Translations under genes and position numbers: made by a program
Notes under the pieces: model-generated
What the model was told of the DNA's origin: nothing
Database searches by the model: none
Seen by the model: only the letters and a program-made list of their open reading frames with translations
Shown here: positions 1 through 64,000 of the stretch, one piece after another
Layout: the number at the start of each line of letters is the position of its first letter
Position numbering within the stretch: the stretch's first letter is position 1
Assembly (NCBI RefSeq): GCF_034424525.1
Contig: NZ_CP139979.1
Location: forward strand, 3,931,001-3,995,000
Source: Sphingobium yanoikuyae
Lineage (GTDB): Bacteria; Pseudomonadota; Alphaproteobacteria; Sphingomonadales; Sphingomonadaceae
Length of the DNA stretch: 64,000 bases
Direction: 5' to 3'

Positions 1-221
1 ACATCGGCCAAAGTCATCTTTGCGTCGGTCAGGGCCGCTTCGACCAGCGGGGCCAATGCCTCGACATGGGCGCGGGCCGCGATTTCGGGCACGACGCCGC
101 CATAGGGACGGTGCGCGTCTTCCTGCGTGGCGAGGCGATGGGCCAATATCTGCCCGTCGGCCGTCACCAGCGCCGCCGCGGTTTCGTCGCAGCTTGATTC
201 CAGGCCGAGGATGATGGTCAT
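1..221 (-). CDS. tsaD: tRNA N6-adenosine threonylcarbamoyltransferase TsaD (5' part only)
   Basis: Only the first 73 codons are inside the window; the gene runs off the left edge. The N-terminus reads [18 protein letters not shown], the diagnostic Kae1/TsaD/Gcp start with the ESSCDET motif of the ASKHA nucleotide-binding fold. TsaD transfers the threonylcarbamoyl group onto A37 of ANN-decoding tRNAs together with TsaB and TsaE. An in-frame ATG at 233 lies four codons upstream, but the start at 221 matches the family length and has GGAAGCGG just before it. The ATG at 233 also falls inside the proposed promoter -10. The gene diverges from hemC with only 44 bp between the two starts. Confidence 0.93.
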
Positions 222-231
222 TGCCGCTTCC

Positions 232-259
232 ATCTAGTGCCCGTGGCCATTAGAGCAAG
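232..259 (-). promoter_or_regulatory. Candidate tsaD promoter inside the 44-bp tsaD/hemC gap
   Basis: Read on the minus strand there is CTTGCT (254-259), a 16-base spacer and CTAGAT (232-237), close to the alphaproteobacterial CTTGAC-N17-CTATAT consensus. Transcription would begin near 225, only a few bases before the ATG at 221, so the tsaD message would be nearly leaderless. On the plus strand ATTAGA (249-254) could be the -10 of hemC, so the two promoters would overlap. This is inference from sequence match only. Confidence 0.4.
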
Positions 260-265
260 CCGCTT

Positions 266-1192
266 ATGAAAAGACCCGAACGACCGTTGCGCCTTGGCAC
301 CAGGGGATCGCCGCTTGCGCTGGCCCAGGCCCATATGACCGCGCAGGCGCTGCGCGACGCCCATGGCTGGGATCAGGACGCCATCACCACCGTCATCGTC
401 CAGACCAGCGGCGACCGGATCCAGGACCGGGCGCTGGCGGAAATCGGCGGAAAAGCGCTATGGACCAAGGAACTGGACCGGGCGCTGGCAGAGGGCGAGA
501 TCGACTGCGCCGTCCACAGCATGAAGGATGTCGAGACGATCCGACCCGACGCGATTCGCATTGCCGCGATGCTGCCGCGCGCCGATGTGCGCGACCGGCT
601 GGTCGGCGTGGAAAATTTTGCCGACCTGCCGCCGCAGCCGATAGTCGGCACCAGTTCGCCGCGCCGCGCCGCGCAAGTCAAGCGGTTGCGCCCCGATGCG
701 CAGATCATATTGTTCCGGGGGAACGTCGCCACCCGGCTGGCCAAGCTGGAGGCGGGCGAGGCCCATGCGACGTTACTCGCGGCTGCCGGGCTCGACCGGC
801 TGGGCCAGGCCGATATCGGTGCGACGATCGAGATCGACACCATGTTGCCGGCGCCGTCGCAGGGGGCGGTCGGCATCGAGACGCTGGCCGACAATGACTC
901 CATGCTGGGCTGGCTGGCGGCGATCAACCATCGCGACACGTTCGATTGCGTGATGGCCGAGCGCGCGGTGCTGCGCGGCCTGGGCGGCACATGCCATTCG
1001 CCGATCGCCGCGCTGGCGCTGCTGGAAGGCGGTCAGATCCACCTGCGCGCCGAGATCATCAGCCCGGAAGGGGACGAGACGGTGCGGGACGAGGCACGGC
1101 TGGCGCGCGGCGATCTCGACGCGGCCGAGGCGATCGGCCGGGGCATGCTGGAGCGGGCGAGCCCGGCGCTGCGCAGCCTGTTCGAGGGGTGA
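266..1192 (+). CDS. hemC: Hydroxymethylbilane synthase (porphobilinogen deaminase)
   Basis: The 308-residue product has the usual length for HemC, which polymerises four porphobilinogens into hydroxymethylbilane in haem biosynthesis. Visible family signatures are the N-terminal LRLGTRGSPLALAQA segment, GGKALWTKELD, the HSMKDVET motif, GTSSPRRAAQVKRLRP and the cofactor-attachment motif GGTCHSPIAA. Cys243 is the expected dipyrromethane-carrying residue. The ATG at 266 gives a normal N-terminus. The gene overlaps hemD by 4 bp, so the two are translationally coupled consecutive steps of the pathway. It diverges from tsaD, a common alphaproteobacterial arrangement. Confidence 0.97.
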   Translation: MKRPERPLRLGTRGSPLALAQAHMTAQALRDAHGWDQDAITTVIVQTSGDRIQDRALAEIGGKALWTKELDRALAEGEIDCAVHSMKDVETIRPDAIRIAAMLPRADVRDRLVGVENFADLPPQPIVGTSSPRRAAQVKRLRPDAQIILFRGNVATRLAKLEAGEAHATLLAAAGLDRLGQADIGATIEIDTMLPAPSQGAVGIETLADNDSMLGWLAAINHRDTFDCVMAERAVLRGLGGTCHSPIAALALLEGGQIHLRAEIISPEGDETVRDEARLARGDLDAAEAIGRGMLERASPALRSLFEG

Positions 1193-1848
1193 AGCCGCTC
1201 ATCATCCTGCGGCCCGCGCCCGGCGCCGGCAGGACGGCGGACAAGGCGATGGCCATGGGGCTGGCGGTGCGGCTGTGCCCGCTGTTCGCGGCCGAGGCGC
1301 TGGCCTGCACACCGCCGCCCGCCGGGGATTTTGACGCGCTGCTAGTTACGAGCGCGCAGACGGTGCGATTCGGCGGAGCCGCGCTTCGGGCCTATCGCAC
1401 CTTGCCGACCTATGCCGTGGGCGCGGCGACCGCCGAGGCGCTGCGAGAAGAGGGATTTGCCGATCCGGTCGCGGGGGACGGCGATGCCAGCGCGATCGCC
1501 GCGCGGATCGCGGCCGACGGGCACCGAGCACTGCTGCATCTGTCGGGCGAGGCGGTGGCGCCGATGGACGCCGGGCCGCTGCGGGTGACGCGCATCCCGA
1601 TCTATCGGATGATGCCCCTGTCCTGCGATCCGCTGGACCTGAGCGGCGGCGTGCTGCTGGTCCATTCTGCGGTGGCCGGCGCCCGGCTGGCGGAGATTGT
1701 TCCGGAGAATCAGCGCGCAACGTGCGACGTCGTGGCGATAAGTCCGGCCGCGCTTGCCGCCTGCGGTAGCGGATGGGGCAGCGCCCAGGCCGCCGACGCA
1801 CCCAATGATGCGGCGGTACTGGCCCTCGCCCGTCGATTGTGCGAATGA
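1189..1848 (+). CDS. hemD: Uroporphyrinogen-III synthase
   Basis: The 219-residue product starts with GTG at 1189, overlapping the hemC stop in a GTGA arrangement. It begins MKPLIILRPAPGAGRTADKA and contains DALLVTSAQTVRFGG and YAVGAATAEALREEGF, matching the weakly conserved HemD fold, which cyclises hydroxymethylbilane with inversion of ring D. Sequence conservation in HemD is low, so position right after hemC is an important part of the identification. A longer reading frame running upstream through hemC in another frame is not the gene. Confidence 0.92.
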   Translation: MKPLIILRPAPGAGRTADKAMAMGLAVRLCPLFAAEALACTPPPAGDFDALLVTSAQTVRFGGAALRAYRTLPTYAVGAATAEALREEGFADPVAGDGDASAIAARIAADGHRALLHLSGEAVAPMDAGPLRVTRIPIYRMMPLSCDPLDLSGGVLLVHSAVAGARLAEIVPENQRATCDVVAISPAALAACGSGWGSAQAADAPNDAAVLALARRLCE

Positions 1849-1876
1849 AACCGCGGTCGCAAACGAGAGAGACTTG

Positions 1877-2749
1877 ATGAACGAGCAGGAGAGTGTGGAA
1901 ATTCAGCAGGAAACGCCGCCGCCCGCGCGCCGACGCACATCCTGGCTGACGCCCGTGCTGCTGCTGTTCGCGTTTCTGATCGGCATCGGCGTCACCATCT
2001 GGGCGATGCCGCAGATCGAACGGCGCTGGGGCAAGGACGAGGCAGCGACGCCCGCCCTGCCCGCGCCGCTGCTGGGCAGCAATACCATCCCGTCGGGCCG
2101 TCCGCTGACGGCGGATGCCGCGCAGATGCTCGACGCCCGCGTGATCCAGCTGGAGGAGCGGCTCAACCGCATCACCGTCGAGGCGCAGGCCGCGTCGGGC
2201 AATGCCGCGCGCGCCGAAGGGCTGCTGGTCGCCTTTGCCGCGCGCCGCGCACTCGATACCGGCGCCCCGCTCGGCTATGTCGAGGGGCAGTTGCGGCTGC
2301 GTTTCGGCCAGGCCCAGCCCCGCGCCGTCGCCACCATCATCAACGCCGCGCGCGAGCCGGTGACGCTGGCCGACCTGCGCGCGGGCCTTGTCGATGTCGC
2401 CGATCGCGTCACCTCGCCGCCGGCCGATGCCAGCTGGTGGGACAGTTTCGAGCATGAGGCGCGCGAGCTGATCATCATCCGCAAATCCTCCACCCCTTCG
2501 CCCCGGCCACAAATGGCGATGCAGCGGGCGCTGCGCTATATCGACGCCAGCCGCGTCGGTGCGGCGCTGGCCGAGGTGGAGCGCATGCCCGATCGCGCGG
2601 CGGCCGATCGCTGGATGCAATATGCCCGCCGCTATCTGGAAGCGCGCCGGGCGCTCGACCTGATCGAGACGGCGGCGATATTGGAGCCGCGCCAGCTGCG
2701 CACGACCGAGGGCGCCAGTGTCGCCCAGACATCCCCCCTCGCCCCCTGA
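1877..2749 (+). CDS. Mitofilin/Mic60-like inner-membrane protein (COG4223 type)
   Basis: The 290-residue protein has a short proline/arginine-rich cytoplasmic N-terminus, one membrane helix at about residues 24-44 (LTPVLLLFAFLIGIGVTIWA), a putative coiled coil around residues 75-115 (MLDARVIQLEERLNRITVEAQ) and a helical C-terminal domain. This is the layout of the alphaproteobacterial Mic60-like proteins usually encoded after hemD. They are proposed to shape the inner membrane and contact the outer membrane. GAGAGAG precedes the ATG by about 5 bp. It lies 28 bp after hemD, in the same direction and probably in the same operon. hemY, a frequent next gene elsewhere, is absent here. Confidence 0.8.
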   Translation: MNEQESVEIQQETPPPARRRTSWLTPVLLLFAFLIGIGVTIWAMPQIERRWGKDEAATPALPAPLLGSNTIPSGRPLTADAAQMLDARVIQLEERLNRITVEAQAASGNAARAEGLLVAFAARRALDTGAPLGYVEGQLRLRFGQAQPRAVATIINAAREPVTLADLRAGLVDVADRVTSPPADASWWDSFEHEARELIIIRKSSTPSPRPQMAMQRALRYIDASRVGAALAEVERMPDRAAADRWMQYARRYLEARRALDLIETAAILEPRQLRTTEGASVAQTSPLAP

Positions 2750-2860
2750 TCCGCTTTTCCTGAGACGTACCGTTCATCGCTTGCGATGAAACCCATGGAC
2801 GCACCCTGCGTTTGTCACGAGAATGTCACCTTTTCCGCCCGGTTCAGGACAATATCTCTC

Positions 2861-3610
2861 GTGCCACCCTATGCCGATGCCATTGCCAGCTTCTGGAAGG
2901 GCCGCCTTGCCAGCGGTCCGCGCGCGTCCGCGCGCCCGTCGCTGTCGCATCTGCTGGGCAATGCGTCGGTGCCGTTCGACATCAGCCGCACCAGGGCGCA
3001 GGCCGAGACACTGAGCCGCGCGATTCGCGGTGACGGGCGGCATATATTGCTGGTGCCCGGCCTGATGGCGTCGGAACATCGGATGGAGCCGCTGCGCGCC
3101 ATCCTGAACGCGGCGGGCTATCAGGCGCATGGTTGGGACATGGGCCGCAATTTCGGCCCACGCGCCGATACGCTGGAGAAGATCGACGCCCGCGTCGACG
3201 CGATCCGCCGGACAAGCGGCAAGCCGGTGACGCTGGTCGGCTGGAGCCTGGGCGGCCTCTATGCGCGCGAATATGCCAAGTTCGCGCAGTCCAAGGTCGG
3301 CGGCGTGGTGACCATGGGCACGCCCTTTTCCGGCGACCCACGCGCCAACCATGCCTGGCGCCTCTATCAACTGGTGTCGGGCTTCCCGGTCGATACGCCC
3401 CCTTTCCCCTGCACCCGCGAGGAAAAGCCGCCGGTGCCGACCGTCGCGCTCTGGTCGCCGCGCGACGGCGTGATCCTGCCCGAATGCGCCCGAGGCCGTG
3501 CCGGCGAGCGCGACCGCGCGATCGAGGTCGATTGCACCCATATGGGCTTCGCCGCCGCGCCGGAGGGGATCCTGGCCGTCGGCAAGGCGCTGGAGATGAT
3601 GGCCGCCTGA
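2861..3610 (+). CDS. Alpha/beta-hydrolase (esterase/lipase-like)
   Basis: The 249-residue product contains LLVPGLMASEHRMEPL (oxyanion-hole region), the nucleophile elbow GWSLGGLYAREYAK with Ser in G-W-S-L-G, a GTPFSG segment as in lipases/PGAP1-like esterases, an acidic candidate in WSPRDGVI and a C-terminal His in DCTHMGFA. Substrate is unknown; the pattern suits a membrane-lipid or acyl-ester hydrolase. I chose the GTG at 2861. An in-frame ATG at 2786 exists, but the 75 bp between them use atypical codons (TGT, ATA, AGG) and lack a ribosome-binding site, whereas AGGA lies before the GTG. The start is the uncertain part. Confidence 0.8.
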   Translation: MPPYADAIASFWKGRLASGPRASARPSLSHLLGNASVPFDISRTRAQAETLSRAIRGDGRHILLVPGLMASEHRMEPLRAILNAAGYQAHGWDMGRNFGPRADTLEKIDARVDAIRRTSGKPVTLVGWSLGGLYAREYAKFAQSKVGGVVTMGTPFSGDPRANHAWRLYQLVSGFPVDTPPFPCTREEKPPVPTVALWSPRDGVILPECARGRAGERDRAIEVDCTHMGFAAAPEGILAVGKALEMMAA

Positions 3611-3614
3611 GCGG

Positions 3615-4064
3615 TCAATAACGGACTGGTTCGCCCTCCACCGTCAGCAGGCTGGGATCGGTCAGCCGCACATGGGTTTGGTAATAATATTTTTCGGTCG
3701 GCCGGCCATCCGCCAGAAAATGAATTTTCACCCGCTTCGCTTCGCCACGGACCGCGATGGTCTTGCCCGTCAGATATTGATCGAGTTCCGCGCCGAAACG
3801 CTGTGCCAGTGCGTCGGCCATGGCGCCGGGAATGGCGATCGTCAGGTTGCGGGGATCGCGATAATCCTGTTGAGAATTAAGATAGACCCAGCCGCCCTGG
3901 CGCCCGGTGGCGCGGACGGGCAGCTCGAACACCCCCTTCACCCCATCGGGGGCGACAGCCGCGGCATTCATCACCGCCTGTTCGGGAAAGATATTATAGG
4001 AAGCAGACGGCGCTGCGGCTCCCATGAGCAGCAGGCCGGACGACAGGACGAGAGCATAACGCAT
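3615..4064 (-). CDS. Secreted protein of unknown function
   Basis: The 149-residue product starts MRYALVLSSGLLLMGAAAPSASY, a clear Sec signal peptide with a likely cleavage after the AAAPSA region. The mature part contains GVFELPVRATGRQGGWVYLNSQQDYRDPRNL and GKTIAVRGEAKRVKIHF, which read like a small beta-barrel (OB-like) fold, but I do not recognise a named family. GGAGG lies 8 bp before the ATG at 4064. The gene follows gltX on the same strand with a 44-bp gap and its end faces the hydrolase gene end 4 bp away. Confidence 0.75.
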   Translation of the reverse strand: MRYALVLSSGLLLMGAAAPSASYNIFPEQAVMNAAAVAPDGVKGVFELPVRATGRQGGWVYLNSQQDYRDPRNLTIAIPGAMADALAQRFGAELDQYLTGKTIAVRGEAKRVKIHFLADGRPTEKYYYQTHVRLTDPSLLTVEGEPVRY

Positions 4065-4108
4065 CAGGCTGGCCTCCAGGATGGTCCGGTGCAGCCAGCC
4101 TAACCCGA

Positions 4109-5443
4109 TCAACCGGCCACTGCCAGCCTCTTCAACGCCTCTTCCCGGCCGATCAGCGGCAGGAGCTGGCCCATGTCGGGGCCGTGGTCCAGGCCGGTGA
4201 GGGCGCGGCGCAGGGGGTGGAACAGGGTCTTGCCCTTGCGGCCGGTTTCTTCCTTGAGCGCGCCGGTCAGCGTGCGCCAGATGTCGGCGTCGAAGGCGGC
4301 ATCGGACAGGATGCGATGGGCGGCGGCGAGGAAATCGCGGTCCTCTTCCGCCGCTTCAGATGCCGCGATCGGGCCGGTGACGATCTGCCACCAGTCGGCG
4401 GCGCCCGCCACCGTTTCCAGATTGGGGCGGATCGCGGCCCAGGCGACGGCGTCCATGCCGGCGGGCAGGCGGTCGGCGACCGCCTCATAGGGCAGTTGAT
4501 GGACGATCTTCTGGTTGAGGCTGGCCAGTTCGGCTTCGTCGAAGCGGGCGGGAGCGCGGCCGAAATGGGCGAAGTCGAACGTCTCGATCAGCGGCGCACG
4601 GTCGGCGAAGGGCTCGATCGGCTGCGAGCTGCCGAGGCGGGCGAGCAGCGACGCGATCGCAGCGGGCTCCAGCCCGATCTCGCGGAAATGGGCGACGCCG
4701 AGCGAGCCGAGGCGCTTGGACAGCTTGCCCTCGCTGCCGGTCAGCAGCGCTTCGTGCGCGAACTGGGGCAGCGGCGCGCCGAGCGCGCTGAACATCTGGA
4801 TTTGGGTCGCGGTGTTGGAGACATGATCCTCGCCGCGCAGCACATGGGTAACGCCCATGTCGACGTCGTCGATCACCGAGGGGAGCATGTAGAGCCATGA
4901 GCCGTCGGCGCGGCGGATCACCGGGTCGGACAGCAATTTGGGGTCGAAGCGCTGTTCGCCACGAATGAGGTCGGTCCAGACGATCGGCTGCTCATGGTCG
5001 AGCTTGAAGCGCCAGTGTGGCGTGCGCCCTTCGGCTTCATAAGCGGCGATCTGGTCCGGGGTCAGCGCCAGGGCGGCGCGATCATAGACCGGCGGCAGGC
5101 CGCGGCCGAGCAGCACCTTGCGGCGCAGTTCCAGTTCCTGGCTGGTTTCATAGGCCGGATAGACATGGCCCGAAGCCTTGAGCGCCGCGAACCGCGCTTC
5201 ATAGAGGGCGAAGCGCTCGGACTGTTTTTCCTCGCCGTCCCAGTCGAGGCCGAGCCACTTCAGGTCGGCTTTGATCGATTCCGCATATTCGGGGCGTGAA
5301 CGCTCCAGATCGGTGTCGTCGAGACGCAGCAGGAAACGGCCGCCGGACTTGCGCGCCCACAGCCAGTTATGGAGCGCGGCGCGGATATTGCCGACATGGA
5401 GATGGCCGGTCGGCGACGGGGCGAAGCGGGTGATGACAGTCAT
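4109..5443 (-). CDS. gltX: Glutamyl-tRNA synthetase
   Basis: This class I aminoacyl-tRNA synthetase of 444 residues charges tRNA-Glu (and possibly tRNA-Gln in indirect glutaminylation). The N-terminus has ITRFAPSPTGHLHVGNIRAALHNWL with the HIGH-type signature H-V-G-N, and the KMSKS-type loop is GKLSKRLGS. LLRLDDTD and VLRGEDHVSNT are further GluRS signatures. At about 445 residues with the HVGNIRAALHNW form, it resembles the second GluRS paralog (GltX2 type) that many alphaproteobacteria carry beside a longer GltX1. Whether a second copy exists cannot be seen here. The start at 5443 gives the canonical MTVITRFAPSPTG. Confidence 0.95.
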   Translation of the reverse strand: MTVITRFAPSPTGHLHVGNIRAALHNWLWARKSGGRFLLRLDDTDLERSRPEYAESIKADLKWLGLDWDGEEKQSERFALYEARFAALKASGHVYPAYETSQELELRRKVLLGRGLPPVYDRAALALTPDQIAAYEAEGRTPHWRFKLDHEQPIVWTDLIRGEQRFDPKLLSDPVIRRADGSWLYMLPSVIDDVDMGVTHVLRGEDHVSNTATQIQMFSALGAPLPQFAHEALLTGSEGKLSKRLGSLGVAHFREIGLEPAAIASLLARLGSSQPIEPFADRAPLIETFDFAHFGRAPARFDEAELASLNQKIVHQLPYEAVADRLPAGMDAVAWAAIRPNLETVAGAADWWQIVTGPIAASEAAEEDRDFLAAAHRILSDAAFDADIWRTLTGALKEETGRKGKTLFHPLRRALTGLDHGPDMGQLLPLIGREEALKRLAVAG

Positions 5444-5452
5444 AAATCCAAC

Positions 5453-5552
5453 CCGTTCGTGCTGAGTGGGGCTGAGCCTGCCGAAGCCCCGTATCGAAGC
5501 ATCCTTCGATACGCCATTTCGACTTCGCTCAATGGCTACTCAGGACGAACGG
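5453..5552. repeat. Sphingomonad-type intergenic palindromic repeat (copy 1)
   Basis: The gltX-nadE gap is filled by an imperfect inverted repeat whose ends are CCGTTCGTGCTGAG and CTCAGGACGAACGG, with inner hairpins including ATCGAAGCATCCTTCGAT. The terminal motif CGTTCGTNCTGAG recurs at 22089-22161, and a shorter related piece occurs at 50047-50070, so this is a dispersed family. It lies between two minus-strand genes and may act as an mRNA structure or terminator. Confidence 0.75.
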
Positions 5553-5565
5553 CCTTTTCCATTAA

Positions 5566-7227
5566 TTACACGCTGCGGAAGGCGTTGGTGATCGGGTAGC
5601 GGCGGTCGCGGCCGAAATTGCGGATGCCCAGCTTCACGCCGGGGGGTGCCTGGCGGCGCTTATATTCGGCGATGTAGAGCAGATGCTCGATCCGGGTGAC
5701 CACCGCCTTGTCGAAACCGCGCTCGACCAGCTGGGCCACCGACAATTCCTCTTCGACCAGGCCATAGAGGATCGGGTCCAGCACCTCATAGGGCGGCAGG
5801 CTGTCCTCATCCTTCTGATTGTCGCGCAGTTCGGCGCTGGGCGGCTTGGTGATGACGCGTTCGGGCATCACCGGGCCAGCCGGGCCAAAGCCTTCGCCAA
5901 GCGAGGGCATATTGTCGTTGCGCCAGCGACAGAGGTCGAACACCGTCGTCTTGTACGCATCCTTCAGCACCGAATAGCCGCCCGCCATGTCGCCATAGAT
6001 GGTGGCATAGCCGACCGACATCTCGCTCTTGTTGCCGGTGGTCAGCAGCATATGGCCATATTTGTTGGAGAGCGCCATCAGGGTGAGGCCGCGAATGCGC
6101 GACTGGATATTCTCTTCGGTGAGGTCGCGCGCCTTGCCCTCGAACACCGGGGCCAGCATCGTGTCGAAGGCGGAAACGGCCGGTTCGATCGGGATGGTGT
6201 CATAGCGAACGCCGAGCAGACGGGCGCATTCGACTGCGTCATCCAGGCTTTCCTGGCTGGTGAAGCGAGAGGGCATCATCACGCACCAGACCCGGTCGGC
6301 GCCCAGCGCATCGACCGCGACGGCGGCGGACAAGGCGGAATCGATGCCGCCCGACAGGCCGAGGACGACGCCGGGGAAGCGGTTGCGGTTCACATAGTCG
6401 CGCAGGCCCAGCACCATCGCATTATAGATGTCGGCCGGGCGCGGATCGAGTTCATGACGCTCGCCGGGCAGGCAGACCCACTGGCCGTCCCATTTTTCCC
6501 ACTGCGTCAGCACCAGCTTTTCCTCCCAGTCGGGCAGTTGCTGGGCGATGGAGAGGTCGCCGTTCATGACGAAGGAGGCGCCGTCGAACACCAGTTCGTC
6601 CTGGCCGCCGACGCGGTTCAAATAGACGAGCGGCAGGCCGGTTTCGCGCACGCGGGTGCCGGCGACGACGTTCAGGCGGCGATCATCCTTGTCGACCTCG
6701 AACGGGCTGCCATTGGGGCTGATCAGGATTTCCGCGCCCTCGGCCCGCAGATGGGCGGTGACGAAGGGGAACCAGATATCCTCGCAGATCGGCACGCCGA
6801 TCTGCACGCCGCGAAACTCGATCGGCGCGGGCAGCGGGCCGGGGGCGAACAGGCGCTTTTCATCGAACGTGCCGTAATTGGGCAGTTCGCGCTTCTGGCG
6901 GATCGCGGTGACGGCGCCATTTTCGATCAGGGCGACGACATTGAACAGCACGCCCTGCGAGGCGACGACGGTGCCGACCAGCATCGCCGGACCGCCATCG
7001 GCGCTTTCCTGCGCCAGCCGGTCGAGATGATAATTGGCCTGGTCGAGCAGCGCGGGCTTGAGCACCAGATCCTCGGGCGGATAGCCGATCAGTTGCAGTT
7101 CGGGAAAGACGATCAGGTCCGCGCCCTTGGCGCGCGCGCGCCATTCCAGCATGGCGTCGGCATTGGCCCTGGGGTCGCCCATGGTCTGGGTCATCTGGGC
7201 GAGCGCGATCACGAGTTTGTCGGTCAT
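5566..7227 (-). CDS. nadE: Glutamine-dependent NAD+ synthetase
   Basis: The 553-residue two-domain enzyme makes NAD+ from nicotinic acid adenine dinucleotide. Residues about 1-260 form a nitrilase-like glutaminase with the catalytic triad visible as Glu in [14 protein letters not shown], Lys in [14 protein letters not shown] and Cys in [10 protein letters not shown]. Residues about 290-553 are the synthetase with the PP-loop [25 protein letters not shown] and [16 protein letters not shown]. Length is normal for the bacterial single-chain form. The start at 7227 ([12 protein letters not shown]) is the only sensible one. Confidence 0.96.
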
Positions 7228-7239
7228 GCACCGCGCACT

Positions 7240-7270
7240 AGAGCATTTTGCCTATTTGCGAAAATGCTCT
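7240..7270. repeat. Stem-loop in nadE-prs divergent region
   Basis: AGAGCATTTT (7240-7249) and AAAATGCTCT (7261-7270) are perfect 10-base inverted arms with an 11-base loop, in the 222-bp region between the divergent nadE and prs starts. It could be an operator for either gene, or a small repeat element; the adjacent CTAGAGC resembles the outer arm of the element at 28072. Confidence 0.5.
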
Positions 7271-7449
7271 GTTTTCCGATGCCGCATTTTCGAACCGAAT
7301 ACCCGCTTCGCGCATGTTCTGAAAATGCGGGGGCCATTTTGTCGCAGGGCGCAAAAGCGCCTTTCCACATGGGACATGCGCCGCTAAAGGGGCCGCGTTT
7401 CGCGCATCGTCATCAATTCGTCACGCCAATTAGCCTGGGGATTTTCGCC

Positions 7450-8385
7450 ATGAAACTCATGACCGGCAATTCGAACAAGCCGCTTGCGGCCGCCATCGCC
7501 GACTATATCGAAATCCCCCTGACCGAGGCCAGCGTCCGCCGCTTCGCCGACGAAGAAGTTTTCGTGGAAATTCATGAGAATGTCCGCGGCGAAGACGTGT
7601 TCGTGATCCAGTCGACGGCCTATCCGACCAACGACAATCTGATGGAATTGCTGATCATGATCGATGCGCTCAAGCGCGCGTCGGCCAAGCGAATCACTGC
7701 CGTCGTCCCCTATTTCGGCTATGCCCGCCAGGACCGTAAGCCCGGCCCGCGCACGCCGATCAGCGCCAAGCTGGTCGCCAACCTGATCACCACCGCCGGC
7801 GCCGATCGCGTCCTGTCGGTCGATCTCCATGCCGGGCAGATCCAGGGCTTCTTCGACATCCCGACCGACAATCTGTTCGGTGCGCCGGTGATGTCGGCCG
7901 ATATCCAGGCCCGTTTCGGCGACAAGAATATCATGGTCGTATCGCCCGACGTCGGCGGCGTGGTGCGCGCCCGTGCGCTCGCCAAGCGGCTCGACAACGC
8001 TCCGCTGGCGATCGTCGACAAGCGCCGCGAGCGCGCCGGCGAGTCGGAAGTGATGAACATCATCGGCGACGTGAAGGGCCGTTTCTGCATCCTGATCGAC
8101 GATATCGTCGATTCGGCCGGCACGCTGTGCAACGCCGCCGCCGCGCTGAAGGCGCAGGGCGCCGAGGAAGTCGTCGCCTATGTCAGCCATGGCGTGCTGT
8201 CGGGCGGTGCGGTCGCCCGCGTCGAGGCGTCGGAACTGCTGGAGCTGGTCATCACCGACTCGATCCAGGGCACCGATGCGGTGAACAATGCCAAGCGCAT
8301 CCGCCACCTGCCGATCGCCCCGCTGCTGGGCGAAGCGATCAAGCGCATCGCGGACGAAAGCTCCGTTTCCAGCCTGTTCGACTGA
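7450..8385 (+). CDS. prs: Ribose-phosphate pyrophosphokinase (PRPP synthetase)
   Basis: The 311-residue protein makes phosphoribosyl pyrophosphate from ribose 5-phosphate and ATP, feeding purine, pyrimidine, histidine and NAD synthesis; nadE next door uses a PRPP-derived precursor. Family signatures are [71 protein letters not shown] and the PRPP loop [13 protein letters not shown]. The ATG at 7450 gives [13 protein letters not shown], the usual N-terminus. A much longer in-frame reading from 5683 runs antisense through nadE and is spurious. Confidence 0.96.
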
Positions 8386-8392
8386 TCGCGCG

Positions 8393-8418
8393 CGGGCTGA
8401 CCGGTCGTCAGCCCGTTT
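8393..8418 (+). terminator. Intrinsic terminator after prs
   Basis: CGGGCTGA (8393-8400) pairs with TCAGCCCG (8408-8415), followed by TTT, 8 bp after the prs stop. Confidence 0.55.
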
Positions 8419-8476
8419 GATGATGTCATGATATCGCCGGTCGAGCGTCGCTCGGCCGGCGTTGTCGTATCTGACG

Positions 8477-8713
8477 TCAGTGCGTCGGGAACAGGATGAT
8501 CGGCAGGGCGAAGACCAGCGCCAGGCCGGAGACGATGCGCTGGCCGCGCGAGACGCCCAGCGGCAGTTCGCGCCACACCATCGAGCAGGCGAGCAGGGCG
8601 AAGACGACGAGGATGTTGGAGATCGCCACCGACCCACCGATCGGCATGTCCTGCCGCAGCGCGAGGCCCGCGAACAGGCAGATGAAGCTCAAGATCCAGC
8701 CAACCAGCGCCAT
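8477..8713 (-). CDS. Small membrane protein, function unknown
   Basis: The 78-residue product has about three hydrophobic segments: residues 2-19 (ALVGWILSFICLFAGLAL), 27-45 and 57-75. There is no recognisable catalytic motif. AGAAAGGGGG lies a few bases before the ATG at 8713. It converges on prs and is followed on its upstream side by a VOC gene in the same direction 49 bp away. I do not recognise the family. Confidence 0.65.
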   Translation of the reverse strand: MALVGWILSFICLFAGLALRQDMPIGGSVAISNILVVFALLACSMVWRELPLGVSRGQRIVSGLALVFALPIILFPTH

Positions 8714-8762
8714 GACGGCCCCCTTTCTTCCGGGAGGCTAGAACGGCACGGTTTCCAAAAGC

Positions 8763-9203
8763 TTAATCACCGTCTTCGGGGATAGGCTCCCAGGGATCAT
8801 AGCTGCCGAAGCTCCACACATTCCCCTCGGGATCGAGCGCGGTATAGCCGCGCCCCGGATAGCCCGGATTGTCATGCGGTTCATCCACCACCACCGCGCC
8901 TTCGTTGCGGGCATGGAGGCAATGGGCATCGACATCGGGCACGACCATATAGACGCAGGCGGTGATGCCGCCGAGGTCCCGCACCGTCGACCAGGTGTAG
9001 AGCGATTCGCCCTCCATATCCTTGACACTGCCCAGCATTACCATGCCTTCGCCCAGGACAAGCTGGGCATGATGGATGATGCTGTTGTCGAGATCATCGG
9101 GATAGACGGCGTGCCGTTCGAAACCGAAGGCGGCGCACAGGAAATCGATGGCGGCGGGCGCATCGGCATAGCGCAGGCACGGGATGACGGGTGAACCGGG
9201 CAT
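8763..9203 (-). CDS. VOC-superfamily (glyoxalase/bleomycin-resistance fold) protein
   Basis: The 146-residue protein has the paired beta-alpha-beta-beta-beta modules of VOC proteins: VIPCLRYADAPAAIDFLCAAFGFE at the start and a closing YTALDPEGNVWSFGSYDPW with a metal-ligand-type Glu in DPEGN. Substrate is not predictable; this subgroup is often annotated as glyoxalase-like. GAGAG precedes the start at 9203. It diverges from the IMPase-type gene at 9278. Confidence 0.85.
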   Translation of the reverse strand: MPGSPVIPCLRYADAPAAIDFLCAAFGFERHAVYPDDLDNSIIHHAQLVLGEGMVMLGSVKDMEGESLYTWSTVRDLGGITACVYMVVPDVDAHCLHARNEGAVVVDEPHDNPGYPGRGYTALDPEGNVWSFGSYDPWEPIPEDGD

Positions 9204-9277
9204 CTTTCCTCTCTCCTTCGGTGAATCGGGTCGCTCCTGTCTAGCCTATAGCGCCCCAAGCGGCTAGGCGAAGGGGC

Positions 9278-10105
9278 ATGACGACCCGCGATGACCTGGC
9301 CCTTGCCAACCGCCTTGCCGACGCCGCCGGCGCCGCCATCCGCCCCTTTTTCCGCGCGCGCTACGATCTGGAGATCAAGGCCGACAAGTCGCCGGTGACG
9401 GAGGCCGACCGCGCCGCCGAAGCCGCGATCCGCGCGATCCTGGAAAAGGAACGGCCGAACGACGGCATCATCGGCGAGGAATATGGATCGGTCCGCACCG
9501 ATGCCGAGCGGGTATGGATCCTGGATCCGATCGACGGCACGCGCAGCTTCATCGCCGGGCGGCCGATCTTCGGCACGCTGATCGCGCTGACGCAGGCCGG
9601 CTGGCCGACGATCGGCATCATCGACCAGCCGATCGCGCAGGAACGCTGGGCCGGGATGAGCGGCCAGCCCACCACCTTCAACGGCAAGCCGGTGCGCACC
9701 CGCGCCTGCAAGGCGCTGGAGGGCGCCGGCATCGCCACCACCAGCCCGCATCTGTTCGCCGAGGGTGACGTGGCCCATTATATGGCGCTGGTCGGCGCGG
9801 TGTCGGGCGGATCGCCCCGCCAGGGGCCGGTCTATGGCGGCGACTGCTATAATTATGGCCTGCTGGCGTCGGGCTTCCTCGACATCGTCATCGAATCCGG
9901 GCTGCAAAGCTATGACTTCGCCGCGCTGGTGCCCGTGGTCGAGGGCGCGGGCGGCCTGATGTGCGACTGGAATGGCGAACCGCTGACGGCGGACAGCGAA
10001 GGCCATGTACTGGCGCTGGGCGATCCGGCGCGGCTGGAGGATGTGCTGGAGGCGATTCATGGCGCGGGCGATGGGCATGACCATGGGCATCATCACGATC
10101 ATTGA
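9278..10105 (+). CDS. hisN: Inositol-monophosphatase-family phosphatase, probable histidinol-phosphatase HisN
   Basis: The 275-residue enzyme belongs to the Mg2+-dependent, Li+-sensitive IMPase family. Metal-site motifs are Glu67-Glu68 in IIGEEYGS, Asp83 and Asp86 in WILDPIDGTRSF, and a C-terminal Asp in SYDFAALVPVVEGAGG. The KSPVTEADRAAE segment and overall form fit the histidinol-phosphatase branch (HisN, penultimate histidine step), but 3'(2'),5'-bisphosphatase or IMPase activity cannot be excluded. The last ten residues, GHDHGHHHDH, form an unusual His-rich tail beyond the normal end of the domain. GAAGGGG lies just before the ATG. Confidence 0.85.
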   Translation: MTTRDDLALANRLADAAGAAIRPFFRARYDLEIKADKSPVTEADRAAEAAIRAILEKERPNDGIIGEEYGSVRTDAERVWILDPIDGTRSFIAGRPIFGTLIALTQAGWPTIGIIDQPIAQERWAGMSGQPTTFNGKPVRTRACKALEGAGIATTSPHLFAEGDVAHYMALVGAVSGGSPRQGPVYGGDCYNYGLLASGFLDIVIESGLQSYDFAALVPVVEGAGGLMCDWNGEPLTADSEGHVLALGDPARLEDVLEAIHGAGDGHDHGHHHDH

Positions 10106-10220
10106 GGGTGGAGGTGGATGGTCTAAAACCCGCCATTCTTGTTGTTTAGGAGGGCGACGCTTGCCGATCGCGGACATTGCGCCCTTCTGGAACAAAGGCC
10201 GCTAACGAATTGGGGAAGCT

Positions 10221-10727
10221 ATGAAGTGAAGTGGTCGGACCTGACCACGACGCCAGATAGCGATGCGATGACGAGATTTCGGTCGAATTGGCACTGGCTT
10301 CTTGATGCCAAATGAACGGGCAGGTGCAGTGGCTTAACACGGGCACTGGCGAGATCATTCCCGTCGCTAACGATCGAGGCGAATTTCAGCACAAGCTTGG
10401 CGGCGATGACGCAAATGACTGGTAATGCCAGAGTTGGTGGCAGCCCTTCACGATGCCGGCAATTAGCTGACCGAAGGCCAGTGCTTCACCTACGCAATCC
10501 CCGCCGCTTTTTTTTCAGAAGGAAAATATGACGTCGGCAACTTTGCGGCGGTGCCGATGAAGGAGCATTTTGGATTATCCGACGACCTGCACCGTCAGAT
10601 TGCCAGCCTGCCGGAAGGCGCAACCCCTTCGGTTGCAAATGGAGCCATGACGTCCGCTTTTTTTGTAGCGCTCGCCGCAAGCGGAATGTCGACAAACCAC
10701 CCACCCCGGCCATTTGGCGGGCGCTGA
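10221..10727 (+). pseudogene. Decayed gene, possibly an SMI1/DUF1851-type immunity protein
   Basis: No intact gene fits here, but coding-like pieces line up in one direction across frame breaks. They are NWHWLLDAK, then (shifted frame, from about 10310) GQVQWLNTGTGEIIPVAND followed by GEFQHKLGGDDANDW, then (after a further shift) ELVAALHDAGN, an in-frame TAG, and LTEGQCFTYAIPAAFFSEGK continuing as YDVGNFAAVPMKEHFGLSDD and LHRQIASLPEG. The last part recalls the C-terminal half of T6SS/contact-toxin immunity-like proteins (GQCYxYKIPP...LGGxY...HF...LPDG pattern), which I recall from family knowledge and could not check. At least two frameshifts and one stop are needed to join the pieces. Base composition is lower in GC than the neighbours. 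Confidence 0.4.
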
Positions 10728-10957
10728 ATTTACCCGTGCGGTCTGGGACCAATAAACGGCCTATCAGTGGCAGCTTTATATAGGCTGCGTTGAAACGAGG
10801 TGCGTGACTCGTTTCGAGGGTTATGGACAGCCATCATTGTCGCCACATCGACATTCGAATGGCGATCGCCTCCAAGCACATGGCCCCAAATGCGTTCGGG
10901 CGGAGCCTGTTGCCAGACCCCGCCCGATACGCATGTTCTTCGATGTCGCGGCGCCGC
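10728..10957. other. Non-coding stretch upstream-side of infC end
   Basis: I see no gene here. Together with 10106-10220 it frames the decayed gene. It holds a small stem-loop, GAAACGAG (10792-10799) with CTCGTTTC (10808-10815), which lies about 140 bp downstream of the infC stop on the minus strand and could help terminate that transcript. GGGCGG near 10898 can pair with CCGCCC about 20 bases later. Confidence 0.4.
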
Positions 10958-11503
10958 TTATTTCGGCGACAGCACCATCAGCATCTGGCGGCCTTCCATG
11001 CGCGGATAGGCTTCGACCTTGGCGATCTCGGCGACATTTTCCGCCACGCGCTGCAGCAGGTTCATGCCCAGCTGCTGGTGGCTGAGTTCGCGGCCGCGAA
11101 AGCGCAGGGTGATCTTCACCTTGTCGCCGTCGCCGATGAAATCATGGACCTTCTTCATCTTCGTATCATAATCATGATCGTCGATGTTCGGACGCATCTT
11201 GATCTCTTTGAGTTCCTGCGTCTTCTGGGTCTTGCGGGCGATATTCGCCTTCTTCTGGGCTTCGTACTTGAACTTGCCGATGTCCAGGAACTTGCAGACT
11301 GGCGGATCGGCGTTGGGCGACACTTCGACCAGGTCCAGACCAACGTCGGCAGCCTGTTCGATCGCCTCCTGCGTAAACATCACGCCCAGATTCTCGCCTT
11401 CGTCGTCGATCACCCGCACCTTGGGTACGGTGATGAACTCATTATACCGGGGACCGGACTTCGGCGGCGGCGCCAGCGGGCGGCGCATCATTGGGGGACG
11501 TAT
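10958..11503 (-). CDS. infC: Translation initiation factor IF-3, apparent ATA start
   Basis: IF-3 binds the 30S subunit and checks initiator tRNA and start codon. Signatures are [20 protein letters not shown], the linker [15 protein letters not shown] and the C-domain [19 protein letters not shown] and [14 protein letters not shown]. The ribosome-binding site AGGAGA (11511-11516, minus strand) is 7 bases from an in-frame ATA at 11503, giving [14 protein letters not shown]; the first ATGs (11491 and 11488) are 19 or more bases away. An AUA/AUU start is in keeping with IF-3 autoregulation known from E. coli. Product length is then 181 residues, normal for the family. ATG 11491 is the alternative. 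Confidence 0.93.
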
Positions 11504-11682
11504 AGCGGCTTCTCCTGTGACTGTGACAACAAACGGCTCTTCGCGGCCCTTTAGCGCAAAGCCGAAAAGGGCGGCAAGCCCGTCGTAACGGAATCGCCAG
11601 CCCATGTGGCATTGCTGCCGCACCCACTATATCGGGTGAATGCGGGCTTTTTGCAAGGGGCTGAGAGTCCGTTGGAGAAAGC

Positions 11683-11764
11683 CGGTTCCAGCCCGCGCCC
11701 CGCCCAACCACCCGATCCAATGTCATCCCGTCGGGTGGTTGGGCGGGCGCGCGGGCCGGAACCG
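11683..11764. repeat. Long inverted repeat between the DyP peroxidase gene and infC
   Basis: Arms 11683-11715 and 11731-11764 are nearly perfect complements (about 33 bases, one mismatch and one bulge) around a 15-base loop; the inner core is CCGCCCAACCACCCGA / TCGGGTGGTTGGGCGG. There is no strong U tract on either side. It sits downstream of the peroxidase stop and upstream of infC, so it could be a terminator, an mRNA-stability element, or a mobile palindromic repeat. Confidence 0.7.
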
Positions 11765-11812
11765 TATTGGAAATCGTCCCCTCGCGATTTTTCAAACAGG
11801 CTCTGAGCGCCG

Positions 11813-13297
11813 TCACAGCACGCGCAGCATGCTCTTGGCCGGAGCGAAGAAATATTCGCCGCCCTTATGGACGACAAATTCGGCCAGACCGGCCGGCGTC
11901 GTGCCGGCGGTTGCGTCGTTCCAGCCATTGGGCATGGCCAGTTTGACGAGGGGTTCGCCGCCGCGCTGGCCGATGATCGGGTCGCGGCCGACCGGATCGC
12001 CGGGCGCCCCATTGATGCGGGCGACGAAGGGCGGCGAATTGGCCCAGCTTTTCTGGGTGAACTCGAACTGCGCCTCGATGCTGCTCTGGAACGCCATGAA
12101 CATGAGGCCCACGCCGCCTTCCGGCTGGTCGCTGGGGTCGGTCACCTGGTTGCGGATGCCATAGGGCATGCCGCGCCGGGCCATGATGACGCGGCGTTCG
12201 CCGTCATCCAATTCGCGGATGCGATCGAAATCGGCCGCGCTCTGTGGGTTCGGCACCAATGTCCGGCCGACATCGCCGCGCGGATTGGTCTTGCGGATAT
12301 GGGCGAAGAAGGGACAGCGGGCGCCGGCGCTGTCGGCGGCATAGCTGAAATTGTTCGGCACCGGATGGTCGAGCCCTTCCGTGCCCTGCAGCGTGACCGG
12401 CGTGCCATCCTCGAACCGGCCGACCAGGAAGGCGCCGGCCAGTTCGCCGATCCCCAGTTGCTCACCCAATTCCTCTTCCCGCGCCTTGAAGGCCTTCACC
12501 TGCTGTTCCAGCTTGCGGAAGACGAAATAGCTGCCGAAGGCGGTGCCGGTGTCGGGTGATCCCGGATCGGACACCAGCACCTGCGACAGGGGGAAGGCGG
12601 CATTCCACCGGTCGATGCCGCCACCGGCCGCCTCGCGATCGACCAGTTCCTGCAGCAGCAGCGGCTGGCTGCGCCCGTCGACATAGCCGAAATGCTCGAT
12701 CCCCTCGGCCTCGCCCGCGCTGTTGCTGCGGAAGATCGCCCGGCCGCTCTCGGCGGTGATCAGGCTGACGGCACTGCCCAATCCGCTCATGATCATATCG
12801 GCCAGATCCTGCGCCGCCTGTGACGTCCACTGGTCCGGCCCGTCGGGATCGGCGCCGATCAGGATCATCGCGTCGATGCGGTCCTGATAGGCGGCTTCCA
12901 GGTCCGGCGCGGCGGGATCGTTGAGAATGGCGCTGCGGGCGAGCATGCCGCTGGCAAAGGCGCCGTCGACCGGGCCTTCGGGCATGCGGTCGGCGATGCC
13001 CAGTCGCGCATAGCCGGAAGAGGAGAGGAGCAGGCCGACAAAGGGGCCGCCCGACTGGCCAGTGTTGCGATAGGCACGGGCCGCTTCCAGCTGGGCGAGG
13101 GCGGATGTCACCTGCGGTTCCAGCGCGCGCAGTGCCGCGCGCGCGGCGGCCGCATCCGCGCCGAAGCGCAGCATCAGGTGCAAGGTCGCCTTGCGCCCAT
13201 GACCATCGAGGATATTGCCCTGCAGATCTTCCAGCAGGGCGGTTTCATCAGCGTCGGCGCTGGTCCAGCGCAGCGGTTCGGACAGGTTGATCGGCAT
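11813..13297 (-). CDS. DyP-type (dye-decolourising) haem peroxidase
   Basis: The 494-residue protein matches the long DyP class (C/D-like) rather than the shorter A/B types. The distal haem motif reads GYVDGRSQP (a GxxDG form with Tyr instead of the usual Phe), and a C-terminal half contains HIRKTNPRGD with the candidate proximal His, RRGMPYG, and GLMFMAFQSSIEAQFEFTQ, all typical of DyP proteins. There is no signal peptide, so a cytoplasmic location or encapsulin cargo role is possible; no encapsulin gene is in the window. GGGGGAG precedes the ATG at 13297 (MPINLSEPLRW); the upstream in-frame ATG at 13330 lacks a site. It interrupts the classical thrS-infC adjacency. Confidence 0.9.
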   Translation of the reverse strand: MPINLSEPLRWTSADADETALLEDLQGNILDGHGRKATLHLMLRFGADAAAARAALRALEPQVTSALAQLEAARAYRNTGQSGGPFVGLLLSSSGYARLGIADRMPEGPVDGAFASGMLARSAILNDPAAPDLEAAYQDRIDAMILIGADPDGPDQWTSQAAQDLADMIMSGLGSAVSLITAESGRAIFRSNSAGEAEGIEHFGYVDGRSQPLLLQELVDREAAGGGIDRWNAAFPLSQVLVSDPGSPDTGTAFGSYFVFRKLEQQVKAFKAREEELGEQLGIGELAGAFLVGRFEDGTPVTLQGTEGLDHPVPNNFSYAADSAGARCPFFAHIRKTNPRGDVGRTLVPNPQSAADFDRIRELDDGERRVIMARRGMPYGIRNQVTDPSDQPEGGVGLMFMAFQSSIEAQFEFTQKSWANSPPFVARINGAPGDPVGRDPIIGQRGGEPLVKLAMPNGWNDATAGTTPAGLAEFVVHKGGEYFFAPAKSMLRVL

Positions 13298-13394
13298 TGC
13301 GGCTCTCCCCCGGTCAGGTGATGCCGCCATGCTATCAGGGTCGGGTCAGGCCCGGTGGGGAGATGGCTCCATAACGGTGCCATCTCCCCCTATG

Positions 13395-15386
13395 TCAGGC
13401 CAGATCGGGCGCCAGTGCGTCCTTCGCCAGCCGGGCGATCAACTCGCTCACCGACAACATGGTCTGGCCATCCTTGCCCAGTTCGCGCAGCGCCACCGTG
13501 CCTTCTTCCGCCTCGCGGCGGCCGACGACCAGCAGGTTGGGCACCTTGCCCAGCGAATGTTCGCGCACCTTGTAGTTGATCTTCTCGTTGCGCACGTCGG
13601 CCTCGGCGCGGATGCCGGCGGCGCGCAACTTCTCGACCACGTCCAGTGCATAATTGTCCGCATCCGACACGATCGTCGCGACCACCGCCTGCACCGGCGC
13701 CAGCCACAGCGGGAACTTGCCGGCATAATGTTCGATCAGGATGCCGATGAAGCGCTCATAGCTGCCGAAGATCGCGCGGTGCAGCATCACCGGCCGGTGG
13801 CGCTCGCCATCCTCGGCGATGTAGCTGGCGTCGAGCCGCTCGGGCAGCACCCGGTCCGACTGGATCGTGCCGACCTGCCAGGTGCGGCCGATCGCGTCAG
13901 TCAGGTGCCATTCCAGCTTGGGCGCATAGAAGGCGCCTTCGCCGGGCAGTTCTTCCCAGCCATATTCGGGCGTGTTGAGGCCGGCGGCGGCGACCGCGTT
14001 GCGCAGTTCCTCTTCCGCCTTGTCCCACATCTCCTCGGTACCGAAGCGCTTTTCCGGGCGCAGCGCCAGCTTGATCGAGTAGGTGAAGCCGAAATCCCGG
14101 TAGATCCGGTCGGCCAGCGCGCAGAAGGCGCGCACTTCCTCGACGATCTGGTCCTCGCGGCAGAAGATATGGGCGTCGTCCTGGGTGAACTGGCGCACGC
14201 GCATCAGGCCGTGCAGCGCGCCATGCGGCTCATTGCGGTGGCAGCAGCCATTTTCGTAGAAGCGCAGCGGCAGGTCGCGATAGCTCTTGATCCCCTGCTT
14301 GAAGATCAGAATGTGCGCCGGGCAGTTCATCGGCTTCAAGGCCATCCAGTCGACTTCTTCCGACACCAGCGGGCCTTCGTCCGCCACATTCGGCACTTCG
14401 TCGGGGATGACGAACATATTCTCGCGATATTTGCCCCAATGGCCGGACTGCTCCCACTGGCGCGCGTCCATCACCTGCGGCGTCTTGACCTCGCGATAGC
14501 CGGCATCGTCGATCGCGCGGCGCATATAGGCTTCCAGTTCGCGCCAGATCAGATAGCCCTTGGGGTGCCAGAAGACGCTGCCATGCGCTTCCTGCTGCAG
14601 GTGGAACAGGTCCATCTCCGCGCCCAGCTTGCGATGGTCGCGCTTGCCCGCTTCCTCCAGCCGCGTCAGATGCTCGTTGAGCTGCTTCTTGTTCAGCCAG
14701 CCGGTGCCATAGATGCGGCTCAGCATCGCATTCTTCTGGTCGCCGCGCCAGTAAGCGCCCGACACGCGCGTCAGCTTGAACGCGGCCGGGTCCAGCTTGC
14801 CGGTCGAGGCCAGATGCGGGCCGCGGCACATGTCGTACCAGCCGTCGCCCGAATGATAGACGGTCAGTTCCTCGCCCTGCGGCAGTTCGGCGGCCCATTG
14901 TGCCTTGAACGTCTCGCCGGCCGCTTCCCACTGGGCGATCAGCGTGTCGCGGGCGATCACTTCGCGGCGCAGCGGCTTGTTGGCGGCGATGATCTTGCGC
15001 ATCTCCGCCTCGATCGCGGGCAGGTCTTCCTCGGTGAAGGGGCGATCCTTGGGCGCGAAGTCATAATAGAAACCGTCGTCGGTCGCCGGGCCGAAGGTGA
15101 TCTGCGTGCCGGGGAACAGCGCCTGCACCGCTTCGGCCAGCACATGGGCGAAATCGTGGCGCGCCAGTTCCAGCGCGTCGGCCTCGTCCTTCGCCGTCAC
15201 CAGCGCCAGCTGCGAATCCTGTTCCAGCGGCCGCATGATGTCGCGCAGCTCGCCGTCGACTTTCGCGGCGATCGCCGCCTTGGCCAGGCCCGGCCCGATC
15301 GCCGCTGCAATGTCCGCCGGAGTAGTGCCGGGCGCGACTTCACGCACGGAACCATCGGGCAGGGTGATCTTGAGCATGGCGGACAC
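13395..15386 (-). CDS. thrS: Threonyl-tRNA synthetase
   Basis: The 663-residue class II synthetase has the expected order: TGS domain ([17 protein letters not shown]), editing domain with [19 protein letters not shown] and a [16 protein letters not shown] stretch holding the zinc/editing Cys-His residues, catalytic core with [27 protein letters not shown] and [18 protein letters not shown], and a C-terminal anticodon-binding domain ([18 protein letters not shown]). A GTG at 15386 has GAAAG about 8 bases upstream; an ATG three codons later (15377) is the alternative. infC lies in the same direction beyond the peroxidase gene. Confidence 0.96.
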
Positions 15387-15512
15387 GGGGGGTCTTTCTG
15401 TGAAATGTTCAGGTTGCGCGGCCCAAAAAGCCGCGCCTTCCCCATAAATGGGCGGTCTGCCCTGTCAATAGAAGCCCTCTTGCCAAGAGTCACCCAGGGG
15501 CGCATGTTTTAT

Positions 15513-15536
15513 GTGCTGATATATCATTATCAGCAC
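15513..15536. promoter_or_regulatory. Perfect palindrome upstream of thrS
   Basis: GTGCTGATA (15513-15521) and TATCAGCAC (15528-15536) are perfect 9-base arms around a 6-base AT-rich centre. It lies 127-150 bp upstream of thrS and at the edge of the prophage remnant, so it may be an operator or a phage-derived site. AT-rich composition differs from the surroundings. Confidence 0.45.
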
Positions 15537-15636
15537 AGGAGGGACTTATAGCTTTGAGCTTTGCAAAATCCCGTGGCGCATGAAGCGCGACAAAAGCTTC
15601 CGGAGTGCGAGACAAGAGCTTCTGTAGCACCAAAAC

Positions 15637-16092
15637 CTAGCCCAGGCTTTCTTGCCCATGGGCCACCAAGCGTTCCTGCGCTAACCCAAACGCCTTTACC
15701 CTCTCGAACTGTTGGGCGAGCGACGACAGATCACGATTGTGGTCAAGCCGTTGGAGCGTCTGGATCAGTTCTTCCATCGTGTTCGCGGCTGGCGGCGCTA
15801 AAATCGACGCAACAGCGCGTATGCCCTTTAATCTATCTGCGGCCACGCGGTAGCGCTCGTCAAAAGCCGAGTTCTCTTGATCGCTCAGCTTACCCATGTC
15901 TCGCTTGACCCTCTGCTCGATGGTCACTTCTGCCATCTCGCTCACCAGCGCGATCGCGTCGGTGTAGATGCCTAAAACCCGGTCATAGATTTTCTCAGAT
16001 TTATAACGGGAAAGAGCAAAGAAGATCGCGACCCACGAGACAAAAGCCGCCACGACCCCTTGGCCCAATATTTTCAGCAATTCTGTCAGCAT
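15637..16092 (-). CDS. Small membrane-anchored protein, probably phage-derived
   Basis: The 151-residue product has one N-terminal membrane helix (residues about 10-27, GQGVVAAFVSWVAIFFAL) followed by a helical, charged cytoplasmic-looking domain (YKSEKIYDRVLGIYTDAIAL, VTIEQRVKRDMGKLSDQEN). I do not recognise the family. GGAGGA precedes the ATG at 16092 by 7 bases. Codon use and GC are lower than neighbouring genes, and the gene follows a truncated phage-tail-like gene on the same strand, so I read both as the rim of a prophage remnant. A holin-like role is conceivable but unsupported. Confidence 0.65.
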   Translation of the reverse strand: MLTELLKILGQGVVAAFVSWVAIFFALSRYKSEKIYDRVLGIYTDAIALVSEMAEVTIEQRVKRDMGKLSDQENSAFDERYRVAADRLKGIRAVASILAPPAANTMEELIQTLQRLDHNRDLSSLAQQFERVKAFGLAQERLVAHGQESLG

Positions 16093-16180
16093 AATGTCCT
16101 CCGCCAATGGCGGTGGTAGCATCCAAACCAGACTGTTCAAAGAGCGGTGAGAGGCTTCTAAGCCGCCTCTCAAAGGTCGT

Positions 16181-16730
16181 TTATGCGGCGCCGATCGCCG
16201 TCAGGAAGGTGTTTAGTCGGTCGTGGATCGCGGCGGCCTTCGCACCGACGATCGCGCCGTCGCCGGACCAGAGCGCCGCGAGGCGATCGGGCGCAAAGCT
16301 GGTGTTGGAGCGGAGGCCGACCATAGGCAGGCTGGAAAGGCCCGTCGACGCCGTCGTCACCGCCGCGACCTGCGCGCCGGCATAGAAGCCAAGCTTGCTC
16401 GTAGGACCGGAGCGCGCGATCGACCGGTGCCCCGTGCGGCTAGTGCCGGCGCGCAAGGTGTCACCCGTGGAGTCCGCGAGCCTGAAGCTGTCGTTGCCGG
16501 CGGAGTGCGCGAAGATCGAGGTGCGATAGGTCCCGGCGGCCTGCCCCAGATGCGCGATCAGTCCGGCCGTCCCGCCGGCAAGATTGCACCAGGCGCCGGC
16601 CGAGCAGCTGTCGCGCCAAGCGAACTGGCCCGCTGCCCCATGCGCTTCGCCCAGGTTCAGATAGCCGGTCGCGCCGTCACCCGTGAAACCCCTGTCCGCC
16701 GTGAAGGTCACCGTGCCTGCCAGGCTGGGC
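16181..16730 (-). pseudogene. C-terminal fragment of a phage structural (tail/fibre-like) protein
   Basis: From about 16730 down to the TAA at 16181 the minus strand encodes a Gly/Ala/Ser/Thr-rich beta-type sequence: GTVTFTADRGFTGDGATGYL, SCSAGAWCNLAGGTAGLIAH, GTYRTSIFAHSAGNDSFRLA and ALWSGDGAIVGAKAAAIHDR. This is the look of the C-terminal region of prophage tail or fibre-associated proteins; the exact family is not recognised. Its 5' part is missing: upstream of about 16730 the sequence abruptly becomes the plus-strand exbD gene, so the frame continues only as antisense. A hairpin (GAGAGGC...GCCGCCTCTC, about 16148-16170) follows the stop. Confidence 0.6.
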
Positions 16731-17114
16731 GAGATGAACACGACGCCGCTGATCGACGTCATGCTCGTGCTGCTGATCATGTTCATCATCACCATCCCGA
16801 TCCAGACCCACAGCGTGGGCATCAACCTGCCCCAGGCGCCGGTCGATACCAGCCTGCCCCAACCCGATCCGATCAAGAACAAGGTGACGATCGACGCATC
16901 GGGCGTCGTCCGCTGGAACGGTAATGCGGTCGATGCCCTGACACTGCGCCGCTATCTCGCCCAGACGCTCGCCATGCCGGTTGAACCGGAACTGCAATTC
17001 CAGCCCGACGCTGCCGCCCGCTATCTGGTGGTCGACCAGACCCTGGCCGACATCCGCCGTTCCGGCGTCACCAAGCTCGGCTTTGTCGGCAATGAGCGCT
17101 ATGGCCAGTTCTGA
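16683..17114 (+). pseudogene. ExbD/TolR-family biopolymer transport protein, 5' end lost
   Basis: From 16731 the plus strand encodes EMNTTPLIDVMLVLLIMFII, the hallmark N-terminal membrane segment of ExbD/TolR with the conserved Asp, followed by a periplasmic domain ending GVTKLGFVGNERYGQF. ExbD acts with ExbB and TonB to energise outer-membrane receptors. Residues before GEMNTTP should be a short cytoplasmic tail, but the DNA there is the antisense of a phage-like gene. A GTG at 16683 could still give a chimeric N-terminus of 17 residues, so residual function cannot be excluded. No exbB or tonB gene is nearby. Confidence 0.7.
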
Positions 17115-17132
17115 CAAGCATGCACGATAAAA

Positions 17133-17184
17133 TGTAAAGGTTCATTGACTCATCACTTCTCGCTTCTGTAAAGGACACTTGACC
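17133..17184 (+). promoter_or_regulatory. Tandem direct repeats, likely operators of the XRE regulator
   Basis: TGTAAAGG-N4-TTGAC occurs twice in the same orientation, at 17133-17150 and 17167-17184, with start-to-start spacing of 34 bp (about three helical turns). They lie just upstream of the two-gene operon whose second gene encodes a small XRE regulator. The first TTGACT could also be a -35 element with a -10 near 17168. Autoregulation is inferred. Confidence 0.55.
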
Positions 17185-17208
17185 CTTTCAGAGCAGGAGG
17201 CACGAGTC

Positions 17209-17796
17209 ATGATCGCCCCGGAACCCATCCACCCCTTTCCCTGGCGCATTTGCGCGGCCGCCGCGCTGTTCACGGTGCTGATGGTGGCCGCTGCCGTCGC
17301 CGCCAACATCTTCACCATCAGCGGCAACGGCAAATTGCCGCTGATGGTGCCGGGCCTGCTGGCGCTGGGCTGGCTGATCTGGGAAGCGATGCGGCTGGCG
17401 CGCGGCGTGCCCGGATCGGCGATCGCCCGCTATATCGGCCGGGTCGTGCCGCTGATGATCGCCAATATCGTCACCGTGGTCGCGGCCATCACCATCCAGC
17501 GCGAATGGCATCCGGCGGGCATCTGGGCCGTGCTCGTCGCCTTGCTGCCGGCGCCGCCGCTGATCGGCTTCATCTGGGCGATGGGACGCCTTCTGGTAGA
17601 GGAGAGCGACGAATATCTGCGCATGGTCCATGCCCGACGTGCGCTGATCGCGGCCGGTTTCATGCTGGTCATCACCACCGTCTGGGGCCTGCTCGAAGGA
17701 TCGGGTCTTGCCCCCCATGCGCCTGCCTATGCCGCCTTCATCCTGTGGAATCTGGGCCTGTTGCTGGCGCCGATCCTGCCCGGCGGCCGCGCATGA
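17209..17796 (+). CDS. Multi-pass membrane protein in operon with an XRE regulator
   Basis: The 195-residue product has about six hydrophobic helices, including ICAAAALFTVLMVAAAVAAN, PLMIANIVTVVAAITI, GIWAVLVALLPAPPLIGFIW and LIAAGFMLVITTVWGLLEG. The loop ARYIGRVVPLM separates them. AGGAGG lies 8 bases before the ATG at 17209; a TTG further upstream is less likely. The stop overlaps the next start in ATGA. Membrane protein plus YozG-like XRE regulator pairs are common; the membrane protein may modulate the regulator, but this is not shown by sequence. Confidence 0.8.
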   Translation: MIAPEPIHPFPWRICAAAALFTVLMVAAAVAANIFTISGNGKLPLMVPGLLALGWLIWEAMRLARGVPGSAIARYIGRVVPLMIANIVTVVAAITIQREWHPAGIWAVLVALLPAPPLIGFIWAMGRLLVEESDEYLRMVHARRALIAAGFMLVITTVWGLLEGSGLAPHAPAYAAFILWNLGLLLAPILPGGRA

Positions 17797-17984
17797 AGAA
17801 CCGGCTCAAGATATTGCGGGCGGAACGCGACTGGAACCAGAGCGATCTCGCCGCCCAGCTCGGCATCTCGCGCCAGAGCGTCAACGCGATCGAGACGGGC
17901 AAATATGATCCCTCGCTCCCGCTCGCCTTCCGCATCGCCGACCTGTTCGGCCTGAAGATCGAGGATATCTTCCTGCGCGACTGA
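17793..17984 (+). CDS. Small XRE-family helix-turn-helix regulator (YozG-like)
   Basis: The 63-residue protein is little more than one HTH domain: MKNRLKILRAERDWNQSDLA, then GISRQSVNAIETGKYDPSLP with the recognition helix, and FRIADLFGLKIEDIFL. This is the compact YozG/XRE form usually paired with a membrane protein. It is translationally coupled to the preceding gene by an ATGA overlap and probably binds the direct repeats at 17133-17184. Confidence 0.9.
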   Translation: MKNRLKILRAERDWNQSDLAAQLGISRQSVNAIETGKYDPSLPLAFRIADLFGLKIEDIFLRD

Positions 17985-18083
17985 GGCTGGGGCGCAGGCG
18001 TCGTGCAGATGCCATGGCGCCCATCCCGCGCCTTATGGCCGGCAGCAACCAGAAGCGTAGAGAGGGAATGATAGCCAAACACT

Positions 18084-18620
18084 CTAATCCGCCGCGACAG
18101 CATCCCTGACGGCCGCGTCGTAGAGGGCGCGATTCTCTTGGTCGAAGCAGATGAAGAGAATATGGTCGAAGGCGTCGGGGTCGCGGCGCAGCGCTTCCGC
18201 CACGGCGCGGGCGGCGACCTTGGCGGCTTGCGCCCTGGGATAGCCATAGACGCCGGTCGAGATCGCCGGGAAGGCGACCGCGCGCAGGCCATGATGGCGG
18301 GCGAGCGACAGGCTGTGGCTGTAGCAGCTGGCGAGCAGGTCGCGCTCGCCCTGATTGCCGCCCTGCCAGACCGGGCCGACGCTGTGGATGACATAGCGGG
18401 CCGGCAACCGATAGCCGCGCGTGATCCGCGCCTCTCCGGTCGGGCAGCAGCCGATGCCCCGGCACTCCTCCAGCAATTCCGGCCCGGCGGCGCGATGGAT
18501 CGCGCCATCCACGCCGCCGCCGCCGAGCAGGCTGTTATTGGCGGCATTGACGATCGCGTCGACCGCGCAACGGGTGATGTCGCCCGTCACCACGTCCCAG
18601 CGCGTCGTCCCGACCATCAT
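18084..18620 (-). CDS. Macrodomain protein, O-acetyl-ADP-ribose deacetylase (YmdB-like)
   Basis: The 178-residue protein is a single macrodomain. Visible signatures are [43 protein letters not shown] (the ADP-ribose-binding and catalytic loop), [11 protein letters not shown] and [15 protein letters not shown]. Such enzymes hydrolyse O-acetyl-ADP-ribose or remove ADP-ribose from proteins and nucleic acids. ATG at 18620 is followed by a second ATG; GAGG precedes it. It starts 4 bp after the stop of the VOC gene, so the two are probably co-transcribed. Confidence 0.93.
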
Positions 18621-18624
18621 AGCC

Positions 18625-19038
18625 TCAATCCCTGATCGGCCCGCCGATCGACCAGACATGGCCGAAGGGATCGGTGAGCTGGCCATAGCGGGCGCCCCAG
18701 AACTGGTTGTCGATCGGGAAGCGGATTGCCGCGCCGGCGGCCACCGCCCGGTCCCACCAGCGATCGGCATCGTCCACTTCCAGATGCAGCGTCACAGCCG
18801 CCGGCTTTTCCGCCGGGGCGCCGCCGCACATTTCGGGAAAATGATCGTTCAGCATCAGCCCGCCATCATTGACCGTCAGATGGGCGTGCATGATGCGCGC
18901 GCCACCCTCTTCCAGATGGCGGCTCTGTTCGGTCGCGCCGAAGGCAGTCGTATAGAAGGCGATGGCGTCGGCGGCCTTGCCGTCGGCGATGGTCAGATGG
19001 GGCGTGACCCCCGGCAGGACGAACGGCGTGTCGCTCAT
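18625..19038 (-). CDS. PhnB-like VOC-family protein
   Basis: The 137-residue product resembles the PhnB/YqjT group of VOC proteins: [39 protein letters not shown] and the terminal [18 protein letters not shown] with the conserved DPFGH. Metal ligands of dioxygenase-type VOCs are not all evident; function is unknown despite the historic link to phosphonate genes. It is upstream of the macrodomain gene in the same direction with a 4-bp gap. Confidence 0.87.
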
Positions 19039-19107
19039 GATCCTCTCCTTCGCGTCGACTCATGGGTCGAGTCGGCCAGGCCACAGGATAAGCCCGGCGC
19101 GTGTCGT

Positions 19108-21270
19108 TCAGAAGATGCCGAGGAACTTCTTGTCCTGCGCCTTCTTCTCGGCCTTGCTGCCCTTGCCCGCTTCATCCTTTGCGGTGGTGCCGCGGCCGAC
19201 ATCGTCGCGCGGCTTGCCGCCACGGGTGCGCTGGGCGGCAGCATCGGCGCCGGCCAGCACCGGACCACAGGCCGCTGCCTTGGCATCGCCGATATCGACA
19301 AAGGCCAGTGTCGCGGCGATCGGCGTGGCGACGATGCCCAGCGCCGCCGCCGCGCCGCCGCGCGCGATCAGGTCCGGGCTGATGACATTGATCGACGGCC
19401 GGGCGAAATAGCCGCCAATGCCGACCGGCGACTGGCCGGACAGAAGGCTGATCTTCTTGCCGTCGGCGCGGAAGGCGAGGTCGAGGCTTTCATTCCTGAA
19501 AGAGAAGCCGCCCCGGCCGATCATCACATTCTTGCGCGTGTCGATCAGGATCGGGTCGGCCGCCGCCACGCCGTTGCGCACGGTGAAGGCAATGAGGCCG
19601 CAATTGATCTGCACAGGGTCCTTCAGCTTCTTCTCGAACATCTTGGTGATGAAGGTGCCGACATCGATTTCGGAGAGCTGGACGTTGCGCGCCCACATGC
19701 TGCCCGCCGGCAGGATGACGGCAATGCGGCCATTGGCGGTGGCGAGCGAGTCATGGACGGTATCACCCAGGCCCGTCATCTGCATCCGCCCCTTGACCAT
19801 GCCGGTCGTGCCCGATTGCTCGACGCCCCAGCGGGCGAGCAGCGTGCCCATCGGCGTGGGTGCCAGGCGGACGTCGTAGCTCGTGCGCACCGGCTGGTTG
19901 CGGGCATTGATCTCTATGTCTGACGCGACATGGCCGCCCGCCATGTCGAAGGTCAAAGGCGAGAGCGTCAGCAGGCTATGGTCGAGCTTCAGCGTCACCG
20001 CCGCATTGGCGATCGGCACGTTGGGCGCGCGGATGGTCTTTACGCTGTAGCGGACATTGGCATCGAAATTGCGGATCGCCTCGATCCGCAGCGGCGCGTC
20101 GGGCAGCAGGCGCGGCCTGCCCTGCACGGTCGTGATCGCGCCCGCCCCGCCCTGCGCATCCAGCCTCTGCGGATCATAGCCGATGAAGGGGCCGACATCG
20201 ATAATGTCGAGCCGCTGGGTCGCCAGATCGGCGTCGAGCAGCAGGCGATTGTTCGGCAACGACACGGTGAAGCGCCCGGCAAGGTCGGAATCGCCGAACC
20301 GGCCCTTCAAATGCGTGAAGCGCCACTCCTCGCCCGCCTTGGTCAGGGCCGAGGTGAAGCGATAATGGCGGGTGCCGGGAATGGCGACGCCCAGGAAATC
20401 GAACAAATGGCTGAGATTGGGCCCTTGCGCCACGACGCGCAGGTCGCTGCCCTCCAGCTCGGTCGCGCCGGGCAGCGTGCCGGTCACCTCCAGCACGGTC
20501 GCGCCCGCCTGTGCCCGCAGCGCCAGGCTGTTCTTGCCGCCGGTGACGGTGGCGTTGGGCGACAGCAGCCCGCCCTTCAAGGTAAAGGGCTTGCCGCGCA
20601 TCGTGCCGGTGCCCGACAGGCGGACATCGCTGGCAAAGCGGGTGTCCTGCGCCTTCACCGTCTCAAAGCCGATATCGGTCGACAGCATCAGCACCGGATC
20701 GCGATAGCGCATGGTCGTGCCGGCGAGCAGCGCGCGGCGGACGAGCGGCATGTTCATCGGCTCGCCCTTCCGATCCGGGTCGCCCAGCGTCCATGTATTA
20801 TGCTGCCGGTCGCGCGACCATTCGAGATCGACGGCGGCGCCCCGCAGCTCTAGCCAGGGGACGCGGTATCTGCTGCCGAAGATCAGGCTCAAGGGTGCGA
20901 TCCGCGTGTCGATCAGGTCGGCGCGAAACAGGTCAGGCCGGCTGGCCCAGGGCAGGTTGGCGATGCGCATGTCTTCGGCCCGGAACTTGATGGTGATCGG
21001 GGCGAAATAGAGCTGGAAGTCACCGCCGACCTGTACCTGCCGCTCCAGCCGGGCGGACAGGATGCGCTCGAACGGTCCCTTGAGGAAGCGCCCCTTGGTG
21101 ATGAAGAGGATCAGCCACAGGGCAAGGATGATGCCGATGATCCACAACAGGATGCGGGCCAGCAGCGGCAGGCGCCGCCAACGGTCGCGCGCGCGGCGCA
21201 GATGCACAGCCGCGCCGCCGGGCTGGATGGGCTTGGACGCGCTGGGCGGCACAGGTTCGACATCGGCCAT
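19108..21270 (-). CDS. AsmA-family protein
   Basis: The 720-residue protein has a short cytoplasmic N-terminus with basic residues, a single membrane helix (about residues 37-58, LARILLWIIGIILALWLILF) and a long periplasmic repeat-rich beta domain. The AsmA start motif region (RFLKGPFERILSARLERQVQ) follows the helix, and AsmA-2-like segments include DIDVGTFITKMF-type sequence near residue 550 and FRADGKKISLLSGQSPVGIG near the end. AsmA/TamB-type proteins are thought to move phospholipids to the outer membrane. The tail is Lys-rich (KAEKKAQDKK). It diverges from the rpmI promoter. Confidence 0.9.
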   Translation of the reverse strand: MADVEPVPPSASKPIQPGGAAVHLRRARDRWRRLPLLARILLWIIGIILALWLILFITKGRFLKGPFERILSARLERQVQVGGDFQLYFAPITIKFRAEDMRIANLPWASRPDLFRADLIDTRIAPLSLIFGSRYRVPWLELRGAAVDLEWSRDRQHNTWTLGDPDRKGEPMNMPLVRRALLAGTTMRYRDPVLMLSTDIGFETVKAQDTRFASDVRLSGTGTMRGKPFTLKGGLLSPNATVTGGKNSLALRAQAGATVLEVTGTLPGATELEGSDLRVVAQGPNLSHLFDFLGVAIPGTRHYRFTSALTKAGEEWRFTHLKGRFGDSDLAGRFTVSLPNNRLLLDADLATQRLDIIDVGPFIGYDPQRLDAQGGAGAITTVQGRPRLLPDAPLRIEAIRNFDANVRYSVKTIRAPNVPIANAAVTLKLDHSLLTLSPLTFDMAGGHVASDIEINARNQPVRTSYDVRLAPTPMGTLLARWGVEQSGTTGMVKGRMQMTGLGDTVHDSLATANGRIAVILPAGSMWARNVQLSEIDVGTFITKMFEKKLKDPVQINCGLIAFTVRNGVAAADPILIDTRKNVMIGRGGFSFRNESLDLAFRADGKKISLLSGQSPVGIGGYFARPSINVISPDLIARGGAAAALGIVATPIAATLAFVDIGDAKAAACGPVLAGADAAAQRTRGGKPRDDVGRGTTAKDEAGKGSKAEKKAQDKKFLGIF

Positions 21271-21311
21271 GGCGGGGTCAACGCGGACATGCCGCCTTTG
21301 GGTCCGAATCG

Positions 21312-21340
21312 CTTGCTTTTGCGGGCGCGGCCGACTATGG
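21312..21340 (+). promoter_or_regulatory. Candidate promoter of rpmI-rplT
   Basis: CTTGCT (21312-21317), a 17-base spacer and CTATGG (21335-21340) fit the alphaproteobacterial consensus. It would give a leader of about 80 bases before rpmI, long enough to hold an L20-binding autoregulatory structure as known in other bacteria, though I could not identify one. Confidence 0.4.
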
Positions 21341-21429
21341 GCCGCCCTTCGCGATATTCAGTGAGACCGCCCGGCTAACTAGGGCTGCCGTGGCTGTCTG
21401 TAATCGTCGCGCCAAACAAGGAGACGAAA

Positions 21430-21633
21430 ATGCCCAAGCTCAAGACCAAGAGCGGTGTGAAGAAGCGCTTCAAGTTCACCGCTTCCGGCAAGGTCAAGCA
21501 CGGCGTCGCTGGCAAGCGTCACCGCCTGATCTCGCACAACGCCAAGTATATTCGCCAGAACCGTGGCACTTCCGTGCTGTCCGATGCCGACGTGGCTCAC
21601 GTCCGCCTCTGGGCACCCTACGGCCTGAAGTAA
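21430..21633 (+). CDS. rpmI: 50S ribosomal protein L35
   Basis: The 67-residue, strongly basic protein begins [20 protein letters not shown] and contains [19 protein letters not shown], diagnostic of bacterial L35. AAGGAG lies 7 bases before the ATG. It is followed by rplT after 13 bp, the universal rpmI-rplT pair. Confidence 0.97.
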
Positions 21634-21646
21634 GGAGTAGAGGACA

Positions 21647-22009
21647 ATGGCACGCGTAAAACGTGGTGTAACCACCAAGGCGAAGCATAAGAGGATTTTG
21701 GTTCAGGCGAAGGGCTATTATGGCCGTCGCAAGAACACGATCCGTGTCGCTCGCCAGGCTGTCGAAAAGGCCGGCCAGTACGCTTATCGCGACCGCAAGG
21801 TCAAGAAGCGCACCTTCCGTGGCCTGTGGATCCAGCGCATCAACGCGGGTGTCCGCGCTGAAGGCCTGACCTATTCGCAGTTCATGCATGGCCTGAAGCT
21901 GGCCGGCGTCGAGCTGGACCGCAAGGTTCTGGCCGACATCGCGATGCACGAAGGCGAGGCGTTCAGCGCCATCATCGCCCAGGCCAAGGCTGCGCTGCCC
22001 GCAGCCTGA
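21647..22009 (+). CDS. rplT: 50S ribosomal protein L20
   Basis: The 120-residue protein starts [20 protein letters not shown] and includes [22 protein letters not shown] and [20 protein letters not shown], classic L20. L20 is an early 50S assembly protein and represses its own operon in E. coli and Bacillus. The usual next partners pheS-pheT come about 1.2 kb later, after a LysE gene and the GIY-YIG cassette. Confidence 0.97.
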
Positions 22010-22034
22010 AGCTGATCGATCGTAAAGATCGTCA

Positions 22035-22077
22035 AAGGGGCGCCGGGGCAGATGCCTTCGGCGCCCTTTTTGTTTTT
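22035..22077 (+). terminator. Intrinsic terminator after rplT
   Basis: AAAGGGGCGCCG (22035-22046) pairs with CGGCGCCCTTTT (22059-22070), followed by TGTTTTT, 26 bp after the rplT stop. Confidence 0.8.
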
Positions 22078-22088
22078 CCGGTTTTACC

Positions 22089-22161
22089 CCGTTCGTCCTG
22101 AGCGAAGTCGAAGTGCCTTCGCTGCGCTCTGGCGGGGCTTCGACAGGCTCAGCCCGAACGG
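22089..22161. repeat. Sphingomonad-type intergenic palindromic repeat (copy 2)
   Basis: CCGTTCGTCCTGAGC at the left end and GGCTCAGCCCGAACGG at the right end are inverted, with inner GTCGAAGTG and GGCTTCGAC arms. It shares the terminal CCGTTCGTNCTGAG motif with the element at 5453-5552. It sits between rplT and the LysE gene. Confidence 0.8.
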
Positions 22162-22198
22162 ATTTCAGGGGGCAGCCTGACATTTGAGGAACCATCCC

Positions 22199-22819
22199 AT
22201 GTCGCTGCATCTCTGGTGGTTATATGTCACGGCGGTCTTCCTGATCTCGGCCACGCCCGGCCCCAACATGCTGCATGTGATGACGCAGAGCATCGCCCAT
22301 GGGCCGCGCAAGGCGCTGGTGACGATGGCGGGGCTGATGAGCGCCGTGCTGCTGTGCCTGATCGCGTCGGCGCTGGGCCTTGGCGCGCTGCTGAAAGCCT
22401 CGCCGCGCCTGTTCGACATATTGCGCTATGCCGGTGTCGCCTATCTCATCTGGCTGGGGATCAAGGCCTGGCGCGCACCGGTCGGGTCCGCCGACGGCAG
22501 CGATGCCGGCCCGGTCCGCTCGGCCCGCGCACTTTATGCGACCGGGCTGCTGACCGGCCTGTCCAACCCCAAGCTCATCATCTTCGCCGCCGCGCTCTTC
22601 CCCCAGTTCATCGACCTAGCCCGCCCCTTCTGGCTGCAGCTGGCGATCCTGATCGTCAGCTTCGTGGTGATCGAAAGCTTCTGGTATTCGGTCTACGCTC
22701 TGGGCGGCCTGCGCCTCGCCCGCTGGCTGGCGCCGGCCAACCGGCAGAAACTGTTCAACCGCGGCACCGGCCTGATGTTCATCGGCTTTGGCGGCGCGCT
22801 GCTGGGCGCGCGCGCCTAA
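22199..22819 (+). CDS. LysE/RhtB-family exporter
   Basis: The 206-residue, six-helix membrane protein has LysE-family features: VFLISATPGPNMLHVMTQSI in the first helix region (the TPGP motif), YAGVAYLIWLGIKAWRA, and GLLTGLSNPKLIIFAAALFPQF with the conserved NPK motif. Members export amino acids or related small molecules; the substrate here is not predictable. GAGG precedes the ATG at 22199. It lies between two repeat elements and separates rplT from pheS. Confidence 0.92.
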   Translation: MSLHLWWLYVTAVFLISATPGPNMLHVMTQSIAHGPRKALVTMAGLMSAVLLCLIASALGLGALLKASPRLFDILRYAGVAYLIWLGIKAWRAPVGSADGSDAGPVRSARALYATGLLTGLSNPKLIIFAAALFPQFIDLARPFWLQLAILIVSFVVIESFWYSVYALGGLRLARWLAPANRQKLFNRGTGLMFIGFGGALLGARA

Positions 22820-22829
22820 CCCCCAACTC

Positions 22830-22864
22830 CGTCATTCCCGCGAAAGCGGGAACCCATCTCCCGA
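22830..22864 (+). repeat. Left inverted-repeat arm of the GIY-YIG cassette (REP-like)
   Basis: This 35-base arm is identical to the reverse complement of 23198-23232; complementarity stops at the next base on both sides. It contains the self-complementary core TTCCCGCGAAAGCGGGAA, so it can fold on its own as well as pair with the right arm. It begins 11 bp after the LysE stop. Confidence 0.9.
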
Positions 22865-22871
22865 GGCATCG

Positions 22872-23189
22872 ATGACGCGCGAGATCAGCCCCACCGTCTA
22901 CATGCTCGCCAGCCGCCGCAACGGTACATTATATGTCGGCGTCACATCCGATCTCATAAAGCGCCTCTACGAGCATCGAAACGGCTTGATCGAAGGCTTC
23001 ACGAAAGACTACGGCGTCAAGCGCCTGGTCTGGTTTGAACCACATGACAGCATGGACAGCGCCATCCTGCGGGAAAAGCGGATCAAGAAATGGAACAGGC
23101 AGTGGAAGATTGAGCTGATCGAGGCCGGCAATCCCGATTGGGACGATCTGGCGCTGGGCTTTGGCTTCGCGCCTTTACCCCGCGACTGA
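22872..23189 (+). CDS. Small GIY-YIG nuclease-domain protein
   Basis: The 105-residue protein is one GIY-YIG domain (UPF0213-like). PTVYMLASRRNGTLYVGVTS supplies the two conserved Tyr residues (Tyr10 and Tyr21 in the LYVGVT variant of the motif). DLIKRLYEHRNG follows with the basic helix, and ILREKRIKKWNR holds the candidate metal-binding Glu68. There is no separate DNA-binding domain. The start at 22872 is the first ATG inside the left arm; frames extending upstream would translate the repeat itself. Cellular function of this family is not established, and the flanking perfect inverted repeats suggest it acts on or moves with those repeats. Confidence 0.88.
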   Translation: MTREISPTVYMLASRRNGTLYVGVTSDLIKRLYEHRNGLIEGFTKDYGVKRLVWFEPHDSMDSAILREKRIKKWNRQWKIELIEAGNPDWDDLALGFGFAPLPRD

Positions 23190-23197
23190 TCGAGAGG

Positions 23198-23232
23198 TCG
23201 GGAGATGGGTTCCCGCTTTCGCGGGAATGACG
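23198..23232 (-). repeat. Right inverted-repeat arm of the GIY-YIG cassette (REP-like)
   Basis: This arm is the exact reverse complement of 22830-22864. It starts 8 bp after the nuclease stop codon and ends 23 bp before the pheS start, so it lies in the pheS leader and could fold there as an mRNA hairpin. Confidence 0.9.
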
Positions 23233-23255
23233 ATGAGATTGATGGATAGAGAGTC

Positions 23256-24347
23256 ATGACCGAAATTAGCGCACTGAAAGCCGGCCTGATCGCCGACATC
23301 GAGGCTGCCGACACGCTGGACGCGCTGGAAGGGCTGCGCGTGGGCGCGCTGGGCAAGAATGGGGTCGTCACCGGCCTGTTGAAGACGCTGGGCGGCATGT
23401 CGCCCGAGGAGCGTCTGGAAAAAGGCCCGCCGATCCAGGATCTGCGCGAAAGCGTGACCGCCGCGATCGCCGACCGCAAAGCCGCGCTGGAGCAGGCCGC
23501 GCTCGACGCCCGCCTCGCCTCGGAAAAGGTCGACATGACCCTGCCCGCCGATCTGGGGCCGCAGGGCAGCGTCCATGCCGTCAGCCAGGTGATGGACGAA
23601 CTGGCGGAAATCTTCGCGGACCTCGGCTTCTCGGTCGCGACCGGCCCGGAGATCGAGGACGACTGGCATAATTTCACCGCGCTCAACATTCCCGAGACGC
23701 ATCCGGCGCGCGCGATGCACGACACCTTCTACTTCCCGGACGAGGAAGGGCAGAAGAAGATGCTGCTGCGCACCCATACGTCGCCGGTGCAGATCCGCAC
23801 CATGATGACGCAGGAACCGCCGATCCGCATCATCGCGCCCGGCCGCGTCTATCGCAGCGACAGCGACGCGACCCACACGCCGATGTTCCACCAGATCGAG
23901 GGGCTGGTGATCGACAAGGGCATCACGCTGGGTCACCTCAAATGGACGCTGGAGACCTTCCTCAAGGCCTTCTTCGAGCGCGAGGATATCGTCCTGCGCC
24001 TGCGCCCGAGCTATTTCCCGTTCACCGAGCCGTCGGTCGAAGTCGATGTCGGCTATACGCTGACCAATGGCCAGCGCGTCATCGGCGGCGACGGCGATGC
24101 GCCCGGTGGCGGCTGGCTGGAAGTGCTGGGAAGCGGCATGGTCAACCGCCGCGTGATCGAGGCCTGCGGCCTTGATCCCGACGAGTGGCAGGGCTTTGCC
24201 TTCGGCACCGGCGTCGACCGCCTCGCCATGCTGAAATATGGCATGAACGACCTGCGCGCCTTCTTCGACGGCGATCTGCGCTGGCTGAAACATTATGGAT
24301 TCTCGGCACTCGACGTGCCCACGCTGTCGGGAGGAGTCGGCGCATGA
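23256..24347 (+). CDS. pheS: Phenylalanyl-tRNA synthetase alpha subunit
   Basis: The 363-residue protein carries the class II catalytic core: N-terminal coiled coil (residues about 1-95), then [29 protein letters not shown] (motif 2 region), [20 protein letters not shown] and the C-terminal [20 protein letters not shown] (motif 3). It forms an alpha2-beta2 enzyme with PheT. The stop overlaps the pheT start by 4 bp (ATGA), giving tight coupling of the subunits. The right arm of the GIY-YIG cassette lies directly upstream. Confidence 0.97.
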
Positions 24348-26761
24348 AGTTCACCCTGAGCTGGCTCAAGACGCACCTCAAGACCGACGCCGACCTGGCG
24401 ACGATCCTCAAGACGCTGAACGCCATCGGGCTGGAGGTCGAGGATGTGGAGAACCCGGCGGAGAAGCTGGGGGCGTTCAAGATCGCCAAGATCCTGACCG
24501 CCGAGCGCCACCCGCAGGCCGACAAGCTGCAGGTGCTGAGCGTCGACCATGGCGACGGCAACCCGCTGCAGGTCGTGTGCGGCGCGCCCAATGCCCGCGC
24601 CGGCCTGATCGGCGTGTTCGGGGTCGAGGGCGCGGTGGTGCCGGTCAACGGCATGGTGCTCAAGAAGACCGCCATTCGCGGCGTCGAATCCAACGGCATG
24701 ATGTGCTCCACCCGTGAACTGGAGCTGGGTGACGATCATGACGGCATCATCGAACTGGCCGGCGACGCGCCGGTGGGTGAGGTCTATGCCAACTGGGCCG
24801 GCCTCAACGATCCGGTCATCGACGTGTCGATCACGCCGAACCGTCAGGACTGCATGGGCGTACGCGGCATCGCCCGCGACCTCGCCGCCGCTGGCCTGGG
24901 TACGCTCAACGCCATCATCGTGCCCGAGATAGCCGGCGTGGGCCCCGGCCCGGACGTGCGCACCGACGATGTCGACGGCTGCCCCGCCTTCTTCGCCCGA
25001 TCGGTCAAGGGCGTGACCAACGGCGCCTCGCCCGAATGGATGGCGCGCAGGCTCAAGGCGATCGGCCAGAAGCCGATCAGCGCGCTGGTGGACATCACCA
25101 ACTATATCATGATCGACCTCGGCCGGCCGCTCCATGTCTATGACATGGCGACGCTCAAGGGCGGACTGGTTGCGCGCAAGGGCAAGGCCGGCGAGCAGGT
25201 GCTCGCGCTCAATGGCAAGACCTATGCCATCGACGAGACGATGACCGTCATCGCCGACGACGAGGCCGTGCATGACATTGGCGGCATCATGGGCGGCGAA
25301 CATTCGGGCGCGCAGGACGGCACCACCGACGTGCTGATCGAATGCGCCTATTTCACGCCGGAGCGGATCGCGGTGACCGGCCAGAAGCTGGCGCTGACCT
25401 CAGATGCGCGCGGCCGGTTCGAGCGCGGCGTCGATCCCGCCTTCCTGGACGATGGCCTGTCAATCGCGACCAGCCTGGTCATGACCCTGTGCGGCGGCAC
25501 CGCGTCGGAAGCGACCCGCGCCGGCACCCCGCCCGCCACGCCCAAGACGGTCGCCTATGCGCCCGACCAGTGCCTGGCGCTGGCCGGCGTCGATGTGCCG
25601 TTCGACACCCAGCGGCGCATCCTCGAAAGCCTGGGCTTCGGGGTCGAAGGCGAATCCTCGGGGATCGAGTATCAGGACGGCGTGCCGGTTTCGGTGCCCG
25701 TCAGCTGGACCATCACCGTGCCGACCTGGCGCCGCGACGTCGATGGCTGGCCTGACATCGTCGAGGAAGTGGTGCGCATCGTCGGCCTGGACCATGTGCC
25801 GTCCACCCCGCTGCCGCGCGTGCCGGGCGTCGCCCGTCCGACCGCCACGCCCGAGCAGCTGGTCGAGCGCCGCGTGCGCCGCACCGCCGCCGCCCGCGGC
25901 CTCGCCGAAGCGATCAACTGGTCCTTCATTTCCGAGAAGGAAGCCGCGAGCGTCGGCGGTGGCGACTGGACGCTGGCCAATCCGATCTCCGAAGATCTGA
26001 AGGTCATGCGGCCCTCGCTGCTGCCCGGTTTGCTGTCCGCGACCAAGCGCAATGTCGATCGCAGCGCCACGTCGATCCGGCTGTTTGAACTCGGCCGGCG
26101 CTATTTCAAGCAGGGCGAGCGCGCCACGGTCGGCTTCGTCTTGGCCGGCGAGAAGACCGCGCGCGGCTGGCAGGGCGGCAAGGCCCAGCCCTTCGACGCG
26201 TTCGACGCCAAGGGCGAAGTGATCGCGCTGCTGGCGGCTGCCGGCGCGCCGGTCGGCAATCTGCAGAGCATGGGCGAGGCATCGGCGGCCTATCATCCGG
26301 GCCAGTCGGGCACGCTGCGCCTTGGCCCCAAGGTGGTGCTGGCCGAATATGGCGTGCTGCACCCGAGCCTGGCCAAGCAGTTCGGCCTGTCGGGCACCGT
26401 GGTCGCGGGCGAGATCTTCCTCGATGCGATCCCGGCCAAGCGCAAGAGCGGCTTCATGCGCGCGCCTTACGCCCCGCCGGCGTTGCAGGCGGTGAAGCGC
26501 GACTTCGCCTTCCTGGTGCCGGAGACGGTCGAGGCGGATGCGCTGGTGCGCGCGGTCAAGGGCGCGGACAAGAAGGCGATCGTCGACGCCCGCCTGTTCG
26601 ACGTCTTCACCGGCCCCGGCGTGGATGAAGGCCACAAGTCGCTGGCGGTCGAGATCACGCTGCAGCCGGGCGAGAAGAGCTTCGCCCAGGAAGAGCTGGA
26701 TGTGATCAGCGCCGCCGTGGTCAAGGCCGCCCAGAAGCTGGGCGCGAGCCTGCGCGGCTAA
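24344..26761 (+). CDS. pheT: Phenylalanyl-tRNA synthetase beta subunit
   Basis: The 805-residue subunit shows the expected domain order: [21 protein letters not shown]-terminus, tRNA-binding (OB) domain with [21 protein letters not shown]3/B4 editing domain ([29 protein letters not shown]), B5 domain, and a C-terminal anticodon-binding domain ([19 protein letters not shown]). It contributes tRNA binding and Tyr editing. It overlaps pheS by 4 bp. A longer reading frame starting at 24185 overlaps pheS and is not the start. Confidence 0.97.
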
Positions 26762-26778
26762 GACGGGAAAGGCCGGCG

Positions 26779-27483
26779 ATGGACGGGAAGGCTGAACGAC
26801 TTCAGGCCCGCCTCGCCGGCCTCTTCTACATCGGCACCATTGGCTGCGGCATGTTTGCCGAGGCGGTGGTGCGCGCAGCCCTGATCGTGCCGGGCAACGG
26901 ACGCGAGACGATGCGCAACATCGCGGACTATCCCTGGCTCTATCGGGCCGGCGGGGCGAGCGATGTCGCGATGCTCTGCTGCTATCTGGCGGTGACCGCC
27001 CTGCTCTATGGCCTTTTCGCGCCGACCGGGCGGGTGCTGGCGCGCACCGCCGCCCTGTTCAGCCTTACCGGCATTGCCGTGCTGGCGGGCAACAGCCTGC
27101 TCCATCTGCTGCCGCTTGCGCTGATCGATGGCGCGCCGCATCCCGGCATCCCGATGGCGGAGGTGCAGTCGCTGGTGCGGATCAGCCTCAGCCTCCACAA
27201 CGACCTCTATGGCATCAGCCTGCTCTTCTTCGGCATTTATTGCCTGCTGACCGGCTGGCTGGCGATCCGATCGCGGCGGTTGCCTGTGGCGGTCGGTGCG
27301 CTGCTGATGGCGGGCGGCGCGGTCCACTTGGTCGCGCGCAGCCTGGCGCTGCTGTCGCCGGCGATCGGCGAGGCGATCCCCGGCCAGCTCGATTTCGTGC
27401 CGTTGCTGGGCGAAGGCGCCTTCGCCATATGGCTGCTGCTGTTCGGGGCGCCGCGTCCGGCGGCGCCGGAAATCAGCCCGTAA
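26779..27483 (+). CDS. DUF4386-family membrane protein
   Basis: The 234-residue protein has about six hydrophobic helices and matches the DUF4386 pattern: ARLAGLFYIGTIGCGMFAE at the start, LYRAGGASDVAMLCCYLAVT, an inner HNDLYGISLLFFGIYCLLTG and a closing LDFVPLLGEGAFAIWLLLFG. Function is unknown. GGAAAGG precedes the ATG. It begins 17 bp after pheT and its 3' end overlaps the convergent secreted-protein gene by 11 bp. Confidence 0.85.
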   Translation: MDGKAERLQARLAGLFYIGTIGCGMFAEAVVRAALIVPGNGRETMRNIADYPWLYRAGGASDVAMLCCYLAVTALLYGLFAPTGRVLARTAALFSLTGIAVLAGNSLLHLLPLALIDGAPHPGIPMAEVQSLVRISLSLHNDLYGISLLFFGIYCLLTGWLAIRSRRLPVAVGALLMAGGAVHLVARSLALLSPAIGEAIPGQLDFVPLLGEGAFAIWLLLFGAPRPAAPEISP

Positions 27484-27967
27484 TCTTGCAGCCCTTGGCC
27501 GATGCCATGCCGCGCAGATAGCCGCGCCGGGCGAGACCGGCGGCGATGGCGGCGCGCAGTCGACGTTCCGCCGGGGCGGCGCCGCTGATTTCCCGCACCA
27601 CGCCGCGGAAGGGGATCAGCGAATTGACCAGCGACTTGCCCACACCCTCGGCGATCTTGCTGGTACGATCCTCATTGGCTTCGCGGCCGATGGTGAAATC
27701 GGGACCAAGCACCTTGTTGAGCGCCGCCATGTCGCCATTCAGCGCCTTGCAGGTCTTGCCCGATGGCGCAGCATAGGGATTTTCCTCGGCCGCGACGAGG
27801 ATCGGCGGCACCTGCGTCTTTTCGATGCCGACATCGCGCGCCGGCTGGGACGCGATTTCGCCCGCCTTGTCGAGCGTGTCGTCCCTCTTCTTGCCCTGTT
27901 CTTGGGCGAGCGCCGACGTGCCGAGCAGCAGCAGGATCGTGGCGGTCGATACGGCAATTTTCATCAT
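27473..27967 (-). CDS. Secreted protein of unknown function
   Basis: The 164-residue product starts MMKIAVSTATILLLLGTSALAQ, a Sec signal peptide with cleavage after ALA. The mature protein is hydrophilic with GKTCKALNGDMAALNKVLGP and, near the end, a hydrophobic stretch with RLRAAIAAGLARRGYLRGMA and a Cys that could pair with the earlier Cys. No family recognised. GGGAGGA precedes the ATG pair at 27967/27964. It overlaps the end of the DUF4386 gene by 11 bp tail-to-tail. Confidence 0.75.
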   Translation of the reverse strand: MMKIAVSTATILLLLGTSALAQEQGKKRDDTLDKAGEIASQPARDVGIEKTQVPPILVAAEENPYAAPSGKTCKALNGDMAALNKVLGPDFTIGREANEDRTSKIAEGVGKSLVNSLIPFRGVVREISGAAPAERRLRAAIAAGLARRGYLRGMASAKGCKITG

Positions 27968-28071
27968 TGGTCCTCCCGCTGGCTCAACCCGCCAGCCCCC
28001 ATGTCGGTTCCGCAACGTAACGATTGCGCGGCGGGCGAGACAGTCGGGATTTGCCGCATCGGACCTTGGAA

Positions 28072-28135
28072 TAGAGCCTGATTCACGTCATCTGTGGACG
28101 CCCAAGGCGCTTCCACAGATGACGATCCGGCTCTA
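28072..28135. repeat. 64-bp nested palindrome upstream of the aldose epimerase gene
   Basis: Outer arms TAGAGCC (28072-28078) and GGCTCTA (28129-28135) enclose inner arms GTCATCTGTGGA (28087-28098) and TCCACAGATGAC (28112-28123), with a small GCC/GGC pair at the tip. It lies 30 bp upstream of a start codon and could be a palindromic repeat element or a leader structure. Confidence 0.65.
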
Positions 28136-28164
28136 TGCCGCTGGGCAAACAGGAGTGTTTCGCC

Positions 28165-29058
28165 ATGAACGACCGCATCGCCATCGCTTCCGACAATCTG
28201 TCCGCCAGCATATCGCCGCTGGGCGCCGAACTCTGGTCGCTGACCGATGCGCAGGGCCGCGAGCTGATGACCGATGCCGACCCGCAATGGTGGACCGGCC
28301 ATGCCCCCCTGCTCTTCCCGTTCGTCGGCCGATCGCGCGGCGACGTCTATCGGCTGAACGATGTCGCCTATCCGATCGGCCAGCATGGCTTTGCCCGCAC
28401 CAGCCCCTTCACCCTGGTCCATCGCAACGAGGAAGCCGCGCTGTTCCGGCTGGAGGCGGACAGGGAGACGCGCACCGTCTATCCGTTCGATTTCCGCCTC
28501 GACATGGGGTTCGTGCTGGAGGGGCCAAGCCTGCGCATGACCGCCACCGTCATGAACCGGGGCGAGACGGCGATGCCCTTCTGCTTTGGCTATCACCCCG
28601 CCTTCGCCTGGCCTTTGCCCTATGGCGGCAGCGTCGAGGACCATCGCATCCTGTTCGCGCAGGCCGAACCCGCGCCGATCCGCAAGGTCGGCAGCGAGCC
28701 GGGGCTGATCGCGCTGGAGAGCGTGCCCTCCCCGGTCGAGGGCCATGAGCTGGCGCCGACCCATGTCATGTTCGCGGGCGATGCCCTCATCTGGGACGAT
28801 CTCGCCAGCCGGTCACTGACCTGGGGCGTGCCCGGCAAGCCGCACCTGAAGATCGATTTCCCCGACACGCCCTGGCTCGGCCTGTGGCAGAAGCCGGGCG
28901 CCCATTATCTGTGCGTCGAACCCTGGGCCGGCATGGCCGACCCGGTCGGCTTCACCGGCGATGTCTGGGACAAGCAGGGTGTCATGACCCTGCTGCCGGG
29001 CGACAGCCGATCCTTCCGCATGGACGTGACGCTGGTCGGGGCTGAGGGCGAGGCCTAA
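28165..29058 (+). CDS. Aldose 1-epimerase family protein (LacX/YeaD-like)
   Basis: The 297-residue protein has the galactose-mutarotase fold: ISPLGAELWSLTDAQGREL at the start, PLLFPFVGRSRGD, the His motif FCFGYHPAFAWPLP, and LCVEPWAGMADP with the candidate catalytic Glu. Members interconvert anomers of hexoses or hexose 6-phosphates. AGGAG lies 10 bases before the ATG at 28165. The next gene is prfC in the same direction after 44 bp. Confidence 0.88.
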   Translation: MNDRIAIASDNLSASISPLGAELWSLTDAQGRELMTDADPQWWTGHAPLLFPFVGRSRGDVYRLNDVAYPIGQHGFARTSPFTLVHRNEEAALFRLEADRETRTVYPFDFRLDMGFVLEGPSLRMTATVMNRGETAMPFCFGYHPAFAWPLPYGGSVEDHRILFAQAEPAPIRKVGSEPGLIALESVPSPVEGHELAPTHVMFAGDALIWDDLASRSLTWGVPGKPHLKIDFPDTPWLGLWQKPGAHYLCVEPWAGMADPVGFTGDVWDKQGVMTLLPGDSRSFRMDVTLVGAEGEA

Positions 29059-29102
29059 CGTGCGACTCGCTTTGGGCGCAAAAATCCCTATATGGGCGCC
29101 CC

Positions 29103-30680
29103 ATGAGCATCCCATCCCGCCGTACCTTCGCGATCATTTCCCACCCGGACGCCGGTAAGACCACGCTGACCGAAAAGCTGCTGCTGGAAGGCGGCGCGAT
29201 TCACCTGGCCGGCGAGGTCAAGGCGCGCGGCGCGAACCGGCGCGCCCGGTCGGACTGGATGAAGATCGAACAGCAGCGCGGCATCTCCGTCACATCCTCG
29301 GTCATGACGTTCGAGCGGACGCGCGATGGCGAGACCATCACCTTCAACCTGCTCGATACGCCCGGCCACGAGGATTTCAGCGAGGATACCTATCGCACCC
29401 TGACCGCCGTGGACTCGGCGGTGATGGTGATCGACGCGGCCAAGGGCATCGAGCCGCAGACGCGCAAGCTGTTCGAGGTCTGCCGCCTGCGCAACGTGCC
29501 GATCATCACCTTCGTCAACAAGGTCGACCGCGAGGGACGCGAACTGTTCGGCCTGCTCGACGAGGTGGCGGACCAGTTGCAGCTCGACGTCTGCCCGATG
29601 AGCTGGCCGGTCGGCATGGGCGGCGAGTTCGAGGGTATCTACGACTTCGCCACCAACCGGCTGATGCAGCCCACTGGCCCGTCCAAGGAATTTGACGGCA
29701 CCCGCCACCAGTTCAGCGGCCTGGATGATCCCAAACTGGCCGATTATCTGTCCGAGCGGGGCCTCGCAAAGCTGCGCGAGGAGGCCGAGCTGGCCCAGGG
29801 TGGCTATGCCGAGTTCGACCTGGAACGCTATCGCCATGGCGACCTGACCCCGGTCTATTTCGGATCGGCACTCAAGCTGTTCGGCGTGACCGAGCTGATC
29901 GACGCGCTGTCCGCGCATGCGCCGCCGCCGCGCGCCCAGCCGGCCGAGCCGGCCCCGGTCGAGCCCGAGGGCAGCGAAGTCACCGGCTTCATCTTCAAGG
30001 TGCAGGCGAACATGGACCCGATGCACCGCGACCGCATCGCCTTCATGCGGCTGGTGTCGGGCAAGTTCCGCCGCGGCATGAAGCTGACCCCGTCGGGCAG
30101 CGGCAAGGCGCTGGCCGTCCATTCGCCGATCCTGTTCTTCGCCCAGGACCGCGAGCTGGCGGACGAGGCCTTCCCCGGCGACATCATCGGCATCCCCAAC
30201 CATGGCGCGCTGCGCGTGGGCGACACGCTGAGCGAGAAGCCCGGCCTGCGCTTTACCGGCCTGCCCAATTTCGCGCCGGAAATCCTGCGCCGCGTCCAGC
30301 TGAAAGACCCGACCAAGACCAAGCAGCTGCGCAAGGCGCTGGACGACCTGAGCGAAGAGGGCGTGATCCAGGTCTTCTATCCCGAGATCGGCAGCAACTG
30401 GATCGTCGGCGTGGTCGGCCAGCTGCAGCTGGAAGTGCTGATCAGCCGGCTGGAGGCCGAATATAAGGTCGCCGCGGTGCTGGAGCCCTCACCCTTCGAC
30501 ACGGCCCGCTGGATCAGCGGCGACGATCAGGCGATCAAGGATCTGGTTGCCTATAATGGCGCGAACATGGCCAAGGACCGCGACGGCAATCTGGTGTTCA
30601 TGGCGCGCAGCGCCTGGGACATCGGTTACCAGCAGGAGCGCCATCCCAAGGTGAAGTTCAGCGCCACCAAGGAGCGCTAA
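29103..30680 (+). CDS. prfC: Peptide chain release factor 3
   Basis: The 525-residue translational GTPase recycles RF1/RF2 after peptide release. G motifs are visible: G1 ISHPDAGKTTLTEKLLLEGG, the RGISVTSSV switch I region, G3 NLLDTPGHEDFSEDTYRTL and G4 TFVNKVDREGRE. MAIDAAKGIEPQTRKLFEVC-like sequence and C-terminal QVFYPEIGSNWIVGVVGQLQ complete the RF3 type and exclude EF-G. No ribosome-binding site precedes the ATG, and a CTATAT -10-like box (29088-29093) ends 9 bp upstream, so the message may be leaderless. Confidence 0.96.
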   Translation: MSIPSRRTFAIISHPDAGKTTLTEKLLLEGGAIHLAGEVKARGANRRARSDWMKIEQQRGISVTSSVMTFERTRDGETITFNLLDTPGHEDFSEDTYRTLTAVDSAVMVIDAAKGIEPQTRKLFEVCRLRNVPIITFVNKVDREGRELFGLLDEVADQLQLDVCPMSWPVGMGGEFEGIYDFATNRLMQPTGPSKEFDGTRHQFSGLDDPKLADYLSERGLAKLREEAELAQGGYAEFDLERYRHGDLTPVYFGSALKLFGVTELIDALSAHAPPPRAQPAEPAPVEPEGSEVTGFIFKVQANMDPMHRDRIAFMRLVSGKFRRGMKLTPSGSGKALAVHSPILFFAQDRELADEAFPGDIIGIPNHGALRVGDTLSEKPGLRFTGLPNFAPEILRRVQLKDPTKTKQLRKALDDLSEEGVIQVFYPEIGSNWIVGVVGQLQLEVLISRLEAEYKVAAVLEPSPFDTARWISGDDQAIKDLVAYNGANMAKDRDGNLVFMARSAWDIGYQQERHPKVKFSATKER

Positions 30681-30691
30681 GCGGACAGCGA

Positions 30692-30718
30692 AAGTGACAG
30701 GGCAATGCCCTGTCACTT
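30692..30718. terminator. Bidirectional hairpin between prfC and MFS gene ends
   Basis: AAGTGACAGGGCA (30692-30704) pairs perfectly with TGCCCTGTCACTT (30706-30718) between convergent genes. The A/T-ended stem can serve as a terminator in both directions. Confidence 0.7.
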
Positions 30719-30724
30719 CATGGG

Positions 30725-31972
30725 TCAGGCCGTCACCCAATCCTTGCGCAGCGCCTTGCCGGCGAGCGCCATGAACAGGCCGGCGAGCAGGTAGAAGCCG
30801 AGCGCCGCGACGATGGCGTAGCGCAGCGCTTCATTGCCATAGGTCGGGGTCAGCGCGTCGGACAGGGCGCCCACGCTCCAGCTGCCAAGACCAAGCCCGA
30901 CCAGATTGTTGATCAGCAGGAAGGTCGCCGAGGCGCTGGCCCGCATATGCGGCGGCACCAGGTGCTGCACGGCGGTCAATACCGGGCCGAGCCAGACATA
31001 GACCAAGGCCTGCGGGATCAGGAACAGGGCGAAGGCGAAGGATACGCTGGACGACAGCACGCCGACCACGAACAAGGGCATGCCGATCACATAGCTGATC
31101 GCCGGCACCCAGGCGAACCAGGCCTTGTCCCGATTGCCCATGGCGTCGCCCAGGAAGCCGCCGAGCAGCACGCCCGCAACCCCGCCCAGCAGCAGCAGGC
31201 CGCCCAGGAACTGGCCCGCGCCCAGAAGGTCGAGGCCGAAGCTGCGCATCAACAGGCTGGGCAGCCAGAAGGCGACGCCATAGCCGCACATCGAACTGCT
31301 CGCCGCGCCCAATGCCAGGAACCAGAAGCTGCGCTTGGCGGCGAGGATGCCGAACACAGCGCTAACCGGCACGGGCGTGCCCGACTGCACCGGCCGGGCG
31401 GGTTCGCGCACCACCAGGCGGAAGAGCGGTGCGATGAGGATACCCATGATGCCGACCGCGATGAAGGCGGTGCGCCATTCGACGGTCTGGGCGATATAGC
31501 CGCCCAGCAGCACGCCGCCGGCCGAGCCCAGCGGAATGCCGAGCGAATAGATGGAGAGGGCGCGGGCGCGCTGATGCTGCGGGAAATAGTCGGAGATGAC
31601 CGCATAGGAAGGTGCGACGCCGCCCGCCTCCCCCACGCCGACGCCGATGCGGAACAGGAACATCTGCATGAAATTGCCTGCCATGCCGCACAGCGCGGTG
31701 AAGCCGCTCCAGACGGCGAGGCTGACGGTGATGACCCAGGTGCGGCTGGTCCGGTCGGCGAGCAGCGCCAGCGGGATCGCCAGCGTCGAATAGAGGAGCG
31801 CAAAGGCGATGCCGCCCAGCGCGCCAAGCTGGGTATCGGTCAGCCCCAGCTCCGCCTTGATCGGCCCGGCGAGGATGCCCAGGATCTGCCGGTCGAGGAA
31901 GTTGAAGGTATAGACCAACAGCAGCATCGCCAGCACGACGCCGCGATAGGCGGGGGAGGTTTGGGGCTTCAT
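30725..31972 (-). CDS. MFS transporter (spinster-like)
   Basis: The 415-residue, 12-helix protein has MFS motif A-like ALLADRTSRTWVI between helices 2 and 3, RIGVGVGEAGGVAPSYAVIS in helix 4-5 (spinster-type), ISDYFPQHQRARALSIYSLG and GFLGDAMGNRD in the second half. Proteins of this type in sphingomonads often sit beside TonB receptors and import organic acids or aromatics. It follows the TonB receptor gene (32076-34433) in the same direction, 103 bp apart with a repeat in the gap. Confidence 0.9.
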   Translation of the reverse strand: MKPQTSPAYRGVVLAMLLLVYTFNFLDRQILGILAGPIKAELGLTDTQLGALGGIAFALLYSTLAIPLALLADRTSRTWVITVSLAVWSGFTALCGMAGNFMQMFLFRIGVGVGEAGGVAPSYAVISDYFPQHQRARALSIYSLGIPLGSAGGVLLGGYIAQTVEWRTAFIAVGIMGILIAPLFRLVVREPARPVQSGTPVPVSAVFGILAAKRSFWFLALGAASSSMCGYGVAFWLPSLLMRSFGLDLLGAGQFLGGLLLLGGVAGVLLGGFLGDAMGNRDKAWFAWVPAISYVIGMPLFVVGVLSSSVSFAFALFLIPQALVYVWLGPVLTAVQHLVPPHMRASASATFLLINNLVGLGLGSWSVGALSDALTPTYGNEALRYAIVAALGFYLLAGLFMALAGKALRKDWVTA

Positions 31973-31997
31973 CTGCGCTTCCTAGACCGATTTCATA

Positions 31998-32066
31998 CGT
32001 CATTGCGAGCGAAGCGAAGCAATCCACACAGCGCCCATGGATTGCTTCGCTCCGCTCGCAATGACG
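31998..32066. repeat. Dispersed palindromic repeat (CATTGCGAGCGAAGC type)
   Basis: CGTCATTGCGAGCGAAGCGA at the left and TCGCTCCGCTCGCAATGACG at the right form a near-perfect inverted repeat spanning the MFS-receptor gap, with inner AAGCAATCCA/TGGATTGCTT. This motif is a well-known multi-copy type in several proteobacteria. As it is transcribed with the receptor gene, it may form an mRNA stem that uncouples MFS from receptor expression. Confidence 0.8.
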
Positions 32067-32075
32067 GCCTTTGGA

Positions 32076-34433
32076 TCAGAACTTGACCGAGCCGGTCACG
32101 AACACCTGGCGCGGGTTGCCGTAGAAGGCGGTCAGCGTGCCTTCCTTGCCCAGCGAGGGGGTGGGATAGCCGGCCGCATTGTTGATGATCGCGCCGGTCA
32201 CCGGATTGGCTGCGACGAAGGTATAGCCCGAGGTCTTATATTCCTTGTCGAGCAGGTTCTTGCCATGGACGCCGATGCTCCAGCGATCACTGGGCGCGGT
32301 ATAGACCAGGCTGGCATCCCACAGCGCATAGCCCTTCTGATCGATATAGGGGTTGGGGATTTCGAACTGATAGGTCTTGGAGCGCCAGGAGACGGTGCTG
32401 CCGAAATAGAGGCTGCCATCGCCCACCGGGACATTATAGCTGAGCGTGCCGCTGGCGGTCCATTTCGGCGTGTTCTGGACCCGGCGATAGTCGGCGACGT
32501 CGGTCGGCACGCTGGCGATATTGGCGATATATTCGCGATAATCGGCATCGATGAAGCCGATCGCGGTCTGCAGGTTCAGACGGTCGCCGCCGCTGAAGAT
32601 GTCGCGGCCAAGGCGCGCATTGCTTTCGAACTCCAGCCCCTTGAAGCGCGCCTTGCCGGCATTCGACACGACACCGCAGAAGGAGGGCGTCGCCACGCCG
32701 CCGACATTGACGGTACAGGCGACCGAGCCGGGGATCTGCACATCCTTGTAATCGGCATAGAAGCCGGCGACCGCGACATAGAGGGCGCCGTCCATCAGAT
32801 TGCCCTTGTAGCCGACTTCATAGCTGTCGACCTGTTCGGGCGCGAAGCTGAGGAAGGAGGCGATTTCGCTGTCCTGGCGGATGCCGTCGCCATTGAGGTC
32901 AGGCGCGTTGGTGCCGACCCCGCGCGGGTCGAAGCCGCCGCCCTTGAAGCCCTTGGAATAGCTGGCATAGATATTGTGATCGGCGGTCGGCTTGTAGCTG
33001 ACCGAGAAGCGCGGCGTGAACTTCTTGAACTCGCGCTCGCCACGGAAATTGGTGCTGGGCGCACCGAAGGGAATGCCCGCGCCGTCGAACACCGGCGAGC
33101 CGCCCCCCAGATAGCTTTGCCGCAGGATATTGGCCCGGCGCGTATCCCATGTGTAGCGACCGCCGGCCGACAGGCTGAGCTGATCGGTCAGGTCGAAGCT
33201 CATGTCGCCGAACACGGCATAGGTTTCGGTATCGACATTGGCCTGGGTGAAGGCGGTCAGCCCGGCCACGGTGGTGAAGATGCGGGTATCGAACTGGGTG
33301 TCGGCGCTGGCATCGAGATAATAGAAGCCGACCATGCCGTGCAGACGACCCTTGTCGTAGAGCAGCTGGAATTCCTGGCTGAGCTGTTCATTCTTGTAAT
33401 AGGCCGGCACGTCGACATCGACGGCGGGCAGCGCGTCGAAGTCGATCGGCGAAGCGCTGTCATCCTTGCGCCAGGCGCTGATCGAGCGCAGCGTCACCGC
33501 ATCATTGAGTTCGGCCGTCAGGTTCATCGACAGGCCGTAGGACTTCACATATTGCTTGGGATCGACCAGGCCGCCACGGGTGTCGAACACATCGTCCAGC
33601 ACCGGCGCGCCCGATGCCTGGCCCGGAATCAGGCGGTGGCCGCCACGCGGGTTGCTGTTATCCTTGGTATAGTCGCCGGTGATGCGCATCAGCACCGGCG
33701 CGCCATAGCCGCCCATTTCGAAGGTGGCGCGGCCGGCCCAGATATCCTTGTTATAATTATCCTGCCCGGTGGTGAGATTCTTGCCGAAGCCGCCGCGCGA
33801 CAGGCGGGCAAAGGCACCACCGACGCGCATCAGGTCGCCGATCGGCGCCGACACGCTGATGATGCCATCGGCCTGATCATAGCTGCCATAGCTGCCTTTG
33901 AGCTTGAGCGAAAAGTCCTGCGGCAGCATCTTCGTGACATATTTGACCGCGCCGCCGATCGTGTTGCGGCCATAGAGCGTGCCCTGCGGCCCGCGCAGCA
34001 CCTCGATCCGTTCGACGTCATAGATGTCGAGCAGCGCGCCCTGCGGCCGGTTGAGATAGACATCGTCGAGATAGATGCCGACGCCCTGTTCGAAGCCGGA
34101 AACCGGATCCTGCTGACCGACGCCGCGGATGAAGGCGGTCAGCGTCGAATTGGTGCCGCGCGACGCCTCCAGCGTGGTGTTGGGGGTGACATTGGCAAGA
34201 TCGCTGATGTCGATCGCCCCACCCCGTTCCAGATCAGCGCCGGAGAAGGCGCTGACCGCGATCGGCACCGACACCAGCGTTTCCTCACGCCGGCGGGCAG
34301 TGACGATGATCCCGGCCTCTTCGGTGTCGGCGGCGGGCACCGAAGCGTCCTGCGCGAAGGCGGGGAATGCCATCGCGCCGGTCCAGGCGGCGGATGCGAG
34401 GGCAAGGGCACGAATGCTGTGATGGGCCTTCAT
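32076..34433 (-). CDS. TonB-dependent outer-membrane receptor
   Basis: The 785-residue protein has a signal peptide (MKAHHSIRALALASAAWTGA, cleavage after AFAQ), a TonB box around EEAGIIVTARRREETL, a plug with FIRGVGQQDPVSGFEQGVG, YLDDVYLNRPQGALLDIYDV and RIEVLRGPQGTLYGRNTIGG, and a C-terminal 22-strand barrel ending in PRQVFVTGSVKF with terminal Phe. The plug type is the large sphingomonad family used for uptake of organic substrates. Substrate unknown. The divergent TetR gene, shared palindrome and co-directional MFS gene suggest one regulated uptake locus. Confidence 0.93.
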   Translation of the reverse strand: MKAHHSIRALALASAAWTGAMAFPAFAQDASVPAADTEEAGIIVTARRREETLVSVPIAVSAFSGADLERGGAIDISDLANVTPNTTLEASRGTNSTLTAFIRGVGQQDPVSGFEQGVGIYLDDVYLNRPQGALLDIYDVERIEVLRGPQGTLYGRNTIGGAVKYVTKMLPQDFSLKLKGSYGSYDQADGIISVSAPIGDLMRVGGAFARLSRGGFGKNLTTGQDNYNKDIWAGRATFEMGGYGAPVLMRITGDYTKDNSNPRGGHRLIPGQASGAPVLDDVFDTRGGLVDPKQYVKSYGLSMNLTAELNDAVTLRSISAWRKDDSASPIDFDALPAVDVDVPAYYKNEQLSQEFQLLYDKGRLHGMVGFYYLDASADTQFDTRIFTTVAGLTAFTQANVDTETYAVFGDMSFDLTDQLSLSAGGRYTWDTRRANILRQSYLGGGSPVFDGAGIPFGAPSTNFRGEREFKKFTPRFSVSYKPTADHNIYASYSKGFKGGGFDPRGVGTNAPDLNGDGIRQDSEIASFLSFAPEQVDSYEVGYKGNLMDGALYVAVAGFYADYKDVQIPGSVACTVNVGGVATPSFCGVVSNAGKARFKGLEFESNARLGRDIFSGGDRLNLQTAIGFIDADYREYIANIASVPTDVADYRRVQNTPKWTASGTLSYNVPVGDGSLYFGSTVSWRSKTYQFEIPNPYIDQKGYALWDASLVYTAPSDRWSIGVHGKNLLDKEYKTSGYTFVAANPVTGAIINNAAGYPTPSLGKEGTLTAFYGNPRQVFVTGSVKF

Positions 34434-34502
34434 CGGCGTTTCCTCTCCTGAAGCGGCCCCCGGTCATCCGGGTAGCCAATCTGCTTGCCCTTTGAATAAT
34501 GA

Positions 34503-34524
34503 AAGTTGAACCAGCTTTCAACTT
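34503..34524. promoter_or_regulatory. Palindromic operator between the TonB receptor and TetR genes
   Basis: AAGTTGAA-N6-TTCAACTT is a perfect 22-bp palindrome in the 174-bp gap between divergent genes, 70 bp from the receptor start and 84 bp from the tetR start. Position and symmetry fit a TetR-dimer operator that would repress receptor plus MFS and the regulator itself. Confidence 0.65.
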
Positions 34525-34607
34525 CAAATATGAGGGACGGCGAACAAGGCCACCAGACGTCCTCAAATCATTGAAAAGGCGCGTATTGGCAGGCAGAGGG
34601 AGAGAGC

Positions 34608-35234
34608 ATGACCGATCCGGCTTCCCCACGGGATGAGAGACGCGATGACAAGGCGCCGCGCACCGCGCGGGGCGAACGCACGCTGCGCGCGCTGCTGTCG
34701 GCGGCGGCCGAGGAATTTGGCGAAAAGGGTTTTCACGACGGGTCGGTGAGCGGCATCACCCGCCGGGCGGGCTGCGCCCTGGGCAGTTTCTACACCTATT
34801 TCGACAGCAAGGACGACATTTTCCGCGCGCTGGTCAACGACATGTCGGGCCAGGTGCGCGACTATGTCTCGCCCCGCATCGCCGATGCGCGCAACGGGAT
34901 CGAGGCGGAACGGATCGGCCTGCTGAGCTTCCTGGAGTTCGCCCGCGCCCACAAGGAAATCTATCGCATCATCGACGAGGCCGAGTTCGTCGACCAGGCC
35001 GCCTATCGCGCCCATTATGAGAATACCGCCACCCGCATGGCCGCGCGCCTGAAAAAGGCCGCGCAGCAGGGCGACGTGCGCGCGGACGTGGAGGAAGTCC
35101 ATGCCTGGGCGATCATGGGGATGAATGTGTTCCTGGGGCTGCGCTATGGCGTGTGGGACGACAGCCGCCCCGCGCAGGAGATTGCCGACATCGCCAACGC
35201 GTTGATCGAGAAGGGGATCGGCAAGCGCGCTTGA
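34608..35234 (+). CDS. TetR-family transcriptional regulator
   Basis: The 208-residue protein has an N-terminal TetR HTH: RTLRALLSAAAEEFGEKGFH, SVSGITRRAGCALGSFYTYF and the closing DSKDDIFRALVNDMS. The C-terminal ligand domain (residues about 85-208) contains DEAEFVDQAAYRAHYENTAT. GAGGGAGAGAG precedes the ATG. It diverges from the TonB receptor and probably binds the palindrome at 34503-34524. Ligand is unknown. Confidence 0.92.
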   Translation: MTDPASPRDERRDDKAPRTARGERTLRALLSAAAEEFGEKGFHDGSVSGITRRAGCALGSFYTYFDSKDDIFRALVNDMSGQVRDYVSPRIADARNGIEAERIGLLSFLEFARAHKEIYRIIDEAEFVDQAAYRAHYENTATRMAARLKKAAQQGDVRADVEEVHAWAIMGMNVFLGLRYGVWDDSRPAQEIADIANALIEKGIGKRA

Positions 35235-35336
35235 GGGTTGCACCGCTGCCGCCTATCGGGACAAGCACCGATGGTCGCGCCCTGCCCCTGCTGATAGGGC
35301 CGGGCGTCAGGCCCCAAAGCAAAAGGCGGACAGGCG

Positions 35337-36128
35337 ATGCGCACACTCCATAAACAGACATTCCTTCTGGCATCGATACTGCTGGTCAGCGGCTGTGCGA
35401 CCACCGCCACGCCGCCGTCGGCCAGCGCCCCGGTGCCGCCGACCACGATCGAGGCGGTCGGACAGCTGACCAAGGCCATCCCCTTCCCGCGCGGCTATCT
35501 CGACCCCGCCGCCCTGCCCAACAGCCTGACCCTGCTGCCGCCCCCGCCCGCCCCCGGCACCGCCGCCAAGGCGGCCGACGAGGAAGCCTATCGCGCCGCG
35601 CTCGCCGCGCCGGCCGATCGCCAGGCGCTGGCCGCGTCGGATGCGGACCTGGGCTGGCCGCACATGGTCCAGTCGTTCGAGCCGATCGCCGGCCTGTCGC
35701 TGTCGGACGGCACCCACCCGCACCTCACCATGTTGCTGCGCCGCGCTGCTGCGGATGCCGCCTTCTCCACCTCGCGCGCCAAGGGCCATTATCAGCGGGT
35801 GCGCCCGTTCGTGGAGCATGACGGCAATACCTGCCGCCCGCAGGACGAGCCCATGCTGCGCAAGGACGGCTCCTATCCGTCGGGCCATACCGCGATCGGC
35901 TGGATGCTGGCGCTGGTCCTGACCGACGTCATGCCCGACAAGCAGGATGCGCTGCTCAAGCGCGGCTATGAATTTGGCGAGAGCCGGGTCATCTGTCGCG
36001 CCCATTGGCTGAGCGACACGCTGGCAGGGCGGGTCGTGGCATCGGCCACCTATGCGCGGTTGCAGTCCGATCCGGTGTTCCGTGCCCAGCGCGAACTGGC
36101 GCGGCAGGAATTGGTAGCGCCGCGCTGA
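35337..36128 (+). CDS. Class A non-specific acid phosphatase (PAP2 superfamily), lipoprotein
   Basis: The 263-residue protein has a lipoprotein signal with lipobox LVSGC (Cys about residue 21) and a Pro/Ala-rich linker. The phosphatase signature is complete: [10 protein letters not shown] (KX6RP), [11 protein letters not shown] (PSGH with catalytic His) and [12 protein letters not shown] (SRX5HX3D). This is the PhoC/PhoN class A type, which dephosphorylates many phosphomonoesters in the periplasm using a vanadium-haloperoxidase-like site. It lies 102 bp after tetR and 46 bp before hisC. Confidence 0.92.
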
Positions 36129-36174
36129 TCCAGCCGCTTTGCCTTTGGCGTGGAAGCGGCTAAAGCCGCGATCC

Positions 36175-37284
36175 ATGAACGACGCTGCAGCAAAACCCGC
36201 CCCCAAGGACTGGATTCTCGGCATTCATGCCTATGTGCCGGGCAAGTCCGCCGCCGATGACGGCCGGCCGCTGATCAAGCTGTCCGCCAACGAGAACCCG
36301 CTCGGCACTGGCGCGGCTGCCCGCGCGGCGCTGGTGGCGGCGACGGCGGACCTGGCCACCTATCCCGATCCCGGCGCGGCCAAGCTGCGCGAGGCGATCG
36401 GCGCGGTCCATGGCCTTGACCCCGCGCGCATCATTTATGGCACCGGGTCGGACGAACTGCTGCACATCGCCGCCAGCGCCTATGCCGGGCCGGGCGACGA
36501 AGTGCTTTATGTCCGCTACGGCTTTTCGGTCTATGACATCGCCGCCCGCCGCGTCGGCGCGACGCCGATCGAGGCGCCCGACGCCGATTACGCGACCGAT
36601 GTCGACGCGCTGCTGGCCTGCGTGACGGAGAAGACCAAGGTCGTCTTCCTTGCCAACCCCAACAATCCCACCGGCACCATGACCAGCCGGGAGGAGATTG
36701 CGCGGCTGCACGCCGGGCTGCGCCCCGATATCCTGTTCGTGCTCGACCAGGCCTATGCCGAATATCTGGACGCGGACGAGGATGATGCGGGGCTGGAACT
36801 GGCCAAGACCGCGTCCAACGTGTTCGTCACCCGCACCTTCTCGAAAATCTATGGCCTGGCGGCCGAGCGGATCGGCTGGGGCTATGCCAGCCAGGACGTC
36901 ATCGACATCCTCCACCGTATCCGCGCGCCGTTCAACGTGACCACCGCCGGCCAGGCCGCTGCGGTCGCCGCGATCCACGACCATGAATGGGTCGAGGCGA
37001 GCCGCGCCCATAATGCGCAATGGCGCGAATGGCTGGCGGGCGAGATCGCGTCCCTCTCCAACCATGGCCTGCGCGCGGTGCCGAGCCGCACCAATTTCCT
37101 GCTGATCCTGTTCGACGGCAAGCTGACCGCCGAGGCAGCGATGAAGGGGCTGTGGGACGAGGGCTATGCCACCCGCTGGCTGCCCGGTCAGGGCCTGCCC
37201 AACGGCCTGCGCATCACCATCGGCACCGAGGAACAGACCCGCGCCGTCGCCGCCAAGCTGCGCGCCATGGCGGAGGCGGCCTGA
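36175..37284 (+). CDS. hisC: Histidinol-phosphate aminotransferase (or aromatic aminotransferase)
   Basis: The 369-residue fold-type I PLP enzyme has [55 protein letters not shown] and [19 protein letters not shown] with the PLP lysine in SKIYGLA, and SRTNFLLI near the end. It converts imidazole-acetol phosphate to histidinol phosphate. With tyrA 4 bp downstream it may also serve as the aromatic aminotransferase of Tyr/Phe synthesis. ATG 36175 is preferred over 36139; a CTAAAG box ends 9 bp upstream, so the leader is short or absent. Confidence 0.93.
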
Positions 37285-37288
37285 AGCG

Positions 37289-38194
37289 ATGCTGCCCTTT
37301 TCCCGTGTCACCATCATCGGCCTTGGCCTGATCGGATCCTCGCTGGCGCGGGCGATCCGCGAATATATGCCGACCGTACGGGTCACCGGCCATGATGCCG
37401 ATCCGGACGTGCGCGAGACCGCGCGGCGCATCGACCTGTGCGACGACATCACCGATACGGCCGGCGCATCCGTCACCGACGCCGAACTGGTGATCTTGTG
37501 CGTGCCGGTGCGCGCCATGGGCGCAGCGGCGGCGGAGATTGCCGACGAACTGCCGGCCGACGCGATCATCAGCGATGTCGGATCGTGCAAGGCCGACGTG
37601 CTGGCGCAACTCAACGCCGCCCTGCCCGGCCGCATCATCATCCCGGCGCACCCGGTGGCCGGCACCGAAAATAGCGGGCCGGAAGCGGGCTTTGCCACCC
37701 TGTTCAAGGGGCGCTGGTCGATCGTCACCCCGCCCGCCGATGCCGATCCGGCGGCGGTCGAGCGGGTGTCGGAACTGTGGCGCCGGGTCGGCGCCGATGT
37801 CGAGACGATGGACCCCGCGCATCATGACCTGGTGCTGGCGGTGACCAGCCATTTGCCGCATCTGATCGCCTATACGATCGTCGGCACGGCCAGTGATCTG
37901 GAGAATGTCACCCAGAGCGAGGTGATCAAATATTCGGCCGGCGGTTTCCGCGACTTCACCCGCATCGCCGCGTCAGACCCGACCATGTGGCGCGACGTGT
38001 TTCTGGCGAACAAGGAAGCCGTGCTGGAAATGCTGCAGCGTTTCTCGGAGGATCTGTCGACCCTACAGCGGGCGATCCGCTGGAATGACGGCGACACGCT
38101 GTTCAACCTGTTCACCCGCACCCGCGCGATCCGCCGGTCGATCATCGAACAGGGCCAGGACGACGCCAAGCCCGACTTCGGCCGCTCGCATTGA
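37289..38194 (+). CDS. tyrA: Prephenate/arogenate dehydrogenase
   Basis: The 301-residue NAD(P)-dependent enzyme of tyrosine synthesis (TyrC-like, no fused chorismate mutase) has the Rossmann motif VTIIGLGLIGSSLARAI, GHDADPDVRETA with Asp favouring NAD, IIPAHPVAGTENSGPEAGFA and VTSHLPHLIAYTIVGTA with catalytic His residues. It is 4 bp after hisC and clearly in operon. Confidence 0.94.
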   Translation: MLPFSRVTIIGLGLIGSSLARAIREYMPTVRVTGHDADPDVRETARRIDLCDDITDTAGASVTDAELVILCVPVRAMGAAAAEIADELPADAIISDVGSCKADVLAQLNAALPGRIIIPAHPVAGTENSGPEAGFATLFKGRWSIVTPPADADPAAVERVSELWRRVGADVETMDPAHHDLVLAVTSHLPHLIAYTIVGTASDLENVTQSEVIKYSAGGFRDFTRIAASDPTMWRDVFLANKEAVLEMLQRFSEDLSTLQRAIRWNDGDTLFNLFTRTRAIRRSIIEQGQDDAKPDFGRSH

Positions 38195-38257
38195 TAGCAA
38201 GCTGCCATGATGCTTACGCATCAGCAGCTTGAAACGCTCAGGCGCCGCGCGGGCTTG

Positions 38258-38280
38258 GCAAAGCGCCAAGGGCGCTTTGC
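38258..38280. terminator. Hairpin between tyrA and plsC gene ends
   Basis: GCAAAGCGCC (38258-38267) and GGCGCTTTGC (38271-38280) form a perfect 10-bp stem with a 3-base loop between convergent genes. Confidence 0.6.
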
Positions 38281-38288
38281 GAATCTGT

Positions 38289-38981
38289 TCAATTGAGCGC
38301 GTTGATCGCGGCGTGGACGCGGATCTCGGCCTCCTTGCGGTCGAGGCCGGTGGGGACGATTTCGCCCACCTTGTAGGTGATGGTGCCGGGGCGCTTCAGG
38401 AACTTGCCGCGCGGCGAGACGACGCCGCTGTCGATCGCGATCGGCACCACCGGCAGGCCGAGCAGGCTGTAGAGACCGGCAAAGCCGGACTTCAGCGGCG
38501 GCGCTTCGCCATGGGGGACGCGCGTCCCTTCGGGGAACAGGCAGACTGCCCGCCCCTGCGCCACGGCGTCCTTGGCGGAAGCGCGCAGGCTGCGCAGCGC
38601 ACTGGCGCCGGCAGTCCGCTCGATCGGAATCAGGCCATAGCGCCGGGCGATGCCGCCCCAGAAGGGAATGTCGAGCAGTTCGCGCTTCGCGCCGATCACC
38701 GGCCGGTCGAACAGGCAGAGCAGGTCGATCGTCTCGAACATCGATTCATGTTTGACGATATAGAGATAGGGGCCGATCGGCAGGTCGCCATCGACCACGA
38801 TCCGCTGCCCCAAAATCCAGCGCACGCAAAGACGATGAAAGCGGCTCCAGCCGGTCGCCGCCGACTGGACATGCGCGGGCTTGAACAGCCCGCCGATGAC
38901 GGCCGCCAGCACGAAGAAGGCCGTGCCGACATAGAAGGTCAGCATGAAGATGAGCGAGCGAAGGGCAGTGAACAGGGTCAT
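38289..38981 (-). CDS. 1-acyl-sn-glycerol-3-phosphate acyltransferase (PlsC family)
   Basis: The 230-residue membrane-associated enzyme has an N-terminal hydrophobic helix, the acyltransferase box as KHESMFETI (HX4E variant of the usual HX4D), LIPIERTAGASALRSL with the substrate Arg, and VCLFPEGTRVPHGE. It adds the second acyl chain to lysophosphatidic acid. It is the last gene of the ftsE-ftsX-ydcF-plsC run (3-bp gap to ydcF). Confidence 0.9.
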   Translation of the reverse strand: MTLFTALRSLIFMLTFYVGTAFFVLAAVIGGLFKPAHVQSAATGWSRFHRLCVRWILGQRIVVDGDLPIGPYLYIVKHESMFETIDLLCLFDRPVIGAKRELLDIPFWGGIARRYGLIPIERTAGASALRSLRASAKDAVAQGRAVCLFPEGTRVPHGEAPPLKSGFAGLYSLLGLPVVPIAIDSGVVSPRGKFLKRPGTITYKVGEIVPTGLDRKEAEIRVHAAINALN

Positions 38982-38984
38982 GGA

Positions 38985-39515
38985 TCAGATACCAAAGAGC
39001 GCGGCCACGCGGCGCGCGAGATATTTATTATATTCCCGCACCAATATGGTGAGGCTGGGACGGCTGGGCACCGCGTCATAGACGAGGTTGATGCGGCCCG
39101 GAAGCGCCTGGCGCAGTTCGAGCGCGGAACGGCGCATATGCCAGTCGGTGGTGATGAGGCGGACGCTCTTATAATCGCGCCGCTCCAGCCAGCGGGCCGT
39201 CTCGATCGCGTTGGAACGAGTGTCGATCGCCTCGCGCCCCAGGGTGATGCAGCAGGTGAAGAGCGACAGGCGCGTCTTATATTCTGCCGCCAGTTCGACC
39301 GGGCGGACCGAGCGGTCGACGCCCGAAATCAGCATGCGCTTGGCCGCGCCCTCCTGCAGCAGGGCCAGCCCGCGGTCGATGCGGCCGGCACCGCCGGTCA
39401 GCACGACGATCGCGTCGGTCTGTCGCCCATCGAGCGGCTGGGGCAGGAACATCGCGAACCAGGCAAAGCCCAGCATCCAGCCGAGCAGCGTAACGGCGAT
39501 CAGGCGGACGATCAT
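38985..39515 (-). CDS. YdcF-like DUF218 protein
   Basis: The 176-residue protein has an N-terminal signal-anchor (LIAVTLLGWMLGFAWFAM) and a DUF218 domain: DAIVVLTGGAGRIDRGLALL, RMLISGV, AIDTRSNAIETARWLERRDY and RLITTDWHMRRSALELRQAL. Family members such as SanA/ElyC/YdcF are linked to envelope barrier and peptidoglycan precursor control. Its start overlaps the ftsX stop by 4 bp. Confidence 0.88.
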   Translation of the reverse strand: MIVRLIAVTLLGWMLGFAWFAMFLPQPLDGRQTDAIVVLTGGAGRIDRGLALLQEGAAKRMLISGVDRSVRPVELAAEYKTRLSLFTCCITLGREAIDTRSNAIETARWLERRDYKSVRLITTDWHMRRSALELRQALPGRINLVYDAVPSRPSLTILVREYNKYLARRVAALFGI

Positions 39516-40414
39516 AGCGAGCGTCCGAGCGCGCGCAGCACGGTCCAGCGACCGGTGAGCGTCGACAGGAGAATGCCGGCAATCGGCAGCGCCGCGAGCA
39601 GCGCCCAGCTGGTCCAGGGCAAGGCGACGGCGCCCATCAGCTGCGATCCGGTGGCCGACAGGCGCGCGCCGATCAGCAGGATCACCAGCACGGCGAAGGA
39701 AAAGCCCAATGCGCCGCCCATGGTGGCGTCGAGCGCGATCCGACGCTGGAACAGGCGAGCGATCTGTACATCGGTCGCGCCCATCAGGTGCAGCACCTCG
39801 ATCGTCGTGCGATGGCTGTCATGCGCGCCACGCGCGGCCAGCACGACGGCGGCGCCGGTGGCAAGCCCCATCAGCAGCACCAGCCCGCCCGACAGCCAGC
39901 CCAGCGCGGTGAGCAGGCCGGCGAGCGGCGCGAGGAAGGCGGCATGGGGTTCGACCCGCAGGCTGGGCGACAGGGCCGCGAGCGACCGGCGCAACCCGTC
40001 GACCTTGGCCGCCGCATCGCCCGGCGTCAGGCTGACGTCGATCAGCGCCGGGATCGGCAGGTCGCCGCTGGTCACATCGGCGCCGAGCCAGGGACGCAGT
40101 TGCTGCGCCAGCGTCGCGGCCGGGACCGGTGCGACATGGCGCACATCGCGATTGCCGCGCAGCGCCTGTTGCACGCGGGCGGAGAGACGGTCGCGCTGCT
40201 GCGCATCGGCCTCCACCACCTGAACCGTGGCGCGGCCGGCCAGATCGGCGCTCATCGCGCGGACGGCGGTGCCAAGGCCCAGACCCGCAGCGGCGGCCAG
40301 CACCGTCAGGAACATCATGATCGCAATGATCCAGGGCATCGGCCCTGCCACCCGGCCGGCGGGCAGCAGGCGATGGCGCGCGGCCGCGGCGCTGCGACGA
40401 TTGCCCCCGGCCAT
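39512..40414 (-). CDS. ftsX: Cell-division permease-like protein FtsX
   Basis: The 300-residue protein has four membrane helices: near residues 27-49 (WIIAIMMFLTVLAAAAGLGL) and three at the C-terminus, with a periplasmic domain between containing QVVEADAQQRDRLSARVQQA. The conserved EVLHLMGATDVQIARLFQRR segment is the FtsX signature. With FtsE it transmits division signals to periplasmic peptidoglycan hydrolases. The start codon shares one base with the ftsE stop (TGATG). Confidence 0.92.
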   Translation of the reverse strand: MAGGNRRSAAAARHRLLPAGRVAGPMPWIIAIMMFLTVLAAAAGLGLGTAVRAMSADLAGRATVQVVEADAQQRDRLSARVQQALRGNRDVRHVAPVPAATLAQQLRPWLGADVTSGDLPIPALIDVSLTPGDAAAKVDGLRRSLAALSPSLRVEPHAAFLAPLAGLLTALGWLSGGLVLLMGLATGAAVVLAARGAHDSHRTTIEVLHLMGATDVQIARLFQRRIALDATMGGALGFSFAVLVILLIGARLSATGSQLMGAVALPWTSWALLAALPIAGILLSTLTGRWTVLRALGRSL

Positions 40415-41124
40415 CAGGCGCCACCCTGCGGACGGGGCGGATAGCGCAGCGCGCCGGTCGGATCGGCCAGCCGGCCCTTGTCCAGCCGCATCATCTGCGC
40501 GCTCGCCACCTGGGCCATCAGCGGCAGGTCATGGGTCGCGACGACGATCGTGGTGCCAAGGCGGTTGAGCGCCTCGAACAGGGTCATCAGGCGGCGGGCC
40601 ATGTCCGCGTCGACGTTACCGGTCGGTTCGTCGGCGACCAGAATCTCCGGCCGGCCGATCACCGCGCGGGCGATGGCGACGCGCTGCTGCTCCCCGCCCG
40701 ACAGGGTGGCGGGGCGCGCCTGACCGCGATCGCCCAGCCCCACCCAGTTCAGCATTTCGCTGACCGGCGCGTCGATCTCGCTTTCCTCCATGCCCGCGAC
40801 CCGCAGCGGCAGGGCGATATTGTCATAGGCGGACAGATGCGGGACCAGCCGAAAATCCTGGAACACGACGCCGATGCGGCGGCGGAAGCCGGGCAGGCGC
40901 TTGCGGGGGAGCGTCACCACATCCTCGCCGAACAGGCGGATCACGCCGCGACTGGGCCGCTGGGCGAGATAAAGGAGCTTGAGCAGGGATGTCTTGCCCG
41001 CGCCCGAGCTGCCGGTGAGAAAATAAAAATCGCCGCTATTGAGCGAGAAGCTGACGTCGGACAGGGTCTCGCTGTCCAGACCATAGCGCAGGCCGACATT
41101 TTCGAACTGGACGATGGCCGACAT
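40414..41124 (-). CDS. ftsE: Cell-division ATP-binding protein FtsE
   Basis: The 236-residue ABC ATPase shows Walker A GSSGAGKT (residues 38-45), the Q-loop [20 protein letters not shown], signature [20 protein letters not shown] and Walker [13 protein letters not shown], with switch His in [10 protein letters not shown]. Sequence and the following ftsX make FtsE certain over LolD. The gene diverges from the MJ0042 protein gene. Confidence 0.95.
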
Positions 41125-41304
41125 AAGTGACGTGTGGCGCCGATGCGCTCCCTGCTTCCCCGAAGCCCTGCCATGGCACAGGCGGCGGGGACGCGTAAAG
41201 GGCAGGCCGACAAACTATCCCGCGCAATGCCGCGAGTCGCGCCCATGAGCGGGTCTGTGTTTCAGACTCTTGCCCTAGAGTCCCTGCCATGCCTATGAAG
41301 CAGA

Positions 41305-42162
41305 ATGATCCTGGTGTGCCCCAATTGCGCGACGCGCTACATCGTGCCCGACACCGCCGTCGGCCCGGACGGACGCCAGGTGCGGTGCGCCGCCTGCAAG
41401 CATAGCTGGTTCCAGGAAGGCCCCGCCCCCGCGCCGCGCGAAGAGGCGCCCGAACCGGTCGCTCCCGCGCCGGTCGCGCCGCCACCCGCTCCGCCTCCGC
41501 CACCGCCGCCGCCGCCCGTGGAAGCGGCGCCTGCCGAAGCGCCGATGCGATTCACGCCGGCGCCCGAGCCGGAACCGGTCACACCCGCGCAGCCGGAGGC
41601 CGCTGCCCCGCCGCCGGTCGAACCTGCGGCCGAACCGACACCCGCGATCGCGCCGGATTACCGGTTCGACGACATTTATGCCGGCGTGTCGCAGCCGGCC
41701 GAAGAGGTGCCACCGCCGCCGTCACTGCCGGCCAAGCGCCGGCGCAATGGCGCCAAGCTGCTGACCTGGGCCGCCGTTCTCTTCTTCCTGCTGGTCGCGG
41801 CCGCCGGCGCGGCGCTCCATTATTTCGGGCCACCGGCCTGGGCGGTGAATATGGGGCTGGTCGCCGAAGAGGGCGATCCGGACCTGCTCTTCTATCTTTC
41901 CAAGCCTGCCGAGCGGCGCAAGCTGCCGACCGGCGAGGAATATTTCGCTTTTGGCGCGCGGATCGTGAACAGCGGCAAGCAGGCGCTGCCGGTGCCGCCG
42001 GTGCTGGTGCAACTGCGCGACCGGCAGAACCGGCTGGTGTTCAGCTGGACCACCAAGGCGGACAAGGCCCGGCTGAAGCCCGGCGAGGAAGCGTCGATCA
42101 ACGAAAGCCGGATCGACATTCCCAAGAATGCCGAGAATCTGTCGCTGACCTTCGTGGAATAA
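41305..42162 (+). CDS. MJ0042-type zinc-ribbon membrane protein
   Basis: The 285-residue protein begins MILVCPNCATRYIVPDTAVG and continues VRCAACKHSWFQ, giving the CxxC...CxxC zinc ribbon of the MJ0042 family. A Pro/Ala/Glu-rich linker (about residues 40-145), one membrane helix (about 152-172, TWAAVLFFLLVAAAGAALHY) and a small C-terminal domain (DUF3426-like) follow. Divergent location from ftsE is common in alphaproteobacteria; function is unknown. CTTGCC-N18-CTATGA ends 6 bp before the ATG, so the message may be leaderless. Confidence 0.88.
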   Translation: MILVCPNCATRYIVPDTAVGPDGRQVRCAACKHSWFQEGPAPAPREEAPEPVAPAPVAPPPAPPPPPPPPPVEAAPAEAPMRFTPAPEPEPVTPAQPEAAAPPPVEPAAEPTPAIAPDYRFDDIYAGVSQPAEEVPPPPSLPAKRRRNGAKLLTWAAVLFFLLVAAAGAALHYFGPPAWAVNMGLVAEEGDPDLLFYLSKPAERRKLPTGEEYFAFGARIVNSGKQALPVPPVLVQLRDRQNRLVFSWTTKADKARLKPGEEASINESRIDIPKNAENLSLTFVE

Positions 42163-42171
42163 ACCTGACCG

Positions 42172-43077
42172 TCAGGGATAACTGACGGTCTTGGGTCGGC
42201 CCTGCGGTATCGGGATATATTCCTGATCATCGCCCGGTATCAGCGGGAAGCGCATCGCTTCCCAATCCTCGCGCGCCTGCATCAGCCGCTCCTTGGTCGA
42301 GGACACGAAATTCCACCAGACATGGCGCGGGGTCGCGAACGCCTCGCCGCCGCACAGGACGAGATTGGCGCCATGGTCGCTGTGCAGGGTCGCGGGCACG
42401 CCAGGGCGCAGCACATAGAGGGTCTGGGGCAGCAGCTCGACGCCGTCGAGCGTGGCCGCCCCCTGCCAGAGATAGAGCGCCCGTTCTTCCGCGATCGCAT
42501 CGACCGGGATCGAGCCGCCGGGACGCAGCTGGATGTCGGCATAGATGGTGTCGGCATAGGTCGAGACCTGTGCCGTCTCGCCCCAGAGCGTGCCCATGAT
42601 GACCCGCGCCCAGGAGGCATGATCCTCCAGCACCGGCAGGCTGCCGCCCTCGACATGCTCGAAGGCCGGGTCGCATTCCTCGTCGCGGTCCGGCAAGGCG
42701 AGCCAGGTCTGGATCGCCAGCAATTTCTTGTCATGGCCGCGATCGGCGGGCGGGGTGCGTTCCGAATGGACGATGCCCTTGCCCGCGGTCATCAGATTGA
42801 CCGCGCCGGGGCCGATCAACTGCTGCGTGCCGAGCGAATCGCGGTGGAGGAACGTCCCCTCCAGCATATAGGTGACGGTGGCGAGGTTGATATGCGGATG
42901 GGGGCGGACATCCACCCCCTGCCCCGTCGGCAACAGCGCCGGCCCCGCCTGGTCGAAGAAGATGAAGGGGCCGACCATGGTCCGCTCCTTCGCCGGGAGC
43001 GCGCGATGCACCTTGAAATCGCCCAGATCATGGGTCGTTGGCGTGATCGTCTGCAGCAGCAAATTGTCGCTCGACAT
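42172..43077 (-). CDS. Pirin-family protein
   Basis: The 301-residue bicupin has the pirin metal motif RPHPHINLATVTYMLEG with two His ligands, HRDSLGTQQLIGPGAVNLMT, and GIVHSERTP with a further His and Glu. Some bacterial pirins oxidise quercetin, others act in redox sensing. ATG at 43077 is supported by AGGAGC upstream; the in-frame extension to 43275 runs antisense through bolA. Converges on the MJ0042 gene. Confidence 0.92.
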   Translation of the reverse strand: MSSDNLLLQTITPTTHDLGDFKVHRALPAKERTMVGPFIFFDQAGPALLPTGQGVDVRPHPHINLATVTYMLEGTFLHRDSLGTQQLIGPGAVNLMTAGKGIVHSERTPPADRGHDKKLLAIQTWLALPDRDEECDPAFEHVEGGSLPVLEDHASWARVIMGTLWGETAQVSTYADTIYADIQLRPGGSIPVDAIAEERALYLWQGAATLDGVELLPQTLYVLRPGVPATLHSDHGANLVLCGGEAFATPRHVWWNFVSSTKERLMQAREDWEAMRFPLIPGDDQEYIPIPQGRPKTVSYP

Positions 43078-43099
43078 GGGACGGCTCCTGTCGTTGGGG

Positions 43100-43387
43100 T
43101 CAGGCTTCTCCGGGTGCGCGGGCCTTGATCGCGAGGGCATGGACCTTGTCGCGCAGCAGGTCGGCGAGCGCGGCATTGACCAGGCGCTGGCGGGCGACGC
43201 GGCTCTGACCGACGAACCGTTCGGCGACGATCTCCACGGTGAAATGGCTTTCGCCCGAGCCGTCATGGCCGGCATGGCCGCGATGCTTTTCGCTGTCGTC
43301 GATGACGGCGAGATGGGCAGGAGTCAGGGCGGCGCGCAGCCGCGCCTCGATTTCGGTGGCGACAGGGCCTTTGAGGTCGGTGGTCAT
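43100..43387 (-). CDS. BolA-family protein
   Basis: The 95-residue protein contains LTPAHLAVIDDSEKHRGHAG, GESHFTVEIVAERFVGQSRV and RQRLVNAALADLL, the BolA fold with the conserved HRGH and FV-G-S-R-V segments. BolA proteins pair with monothiol glutaredoxins in Fe-S handling and regulate morphology genes. The ATG at 43387 gives a normal BolA length; longer frames upstream are antisense to the J-protein gene. Divergent from the J-domain protein gene with a 45-bp gap. Confidence 0.93.
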   Translation of the reverse strand: MTTDLKGPVATEIEARLRAALTPAHLAVIDDSEKHRGHAGHDGSGESHFTVEIVAERFVGQSRVARQRLVNAALADLLRDKVHALAIKARAPGEA

Positions 43388-43398
43388 GCGCCCTATAT
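43371..43398 (+). promoter_or_regulatory. Candidate promoter of the J-domain protein gene
   Basis: TTGAGG (43371-43376), a 16-base spacer and CTATAT (43393-43398). The -35 lies within the bolA coding region; the start would be near 43405, about 28 bases before the TTG start at 43433. Confidence 0.4.
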
Positions 43399-43432
43399 AG
43401 GCTGCTTTGCCAGCCATTCCATCAGGACAATC

Positions 43433-44050
43433 TTGAGCAGCGATCCCTTCTCGACCCGTCGTTTCAACCGTTTTCACGGTCGCGTGGAAAGCGACCGCCC
43501 ATGCGCCGTGCCCGGTTGCCCGGAACCCGGCGAATTTCGCGCGCCATTGCAGGATGGCCACCGGTCGCATCACGAGGGGCCGCAATGGCGCTGGCTGTGC
43601 CTGGACCATGTCCGCGCCTTCAACCAGGGCTATAATTTCTTCACCGGCATGAGCCCGGAGGAGATTGCCGCGGCCCAGCGCCCCTATGCCGGTTGGGAGC
43701 GGGAGACTCGCGCCTTTTCCAGCAATGCCGCCAGCCCGCCGCCCAAATGGTCGGACTTCCAGGATCCGCTCGACGCGATCGGCGCCAAGTTCAAGGAACG
43801 GGTGGCCAAGGCTCGGGCCGATGCGCAGGTGCGGCAGGATGGCCAGTTCCTGTCATCCGAGGATCGCAAGGCGCTGTCGGTGATGGGCCTGCCGATCGAC
43901 GCCGACCGCAAGGCGCTGCGCACCCGCTATACCGAATTGCTGCGCCGCTATCATCCCGACCATAATGGCGGCGACCGCACCAAGGAGGGGCAGTTGCAGA
44001 CTGTGATCGAGGCCTATGGCCATCTGCGCAAGGTGCCGCTGTTCGCCTGA
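43433..44050 (+). CDS. J-domain (DnaJ-family) protein, probable TTG start
   Basis: The 205-residue protein has an unusual N-terminal part with CAVPGCPEPGEF and WRWLCLDHVRAFNQGYNFF, a conserved Cys/His segment that looks metal-binding, and a C-terminal J domain (VMGLPIDADRKALRTRYTEL, LLRRYHPDHNGGDRTKE) with the HPD tripeptide that stimulates Hsp70 ATPase. The C-terminal position of the J domain and the cysteine region match the alphaproteobacterial proteins beside bolA and cobS. No ATG fits; TTG at 43433 has AGGA 6-7 bases upstream. An Hsp70 gene follows 121 bp later. Confidence 0.88.
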   Translation: MSSDPFSTRRFNRFHGRVESDRPCAVPGCPEPGEFRAPLQDGHRSHHEGPQWRWLCLDHVRAFNQGYNFFTGMSPEEIAAAQRPYAGWERETRAFSSNAASPPPKWSDFQDPLDAIGAKFKERVAKARADAQVRQDGQFLSSEDRKALSVMGLPIDADRKALRTRYTELLRRYHPDHNGGDRTKEGQLQTVIEAYGHLRKVPLFA

Positions 44051-44171
44051 CTGGGTATATTTGCGTTCCATTCTGACCTGGCATCCCGCCCCGATGTAGG
44101 ACAGGATGGCCTTGCCGGGTGGGAATGACGCTGCCATAGCGCCCGGCCCTCGATTTTCCCGGAGAGACCCC

Positions 44172-45464
44172 ATGCAGGATCAGCCGCGCGCGCTGGGCCT
44201 TGATTTCGGCACGACCAACAGCGTCGCCGCCATCGCCGATGCCGGCCAGTCGGAACTGGTCGAATTTGCCGGCGCGCAGGCGAGCGGCGCGGTGTTCCGG
44301 TCTGCCCTGTGCTTCTGGCATGACAGCCATGTGAAGGGCGGCATGGCGCATGAGGCCGGCCCCTGGGCGATCGGTGAATATCTGGAGTTTCCAGAGGACA
44401 GCCGGTTCCTGCAATCCTTCAAGTCGGTCGCGGCCAGCCCGATCTTCGAGAGCGCCAGCATCTTCGAGAAACGCTATCGCTTCGAGGAACTGGGGCAGAT
44501 GTTCCTGGGGCGTATGATCGGCCATGCCGGCGGGACACTGGACAAGCGCCCCGAGCGGATCGTCGTCGGCCGGCCGGTGGAATATGCCGGCGCCCGGCCC
44601 GACGAGGCGCTGGCGCGGCAGCGCTATGACGCGATGTTCGCCGGCTTCGGCAGCGAGATCCATTATGTCTATGAGCCGCTGGGCGCGGCGTTCAGCTATG
44701 CCAGCCGGCTCGACAGCGCGGCGACCATCCTGGTCGCGGATTTCGGCGGCGGCACCAGCGATTTTTCACTGGTGCGGGTCGAGGCGCCGGGCGCGGCGCG
44801 GCGCTGCGTGCCGCTGGGATCGGCGGGCATTGGCCTGGCCGGCGACCGGTTCGACTATCGCATCATGGACCAGCTGGTGCTGCCGATTCTGGGCAAGGGC
44901 GGCGCTTACACCTCCTTCGGCAAGGAACTGGAGATACCGCGCAGCTATTTCGCCGATTTCGCCGACTGGTCGCGCCTCGCCTTGATGCGCAACCGGCGGA
45001 CGATGGACGAGCTGGCCAAATTGCAGAAGGCGGCGCGCGATCCCGCCGCGATCGGCCGGATGATCATCGTGATCGAGAAGGAGCTGGGCTATCCACTCTA
45101 TGATGCGGTCGGCGCGCTGAAGCGGGCCTTGTCGGACGCCGACAATGCCACCTTCCGCTTCGAGGGCGGCGGCATCAGAATCGAGACCGAGGTCGCTCGC
45201 GGCGATTTCGAGCGCTGGATCGCGGCCGACATCGCCGCGATCGAGACGACCGTCGACAAGGCGCTGGCCAAGGCCAATGTCGCCCCGGAAAGCATCGATC
45301 GGGTGTTCCTGACCGGGGGATCGTCGCTGATCCCGGCGATCCGCGACATCTTCTTCCGCCGTTTCGGCCATGACCGGATCGCCACCGGCGGCGAGCTGAC
45401 ATCGATCGCCCATGGGCTGGCACTGGTCGGACAGGAGGCCAATCTGACCGAATGGGCCGCTTGA
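44172..45464 (+). CDS. Short Hsp70-family chaperone (YegD-like)
   Basis: The 430-residue protein has the Hsp70/actin ATPase fold: LGLDFGTTNSVAAIADAG (phosphate 1), ILVADFGGGTSDFSLVRVE (phosphate 2) and RVFLTGGSSLIPAIRDIFFR (adenosine motif). It ends about where the nucleotide-binding domain ends, so the canonical substrate-binding domain and lid are missing, as in YegD. GGAGAGA precedes the ATG at 44172. Its position between a J-domain protein and CobS suggests a dedicated chaperone pair for the AAA+/VWA complex, which is inference. Confidence 0.9.
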   Translation: MQDQPRALGLDFGTTNSVAAIADAGQSELVEFAGAQASGAVFRSALCFWHDSHVKGGMAHEAGPWAIGEYLEFPEDSRFLQSFKSVAASPIFESASIFEKRYRFEELGQMFLGRMIGHAGGTLDKRPERIVVGRPVEYAGARPDEALARQRYDAMFAGFGSEIHYVYEPLGAAFSYASRLDSAATILVADFGGGTSDFSLVRVEAPGAARRCVPLGSAGIGLAGDRFDYRIMDQLVLPILGKGGAYTSFGKELEIPRSYFADFADWSRLALMRNRRTMDELAKLQKAARDPAAIGRMIIVIEKELGYPLYDAVGALKRALSDADNATFRFEGGGIRIETEVARGDFERWIAADIAAIETTVDKALAKANVAPESIDRVFLTGGSSLIPAIRDIFFRRFGHDRIATGGELTSIAHGLALVGQEANLTEWAA

Positions 45465-45550
45465 TCGCCGGCCGCCGAGCCCCCACTGTCTCGACACACC
45501 CTTGCCCGATCGTTTAGGGCGAGAGTGACTCGCAGGAAGATGATGACGAC

Positions 45551-46558
45551 ATGACCGACATTTCCAACATCCAGCCCGATGCCCGTTCCGAGACGCTGAT
45601 GGAGGCGCCCGACCGCGAAGTCGACGTGCGCGAGATGTTCGGCATCGACATCGACATGAAGGTTCCGGCCTTTTCCCAGGCCGATGAGCGCGTGCCCGAC
45701 CTTGACCCCGCCTATGTGTTCGACCCGGACACCACGCTGGCGATCCTGGCCGGTTTCGCCTTCAATCGCCGCGTCATGGTGCAAGGCTATCATGGCACCG
45801 GCAAGTCTAGCCATATCGAACAGATCGCCGCGCGCCTGAAATGGCCGTGCATCCGCATCAACCTGGACGCGCATATCAGCCGCATCGACCTGGTCGGGCG
45901 CGACGCGATCGTGCTGAAGGACGGCCAGCAGGTCACCGAATTCAAGGAAGGCCTGCTGCCCTGGTCGCTGCAGCGCCCGGTCGCCCTGGTGTTCGACGAA
46001 TATGATGCCGGCCGCCCGGACGTGATGTTCGTGATCCAGCGCGTGCTGGAAACCGACGGCAAGATGACCTTGCTGGACCAGAATCGCGTGATCCGGCCGA
46101 ACCCGCATTTCCGCCTGTTCGCGACCGCCAACACGGTCGGCCTGGGCGACACGACCGGCCTTTATCATGGCACGCAGCAGATCAACCAGGGCCAGATGGA
46201 CCGCTGGAACCTGGTGGTGGCATTGAACTACCTGCCCGCCGCGACCGAGGCGCAGGTGGTACTGGCCAAGTCCGGCGAGTACGACCATGAGGGCGGCCGC
46301 AAGGAGGTCGAGAGCATGATCAAGGTGGCGGAACTGACCCGCCAGGGCTTCATCAACGGCGATATCTCGACCGTAATGTCGCCCCGTACCGTGATCAGCT
46401 GGGCGCAGAATGCGCTGATCTTCAAGGATGTCGGCTTCGCCTTCCGCCTCTCCTTCCTCAACAAGTGCGATGAGGCGGAACGGCCGCTGGTGGCGGAATA
46501 TTATCAGCGCGTCTTTGGCAAGGATCTGCCCGAGAGCGTGGCGAGCCGCGCGAACTGA
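45551..46558 (+). CDS. cobS: CobS-type AAA+ ATPase (cobaltochelatase subunit)
   Basis: The 335-residue AAA+ protein has Walker [10 protein letters not shown] (residues 79-87), Walker [12 protein letters not shown], sensor-type [20 protein letters not shown] and the N-terminal [20 protein letters not shown] typical of CobS. With CobT it forms the ring that powers Co2+ insertion by CobN in aerobic B12 synthesis. No cobN or other cob gene is in the window, and many sphingomonads keep CobST regardless, so another client is possible. Confidence 0.93.
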
Positions 46559-46594
46559 ACCTTCGCACGGCCCCTTGAACGAGAGGGCAGACCC

Positions 46595-47017
46595 ATGATC
46601 GTCGTCGAACGGATCGACCCCAATGGCGGCAGTGCGCACCGGATCAGCATCCGGGGCCATGAGATCGTCGCCGATATGTCGGCACCCGATGGCCATGACG
46701 CCGGGCCGGACCCGCATGACCTGTATGATTCGGCATTGGGCGCGTGCAAGGCGATGACCATGCTCTGGTATGCACAGCGCAACGGCATTCCGGTCGAGAA
46801 TATCCATGTCGGCGTGGTGCGCGATGCCAGCCAGGAGCGGGCCGGCATCTACAAGCTGACCACCCGCATCGCCCTGACCGGCCCGTTGAGCGACGAGCAG
46901 CATGACAGGCTGATCGCGGTCGCGGCCAAATGCCCGGTCCACAAGCTGATGAGCGAGGTCGAGACGCAGATCGAGACCGTCGCCGTGCCGCGCGTCGGCG
47001 ACCCGGAGGGCCGGTGA
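46595..47017 (+). CDS. OsmC-family peroxiredoxin-like protein
   Basis: The 140-residue protein has the OsmC/Ohr fold: VADMSAPDGHDAGPDPHDLY, ALGACKAMTMLWYAQRNG with the first redox Cys, and IAVAAKCPVHKLMSE with the second. OsmC proteins reduce organic hydroperoxides; the YhfA-like subgroup is closest by the CPVHK motif. GAGAGGG precedes the ATG. It lies 36 bp after cobS in the same direction. Confidence 0.9.
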   Translation: MIVVERIDPNGGSAHRISIRGHEIVADMSAPDGHDAGPDPHDLYDSALGACKAMTMLWYAQRNGIPVENIHVGVVRDASQERAGIYKLTTRIALTGPLSDEQHDRLIAVAAKCPVHKLMSEVETQIETVAVPRVGDPEGR

Positions 47018-47056
47018 ACGCTGGCCCGCGCCCGCGCTTGGCATTATGATGGATAT

Positions 47057-47353
47057 ATGGACAGGAACACCGCCATCGATCGCCTGAAAGCCCATGAAGC
47101 CCAGTTGCGGGCCATGGGGGTGGTGAGCCTGTCCTTGTTCGGATCGACCGCGCGGGGCGAGCAACGGCCGGATTCCGATGTCGATGTCGCGGCAAAGCTG
47201 GTCGATGATGGCCGGATCGGCCTGTTCGAGGTGGCCGCGATCGGCGAAGCGGTGCGCGAGGCGCTGGGCGTCGCCGTCGACATGGTCACCGAACCGGCCC
47301 GCAAGGCACGACTGCAACACGAGATCGATCGGGATCGCGTCTGTGTCTTCTAG
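47057..47353 (+). CDS. MNT-domain nucleotidyltransferase, MntA-type antitoxin
   Basis: The 98-residue minimal nucleotidyltransferase has VVSLSLFGSTARGEQ followed by RPDSDVDVAAKL: GS (residues 29-30), ten residues, then Asp41-x-Asp43, i.e. the complete GSX10DXD signature of MntA. MntA enzymes silence the partner HEPN toxin by AMPylating a tyrosine. The stop overlaps the next gene by 11 bp, the usual MNT/HEPN order. No clear ribosome-binding site precedes the ATG. Confidence 0.9.
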   Translation: MDRNTAIDRLKAHEAQLRAMGVVSLSLFGSTARGEQRPDSDVDVAAKLVDDGRIGLFEVAAIGEAVREALGVAVDMVTEPARKARLQHEIDRDRVCVF

Positions 47354-47690
47354 CCGCGAAGCCCAGAGGTTGCAGGATATTGTCGAGAATATCGACGCGG
47401 CCCGTTCCTATGTCGGCGACATGGCGATCGTGGCCTTCATCGCCGATCGCAAGACGGTGGATGCCTGCGAACGCTGCCTGCAACGGATAACCGAAGCGGT
47501 GATCAAGATCGGCGAGGACCGGATGGAGGAGATTGCGCCTGCAATCCCCGCCAGGGCCATTCGCGGCCTGGGCAATGTCCTGCGGCATGAGTATGATTCG
47601 ATCGACCTCCGCTATATTCTCATCACGATCCAGCGTGACCTGCCGCCGCTGCGTGCGGCCTGCATCGCCGCGCTGAAGGACTTGCCATGA
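47343..47690 (+). CDS. HepT-like (DUF86/HEPN) ribonuclease toxin
   Basis: The 115-residue helical protein starts with GTG at 47343, inside the end of the MntA gene. The motif region is [18 protein letters not shown]: His81 and Tyr83 of the HXY tail are present, but the position of the canonical Arg in RX4HXY is Gly76, with Arg73 and Arg80 nearby. This RG-x-GN-x-x-RHEY form is common in DUF86 proteins; whether it is an active RNase is uncertain. Its stop overlaps the cobT start in ATGA, so toxin and CobT translation are coupled. Confidence 0.87.
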
Positions 47691-49513
47691 CCGAACGTTC
47701 CCCCCTCGACGCCTTCAAGGATGTGCTGGCTGGTACTGCGCGGGCGATGACGCGCGACATGGAGGTGGAGGTGAGCTTCACCGCCGACACGCCGCACATG
47801 GTGGGCAAGGCGATCAAGGTGCCGACGCCCAGCCGCGCTTTGCCCGCCGATCAGGTGGCACTGGCGCGCGGTTTTGCCGACGCCAATGCGCTGAAGCTGC
47901 GCCACCATAATGCCAAACTGCACAATGCGATGGCGCCGGGCGAAGCGGTGGCGCGCGCGGTGTTCGACGCGGTCGAGCAGGCGCGGGTCGAGGCGATCGG
48001 TTCGCGGGCGCTGGATGGCGTGCGCGCGAACCTGAACGAGGCGCTGGCGATGCGCCTGAAGTCCGACCCGATCCGCCGGGCACGGGCGGCGGACGAGGTG
48101 CCGCTGTCGACCGCGCTGGCGCTGAAGGTGCGCGAGCGGCTGACCGGCCAGGCGGTGCCCGAGGAATTGCAGCCGGCGATGAAGCTGGTCGACCAGTGGA
48201 TCGAGGACAAGGCCGGCACCGATCTGGATGCACTGGGGCTGGCGATCGACGATCAGCGCGCCTTCCAGAAGCTGACCCAGGCGATGCTGGAGCATCTGCA
48301 GCTGGTCGATGCCGACGTGCCGCCCGAAACCGACGATCCCGAGCCCGAGGATGAGGGCGAGGACAAGGAGGAAGAGCAGGAAGAAGGCGATTCCGGTCAG
48401 GAGGAATCGGGCGACAGCGACATGAACGCCGAAGCCCGGTCCGAGGATCAGGGCGGCGAGACCGAAGAGGGCGACACCGACTATAGCGAGGAGTTCGACG
48501 CCGACGCGGAAGACGGCGCCGACGACATGGGCGAGGAAGGCATGATGCCGGTGCGGCCCAATCGGCCGACATCCGACCTGCCCCCCGGCTTCGACTATAA
48601 ATCCTATACCCAGAAGCATGACGAGGTCGTCACCGCCGACGACCTGTGCGACGAGGATGAACTGAATCGCCTGCGCGGCTTTCTGGACCAGCAGTTGGTG
48701 TCCTTGCAGGGCGCGGTGACCAAGCTCGCCAACCGGTTGCAACGCCGGTTGATGGCGCAGCAGCTTCGCTCCTGGGATTTCGACCAGGAGGAAGGGATTC
48801 TCGACGCAGCGCGGCTGGCGCGGATCGTGATCGACCCGACCCGGTCGCTGACCTACAAGATCGAGCGCGACACCGAGTTCCGCGACACCGTCGTCACCCT
48901 GTTGATCGACAATTCAGGATCGATGCGCGGCCGGCCGATCAGTATCGCCGCGATCAGCGCCGACATCATGGCCCGCACGCTGGAACGCTGCGGCGTGAAG
49001 ACCGAAATTCTCGGCTTCACCACGCGCGCCTGGAAGGGCGGGCAGAGCCGCGAGGACTGGCTGGCGGCGGGGCGTCCGCCGATGCCGGGACGGCTCAACG
49101 ACCTGCGCCACATCATCTACAAGAAGGCCGACGAACCCTGGCGCCGGGCGCGCAGGAATCTGGGCCTGATGATGCGCGAAGGGCTGCTGAAGGAAAATAT
49201 AGACGGCGAGGCGCTGCTCTGGGCGCATGCGCGGTTGATCGCGCGGCCCGAGGAGCGGCGCATATTGATGGTGATTTCCGACGGTGCGCCGGTCGACGAC
49301 AGCACCCTGTCGGTCAATAGCGGCACCTATCTGGAACGGCATCTGCGCCAGGTGATCGACTGGATCGAGAACCGGTCGCCGGTGCAACTGGTGGCGATCG
49401 GCATCGGCCATGACGTCACCCGTTACTATCGCCGCGCCGTGACCATCATGGACGCCGAACAATTGGGCGGCACGATGGTTGAACAGCTTGCGGGCCTGTT
49501 CGACGAGGATTGA
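47687..49513 (+). CDS. cobT: CobT-type VWA protein (cobaltochelatase subunit)
   Basis: The 608-residue protein has an N-terminal CobT domain (residues about 1-210), a very acidic middle (about 212-290; runs such as [20 protein letters not shown]) and a C-terminal von Willebrand A domain with the MIDAS motif DNSGSM at residues 408-413 and [13 protein letters not shown] later. It forms the CobS-CobT ring that drives the metal-insertion subunit CobN. Here it is separated from cobS by osmC and an MntA/HepT pair and overlaps hepT by 4 bp. Confidence 0.94.
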
Positions 49514-49564
49514 CCGGCCACCTCGGCCCATCGTCCCGCATTATTGAAATTCTGGAGAGGCAAG

Positions 49565-50035
49565 ATGAGTGTCGCCTTTCGTCGCGAGAGCGACGATGAG
49601 CATATGGAGCCCAAGTTCGAGCTGCCGATCCCGCTGGGGCCGAACTGGGTCACGGCGCGCGGATTGCGGCTGACGCAGGAACAAGTGGCGGCGCTGGAAG
49701 CGATCGACACCGCAGCGATGGACGAGGAAGCTGCCAAGAAGCACAAGCGGGTGCTGCGCTACTGGCGCATGCGACTGGCGACGGCGGAACTGCGCCCGGC
49801 GGCCGATGGCGAGACGGTCGCGTTCGGGACGCGGGTGACCTATCGGCTGAACCGGCAGGAGAAGACCGTGGCGATCGTGGGCGATGACGAGGCCGATCCG
49901 CATGAGGGGCGGATCAGCTTTTCCGCGCCGCTGGCCCGCGCGATGATGGACGCCGAGATCGGCGAGGCGGTCGATTTTGCCGGCAAGGAAAGCGCGATCG
50001 AGATCATGGAGATCGGAGTGGTGGACGAGGCGTAG
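49565..50035 (+). CDS. GreA/GreB C-terminal-domain protein
   Basis: The 156-residue protein lacks the long Gre coiled coil at full length but has the C-terminal FKBP-like Gre domain: ETVAFGTRVTYRLNRQEKTV, VGDDEADPHEGRISFSAPLA and AVDFAGKESAIEIMEI. Such proteins bind RNA polymerase through the secondary channel region or act like Rnk. The N-terminal part (LTQEQVAALEAIDTAAMDEE) is only a short helix. GGAGAGG lies 5 bases before the ATG at 49565. It follows cobT by 51 bp. Confidence 0.8.
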   Translation: MSVAFRRESDDEHMEPKFELPIPLGPNWVTARGLRLTQEQVAALEAIDTAAMDEEAAKKHKRVLRYWRMRLATAELRPAADGETVAFGTRVTYRLNRQEKTVAIVGDDEADPHEGRISFSAPLARAMMDAEIGEAVDFAGKESAIEIMEIGVVDEA

Positions 50036-50046
50036 CGCTTTACGCT

Positions 50047-50070
50047 TCTCGACAGGCTCGAAGCGAACGG
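50047..50070. repeat. Short relative of the CGTTCG/GAACGG repeat family
   Basis: TCTCGACAGGCTCGAAGCGA followed by ACGG resembles the right end of the 22089-22161 element (CTTCGACAGGCTCAG...GAACGG), probably a truncated copy. Confidence 0.5.
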
Positions 50071-50091
50071 CTTTTGGGCAATCGCATATAG

Positions 50092-50127
50092 AAGGGCCTC
50101 CCGGTGACGTGCCGGGAGGCCCTTTTC
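50092..50127. terminator. Strong hairpin between the Gre-like gene and dps
   Basis: AAGGGCCTCCCGG (50092-50104) and CCGGGAGGCCCTT (50112-50124) form a perfect 13-bp stem followed by TTC on the plus strand, between convergent genes; likely a bidirectional terminator. Confidence 0.8.
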
Positions 50128-50131
50128 AGAT

Positions 50132-50623
50132 TCAGGCGCCGCGGGCGGCTTCGAACAGGAACCAGGCGCGCTGTTCGGCCTGGTCGGTCCAGTCGTCGAC
50201 AATGCCTTCGGTCGCATTGTCGCCTGCCTCGGTCGCGGCGGCCTTCACCGCGCGGAAGGTTTCGACCAGCGCCAGATTGTCGTCGCGCAGTTCCTTGAGC
50301 ATGTCGGCCGGGCTGACGAAATCGGCGTCATTGTCCTTCACGCTCTGGTGACGGGCGACGTCGCCGATCGAGCGCAGCGTGGTGTTGCCGGTCTTGCGCA
50401 CGCGCTCGGCGATCAGGTCGGTCACGCCCAGAATCTCGGTCGCCTGCTCGTCGAACATCAGATGATAGTCGCGGAAATGCGGGCCGGAGACGTGCCAGTG
50501 GAAATTCTTGGTCTTGAGATAGAGGGCAAAGCTGTCGGCCAGGGCGCCGTTCAGCGCCTCTGCGACCGACTTGGTGGCATTGCTCTTGAGGTCGGTGGGC
50601 GTCTTGAGATCGGGGGCGGTCAT
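50132..50623 (-). CDS. dps: Dps-family DNA-protection ferritin
   Basis: The 163-residue protein has the Dps ferroxidase motif FHWHVSGPHFRDYHLMFDEQ (His, His, Asp and Glu ligands at the dimer interface) and LPLDKLxD-like helices with RSIGDVARHQSVKDNDADFV. Dps forms dodecamers that store iron and protect DNA. AGGAGGA precedes the ATG at 50623; the in-frame extension to 50680 lacks a site. Confidence 0.94.
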   Translation of the reverse strand: MTAPDLKTPTDLKSNATKSVAEALNGALADSFALYLKTKNFHWHVSGPHFRDYHLMFDEQATEILGVTDLIAERVRKTGNTTLRSIGDVARHQSVKDNDADFVSPADMLKELRDDNLALVETFRAVKAAATEAGDNATEGIVDDWTDQAEQRAWFLFEAARGA

Positions 50624-50745
50624 GCATTGTCCTCCTGTTGGGGCGGAATTGATTTCGGACATATAATGATTGTCCGTCAATAAGGTGCCCCCGCAAGTGG
50701 GAAATCTTTGGGCAATTTATCGGTCAGGCTGATGAAGGGAATCGA

Positions 50746-51312
50746 TCAGAGCCGCCCGATCGCGCTCATCGCCATGCCCGCACCCGCCAATATGGCGATG
50801 CCGCCGCCGACCAGCCGAATCGCGCGCACCGGCAGCACGGAGAGGAACCGGTCGCGCATCAGGATCACCGGCACGCTGGCGGCGATCACGCCGATCGCGC
50901 CGCCGATCGCGGCCAGCGCCGGGTCGGCCGTGCGGGTGGCGATGCCCAGGATCAGGAATTGCGGGCCGTCGCCAAAGCCGAGGATGAAGACGCCGAGCGC
51001 AGTGGTGAGGAACGGCCCGATGCGCCAGTCGTCGAGCGTGTCGGGCATCTTCACCGGCCAGAGCAGGCCGACGCCCAGGAACAGCAGCGACAGCGCCATG
51101 AACAGGAGGCGCGCGTCATGGCCGAGCATCGGCCCGATCCAGGCGCCCGCTGCCGCGGAAAGGGCAGCATTGGCGATGGCGGCAACGGCGACGCCGGCGA
51201 TGATCGCCCCGTCACGCTGGTAACGATGGGCGAGCGCCAGCACAAGCAACTGCCCCTTGTCGCCGATTTCCCCGAACAGGCAGCCCAGCAGGGCGATCAA
51301 CAAGGCGTCCAT
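50746..51312 (-). CDS. TMEM165/GDT1 (UPF0016) family transporter
   Basis: The 188-residue, six-helix protein has the first family motif as [20 protein letters not shown] (E-x-G-D-K) in helix 1. The second copy, [18 protein letters not shown], lacks the motif Glu (E-x-G-D becomes G-F-G-D). GDT1/MneA proteins move Mn2+ or Ca2+. The degenerate second motif is a departure from the classical symmetric pair but may be normal for this subgroup. Confidence 0.85.
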
Positions 51313-51323
51313 TCCAAATCCCG

Positions 51324-51647
51324 TCAGGCGTGCAGGCGATGCACCGTAGCGGGCGCGGCGGCCGGCGGCAAAATATTGTCGAGCGGCGGCAGTTCGTCGG
51401 CGATCGCGTCCCGCATCCGGTCGAGATAGGAGAGGACGACCGAATCGAGCCCGTCGAGCGAGAGGACCGACTGGAGCGTGGCGGCCAGGTCGCCGACGCT
51501 ATCGACGCGGAAGGCGCGCGCGATATGGCGGATCTGGTCGACCTCGTCATGCAGGCGCGGCACCGACACATGGCCGCGCTGGGCGGCGAGTCCGTCGACC
51601 CGCCGCAGCAGGTCCGCCAGAATCGCCAGTTTCGGATCATGTCGCAT
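51324..51647 (-). CDS. Small helical protein of unknown function
   Basis: The 107-residue protein is mainly helical ([60 protein letters not shown]) with no signal or membrane segment and no recognised family. GGGAG lies 8 bases before the ATG at 51647; in-frame extension to 51686 is less likely. It precedes the GDT1-like gene on the same strand by 11 bp, so probably co-transcribed. Confidence 0.65.
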
Positions 51648-51848
51648 GGAGCCATCTCCCTTCATCCGTGCCCCGCCTGGCAGCATGCGCGCATAGGGTT
51701 AAAGGGCCGTAAAGCCTGTTGCACAGCCTCCATTGGGCGCGCGAGCCTTGACATCGGGGCGAATCTGCCCCAAGGGGCACCGCTGAAACGGGGCGGTCCG
51801 ACAGGGCCGCTTTTCTTTTTACGCTATTTCAAGACCAGGGACCAAGCC

Positions 51849-52016
51849 ATGGCCAAGCCGGCAACTGTCAAGATCCGCCTCGTCAGCACGGCTGACACTG
51901 GCTTCTTCTACGTCACCAAGAAGAACCCGCGCACCACGACCGAAAAGCTGAGCTTCAGCAAGTATGACCCGGTCGTGCGCAAGCATGTCGAGTTCAAGGA
52001 AGCCAAGATCAAGTAA
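51849..52016 (+). CDS. rpmG: 50S ribosomal protein L33
   Basis: The 55-residue protein is [20 protein letters not shown] followed by [20 protein letters not shown] and a basic end, unmistakably bacterial L33. It lacks the CxxC zinc pairs, so it is the zinc-independent (C-minus) form. A terminator follows 45 bp later. Confidence 0.96.
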
Positions 52017-52060
52017 GCCGCAGCGGGCTTCGCGCCCGCGCGCCTGATCTTTCGGCACCG

Positions 52061-52095
52061 AAAAAGGCCCGTCCCTGTTGGGAGCGGGCCTTTTC
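52061..52095 (+). terminator. Intrinsic terminator after rpmG
   Basis: AAAAGGCCCG (52062-52071) and CGGGCCTTTT (52085-52094) form a perfect 10-bp stem with the U tract included; it also faces the end of the phoX gene. Confidence 0.8.
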
Positions 52096-52151
52096 CTGTT
52101 GGCATTCGCGCCGGAGAGGCCCCCGATCCGAAGATCGGGAGCCCGATGTCG

Positions 52152-54038
52152 TCAGTTGCCGACCGGCTGGCCGTCGGTACGACGCACCACGATGGTCGAG
52201 GAGCGCGGCTGCTGCCCCGCCACCGGCCAGTTGCCGGTCGGATGCTGGATGTTGATGAAGAAGTTCTTGAGGTCCGGCGTATAGGCGATGCCGGTGATCT
52301 CACAGCCCGCCGGGCCGACCAGGAAGCGCTTCGACTGTTTGCTGGTCTGGTCGATATAATACATCGAATTATTGCCGAAGGCGCCGGTCATGTTGGTGGC
52401 AGCACCGTTCAGCGTGCCGGCATTGCCGGTCAGATTATGGTCGGTCTGGACCCACAGGCGCCCCTGGGGATCGATGCGGATGCCATCGGGGCTGGAGAAA
52501 TAGTCGCCGCTGATATTGCCCTTGAGATTATCCTCCGCGAGCGCGGGGTTGCCCGCCAGCAGGAAGATTTCCCAGGTGAAGGCGGTCGCCAGCGGCGAGT
52601 CGCCATTTTCGCGGAACTTGAGGATATGGCCATGCAGGTTGGTCACGCGCGGATCGGGCGCATCGGTGACGCGGCGGCCGCTATTGTTGGTCAGCGTGAC
52701 GAAGATCGCCTGCTTGTTGGGCGCAACCGTGATCCATTCCGGACGGTCCATGATGGTACCGCCAGCGACGCGGGCGGCCGACTGGGTGTTGACCAGCACA
52801 TCGGCCTGGTTGGTGAAATTGACCGTCGTCGGGGTCGGCGGCGTGGTCGACTGGCTGACATTGCCCGGATCCTGGGCACCCGCGACCAGACCATTTTGAC
52901 CCTGGACCAGCGGACGCCATTCGCCCGTGCCGTCGGCATTGAAGCGCGCGACATAGAGGGTGCCATAATCGAGCAGGTCGGTGTTGGCGGCACGGTTGCT
53001 GCTGCTGAAGGCACGGTCCGGCACGAACTTGTAGACGCAGCCCGGCGTCGAATCGTCACCCATGTAGAAGGCGACGCGGTTGTTGGCGTCGGTCATGTGG
53101 GCGACATTTTCATGGCTGAAACGGCCGAGCGCGGTGCGCTTGGTCGCGGGGGCAAGTTCCTGGAACGGGTCAATCTCGACCACCCAGCCATAGCTGGTGT
53201 TGGGCTGGGTCGGATCGAGATAGTTGTTCGTCGTTTCCTCGCAGGTGAGGTAGGTGCCCCAGGGGGTGCGACCCGACGAGCAGTTGTTGAGCATGCCGCG
53301 GATCGTGCCGGGCAGGACGCCCGCAGCAGGGCCGCCGACGCGATAGTCGGTGTTGCCGCTGTAGCGCTTGTTATATTTCGAGCCGGCCTTGACCGCGAAC
53401 TTGCCGTCCGTGCCCTTGGTCACTTCGACCACGGCGATGCCGACGGCCGAGAGCGCGATCGCCTTCTGATCGGCGGTGGCGGTCGATGCGTTATAGCTGC
53501 CGCTGGAGAAGAGGATATTATAGTCGGGCAGTTCGAAGTTGATCGCGAGCAGGCCGCCGCTGTTGGCGTCGGTGCCGGTCAGTTCGAAATATTCCATGCC
53601 GTCATGATTGCCGCCGGCCCAGGCCGCGGTCTGGCTGACGCTGGTCGGGAAGGTGCCGTTGGCAAAGGCGGTGCCGGCTTCGACCAGATCGCCGGCCTTG
53701 AGCAGCACATCGACAGTATAGCCCGACGGCACGGTCACGGTGTCGTTGGTGTTGATCGCGACCGAGGTGAAGTTGATGCCATAGCTGGGCGTCGGAGTCG
53801 GCGTGGGGGTGGGCGTCGGCGTCGGCGTGGGTGCCGGCGTGCTGTCGTCGTCATCATCGTCGCAGGCGGCGAGCGCGCCGAGCATCGGCAGCACGGACAG
53901 GCCCAGCAGGCCGTTCTTCAGGACGGAGCGGCGGCCCGGATTGGCCGCGACGATGGCTTCCAGGCTATCTTCGCCCGAAACAATCTTGGGCTGCGCATCG
54001 CGGAAGGCCGCGCGCGCCTCGTCGGTCAGATGAGACAT
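52152..54038 (-). CDS. PhoX-family (DUF839) phosphatase-like Tat lipoprotein
   Basis: The 628-residue protein carries a late twin-arginine signal (RRSVLK, Arg36-Arg37), then GLLGLSVLPMLGALAAC with a lipobox Cys59. A run of six Asp and a Thr-Pro repeat linker (residues about 67-84) follow. The rest matches the PhoX beta-propeller: GVLPGTIRGMLNNCSSGRTP, WGTYLTCEETTNNYLDPTQP, and SPDGIRIDPQGRLWVQTDHN near the end. PhoX phosphatases use a Ca/Fe cluster. It may be a phosphatase or an inactive relative. Confidence 0.9.
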   Translation of the reverse strand: MSHLTDEARAAFRDAQPKIVSGEDSLEAIVAANPGRRSVLKNGLLGLSVLPMLGALAACDDDDDDSTPAPTPTPTPTPTPTPTPSYGINFTSVAINTNDTVTVPSGYTVDVLLKAGDLVEAGTAFANGTFPTSVSQTAAWAGGNHDGMEYFELTGTDANSGGLLAINFELPDYNILFSSGSYNASTATADQKAIALSAVGIAVVEVTKGTDGKFAVKAGSKYNKRYSGNTDYRVGGPAAGVLPGTIRGMLNNCSSGRTPWGTYLTCEETTNNYLDPTQPNTSYGWVVEIDPFQELAPATKRTALGRFSHENVAHMTDANNRVAFYMGDDSTPGCVYKFVPDRAFSSSNRAANTDLLDYGTLYVARFNADGTGEWRPLVQGQNGLVAGAQDPGNVSQSTTPPTPTTVNFTNQADVLVNTQSAARVAGGTIMDRPEWITVAPNKQAIFVTLTNNSGRRVTDAPDPRVTNLHGHILKFRENGDSPLATAFTWEIFLLAGNPALAEDNLKGNISGDYFSSPDGIRIDPQGRLWVQTDHNLTGNAGTLNGAATNMTGAFGNNSMYYIDQTSKQSKRFLVGPAGCEITGIAYTPDLKNFFINIQHPTGNWPVAGQQPRSSTIVVRRTDGQPVGN

Positions 54039-54187
54039 GATAAAATACCCCTGTGCATCCGAGCGTCGGCATGACCGCCGCGCCCTTGGCGCGCATGACG
54101 TGACAGAGGAGGATGACGCGCAAACTGCGCTATGATGTCAGAGCAGCGACCGAATGATGACGCATCAGTGACGCTGTTGCCGGTGGG

Positions 54188-54550
54188 TTACAGCAGCGCG
54201 TTCACCTGCTCCACGAACCGCAGGACCGAAATCGGCTTGGACACATAGGCGTCGGCGCCGGCGGCGCGGATGCGGTCCTCATCGCCCTTCCCGGCATAGG
54301 CGGTGACCGCCATGATCGGCACCGCCGACAGGCTGTCATCGCCCTTGAGCGACACGATCAGGTCATAGCCGCTGACATGGGGCAGATGGATGTCGGTGAT
54401 GACCAGGTCCGGCGCGAACTCGCGCGCCTGCGCCAGCACGTCGCGGCCGTCGCGCAGCGGCAGCACGTCATGCCCGTGCGCGCGCAGCAGGTCGCAAAAA
54501 AGTTTCAGATTGAGTTCGTTGTCCTCGACAACGAGCACGCGCTTTGCCAC
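54188..54550 (-). CDS. divK: Single-domain response regulator, DivK-like
   Basis: The 120-residue CheY-fold receiver has the acidic pocket Glu9-Asp10, phospho-acceptor Asp53 in DLVITDIHLP, Thr83 and Lys105 in VSKPIS. KRVLVVEDNELNLKLFCDLL and the closing KGDEDRIRAAGADAYVSKPI match Caulobacter DivK, a cell-cycle regulator that controls DivJ/PleC/DivL. Divergent DUF3572 gene next door is typical of divK loci. Confidence 0.9.
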   Translation of the reverse strand: MAKRVLVVEDNELNLKLFCDLLRAHGHDVLPLRDGRDVLAQAREFAPDLVITDIHLPHVSGYDLIVSLKGDDSLSAVPIMAVTAYAGKGDEDRIRAAGADAYVSKPISVLRFVEQVNALL

Positions 54551-54618
54551 GAGTCACCCGCGTTCCAGAGAAGCCCCTTGGTGCGCGCCTATAGCCGCCC
54601 ATTCCGCGAGAGCCAATC

Positions 54619-54906
54619 ATGCGACCCGAGACCCAGAATGGCAAGCCGGATAGCGCCGCCGATGCCGAAATTTTGGCATTGATGGCAATGGGATGGACGC
54701 TGATCGATGGTCGCAGGGCCGATCGGCTGCTGGCGCTGACCGGACTGGATGCCGATGCGCTGCGCGCAGGCGTCGGCAATCGCGCGATCCTGGCCGCGGT
54801 GCTGGCCTTTCTGGCCGACCATGAACCCGATCTGGTTGCCTGTGCCGAGGCGATCGACAGCAGCCCGGCGGCCCTGATCGCCGCGAAGGAGAATCTGAGC
54901 CGATGA
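54619..54906 (+). CDS. DUF3572-family protein
   Basis: The 95-residue helical protein (AADAEILALMAMGWTLIDG, LLALTGLDADALRAGVGNRA, VLAFLADHEPDLVACAEAID) matches DUF3572, small proteins found beside divK in alphaproteobacteria; function unknown. Its stop overlaps the following HAD gene in ATGA, starting a five-gene overlapped operon. Confidence 0.88.
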   Translation: MRPETQNGKPDSAADAEILALMAMGWTLIDGRRADRLLALTGLDADALRAGVGNRAILAAVLAFLADHEPDLVACAEAIDSSPAALIAAKENLSR

Positions 54907-55559
54907 GCCGTCCGCTGATCATCACCGACTGCGACGAGGTATTGCTGCACATGGTCGTGCCGTTCCGCCACTGGCTGGACGAGACGCATGACGTGCATTT
55001 CGACATGCGCGAACAGGGTTTTGCCGAGGCGCTGCGCCACAAGAACAGCGGCATCCCGCTGGAACGCGAACTGGTGTGGGAATTGCTGATCGCCTTTTTC
55101 GATACCGAAATGGCGCGCCAGACCCCGATCAGCGGCGCGGTCGAGGCGCTGCACGGGCTGGCACAGATCGCCGACATCGAGGTGCTGACCAATATCGGCG
55201 AGCGCCACCACCAGCTGCGCATCAAGCAGCTCGCAAGCCATGGCCTGCACCTGCCGGTCCACTGGAACCATGGCGGCAAGGGGCGCAAGCTGGCCAATAT
55301 CCTGGCCGAGCGCCAGCCGAGCTGCGCCCTGTTCATCGACGATCTGGGCGAGCATCATGCGTCGGTCGCGCGTCATGCGCCCGATGTGTGGCGGCTGCAC
55401 ATGGTCGGCGAGCCCGAGATCGCCGGCGACATCCCGGTCGCGGACAAGGCCCATGCCCGGATCGACGATTGGGCCAGCGCCGAAAAATGGATCATCGCCC
55501 GCCTGGCCGAAGGGCCGGCACCCGCTATTTCAACGCCCCTGAATGGAGCCATTGCATGA
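54903..55559 (+). CDS. HAD-family hydrolase
   Basis: The 218-residue protein has the HAD motif I as IITDCDEVL (Asp9, Asp11), motif II-like VLTNIGERHHQL, Lys in NHGGKGRKLANIL and motif IV FIDDLGEHHASV with paired Asp. It is a probable small-molecule phosphatase of unknown substrate. It overlaps both neighbours by 4 bp. Confidence 0.87.
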   Translation: MSRPLIITDCDEVLLHMVVPFRHWLDETHDVHFDMREQGFAEALRHKNSGIPLERELVWELLIAFFDTEMARQTPISGAVEALHGLAQIADIEVLTNIGERHHQLRIKQLASHGLHLPVHWNHGGKGRKLANILAERQPSCALFIDDLGEHHASVARHAPDVWRLHMVGEPEIAGDIPVADKAHARIDDWASAEKWIIARLAEGPAPAISTPLNGAIA

Positions 55560-56023
55560 GCATCGACGCCCGCCTTGCCGAACTAGGCATCACCCTGCCC
55601 GCCGCCGCCGCGCCGGTCGCCGCCTATGTGCCGGCGGTCGAGGTGAACGGCCTGCTGCATATTTCCGGCCAGATCGCGCTGAAGGACGGGCAGTTGATGA
55701 CCGGCCGCCTGGGCGAAGACCGCGACCTCGATTATGGCGTCGAAGCCGCGCGCGCCTGTGGCCTGAACCTCATCGCCCAGATGAAGGCGGCGCTGGGCGG
55801 CGACCTCGACCGGGTCGAGCGGATCGTCAAGCTGGGCGCCTTCATCGCCAGCGCGCCGGGCTTCACCGACCAGCCCAAGATCGCCAATGGCGCGTCGGAA
55901 CTGATGGTCGCGGTGTTCGGCGAAGCCGGCAAGCATGCCCGCAGCGCCGTCGGCGTACCGGTGCTGCCGCTGGGCGCCGCCGTCGAGATCGACGCGATCG
56001 TGCAGGTTCGCCCCGCTGCATAA
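55556..56023 (+). CDS. RidA-family (YjgF-like) protein
   Basis: The 155-residue protein has AYVPAVEVNGLLHISGQIAL, a RidA_YjgF-like core LIAQMKAALGGDLDRVERIV and KHARSAVGVPVLPLGAAVEI. The catalytic Arg of RidA deaminases appears in the ARSAVGV segment (one of several YjgF subgroups with length about 155). It probably removes reactive enamines/imines. Overlaps the HAD gene by 4 bp and the next gene by a few bases. Confidence 0.9.
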   Translation: MSIDARLAELGITLPAAAAPVAAYVPAVEVNGLLHISGQIALKDGQLMTGRLGEDRDLDYGVEAARACGLNLIAQMKAALGGDLDRVERIVKLGAFIASAPGFTDQPKIANGASELMVAVFGEAGKHARSAVGVPVLPLGAAVEIDAIVQVRPAA

Positions 56024-56723
56024 GCGGCCCGACTGGCTGACCGCCCGCCCCTTCGCCCATCGCGGGCTGCATCGGACGGGCATCAGCGAAAATGGCATGG
56101 CGGCGTTCGATGCCGCCATCGCCAGGGGACTGGGCATCGAATGTGATGTCCGGCTGAGCCGGGACGGCCGGCCCTTCGTCTTTCATGACGCCAGCCTGAT
56201 GCGGATGGCCGGGCAAGCGGGCGCCATGGCGGATCGCGATGCGACAGAGCTGGACGCGCTGCGCCTGCCCGATGGCGGCGCGATCCCGCGCCTAACCGCA
56301 CTGCTGGACGCCTGTATCGCGACGCCGCTGCTGATCGAGATAAAGGTCGAGGGACGCGATGTCGCGCCGATCTGCGCTGCGGTGGCAAGGGCGCTCGACG
56401 GCCGCGACCAGCCGGTGGCGGTGATGTCGTTCAACCCGCTGGCGATGCGCTGGTTTGCGCGACATCGGCCGGACATGGTGCGCGGGCTGGTGAGCAGCAG
56501 CCAGAACAAGGGGCGGCTGCGCGCGCTTTTCGACCGCACCCTTGCACTTTGGCTGGCCAATCCCGATTTTCTGGCCTGTGATATCCGTGACTTGCCCTTC
56601 CGCTTCGCCGCTGCCGCCCGTCGCCGGGGACTGCCGGTGTTGAGCTGGACGGTGCGCAGCGCGGCGCAGCGGACGATCGCTGCGGCCCATGTCGACCAGA
56701 TCATCTTCGAGGGACCAGCATGA
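56016..56723 (+). CDS. Glycerophosphodiester phosphodiesterase; start codon unclear (CTG?)
   Basis: The protein of about 235 residues has FAHRGLHRTGISENGMAAFD, the GDPD active-site start (His-Arg and Glu), ECDVRLSRDGRPFVFHDASL, LLIEIKVEG and a closing VLSWTV with the YTVNxx-like segment. It hydrolyses glycerophosphodiesters to glycerol 3-phosphate. No ATG, GTG or TTG lies between the RidA end and the conserved HRG motif; CTG at 56016 overlaps the RidA stop. The only upstream ATG in frame (55935) lies deep in RidA. The start is therefore uncertain, the identity is not. Confidence 0.88.
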   Translation: MHKRPDWLTARPFAHRGLHRTGISENGMAAFDAAIARGLGIECDVRLSRDGRPFVFHDASLMRMAGQAGAMADRDATELDALRLPDGGAIPRLTALLDACIATPLLIEIKVEGRDVAPICAAVARALDGRDQPVAVMSFNPLAMRWFARHRPDMVRGLVSSSQNKGRLRALFDRTLALWLANPDFLACDIRDLPFRFAAAARRRGLPVLSWTVRSAAQRTIAAAHVDQIIFEGPA

Positions 56724-57853
56724 GCGAATTTGTCGCGCGCATCGCCGGTGGCGTCGCCGACCTGCCCAGGGCGCAATGGGATGCCTGTGCCGGCAGCGCC
56801 AATCCGTTCGTCAGCTGGGATTTCCTGACCGCGCTGGAACGGTCTGGAAGCGTCGGGCCGGGCACCGGATGGCAACCCTTGCCGATCGTCATCGACGGGC
56901 CGGACGGGACGATCGCGGCGGCCGCGCCGCTCTATGCCAAGACCCACAGCCAGGGCGAATATGTGTTCGACCATGGCTGGGCCGATGCCTGGGAACGGGC
57001 GGGCGGCCAATATTATCCGAAAATACAGATCGCCGCCCCCTTCTCCCCCGTGCCCGGCCCCCGATTGCTGCTGCGCGATTCGACGCTGGGGCCGGCGCTG
57101 ATCGCGGGAATCGAGACTTTGGTCGAGCGCAACGCGCTGTCATCGGCGCATGCGACCTTCGTCGATCCCGAGCAGATCGCCCTGTTCGAGGCGGCGGGCT
57201 GGCTGATTCGCGAGGACAGCCAGTTCCATTGGCATAACAAGGGCTATGCCGGATTCGAGGATTTCCTGGCCGAGCTGTCGAGCGAGAAACGCAAGAATAT
57301 CCGCAAGGAAAGGCGGCGTGCGGTCGAGGGGCTGGAGATCGTCCACCTGACCGGGCGCGACCTGACCGAGGCGCATTGGGACATATTCTGGGATTTCTAT
57401 CAGGATACCGGCGCGCGCAAATGGGGCAGGCCCTATCTGACCCGGTCCTTCTTCTCGATCCTGGGCGAGACGATGGCGGACAAGATATTGCTGATGCTGG
57501 CGCTGCGCGACGGACAGGCGATTGCAGGCGCGCTGAACCTGATCGGCGAAGACACGCTCTATGGCCGCTATTGGGGATGCCGCGAGGACGTGCCCAACCT
57601 GCATTTCGAACTATGCTATTATCAGGCGATCGATGCGGCGATCGCGCGCGGGCTCGACCGGGTCGAGGCGGGCGCGCAGGGCGGCCACAAGCTGGCGCGC
57701 GGCTATGCGCCGCAACCCACCTATTCGGCGCATCATATTCCCAATGCGGGCTTTCGCCGGGCGGTGGCGGGGTTCCTCGACGCCGAGCGGGAGGAAGTGC
57801 AGCGCGACCGTATGTGGCTCAATGAAAGAACGCCCTTCCGCAAGGAAGGCTGA
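56720..57853 (+). CDS. GNAT/FemAB-like acyltransferase (DUF482, peptidoglycan-type)
   Basis: The 377-residue protein matches DUF482/COG3146: NPFVSWDFLTALERSG near the start, PLYAKTHSQGEYVFDHGWAD, LSSEKRKNIRKERR basic segment, and GDTLYGRYWGCRED-type core with HFELCYYQAIDAAIARGLDR and GARGGHK-like EAGAQGGHKLARGYAPQPTY. The family has a double GNAT fold like FemX/LPG_synthase; substrate is unknown. It overlaps the preceding gene by 4 bp and abuts the convergent Sel1 gene with no gap (TGATCA serves both stops). Confidence 0.88.
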   Translation: MSEFVARIAGGVADLPRAQWDACAGSANPFVSWDFLTALERSGSVGPGTGWQPLPIVIDGPDGTIAAAAPLYAKTHSQGEYVFDHGWADAWERAGGQYYPKIQIAAPFSPVPGPRLLLRDSTLGPALIAGIETLVERNALSSAHATFVDPEQIALFEAAGWLIREDSQFHWHNKGYAGFEDFLAELSSEKRKNIRKERRRAVEGLEIVHLTGRDLTEAHWDIFWDFYQDTGARKWGRPYLTRSFFSILGETMADKILLMLALRDGQAIAGALNLIGEDTLYGRYWGCREDVPNLHFELCYYQAIDAAIARGLDRVEAGAQGGHKLARGYAPQPTYSAHHIPNAGFRRAVAGFLDAEREEVQRDRMWLNERTPFRKEG

Positions 57854-58150
57854 TCAGGCGGCGCGGACTTCGGTCGCGACGATCCAGGCACGGGCCTGGC
57901 GCTGGGCCTCGGCAATCTCGCGCGCGGTCATTTCCTCGGCGATTTCGGCGCGCATGCTCTGGCCGGCTTCGCTGCCGCCACGGGCCGCAAGGTTGAACCA
58001 TTTATGCGCCTCGACCAGGTCGATCGGCATGCCCCCGGTGCCGCAGCTATAGGCGACGCCCAGTTCGAAACAGGCCTCTGCCGAGCCGTGGGCCGCACCG
58101 GCCAGACGACTATCCATCAAAAACTGCGCACTTTTGAGACTATTTGCCAT
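57854..58150 (-). CDS. Short Sel1-repeat-type protein
   Basis: The 98-residue protein contains one Sel1/TPR-like unit, SAEACFELGVAYSCGTGGMP and DLVEAHKWFNLAARGGSEAG, plus a helical tail rich in Ala/Glu. Single-unit Sel1 proteins may be adaptors. Its stop codon overlaps head-on with the acyltransferase stop. The 237 bp upstream to the MFS gene are AT-richer and hold its promoter region. Confidence 0.82.
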   Translation of the reverse strand: MANSLKSAQFLMDSRLAGAAHGSAEACFELGVAYSCGTGGMPIDLVEAHKWFNLAARGGSEAGQSMRAEIAEEMTAREIAEAQRQARAWIVATEVRAA

Positions 58151-58387
58151 GATCTTCCCCTGTATCCCTAACCCAATGTTCCAACCTTTGGTTTGCGAGT
58201 GGGGGCAGAATGCCCGGCAGGCCGTAAAAAATGGTTAACGGCAAAATCGGCATATTTGCGCAGTTTGCCCGAAGCGGCTGGATGCGGCAGGGTTAATGCC
58301 CGGTGGGCGACGACAGGCGGGCGATGAGGGGCGGAAATAAGCGCGTTGGGGCTGGCGCCGCCGGGCGATTGTCCGCATAGGCCAGTG

Positions 58388-59659
58388 ATGGCCGAAAATT
58401 CCCCCATGGGCGCGCAGCCTGCCGCAAAGGATATTCATTTCCGCGAGTTCGTGCTGCTGTGTGCGTGCCTGATGGCGATGAATGCGCTGTCGATCGACCC
58501 GATGCTGCCGGCCCTGCCCGACATTGGCCGCGACCTGCATATCGCCAACCCCAATGACCGGCAGCTGATCATCAGCTTCTATTTCATGGGGCTGGGCGTG
58601 GGATCGCTGCTGTTCGGCGTGCTGTCCGACCAGTTCGGGCGCAAGAAGGTGCTGGGCGGGGCGATGATCTTGTTCATCCTGTCCTCGATCGCCTGTGCCG
58701 GGGCGCACAGCTTCACTATGTTGCTGATCGCCCGCACCAGCGCCGGCTTCTTTGCCGGGGCGAGCCGCGTCATCACCGTCGGCATCATCCGCGACCGGTT
58801 CAAGGGCGACGCGATGGCGCGGGTCATGTCGCTGATCTTCGCGGTGTTCATGCTGATCCCGGTGATGGCACCCAGCTTTGGCCAGGCGATCCTCTGGATC
58901 GCGCCGTGGCGCTGGATCTTCTGGGTGCTGGCGATCCTGGCGACCGCGATCCTGGGCTGGATGGCGATCCGCCTGCCCGAGACGCTGCATCCCGACAATC
59001 GCATCCGCATCAATCCGCGCACCATCCTCCAGACGGTCGGCACGATCTTTCGCACGCGCAGCTCGATCGGTTACATGCTGGCGAGCGGCGTGGTGATGAG
59101 CGGCCTCATCGGCTTCATCCTGTCGGTGCAGCAGATCTTCTTCGACGTGTTCCATGCGCAGAAGATCTTCCCGCTCGCCTTTGCGACGATCGCCGGGAGC
59201 ATGGGCATCGGCAGCCTGGTCAACAGCCGGCTGGTCTCGCGCTTCGGCGCGCGGCGGCTGAGCCAGAGCGCGCTGATCGCCTTCATCCTGATCGCGGCGG
59301 TGCATCTGGCGGTGATCCTGGCCGGGCAGGAAACGATCGTCACCTTCATGGTGCTGCAGGCGATGACGATGATGACGGTGGCGTTCACCGCGTCCAATTT
59401 CAGCGCGATCTCGATGGAGCCCTTTTCCAAGGGGGCAGGCGTTGCCTCGTCGTTCCAGGCGTTCCTGACGACTGCGGTGTCGAGCGCGCTGGGCAGCCTG
59501 GTCGGGCGCGCCTTCGACGGGACCACCCTGCCCTTCACGCTGGGGCTGCTGGTGTTCGGATCGGGATCGCTGTTGATCGTCTTCTGGGCGGAGCGCGGCA
59601 AGCTGTTCACCCGGCCGCACCTCAACGCGCTGCGCGAGGAATATGAGGCGATGCACTGA
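58388..59659 (+). CDS. Bcr/CflA-family drug-resistance MFS exporter
   Basis: The 423-residue, 12-helix protein has the DHA1 pattern: MALSIDPMLPALPDIGRDL-like loop after helix 1 (LSIDPMLPALPDIGRDLHIA), GVLSDQFGRKKVLGGAMILF motif A, RTSAGFFAGASRVITVGIIR and IRDRFKGDAMARVMSLIF. This is the Bcr/CflA (bicyclomycin-type) subgroup. ATG 58388 is preferred; 58406 is an alternative. No regulator is adjacent. Confidence 0.92.
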   Translation: MAENSPMGAQPAAKDIHFREFVLLCACLMAMNALSIDPMLPALPDIGRDLHIANPNDRQLIISFYFMGLGVGSLLFGVLSDQFGRKKVLGGAMILFILSSIACAGAHSFTMLLIARTSAGFFAGASRVITVGIIRDRFKGDAMARVMSLIFAVFMLIPVMAPSFGQAILWIAPWRWIFWVLAILATAILGWMAIRLPETLHPDNRIRINPRTILQTVGTIFRTRSSIGYMLASGVVMSGLIGFILSVQQIFFDVFHAQKIFPLAFATIAGSMGIGSLVNSRLVSRFGARRLSQSALIAFILIAAVHLAVILAGQETIVTFMVLQAMTMMTVAFTASNFSAISMEPFSKGAGVASSFQAFLTTAVSSALGSLVGRAFDGTTLPFTLGLLVFGSGSLLIVFWAERGKLFTRPHLNALREEYEAMH

Positions 59660-59730
59660 CTTTCTGTTTGGAAAGTCCGCACCGGCCCACAGCCCCACCC
59701 GACCGCCCACAGAGTATATCCTGATTGGGA

Positions 59731-59761
59731 GGTCGGGCGCACCGACACGATGCGCCCGACC
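59731..59761. terminator. Hairpin between MFS and TonB receptor gene ends
   Basis: GGTCGGGCGCA (59731-59741) and TGCGCCCGACC (59751-59761) are perfect 11-base arms between convergent genes. Confidence 0.7.
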
Positions 59762-59767
59762 GGTTCG

Positions 59768-61936
59768 TCAGAAGCGCGTGCTGAGGCCCAGATTGATCGA
59801 GCGGCCCATACCCGGCACCGGGCGCAGCACGCCGGTCGCGCCATAATCGCCCAGCGACATGCCGCCGAGCGGCAGGTCATAGCCGGCATCGAAGAGATTC
59901 TTCGCCTCGACCGTCAGCTTCAGCCCCCTGGCCCAGAGCGGCAACGTATAGCCGGCGCGCAGGTCGACCAGGGCATAGCCGCGCGTGCGCGGTTCGTTGC
60001 GGGTGGCGTCGACGCGATTCTTGTCGGCGACAAATTCGACATCCGCGCCCAGTTCCAGCGCGTCGATGCGATGGGCGAGGCCCATCTTCAGGTCGAGCGG
60101 CATCTGGCGATAGAGCGGGCCGCCATCCGACAGATTCTGGCCATGGACGTAAGCAGCGCTGGCGGTGAAGCTGGTTTCGACATGGGCGCTGCGCTGGAGC
60201 GGCACACTGGCGCTGACATCGACGCCGTAAAATTCGGCGTCCTGATTGGCGAATTGCAGCTGCACGAAGCCGCTGGGCATGCCCATCATGTCGGTCAGAT
60301 CCTGGAGATGGACCGCGTCGATATAGTCGTTCACGCGGGTATAATAGGGCGAGATCTTCAGCGTCGCCCCGCCCTTCGCGGTCAGACGCAGCGCAGCGCT
60401 GACCGTATCGGCCTGTTCCGACTTGAGGTCGAGATTGCCGACATAACCATTGCCGTCGCCATACCAGCCGATCATCTGGCTGGCCATCGCGCCCCGGCCC
60501 CAGGCATAGCGTTCGTAGAGATTGGGCGCGCGGCTCTTGTGCGCATAGCCGAGTTCAAAGGCGAGCAGGTCGGACGCCTGCCAGCTCGCCAGCGCGGTCG
60601 CGCTCCAGTTGTTGTCGGTGCGGCGATGGCTGCGCGCGTTGAAGGCTTCGGCCGCCATCGCGTCGGCCATGTTCATCATGCCGGTGCCATAGGGCTGGAC
60701 GTCGCCAGTGTTCATCCGCACCCGATCGAAGCGCGCGCCGATCGAGGTGGAGAGCCGGTCGGTCCAGTGCGATTCCCATTCGCCGAACAGGCCGAGCCGG
60801 TCGCGCCGGCCATTGTTGATGTTGATATAGGGATTGGGGCCCATCATCATCGATCCGGCGACCGGCGGCCACCAGTCGTCCATGCCCTGATGCTGATAGT
60901 CCCCGCCCACGCGCAGCGTGTCGTGCGGGCCGACCGGCAGGCTCAGCTTCACCGCCGAAGTGAAGCTGTGGATCTGCGTGTTCATCGGCATGGAGCCCGG
61001 CTGCTTGTCGGCGAGGAAGTCCATCCGATGGGCGGTGTCGCGATAGCCGATGCTGGCATCGACATCGCCCCAGGCGAAGGTACCGCGATAGCGGCCGTTG
61101 AGGAACCAGGACCTGTTCGAGGTCATGTCCATATATTGGTTCGGGAAGCCCTCATAGGGCGAGAAATGATAGCCGCCCTTCAGTTCGAACAGGCCAAGGC
61201 GGGTCTGGGCGGCGAGCGCCAGTTGATGGTCGGTCTTGGCATATTCGGTCGAGCGGACCACGCCCCGGTTGCCGCCACCGTCATAGTTATCCGACTGGGT
61301 GTAGGAGCCGCTATAGGTGGCGCTGATCCGCTTGCCCGCGACCGTCAGCGTGACGCCGCCGCCAAAGGCGTCGCCATTGCTGCGATAGAAGCTGGATGCC
61401 TCCCCCGTGACCAGGGTGCCGCCATCGACGGCGAAGCGCGGCATCGCGCTTTCGACGGCAATGATGCCGGCGATATTGTCACCGCCCATGCTGACCGGCG
61501 AGACGCCCGGCACGACCGCGATGCTGCCGACCGTCTGCGGATCGGTATAGGAAAGCGGCGTGTTCATGTCGTTGGGGCAGGCGATATCGACCGGGATGCC
61601 GTCGAGCGTTATGCGAATCCGCTGTTCGGTCAGGCCACGCAGCGCCGGCATGGAGGAAAAGCCGCCGCCACCATTGGCCGCGACGCCGGGCAGGCTGGCG
61701 AGGATGGCGGCGGTGTCGCTGCTCGACACGGCACGACGGCGCAATGTGCCGCTGCCGAGCCGGGCGCCGTTGAGCGGCGCGCTGCCGATATCGAGCGCAG
61801 CCGCGTCGAAGCGGGTCTGGAGCGGCGGGGCCGCGTCATCGGCGATGGGGGTATCGGCCGGCAGGCTGTCCTGCGCGGCGACATGGGTGGGGAGCAATGC
61901 CAGCGATGCGGCGATTGCGACGAGAGATGTCTTCAT
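59768..61936 (-). CDS. TonB-dependent receptor, probable copper receptor (OprC/NosA-like)
   Basis: The 722-residue protein has a signal peptide (cleavage after HVAA), a plug with ALRGLTEQRIRITLDGIPV, and the motif CPNDMNTPLSYTDPQTV, close to the C-x-N-x-M-D-x-P-x-S-Y motif of OprC/NosA copper receptors. Extracellular loops are Met-rich (for example MMMGPNPY, TGMMNMADAMAAE, LTDMMGMPSG), as expected for Cu. The barrel ends with a terminal Phe. The DUF2946 gene directly upstream on the same strand supports a copper-related role. Confidence 0.92.
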   Translation of the reverse strand: MKTSLVAIAASLALLPTHVAAQDSLPADTPIADDAAPPLQTRFDAAALDIGSAPLNGARLGSGTLRRRAVSSSDTAAILASLPGVAANGGGGFSSMPALRGLTEQRIRITLDGIPVDIACPNDMNTPLSYTDPQTVGSIAVVPGVSPVSMGGDNIAGIIAVESAMPRFAVDGGTLVTGEASSFYRSNGDAFGGGVTLTVAGKRISATYSGSYTQSDNYDGGGNRGVVRSTEYAKTDHQLALAAQTRLGLFELKGGYHFSPYEGFPNQYMDMTSNRSWFLNGRYRGTFAWGDVDASIGYRDTAHRMDFLADKQPGSMPMNTQIHSFTSAVKLSLPVGPHDTLRVGGDYQHQGMDDWWPPVAGSMMMGPNPYININNGRRDRLGLFGEWESHWTDRLSTSIGARFDRVRMNTGDVQPYGTGMMNMADAMAAEAFNARSHRRTDNNWSATALASWQASDLLAFELGYAHKSRAPNLYERYAWGRGAMASQMIGWYGDGNGYVGNLDLKSEQADTVSAALRLTAKGGATLKISPYYTRVNDYIDAVHLQDLTDMMGMPSGFVQLQFANQDAEFYGVDVSASVPLQRSAHVETSFTASAAYVHGQNLSDGGPLYRQMPLDLKMGLAHRIDALELGADVEFVADKNRVDATRNEPRTRGYALVDLRAGYTLPLWARGLKLTVEAKNLFDAGYDLPLGGMSLGDYGATGVLRPVPGMGRSINLGLSTRF

Positions 61937-62023
61937 CGGAAACCCTGTTTGCGCGCGCCTGCCTTCCCGGCAGGGGCGCTTGATCTGAAAGAAAGGCCGC
62001 GCGGCGGCACGGCCATGGTCAGA

Positions 62024-62422
62024 TCAGGCGGGCGGTCCGCGTAAAGGGGGACGCAGATGGCTGATGCGCACAAGCGCGGGCGGCCGCACCGGCGCAAAGC
62101 CGAGCAGCAGTACGAAGGCGATCGCCAGCGCCAGGATCAGCGGATCGGCGCCGCCGAGCGAGGCCATCGAGAGCGCGCCATAGGGACATGTGCGCTTGGC
62201 CGCGTCGGCCGGCTGATGATCGGGATCGGCCTGCAAGGGCACGATCAGTTGCGAGGCGGTGCTGCCGATCGCGGCGTCATGGCAGAACTGGATGACCAGG
62301 GTGCGCTGTTGCTGCGCCAGCATGAAGCCGCCGGGCAGCAAGGCCTTCATGCACAGCGCCAGCAGGACAAGCGCCAGCGCTTGCCCCCGATGCTGCTGAA
62401 GATAGGCGCGCAGGCTCCCCAT
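62024..62422 (-). CDS. DUF2946-family membrane protein
   Basis: The 132-residue protein has an N-terminal membrane helix (QALALVLLALCMKALLPGGF), a periplasmic loop with conserved Cys/His (IQFCHDAAIG, KRTCPYGAL) and a C-terminal helix (LILALAIAFVLLLGFAPVRP). This is the DUF2946 pattern. Such genes are often next to copper TonB receptors or copper-handling genes. It lies 87 bp upstream of the receptor, same strand, likely co-transcribed. Confidence 0.87.
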   Translation of the reverse strand: MGSLRAYLQQHRGQALALVLLALCMKALLPGGFMLAQQQRTLVIQFCHDAAIGSTASQLIVPLQADPDHQPADAAKRTCPYGALSMASLGGADPLILALAIAFVLLLGFAPVRPPALVRISHLRPPLRGPPA

Positions 62423-62504
62423 GGGGACGGCCTAGCCCGGCCCCCGCCCGCTGTCACCAAGACAAAAGGTCGCAGGGTTCGGGCCGGCAGCGGCACCCAA
62501 GAAA

Positions 62505-62526
62505 AAGGGGCGGTCGCCCGCCCCTT
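62505..62526 (-). terminator. Terminator of the amino-acid permease gene
   Basis: AAGGGGCGG (62505-62513) pairs with CCGCCCCTT (62518-62526); on the minus strand it is followed by TTTTTC, 24 bp after the permease stop. Confidence 0.75.
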
Positions 62527-62549
62527 CCTTCCATCGATCGTCAGGCCGA

Positions 62550-64000
62550 TCAGGCGTCCTGGCCGCCCGGCGTGTGCGCGCCCGGCAGCGGCGGCACCGG
62601 CTGGGGCGGGATGCCCGCGCCAGCCTCCGCCACATCGACAATCCCGCGGCCGACATGGCTGCGGCTGCGGCTATAGGCGAAATAGACGATCAGGCCGAGC
62701 GTCGCCCAGCCGACGAACATCAGCTTGGTTTCGACGCCCAGGCTCCAGAAGAGATAGGCGCAGCCGGCGATCGCGATCGGCGCGGTGACGTAGATGGCCG
62801 GGGTGCGGAACGGACGCTTGCGGTCCGCATCGGTCTTGCGCAGGCGCATCACCGCGATCGACACGGCGGCGAAGGCGAACAGCGTGCCCGAGTTGGAGAT
62901 GTCCGCCAGGATGCCGACCGGGAAGAAGGCGGCGAACAGCGCCACGAAGATGCCGGTCAGGATGGTGATGACGTGCGGCGTCTTGTAGGTCGGATGCACC
63001 TTCGAGAAGAGTTCCGGCAGCAAGCCGTCGCGGCTCATGACGAAGAAGATGCGGGTCTGGCCGAACATCATCATCAGGATGACCGAAGGCAAAGCCAGGC
63101 CGGCGGCGAGGCCGAGCAGGTTGCCGATCTGGGGCCAGCCGATTTCACGCAGGGTCCAGGCCAGCGCTTCCTTCGAGCAGGTGACGGCTTCGGTGCCGGC
63201 AGCGGCCAGCGCGGCGCACTGCTGCGACAAAGCGGTCGAGCCGGGAGCCAGCACTTCGCCGGCCGGGCCATAGACCGGCTGCGCACCGACGGTGCCGATC
63301 ACGCCGGCGGCCACCAGCATGTAGAAGATGGTGCAGATGGCGAGCGAGCCAATGAGGCCGATCGGCATGTTGCGCTGCGGATTCTTGGTTTCCTCCGCTG
63401 CGGTCGAAACCGCGTCGAAGCCGACATAGGCGAAGAAGATCGAGGCGGCAGCGGCCGACACGCCCGAGAAGCCGAGCGGCATGAACGGGGTGAAGCCCTT
63501 CATGTTCATGACCGGCACCGACAGGACGATGAACAGGGTCAGCGCCGACACCTTGATCGCGACCAGCACCGCGTTGACGGTGGCGCTTTCCTTGGTGCCG
63601 ATGACCAGCAGCCAGGTGACGAGCGACGCGATCAGCATCGCCGGCAGGTTGACCATGCCGCCATCGAACGGCCCGCGCGTCAGCAGATCGGGTATGTCGA
63701 GATGGAAGGTATGTTCAATGAGGCCGACCACATAGCCGGACCAGCCCACCGACACGGCGCCGGCAGCGACCGCATATTCGAGGATCAGCGCCCAGCCGAC
63801 CATCCAGGCGATGAGTTCGCCCATCACGGCGTAGCTATAGGTATAGGCCGAACCCGAGACCGGGACCATCGCCGCCATTTCGGCATAGCAGAGCGCGGCG
63901 ACCGCGCAGACGAAGCCGGCAATGACGAAGGAGAGCATCATGCCCGGCCCCGCCTTTTGCGCGGCTTCGGCCGTCAGCACGAAAATGCCGGTGCCGATGA
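62550..64000 (-). CDS. APC-family amino-acid permease (5' end outside window)
   Basis: At least 483 residues of an APC-superfamily permease (cationic/YfnA-like) are present; the first membrane helix end (IGTGIFVLTAEAAQKAGPGM) reaches the right edge and the start codon lies beyond it. Family marks are GPGMMLSFVIAGFVCAVAAL, the FFAYVGFDAVSTAAEETKNP segment in the sixth helix region, and FGQTRIFFVMSRDGLLPELF. It imports amino acids by proton symport or exchange. The C-terminal tail is Pro/Gly-rich (about residues 440-476 of the visible part). Confidence 0.93.
   Translation of the reverse strand, partial: IGTGIFVLTAEAAQKAGPGMMLSFVIAGFVCAVAALCYAEMAAMVPVSGSAYTYSYAVMGELIAWMVGWALILEYAVAAGAVSVGWSGYVVGLIEHTFHLDIPDLLTRGPFDGGMVNLPAMLIASLVTWLLVIGTKESATVNAVLVAIKVSALTLFIVLSVPVMNMKGFTPFMPLGFSGVSAAAASIFFAYVGFDAVSTAAEETKNPQRNMPIGLIGSLAICTIFYMLVAAGVIGTVGAQPVYGPAGEVLAPGSTALSQQCAALAAAGTEAVTCSKEALAWTLREIGWPQIGNLLGLAAGLALPSVILMMMFGQTRIFFVMSRDGLLPELFSKVHPTYKTPHVITILTGIFVALFAAFFPVGILADISNSGTLFAFAAVSIAVMRLRKTDADRKRPFRTPAIYVTAPIAIAGCAYLFWSLGVETKLMFVGWATLGLIVYFAYSRSRSHVGRGIVDVAEAGAGIPPQPVPPLPGAHTPGGQDA

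Follow-up and report, generated by a model that had tools for sequence, protein, structure and literature searches.

The 403-bp unit that lies upstream of pheS in the window (the whole 64-kb stretch of DNA that was analysed) is quite probably a gene-bearing, and probably autonomous, form of a CGTC REP/REPIN family, with a small GIY-YIG nuclease as its dedicated enzyme. At the level of sequence, the association of GIY-YIG genes with CGTC hairpins and its clade specificity are established: the clades of the nuclease have their own hairpins, which mostly carry CGTC outward, gene-less hairpin doublets occur as well, and presence differs among close relatives. The nuclease is likely to mobilise the REPs, and it is the best candidate for the partner enzyme that the CGTC REPs have been missing.

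The 403-bp unit and its repeat family

The unit occupies positions 22830..23232 (+ strand), and the order in the window is rplT (21647-22009), a LysE-type exporter, the unit and pheS (23256-24347), gene names that rest on the text of the sequence-only reading and on sequence resemblance. Relatives differ at this pheS-upstream site, which is filled in some of them and empty in the rest. The sequence-only reading had described a gene for a 105-residue GIY-YIG protein between perfect 35-bp inverted arms, and this was confirmed: the left arm (22830..22864, + strand) and the right arm (23198..23232, - strand) are identical at 35/35 bp once one of them is reverse-complemented. The gene (22872..23189, + strand; 105 aa plus stop) begins with an ATG at 22872, 7 bp past the left arm, and ends with a TGA at 23187-23189, 8 bp short of the right arm, both spacings being exactly as claimed. 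The left arm, of which the right arm is the exact reverse complement, consists of the tag CGTC, the stem TTCCCGC/GCGGGAA, the loop GAAA and the tail CCCATCTCCCGA, and both arms have their CGTC end outward. As single-stranded DNA each arm was predicted to fold into TTCCCGC-GAAA-GCGGGAA (-8.5 kcal/mol, z -3.8), which bears out the hairpin that had been proposed from the letters alone. The stem of the window arms has seven paired bases, with A opposite C at the eighth position; in the arm copies of the host genome (G000, 5.53 Mb) that carry ...AATCCA, all eight stem bases are paired. The arm core TCATTCCCGCGAAAGCGGGAA occurred twice in the 64-kb window with up to three mismatches, and two occurrences were reached in 0/100 shuffles (mean 0.01). 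No Rfam family matched positions 22500-23600. A second, imperfect inverted repeat, TTCGTCCTGAGCGAAGTCGAAG / CTTCGACAGGCTCAGCCCGAAC, was seen at 22092-22159, between rplT and the LysE-type gene.

The suspicion that the arm recurs elsewhere in the genome proved right. The extended arm pattern GTCATTCCCGCNNNNGCGGGAAYCCA gave 24 matches in G000 (at most three mismatches) and its reversed control gave 0; 18 of these matches lie in nine head-to-head doublets, two are the window arms and four are others. The nine doublets contain no gene and have their hairpin starts 61-62 bp apart, and the six that we inspected are about 88-90 bp long, mostly with the inner extension ATCCATCTC of the window arms. 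One doublet of the window-arm family and one of the TTGCGAG family were each predicted to fold, as a single strand, into a long hairpin. The arms of G000 conform to the CGTC REPs defined by Di Nocera, De Gregorio and Rocco 2013 (PMC3733652) in their tag, stem, loop and tail and in the orientation of the dimers. That paper describes a CGTC tag, a stem of 8-9 bp mostly starting with AT, a loop of 4-5 nt, a CCA-type tail and mainly head-to-head dimers: the window arms have the CGTC tag at both outer ends, the loop GAAA and the tail CCCA, and in G000 the arm is a genomic repeat that occurs mainly as head-to-head dimers.

The 105-aa product matched PF01541 with 55.9 bits (cut-off 22.6), and this was the sole Pfam family in the scan of the protein; the NCBIfam models gave no match to any of three proteins, and the phage records gave none at E 1e-6. 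The closest named proteins were those of Sphingobium sp. IP1 (96%) and S. yanoikuyae (95%), which points to Sphingobium as the probable genus. Among 189 places chosen for an open frame, Y21 was conserved in 189, Y10, R31, H35 and N87 in 188 each, and E68 in 186; these are the catalytic residues. The AlphaFold2 model of the protein (pLDDT 90.4) had UPF0213 proteins, Slx1 and the UvrC N-domain as its nearest solved folds, with E < 0.001 for the first match alone. The UPF0213 proteins (BH0048, 1zg2; EF2693, 1ywl), which are small single-domain GIY-YIG proteins of the same length and fold, were the best matches in both sequence and fold among solved structures, the best fold alignment showing 26% identity. 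The other two, Slx1 and the N-domain of UvrC, are structure-specific repair nucleases, and since Slx1 cuts branched DNA, according to the titles of structure entries, a hairpin or cruciform substrate is plausible for the present protein. Some C-termini among the proteins of three loci (L023, L038, L041) read FPLSRE, resembling an in-frame reading of the 3' REP arm.

Pairing of GIY-YIG genes with their arms across genomes

Homologues were searched for in 61 genomes (the host genome, 36 of the same genus and 24 of the same order) and were present in 46 of them. The order set comprised 124 places, namely the matches listed down to about E 6e-20, minus one at a contig end (G013:C82) and plus one extra place. 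A wider set was drawn from a genome contig collection, in which at least 589 stretches fitted a peptide pattern and 586 were confirmed, the best 80 being kept. An arm pair was called when an inverted pair with a score of at least 16 lay within 200 bp of the gene, and of 205 loci two (L238 and L146) were skipped for short flanks.

Among the matches listed that had sufficient flank, an inverted arm pair surrounded the GIY-YIG gene at 104/123 places of the order set and strict CGTC hairpins stood on both sides at 72/123, counts that are non-independent, as they include many one-site orthologues or near-copies. Control windows shifted within the loci gave an arm pair in 2/432 cases and strict hairpins on both sides in 0/432, and neighbouring ORFs, used as a further control, had an arm pair at 3/179. 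In the wider set (the best 80 of at least 586), many loci of which are metagenome bins, 45/80 had an arm pair and 33 had hairpins on both sides. The expectation of the sequence-only reading that GIY-YIG homologues would be repeatedly bordered by paired arms was thus upheld both within the order and elsewhere. With regard to orientation, both hairpins pointed outward at 87/120 order-set places and inward at 7/120, as judged by a looser stem rule, and the corresponding figures for the best 80 of the wider set were 33/78 and 9/78. By record title, the wider-set loci with arms included many from Proteobacteria as well as Omnitrophota (L113), Elusimicrobia (L141), Nitrospira (L152) and Desulfobacterales (L089), and the loci titled Anaerolineae, Planctomycetota, Ignavibacteria, Daviesbacteria and Berkelbacteria had no arms. 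By the score used, 19/123 order-set and 35/80 wider-set places had no arm pair. Of the Sphingomonas copies beside pheS, 8/11 lacked one (L078, L090, L095, L104, L105, L107, L111 and L117), which suggests that these are old domesticated copies or that they have another role.

The arms were sorted into eight stem families and compared with a tree of 122 proteins, 112 rows of which were labelled (of the 124 places, ten lacked an arm-family label and a further two were of insufficient length for the tree; one arm alone gave the label in 20 cases). Arm family changed 14 times on the protein tree, where the minimum was 7, the shuffled mean was 64 and 0/200 shuffles were as low, a clustering that is inflated by near-copies among the proteins. 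A branch with support 83 set the CCAGC family (38 rows) apart from all other rows. Clustering was uneven, with 6 changes for family A and 4 for family B, and family H (5 rows) was not clearly clustered (34/500 shuffles as low). At least two arm families occurred in 29/38 genomes with labelled genes; G000 has four, namely A (CCCGC), B (GCTGA), F (TTGCGAG) and C (CCAGC). As paralogues of one genome have different arms, passive flanking would not explain the pattern.

We also compared copy numbers of the REPs between genomes with and without the corresponding gene. With a partial locus-genome map, from which for example L212 (G030) and L224 (G009) were left out, A-type REPs reached at least five copies in 17/18 scored genus genomes with an A-type gene and in 5/19 without one (G033 carries 55 A-type repeats and was counted as gene-less, yet has A-type gene fragments in a broken assembly). 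For B-type REPs the same threshold was reached in 14/16 scored genus genomes with a B-type gene and in 5/21 without, and F-type REPs reached at least four copies in 2/2 genomes with a labelled F-type gene and in 9/35 without (Fisher p 0.08). With the full map and a pheS tree, used as the species tree, of the 30 genomes that have a pheS locus, about 3.4 of 4 independent pairs were as expected for A (0.1 against) and 1.7 of 3 for B (0.0 against); these pairs were too few for the enzyme-REP association to reach significance.

Presence, multiplication and junctions among relatives

A GIY-YIG gene was present upstream of pheS in 14/30 genomes viewed and none was seen there in the other 16. At 10 of these 16 sites the LysE gene lies 71-93 bp from pheS, so that LysE-pheS junctions without the unit, for which the sequence-only reading had proposed to look, were indeed found in relatives. 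The pheS site of G009 has no GIY-YIG gene and carries B-type repeat sequence. At some sites, such as the present one at pheS, the gene looks vertically inherited, and RAYT genes are likewise vertically inherited. Whole units have multiplied in a few lineages (G032, G001): in clade C, one G032 contig holds six unit copies, and labelled copies number four in G001 and three in G021. G035 has four identical copies at contig ends, which may partly be an assembly effect, and some copies of the gene contain stops. Fourteen aligned clade-C copies share homology for about 55 bp to the left and about 80 bp to the right of the hairpins, and since this homology runs past them, the hairpins do not mark where each element ends. 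Pairs from different sites in families A (165), B (108) and D (20) showed no comparable match outside the arms, many of the A and B pairs being distant. At one clade-C site of G032 the element is absent from G001 and G030. Two other clade-C loci of G032 (L248 and L262) have an identical left flank and differing right flanks, as after recombination between copies.

Presence of gene-less doublets varied in a similar comparison of eight F-type doublet sites of G022 with G000, G016 and G018, in which the doublet was missing from at least one relative at 7/8 sites (filled states in G000 being inferred from gap lengths); at three of the sites (L359, L360 and L366) it was missing from all three relatives. 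G022 and G000 have the F-type gene together with 38 and 29 pattern matches, respectively. At the site of the F-type gene, G016 and G018 carry doublets that belong to other families, and their F-type pattern matches number 6 and 8. This intergenic spot, L055 (G000:C1:~2186832-2187258), is thus occupied by an F-type gene unit in two genomes and by gene-less C and A doublets in two relatives (L284 in G018 and L291 in G016), which is repeated use or replacement of one site. At another locus (L010 compared with L277 and L278) a REP doublet is shared in two alleles, about 20 flanking bases differ, three synonymous codons included, and identity is 98-100% over the next 127 bp outward; the repeat may have been the centre of a local gene conversion here. 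At six G022 loci (L353, L354, L356, L358, L362 and L365) the F-type doublets adjoin longer shared sequence like ATGTCGGATTTTAGCGGCTAACGACC, and part of this sequence is similar to the outer right end of the element in clade C.

At L357 the empty G018 allele reads ...CATGC on one side of the junction and TGTCATTTCGC on the other, and in the filled allele the doublet stands at that TGTCATT, a sequence that agrees with the REP end. At most other F-type sites the doublet is accompanied by some 5-25 additional bases, and a regular target duplication was found neither at one clade-C site nor at seven F-type sites. Although few in number, these irregular junctions would fit a nick at or close to the tag followed by microhomology repair by the host better than cut-and-paste with a fixed duplication. 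The idea that insertions add outer inverted 6-7-mers was tried and rejected, a match of at least 6 being found in 5/21 cases and in 27/200 crossed pairs.

A probable partner enzyme for the CGTC REPs, and other explanations

CGTC REPs are known from five phyla, most of them from alphaproteobacteria, including S. chlorophenolicum and S. wittichii, and were reported without a dedicated transposase (Di Nocera et al. 2013, PMC3733652). According to the main text of that paper, no tyrosine transposase gene is flanked by CGTC units in the CGTC-bearing species, other transposases show fortuitous associations only, and one of the two explanations put forward is that CGTC 'REPtrons' vanished early. The systems thus differ in that no transposase gene is given there, where the word 'GIY' is absent from the main text, whereas a GIY-YIG partner is seen here. 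Among the papers listed, our literature search found none tying GIY-YIG enzymes to REPs, preprints and most subscription journals lying outside its reach. RAYT or TnpA-REP REPtrons resemble the present unit in having a nuclease gene flanked by REP hairpins and in forming gene-less head-to-head doublets (REPINs) too, and enzyme and hairpin have been described to co-evolve in them (PMC8266576). The label 'RAYT-like' given by the sequence-only reading therefore holds for the anatomy, a gene flanked by REP hairpins, but not for the enzyme, which is a GIY-YIG protein of another fold than the Y1/HuH transposase, nor for the tag, which is CGTC instead of GTAG. The analysis went beyond that reading in showing that GIY-YIG clades have differing arms and that these arms fit the published CGTC superfamily, described without a known transposase (PMC3733652).

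If the nuclease is indeed dedicated to the REPs, it would recognise its cognate hairpin, either on single-stranded DNA at a replication fork or as a cruciform, and would make its nick in the CGTC tag or close to it. Host repair could then copy or rejoin the released or broken DNA elsewhere, and doublets might thereby spread without a gene of their own. GIY-YIG enzymes are not known to join DNA ends, which counts against the reading as a mover. The wider proposal, that stand-alone GIY-YIG nucleases form a new transposase class recognising and mobilising CGTC hairpins, with the CGTC REPs/REPINs of several phyla as its non-autonomous members, could in our judgement equally well turn out right or wrong. 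A cognate nuclease, if true, would explain the spread of CGTC REPs and would open this question to tests with one protein of 105 aa and one hairpin of 35 bases, and REPtron-type systems would gain an enzyme of unrelated fold; the numerous enzyme-hairpin pairs found in nature would offer a ready set for studying how hairpin DNA might be read by a GIY-YIG domain.

Instead of moving the REPs, a homing-type GIY-YIG gene might have invaded the spacer of existing doublets that had moved otherwise, its enzyme cutting gene-less doublets and its own gene being copied in. GIY-YIG is a known homing-endonuclease fold, and such genes lie inside an element that they may cut; moreover, the gene takes the position of the spacer in a head-to-head doublet, and a cognate pairing of enzyme and arm would follow from homing too. 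We nevertheless find this unlikely. At the three sites compared (pheS, L055 and L056), a small number, no gene-less doublet of the same family was seen in gene-less relatives: pheS is empty in ten relatives and has a B-type repeat in G009, G018 and G016 carry doublets of different families at L055, and the sequence found at L056 in G018 and G022 is unrelated. Unlike in typical homing systems, no intron or intein was seen at the unit and the flanking hairpins exist without the gene too, and an alternative mover of the doublets in the form of a Y1 transposase, the one family searched, was not found in G000. It is also rather improbable that the protein is a housekeeping structure-specific nuclease that trims or resolves REP hairpins, or regulates itself through its own arms, with the REPs spreading otherwise. 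The nearest folds (UPF0213 and the structure-specific repair nucleases Slx1 and UvrC N-domain), the conserved catalytic residues and the lineages that keep the GIY-YIG gene at pheS without arms would all agree with such a role, but the multiple labelled units in G032 and G001 would be odd for a housekeeping gene, and the clades differ in their arms even within one genome.

That a RAYT or other transposase elsewhere moves the CGTC REPs, with the GIY-YIG genes as passengers, appears very improbable. The transposase family searched, Y1_Tnp (PF01797), did match in 19/61 genomes, but there was no match in G000, for which a RAYT as the mover was rejected on this ground; in addition, 8 of the 25 Y1_Tnp matches were inspected and none of these RAYT loci had CGTC hairpins. 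Passengers, furthermore, would not track arm type, and the absence of tyrosine transposase genes flanked by CGTC units from the main-text account of CGTC-bearing species (PMC3733652) points the same way. Finally, REPs could be abundant enough in intergenic DNA for any small gene to be flanked by chance, and they do occur at tens of copies in some genomes; this explanation has next to no probability, being contradicted by the shifted windows (2/432) and neighbouring ORFs (3/179) as compared with 104/123 among the matches listed, by the bias towards outward orientation and by the clade-linked arms.

Arm pairs were seen on plasmids as well. In a plasmid collection 33 records had a match, and among the 12 viewed, paired arms were present in Azospirillum lipoferum 4B, Rhizobium sp. 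CIAT894, Novosphingobium aromaticivorans pNL2, Shinella sp. HZN7, Sphingobium sp. TomMM15 and Aeromonas caviae; a Sinorhizobium meliloti record had a weak arm pair, and no arm pair was seen in the Photobacterium and Rhizobium K1/93 records. In A. lipoferum 4B the GIY-YIG gene with its REPs sits between sufB and sufC. On plasmid p1 of Planktothrix agardhii (L301) the gene lies between annotations of an MmeI-type protein and a DISARM helicase, with a different repeat, GTCATTCTGAGTGAAACGAAGAATCTC, nearby. At two loci of Neisseria gonorrhoeae (L294 and L295) it is found among GTCATTCCCGC...GCGGGAAT repeats, the nearest of which point inward and which we take to be dRS3-like.
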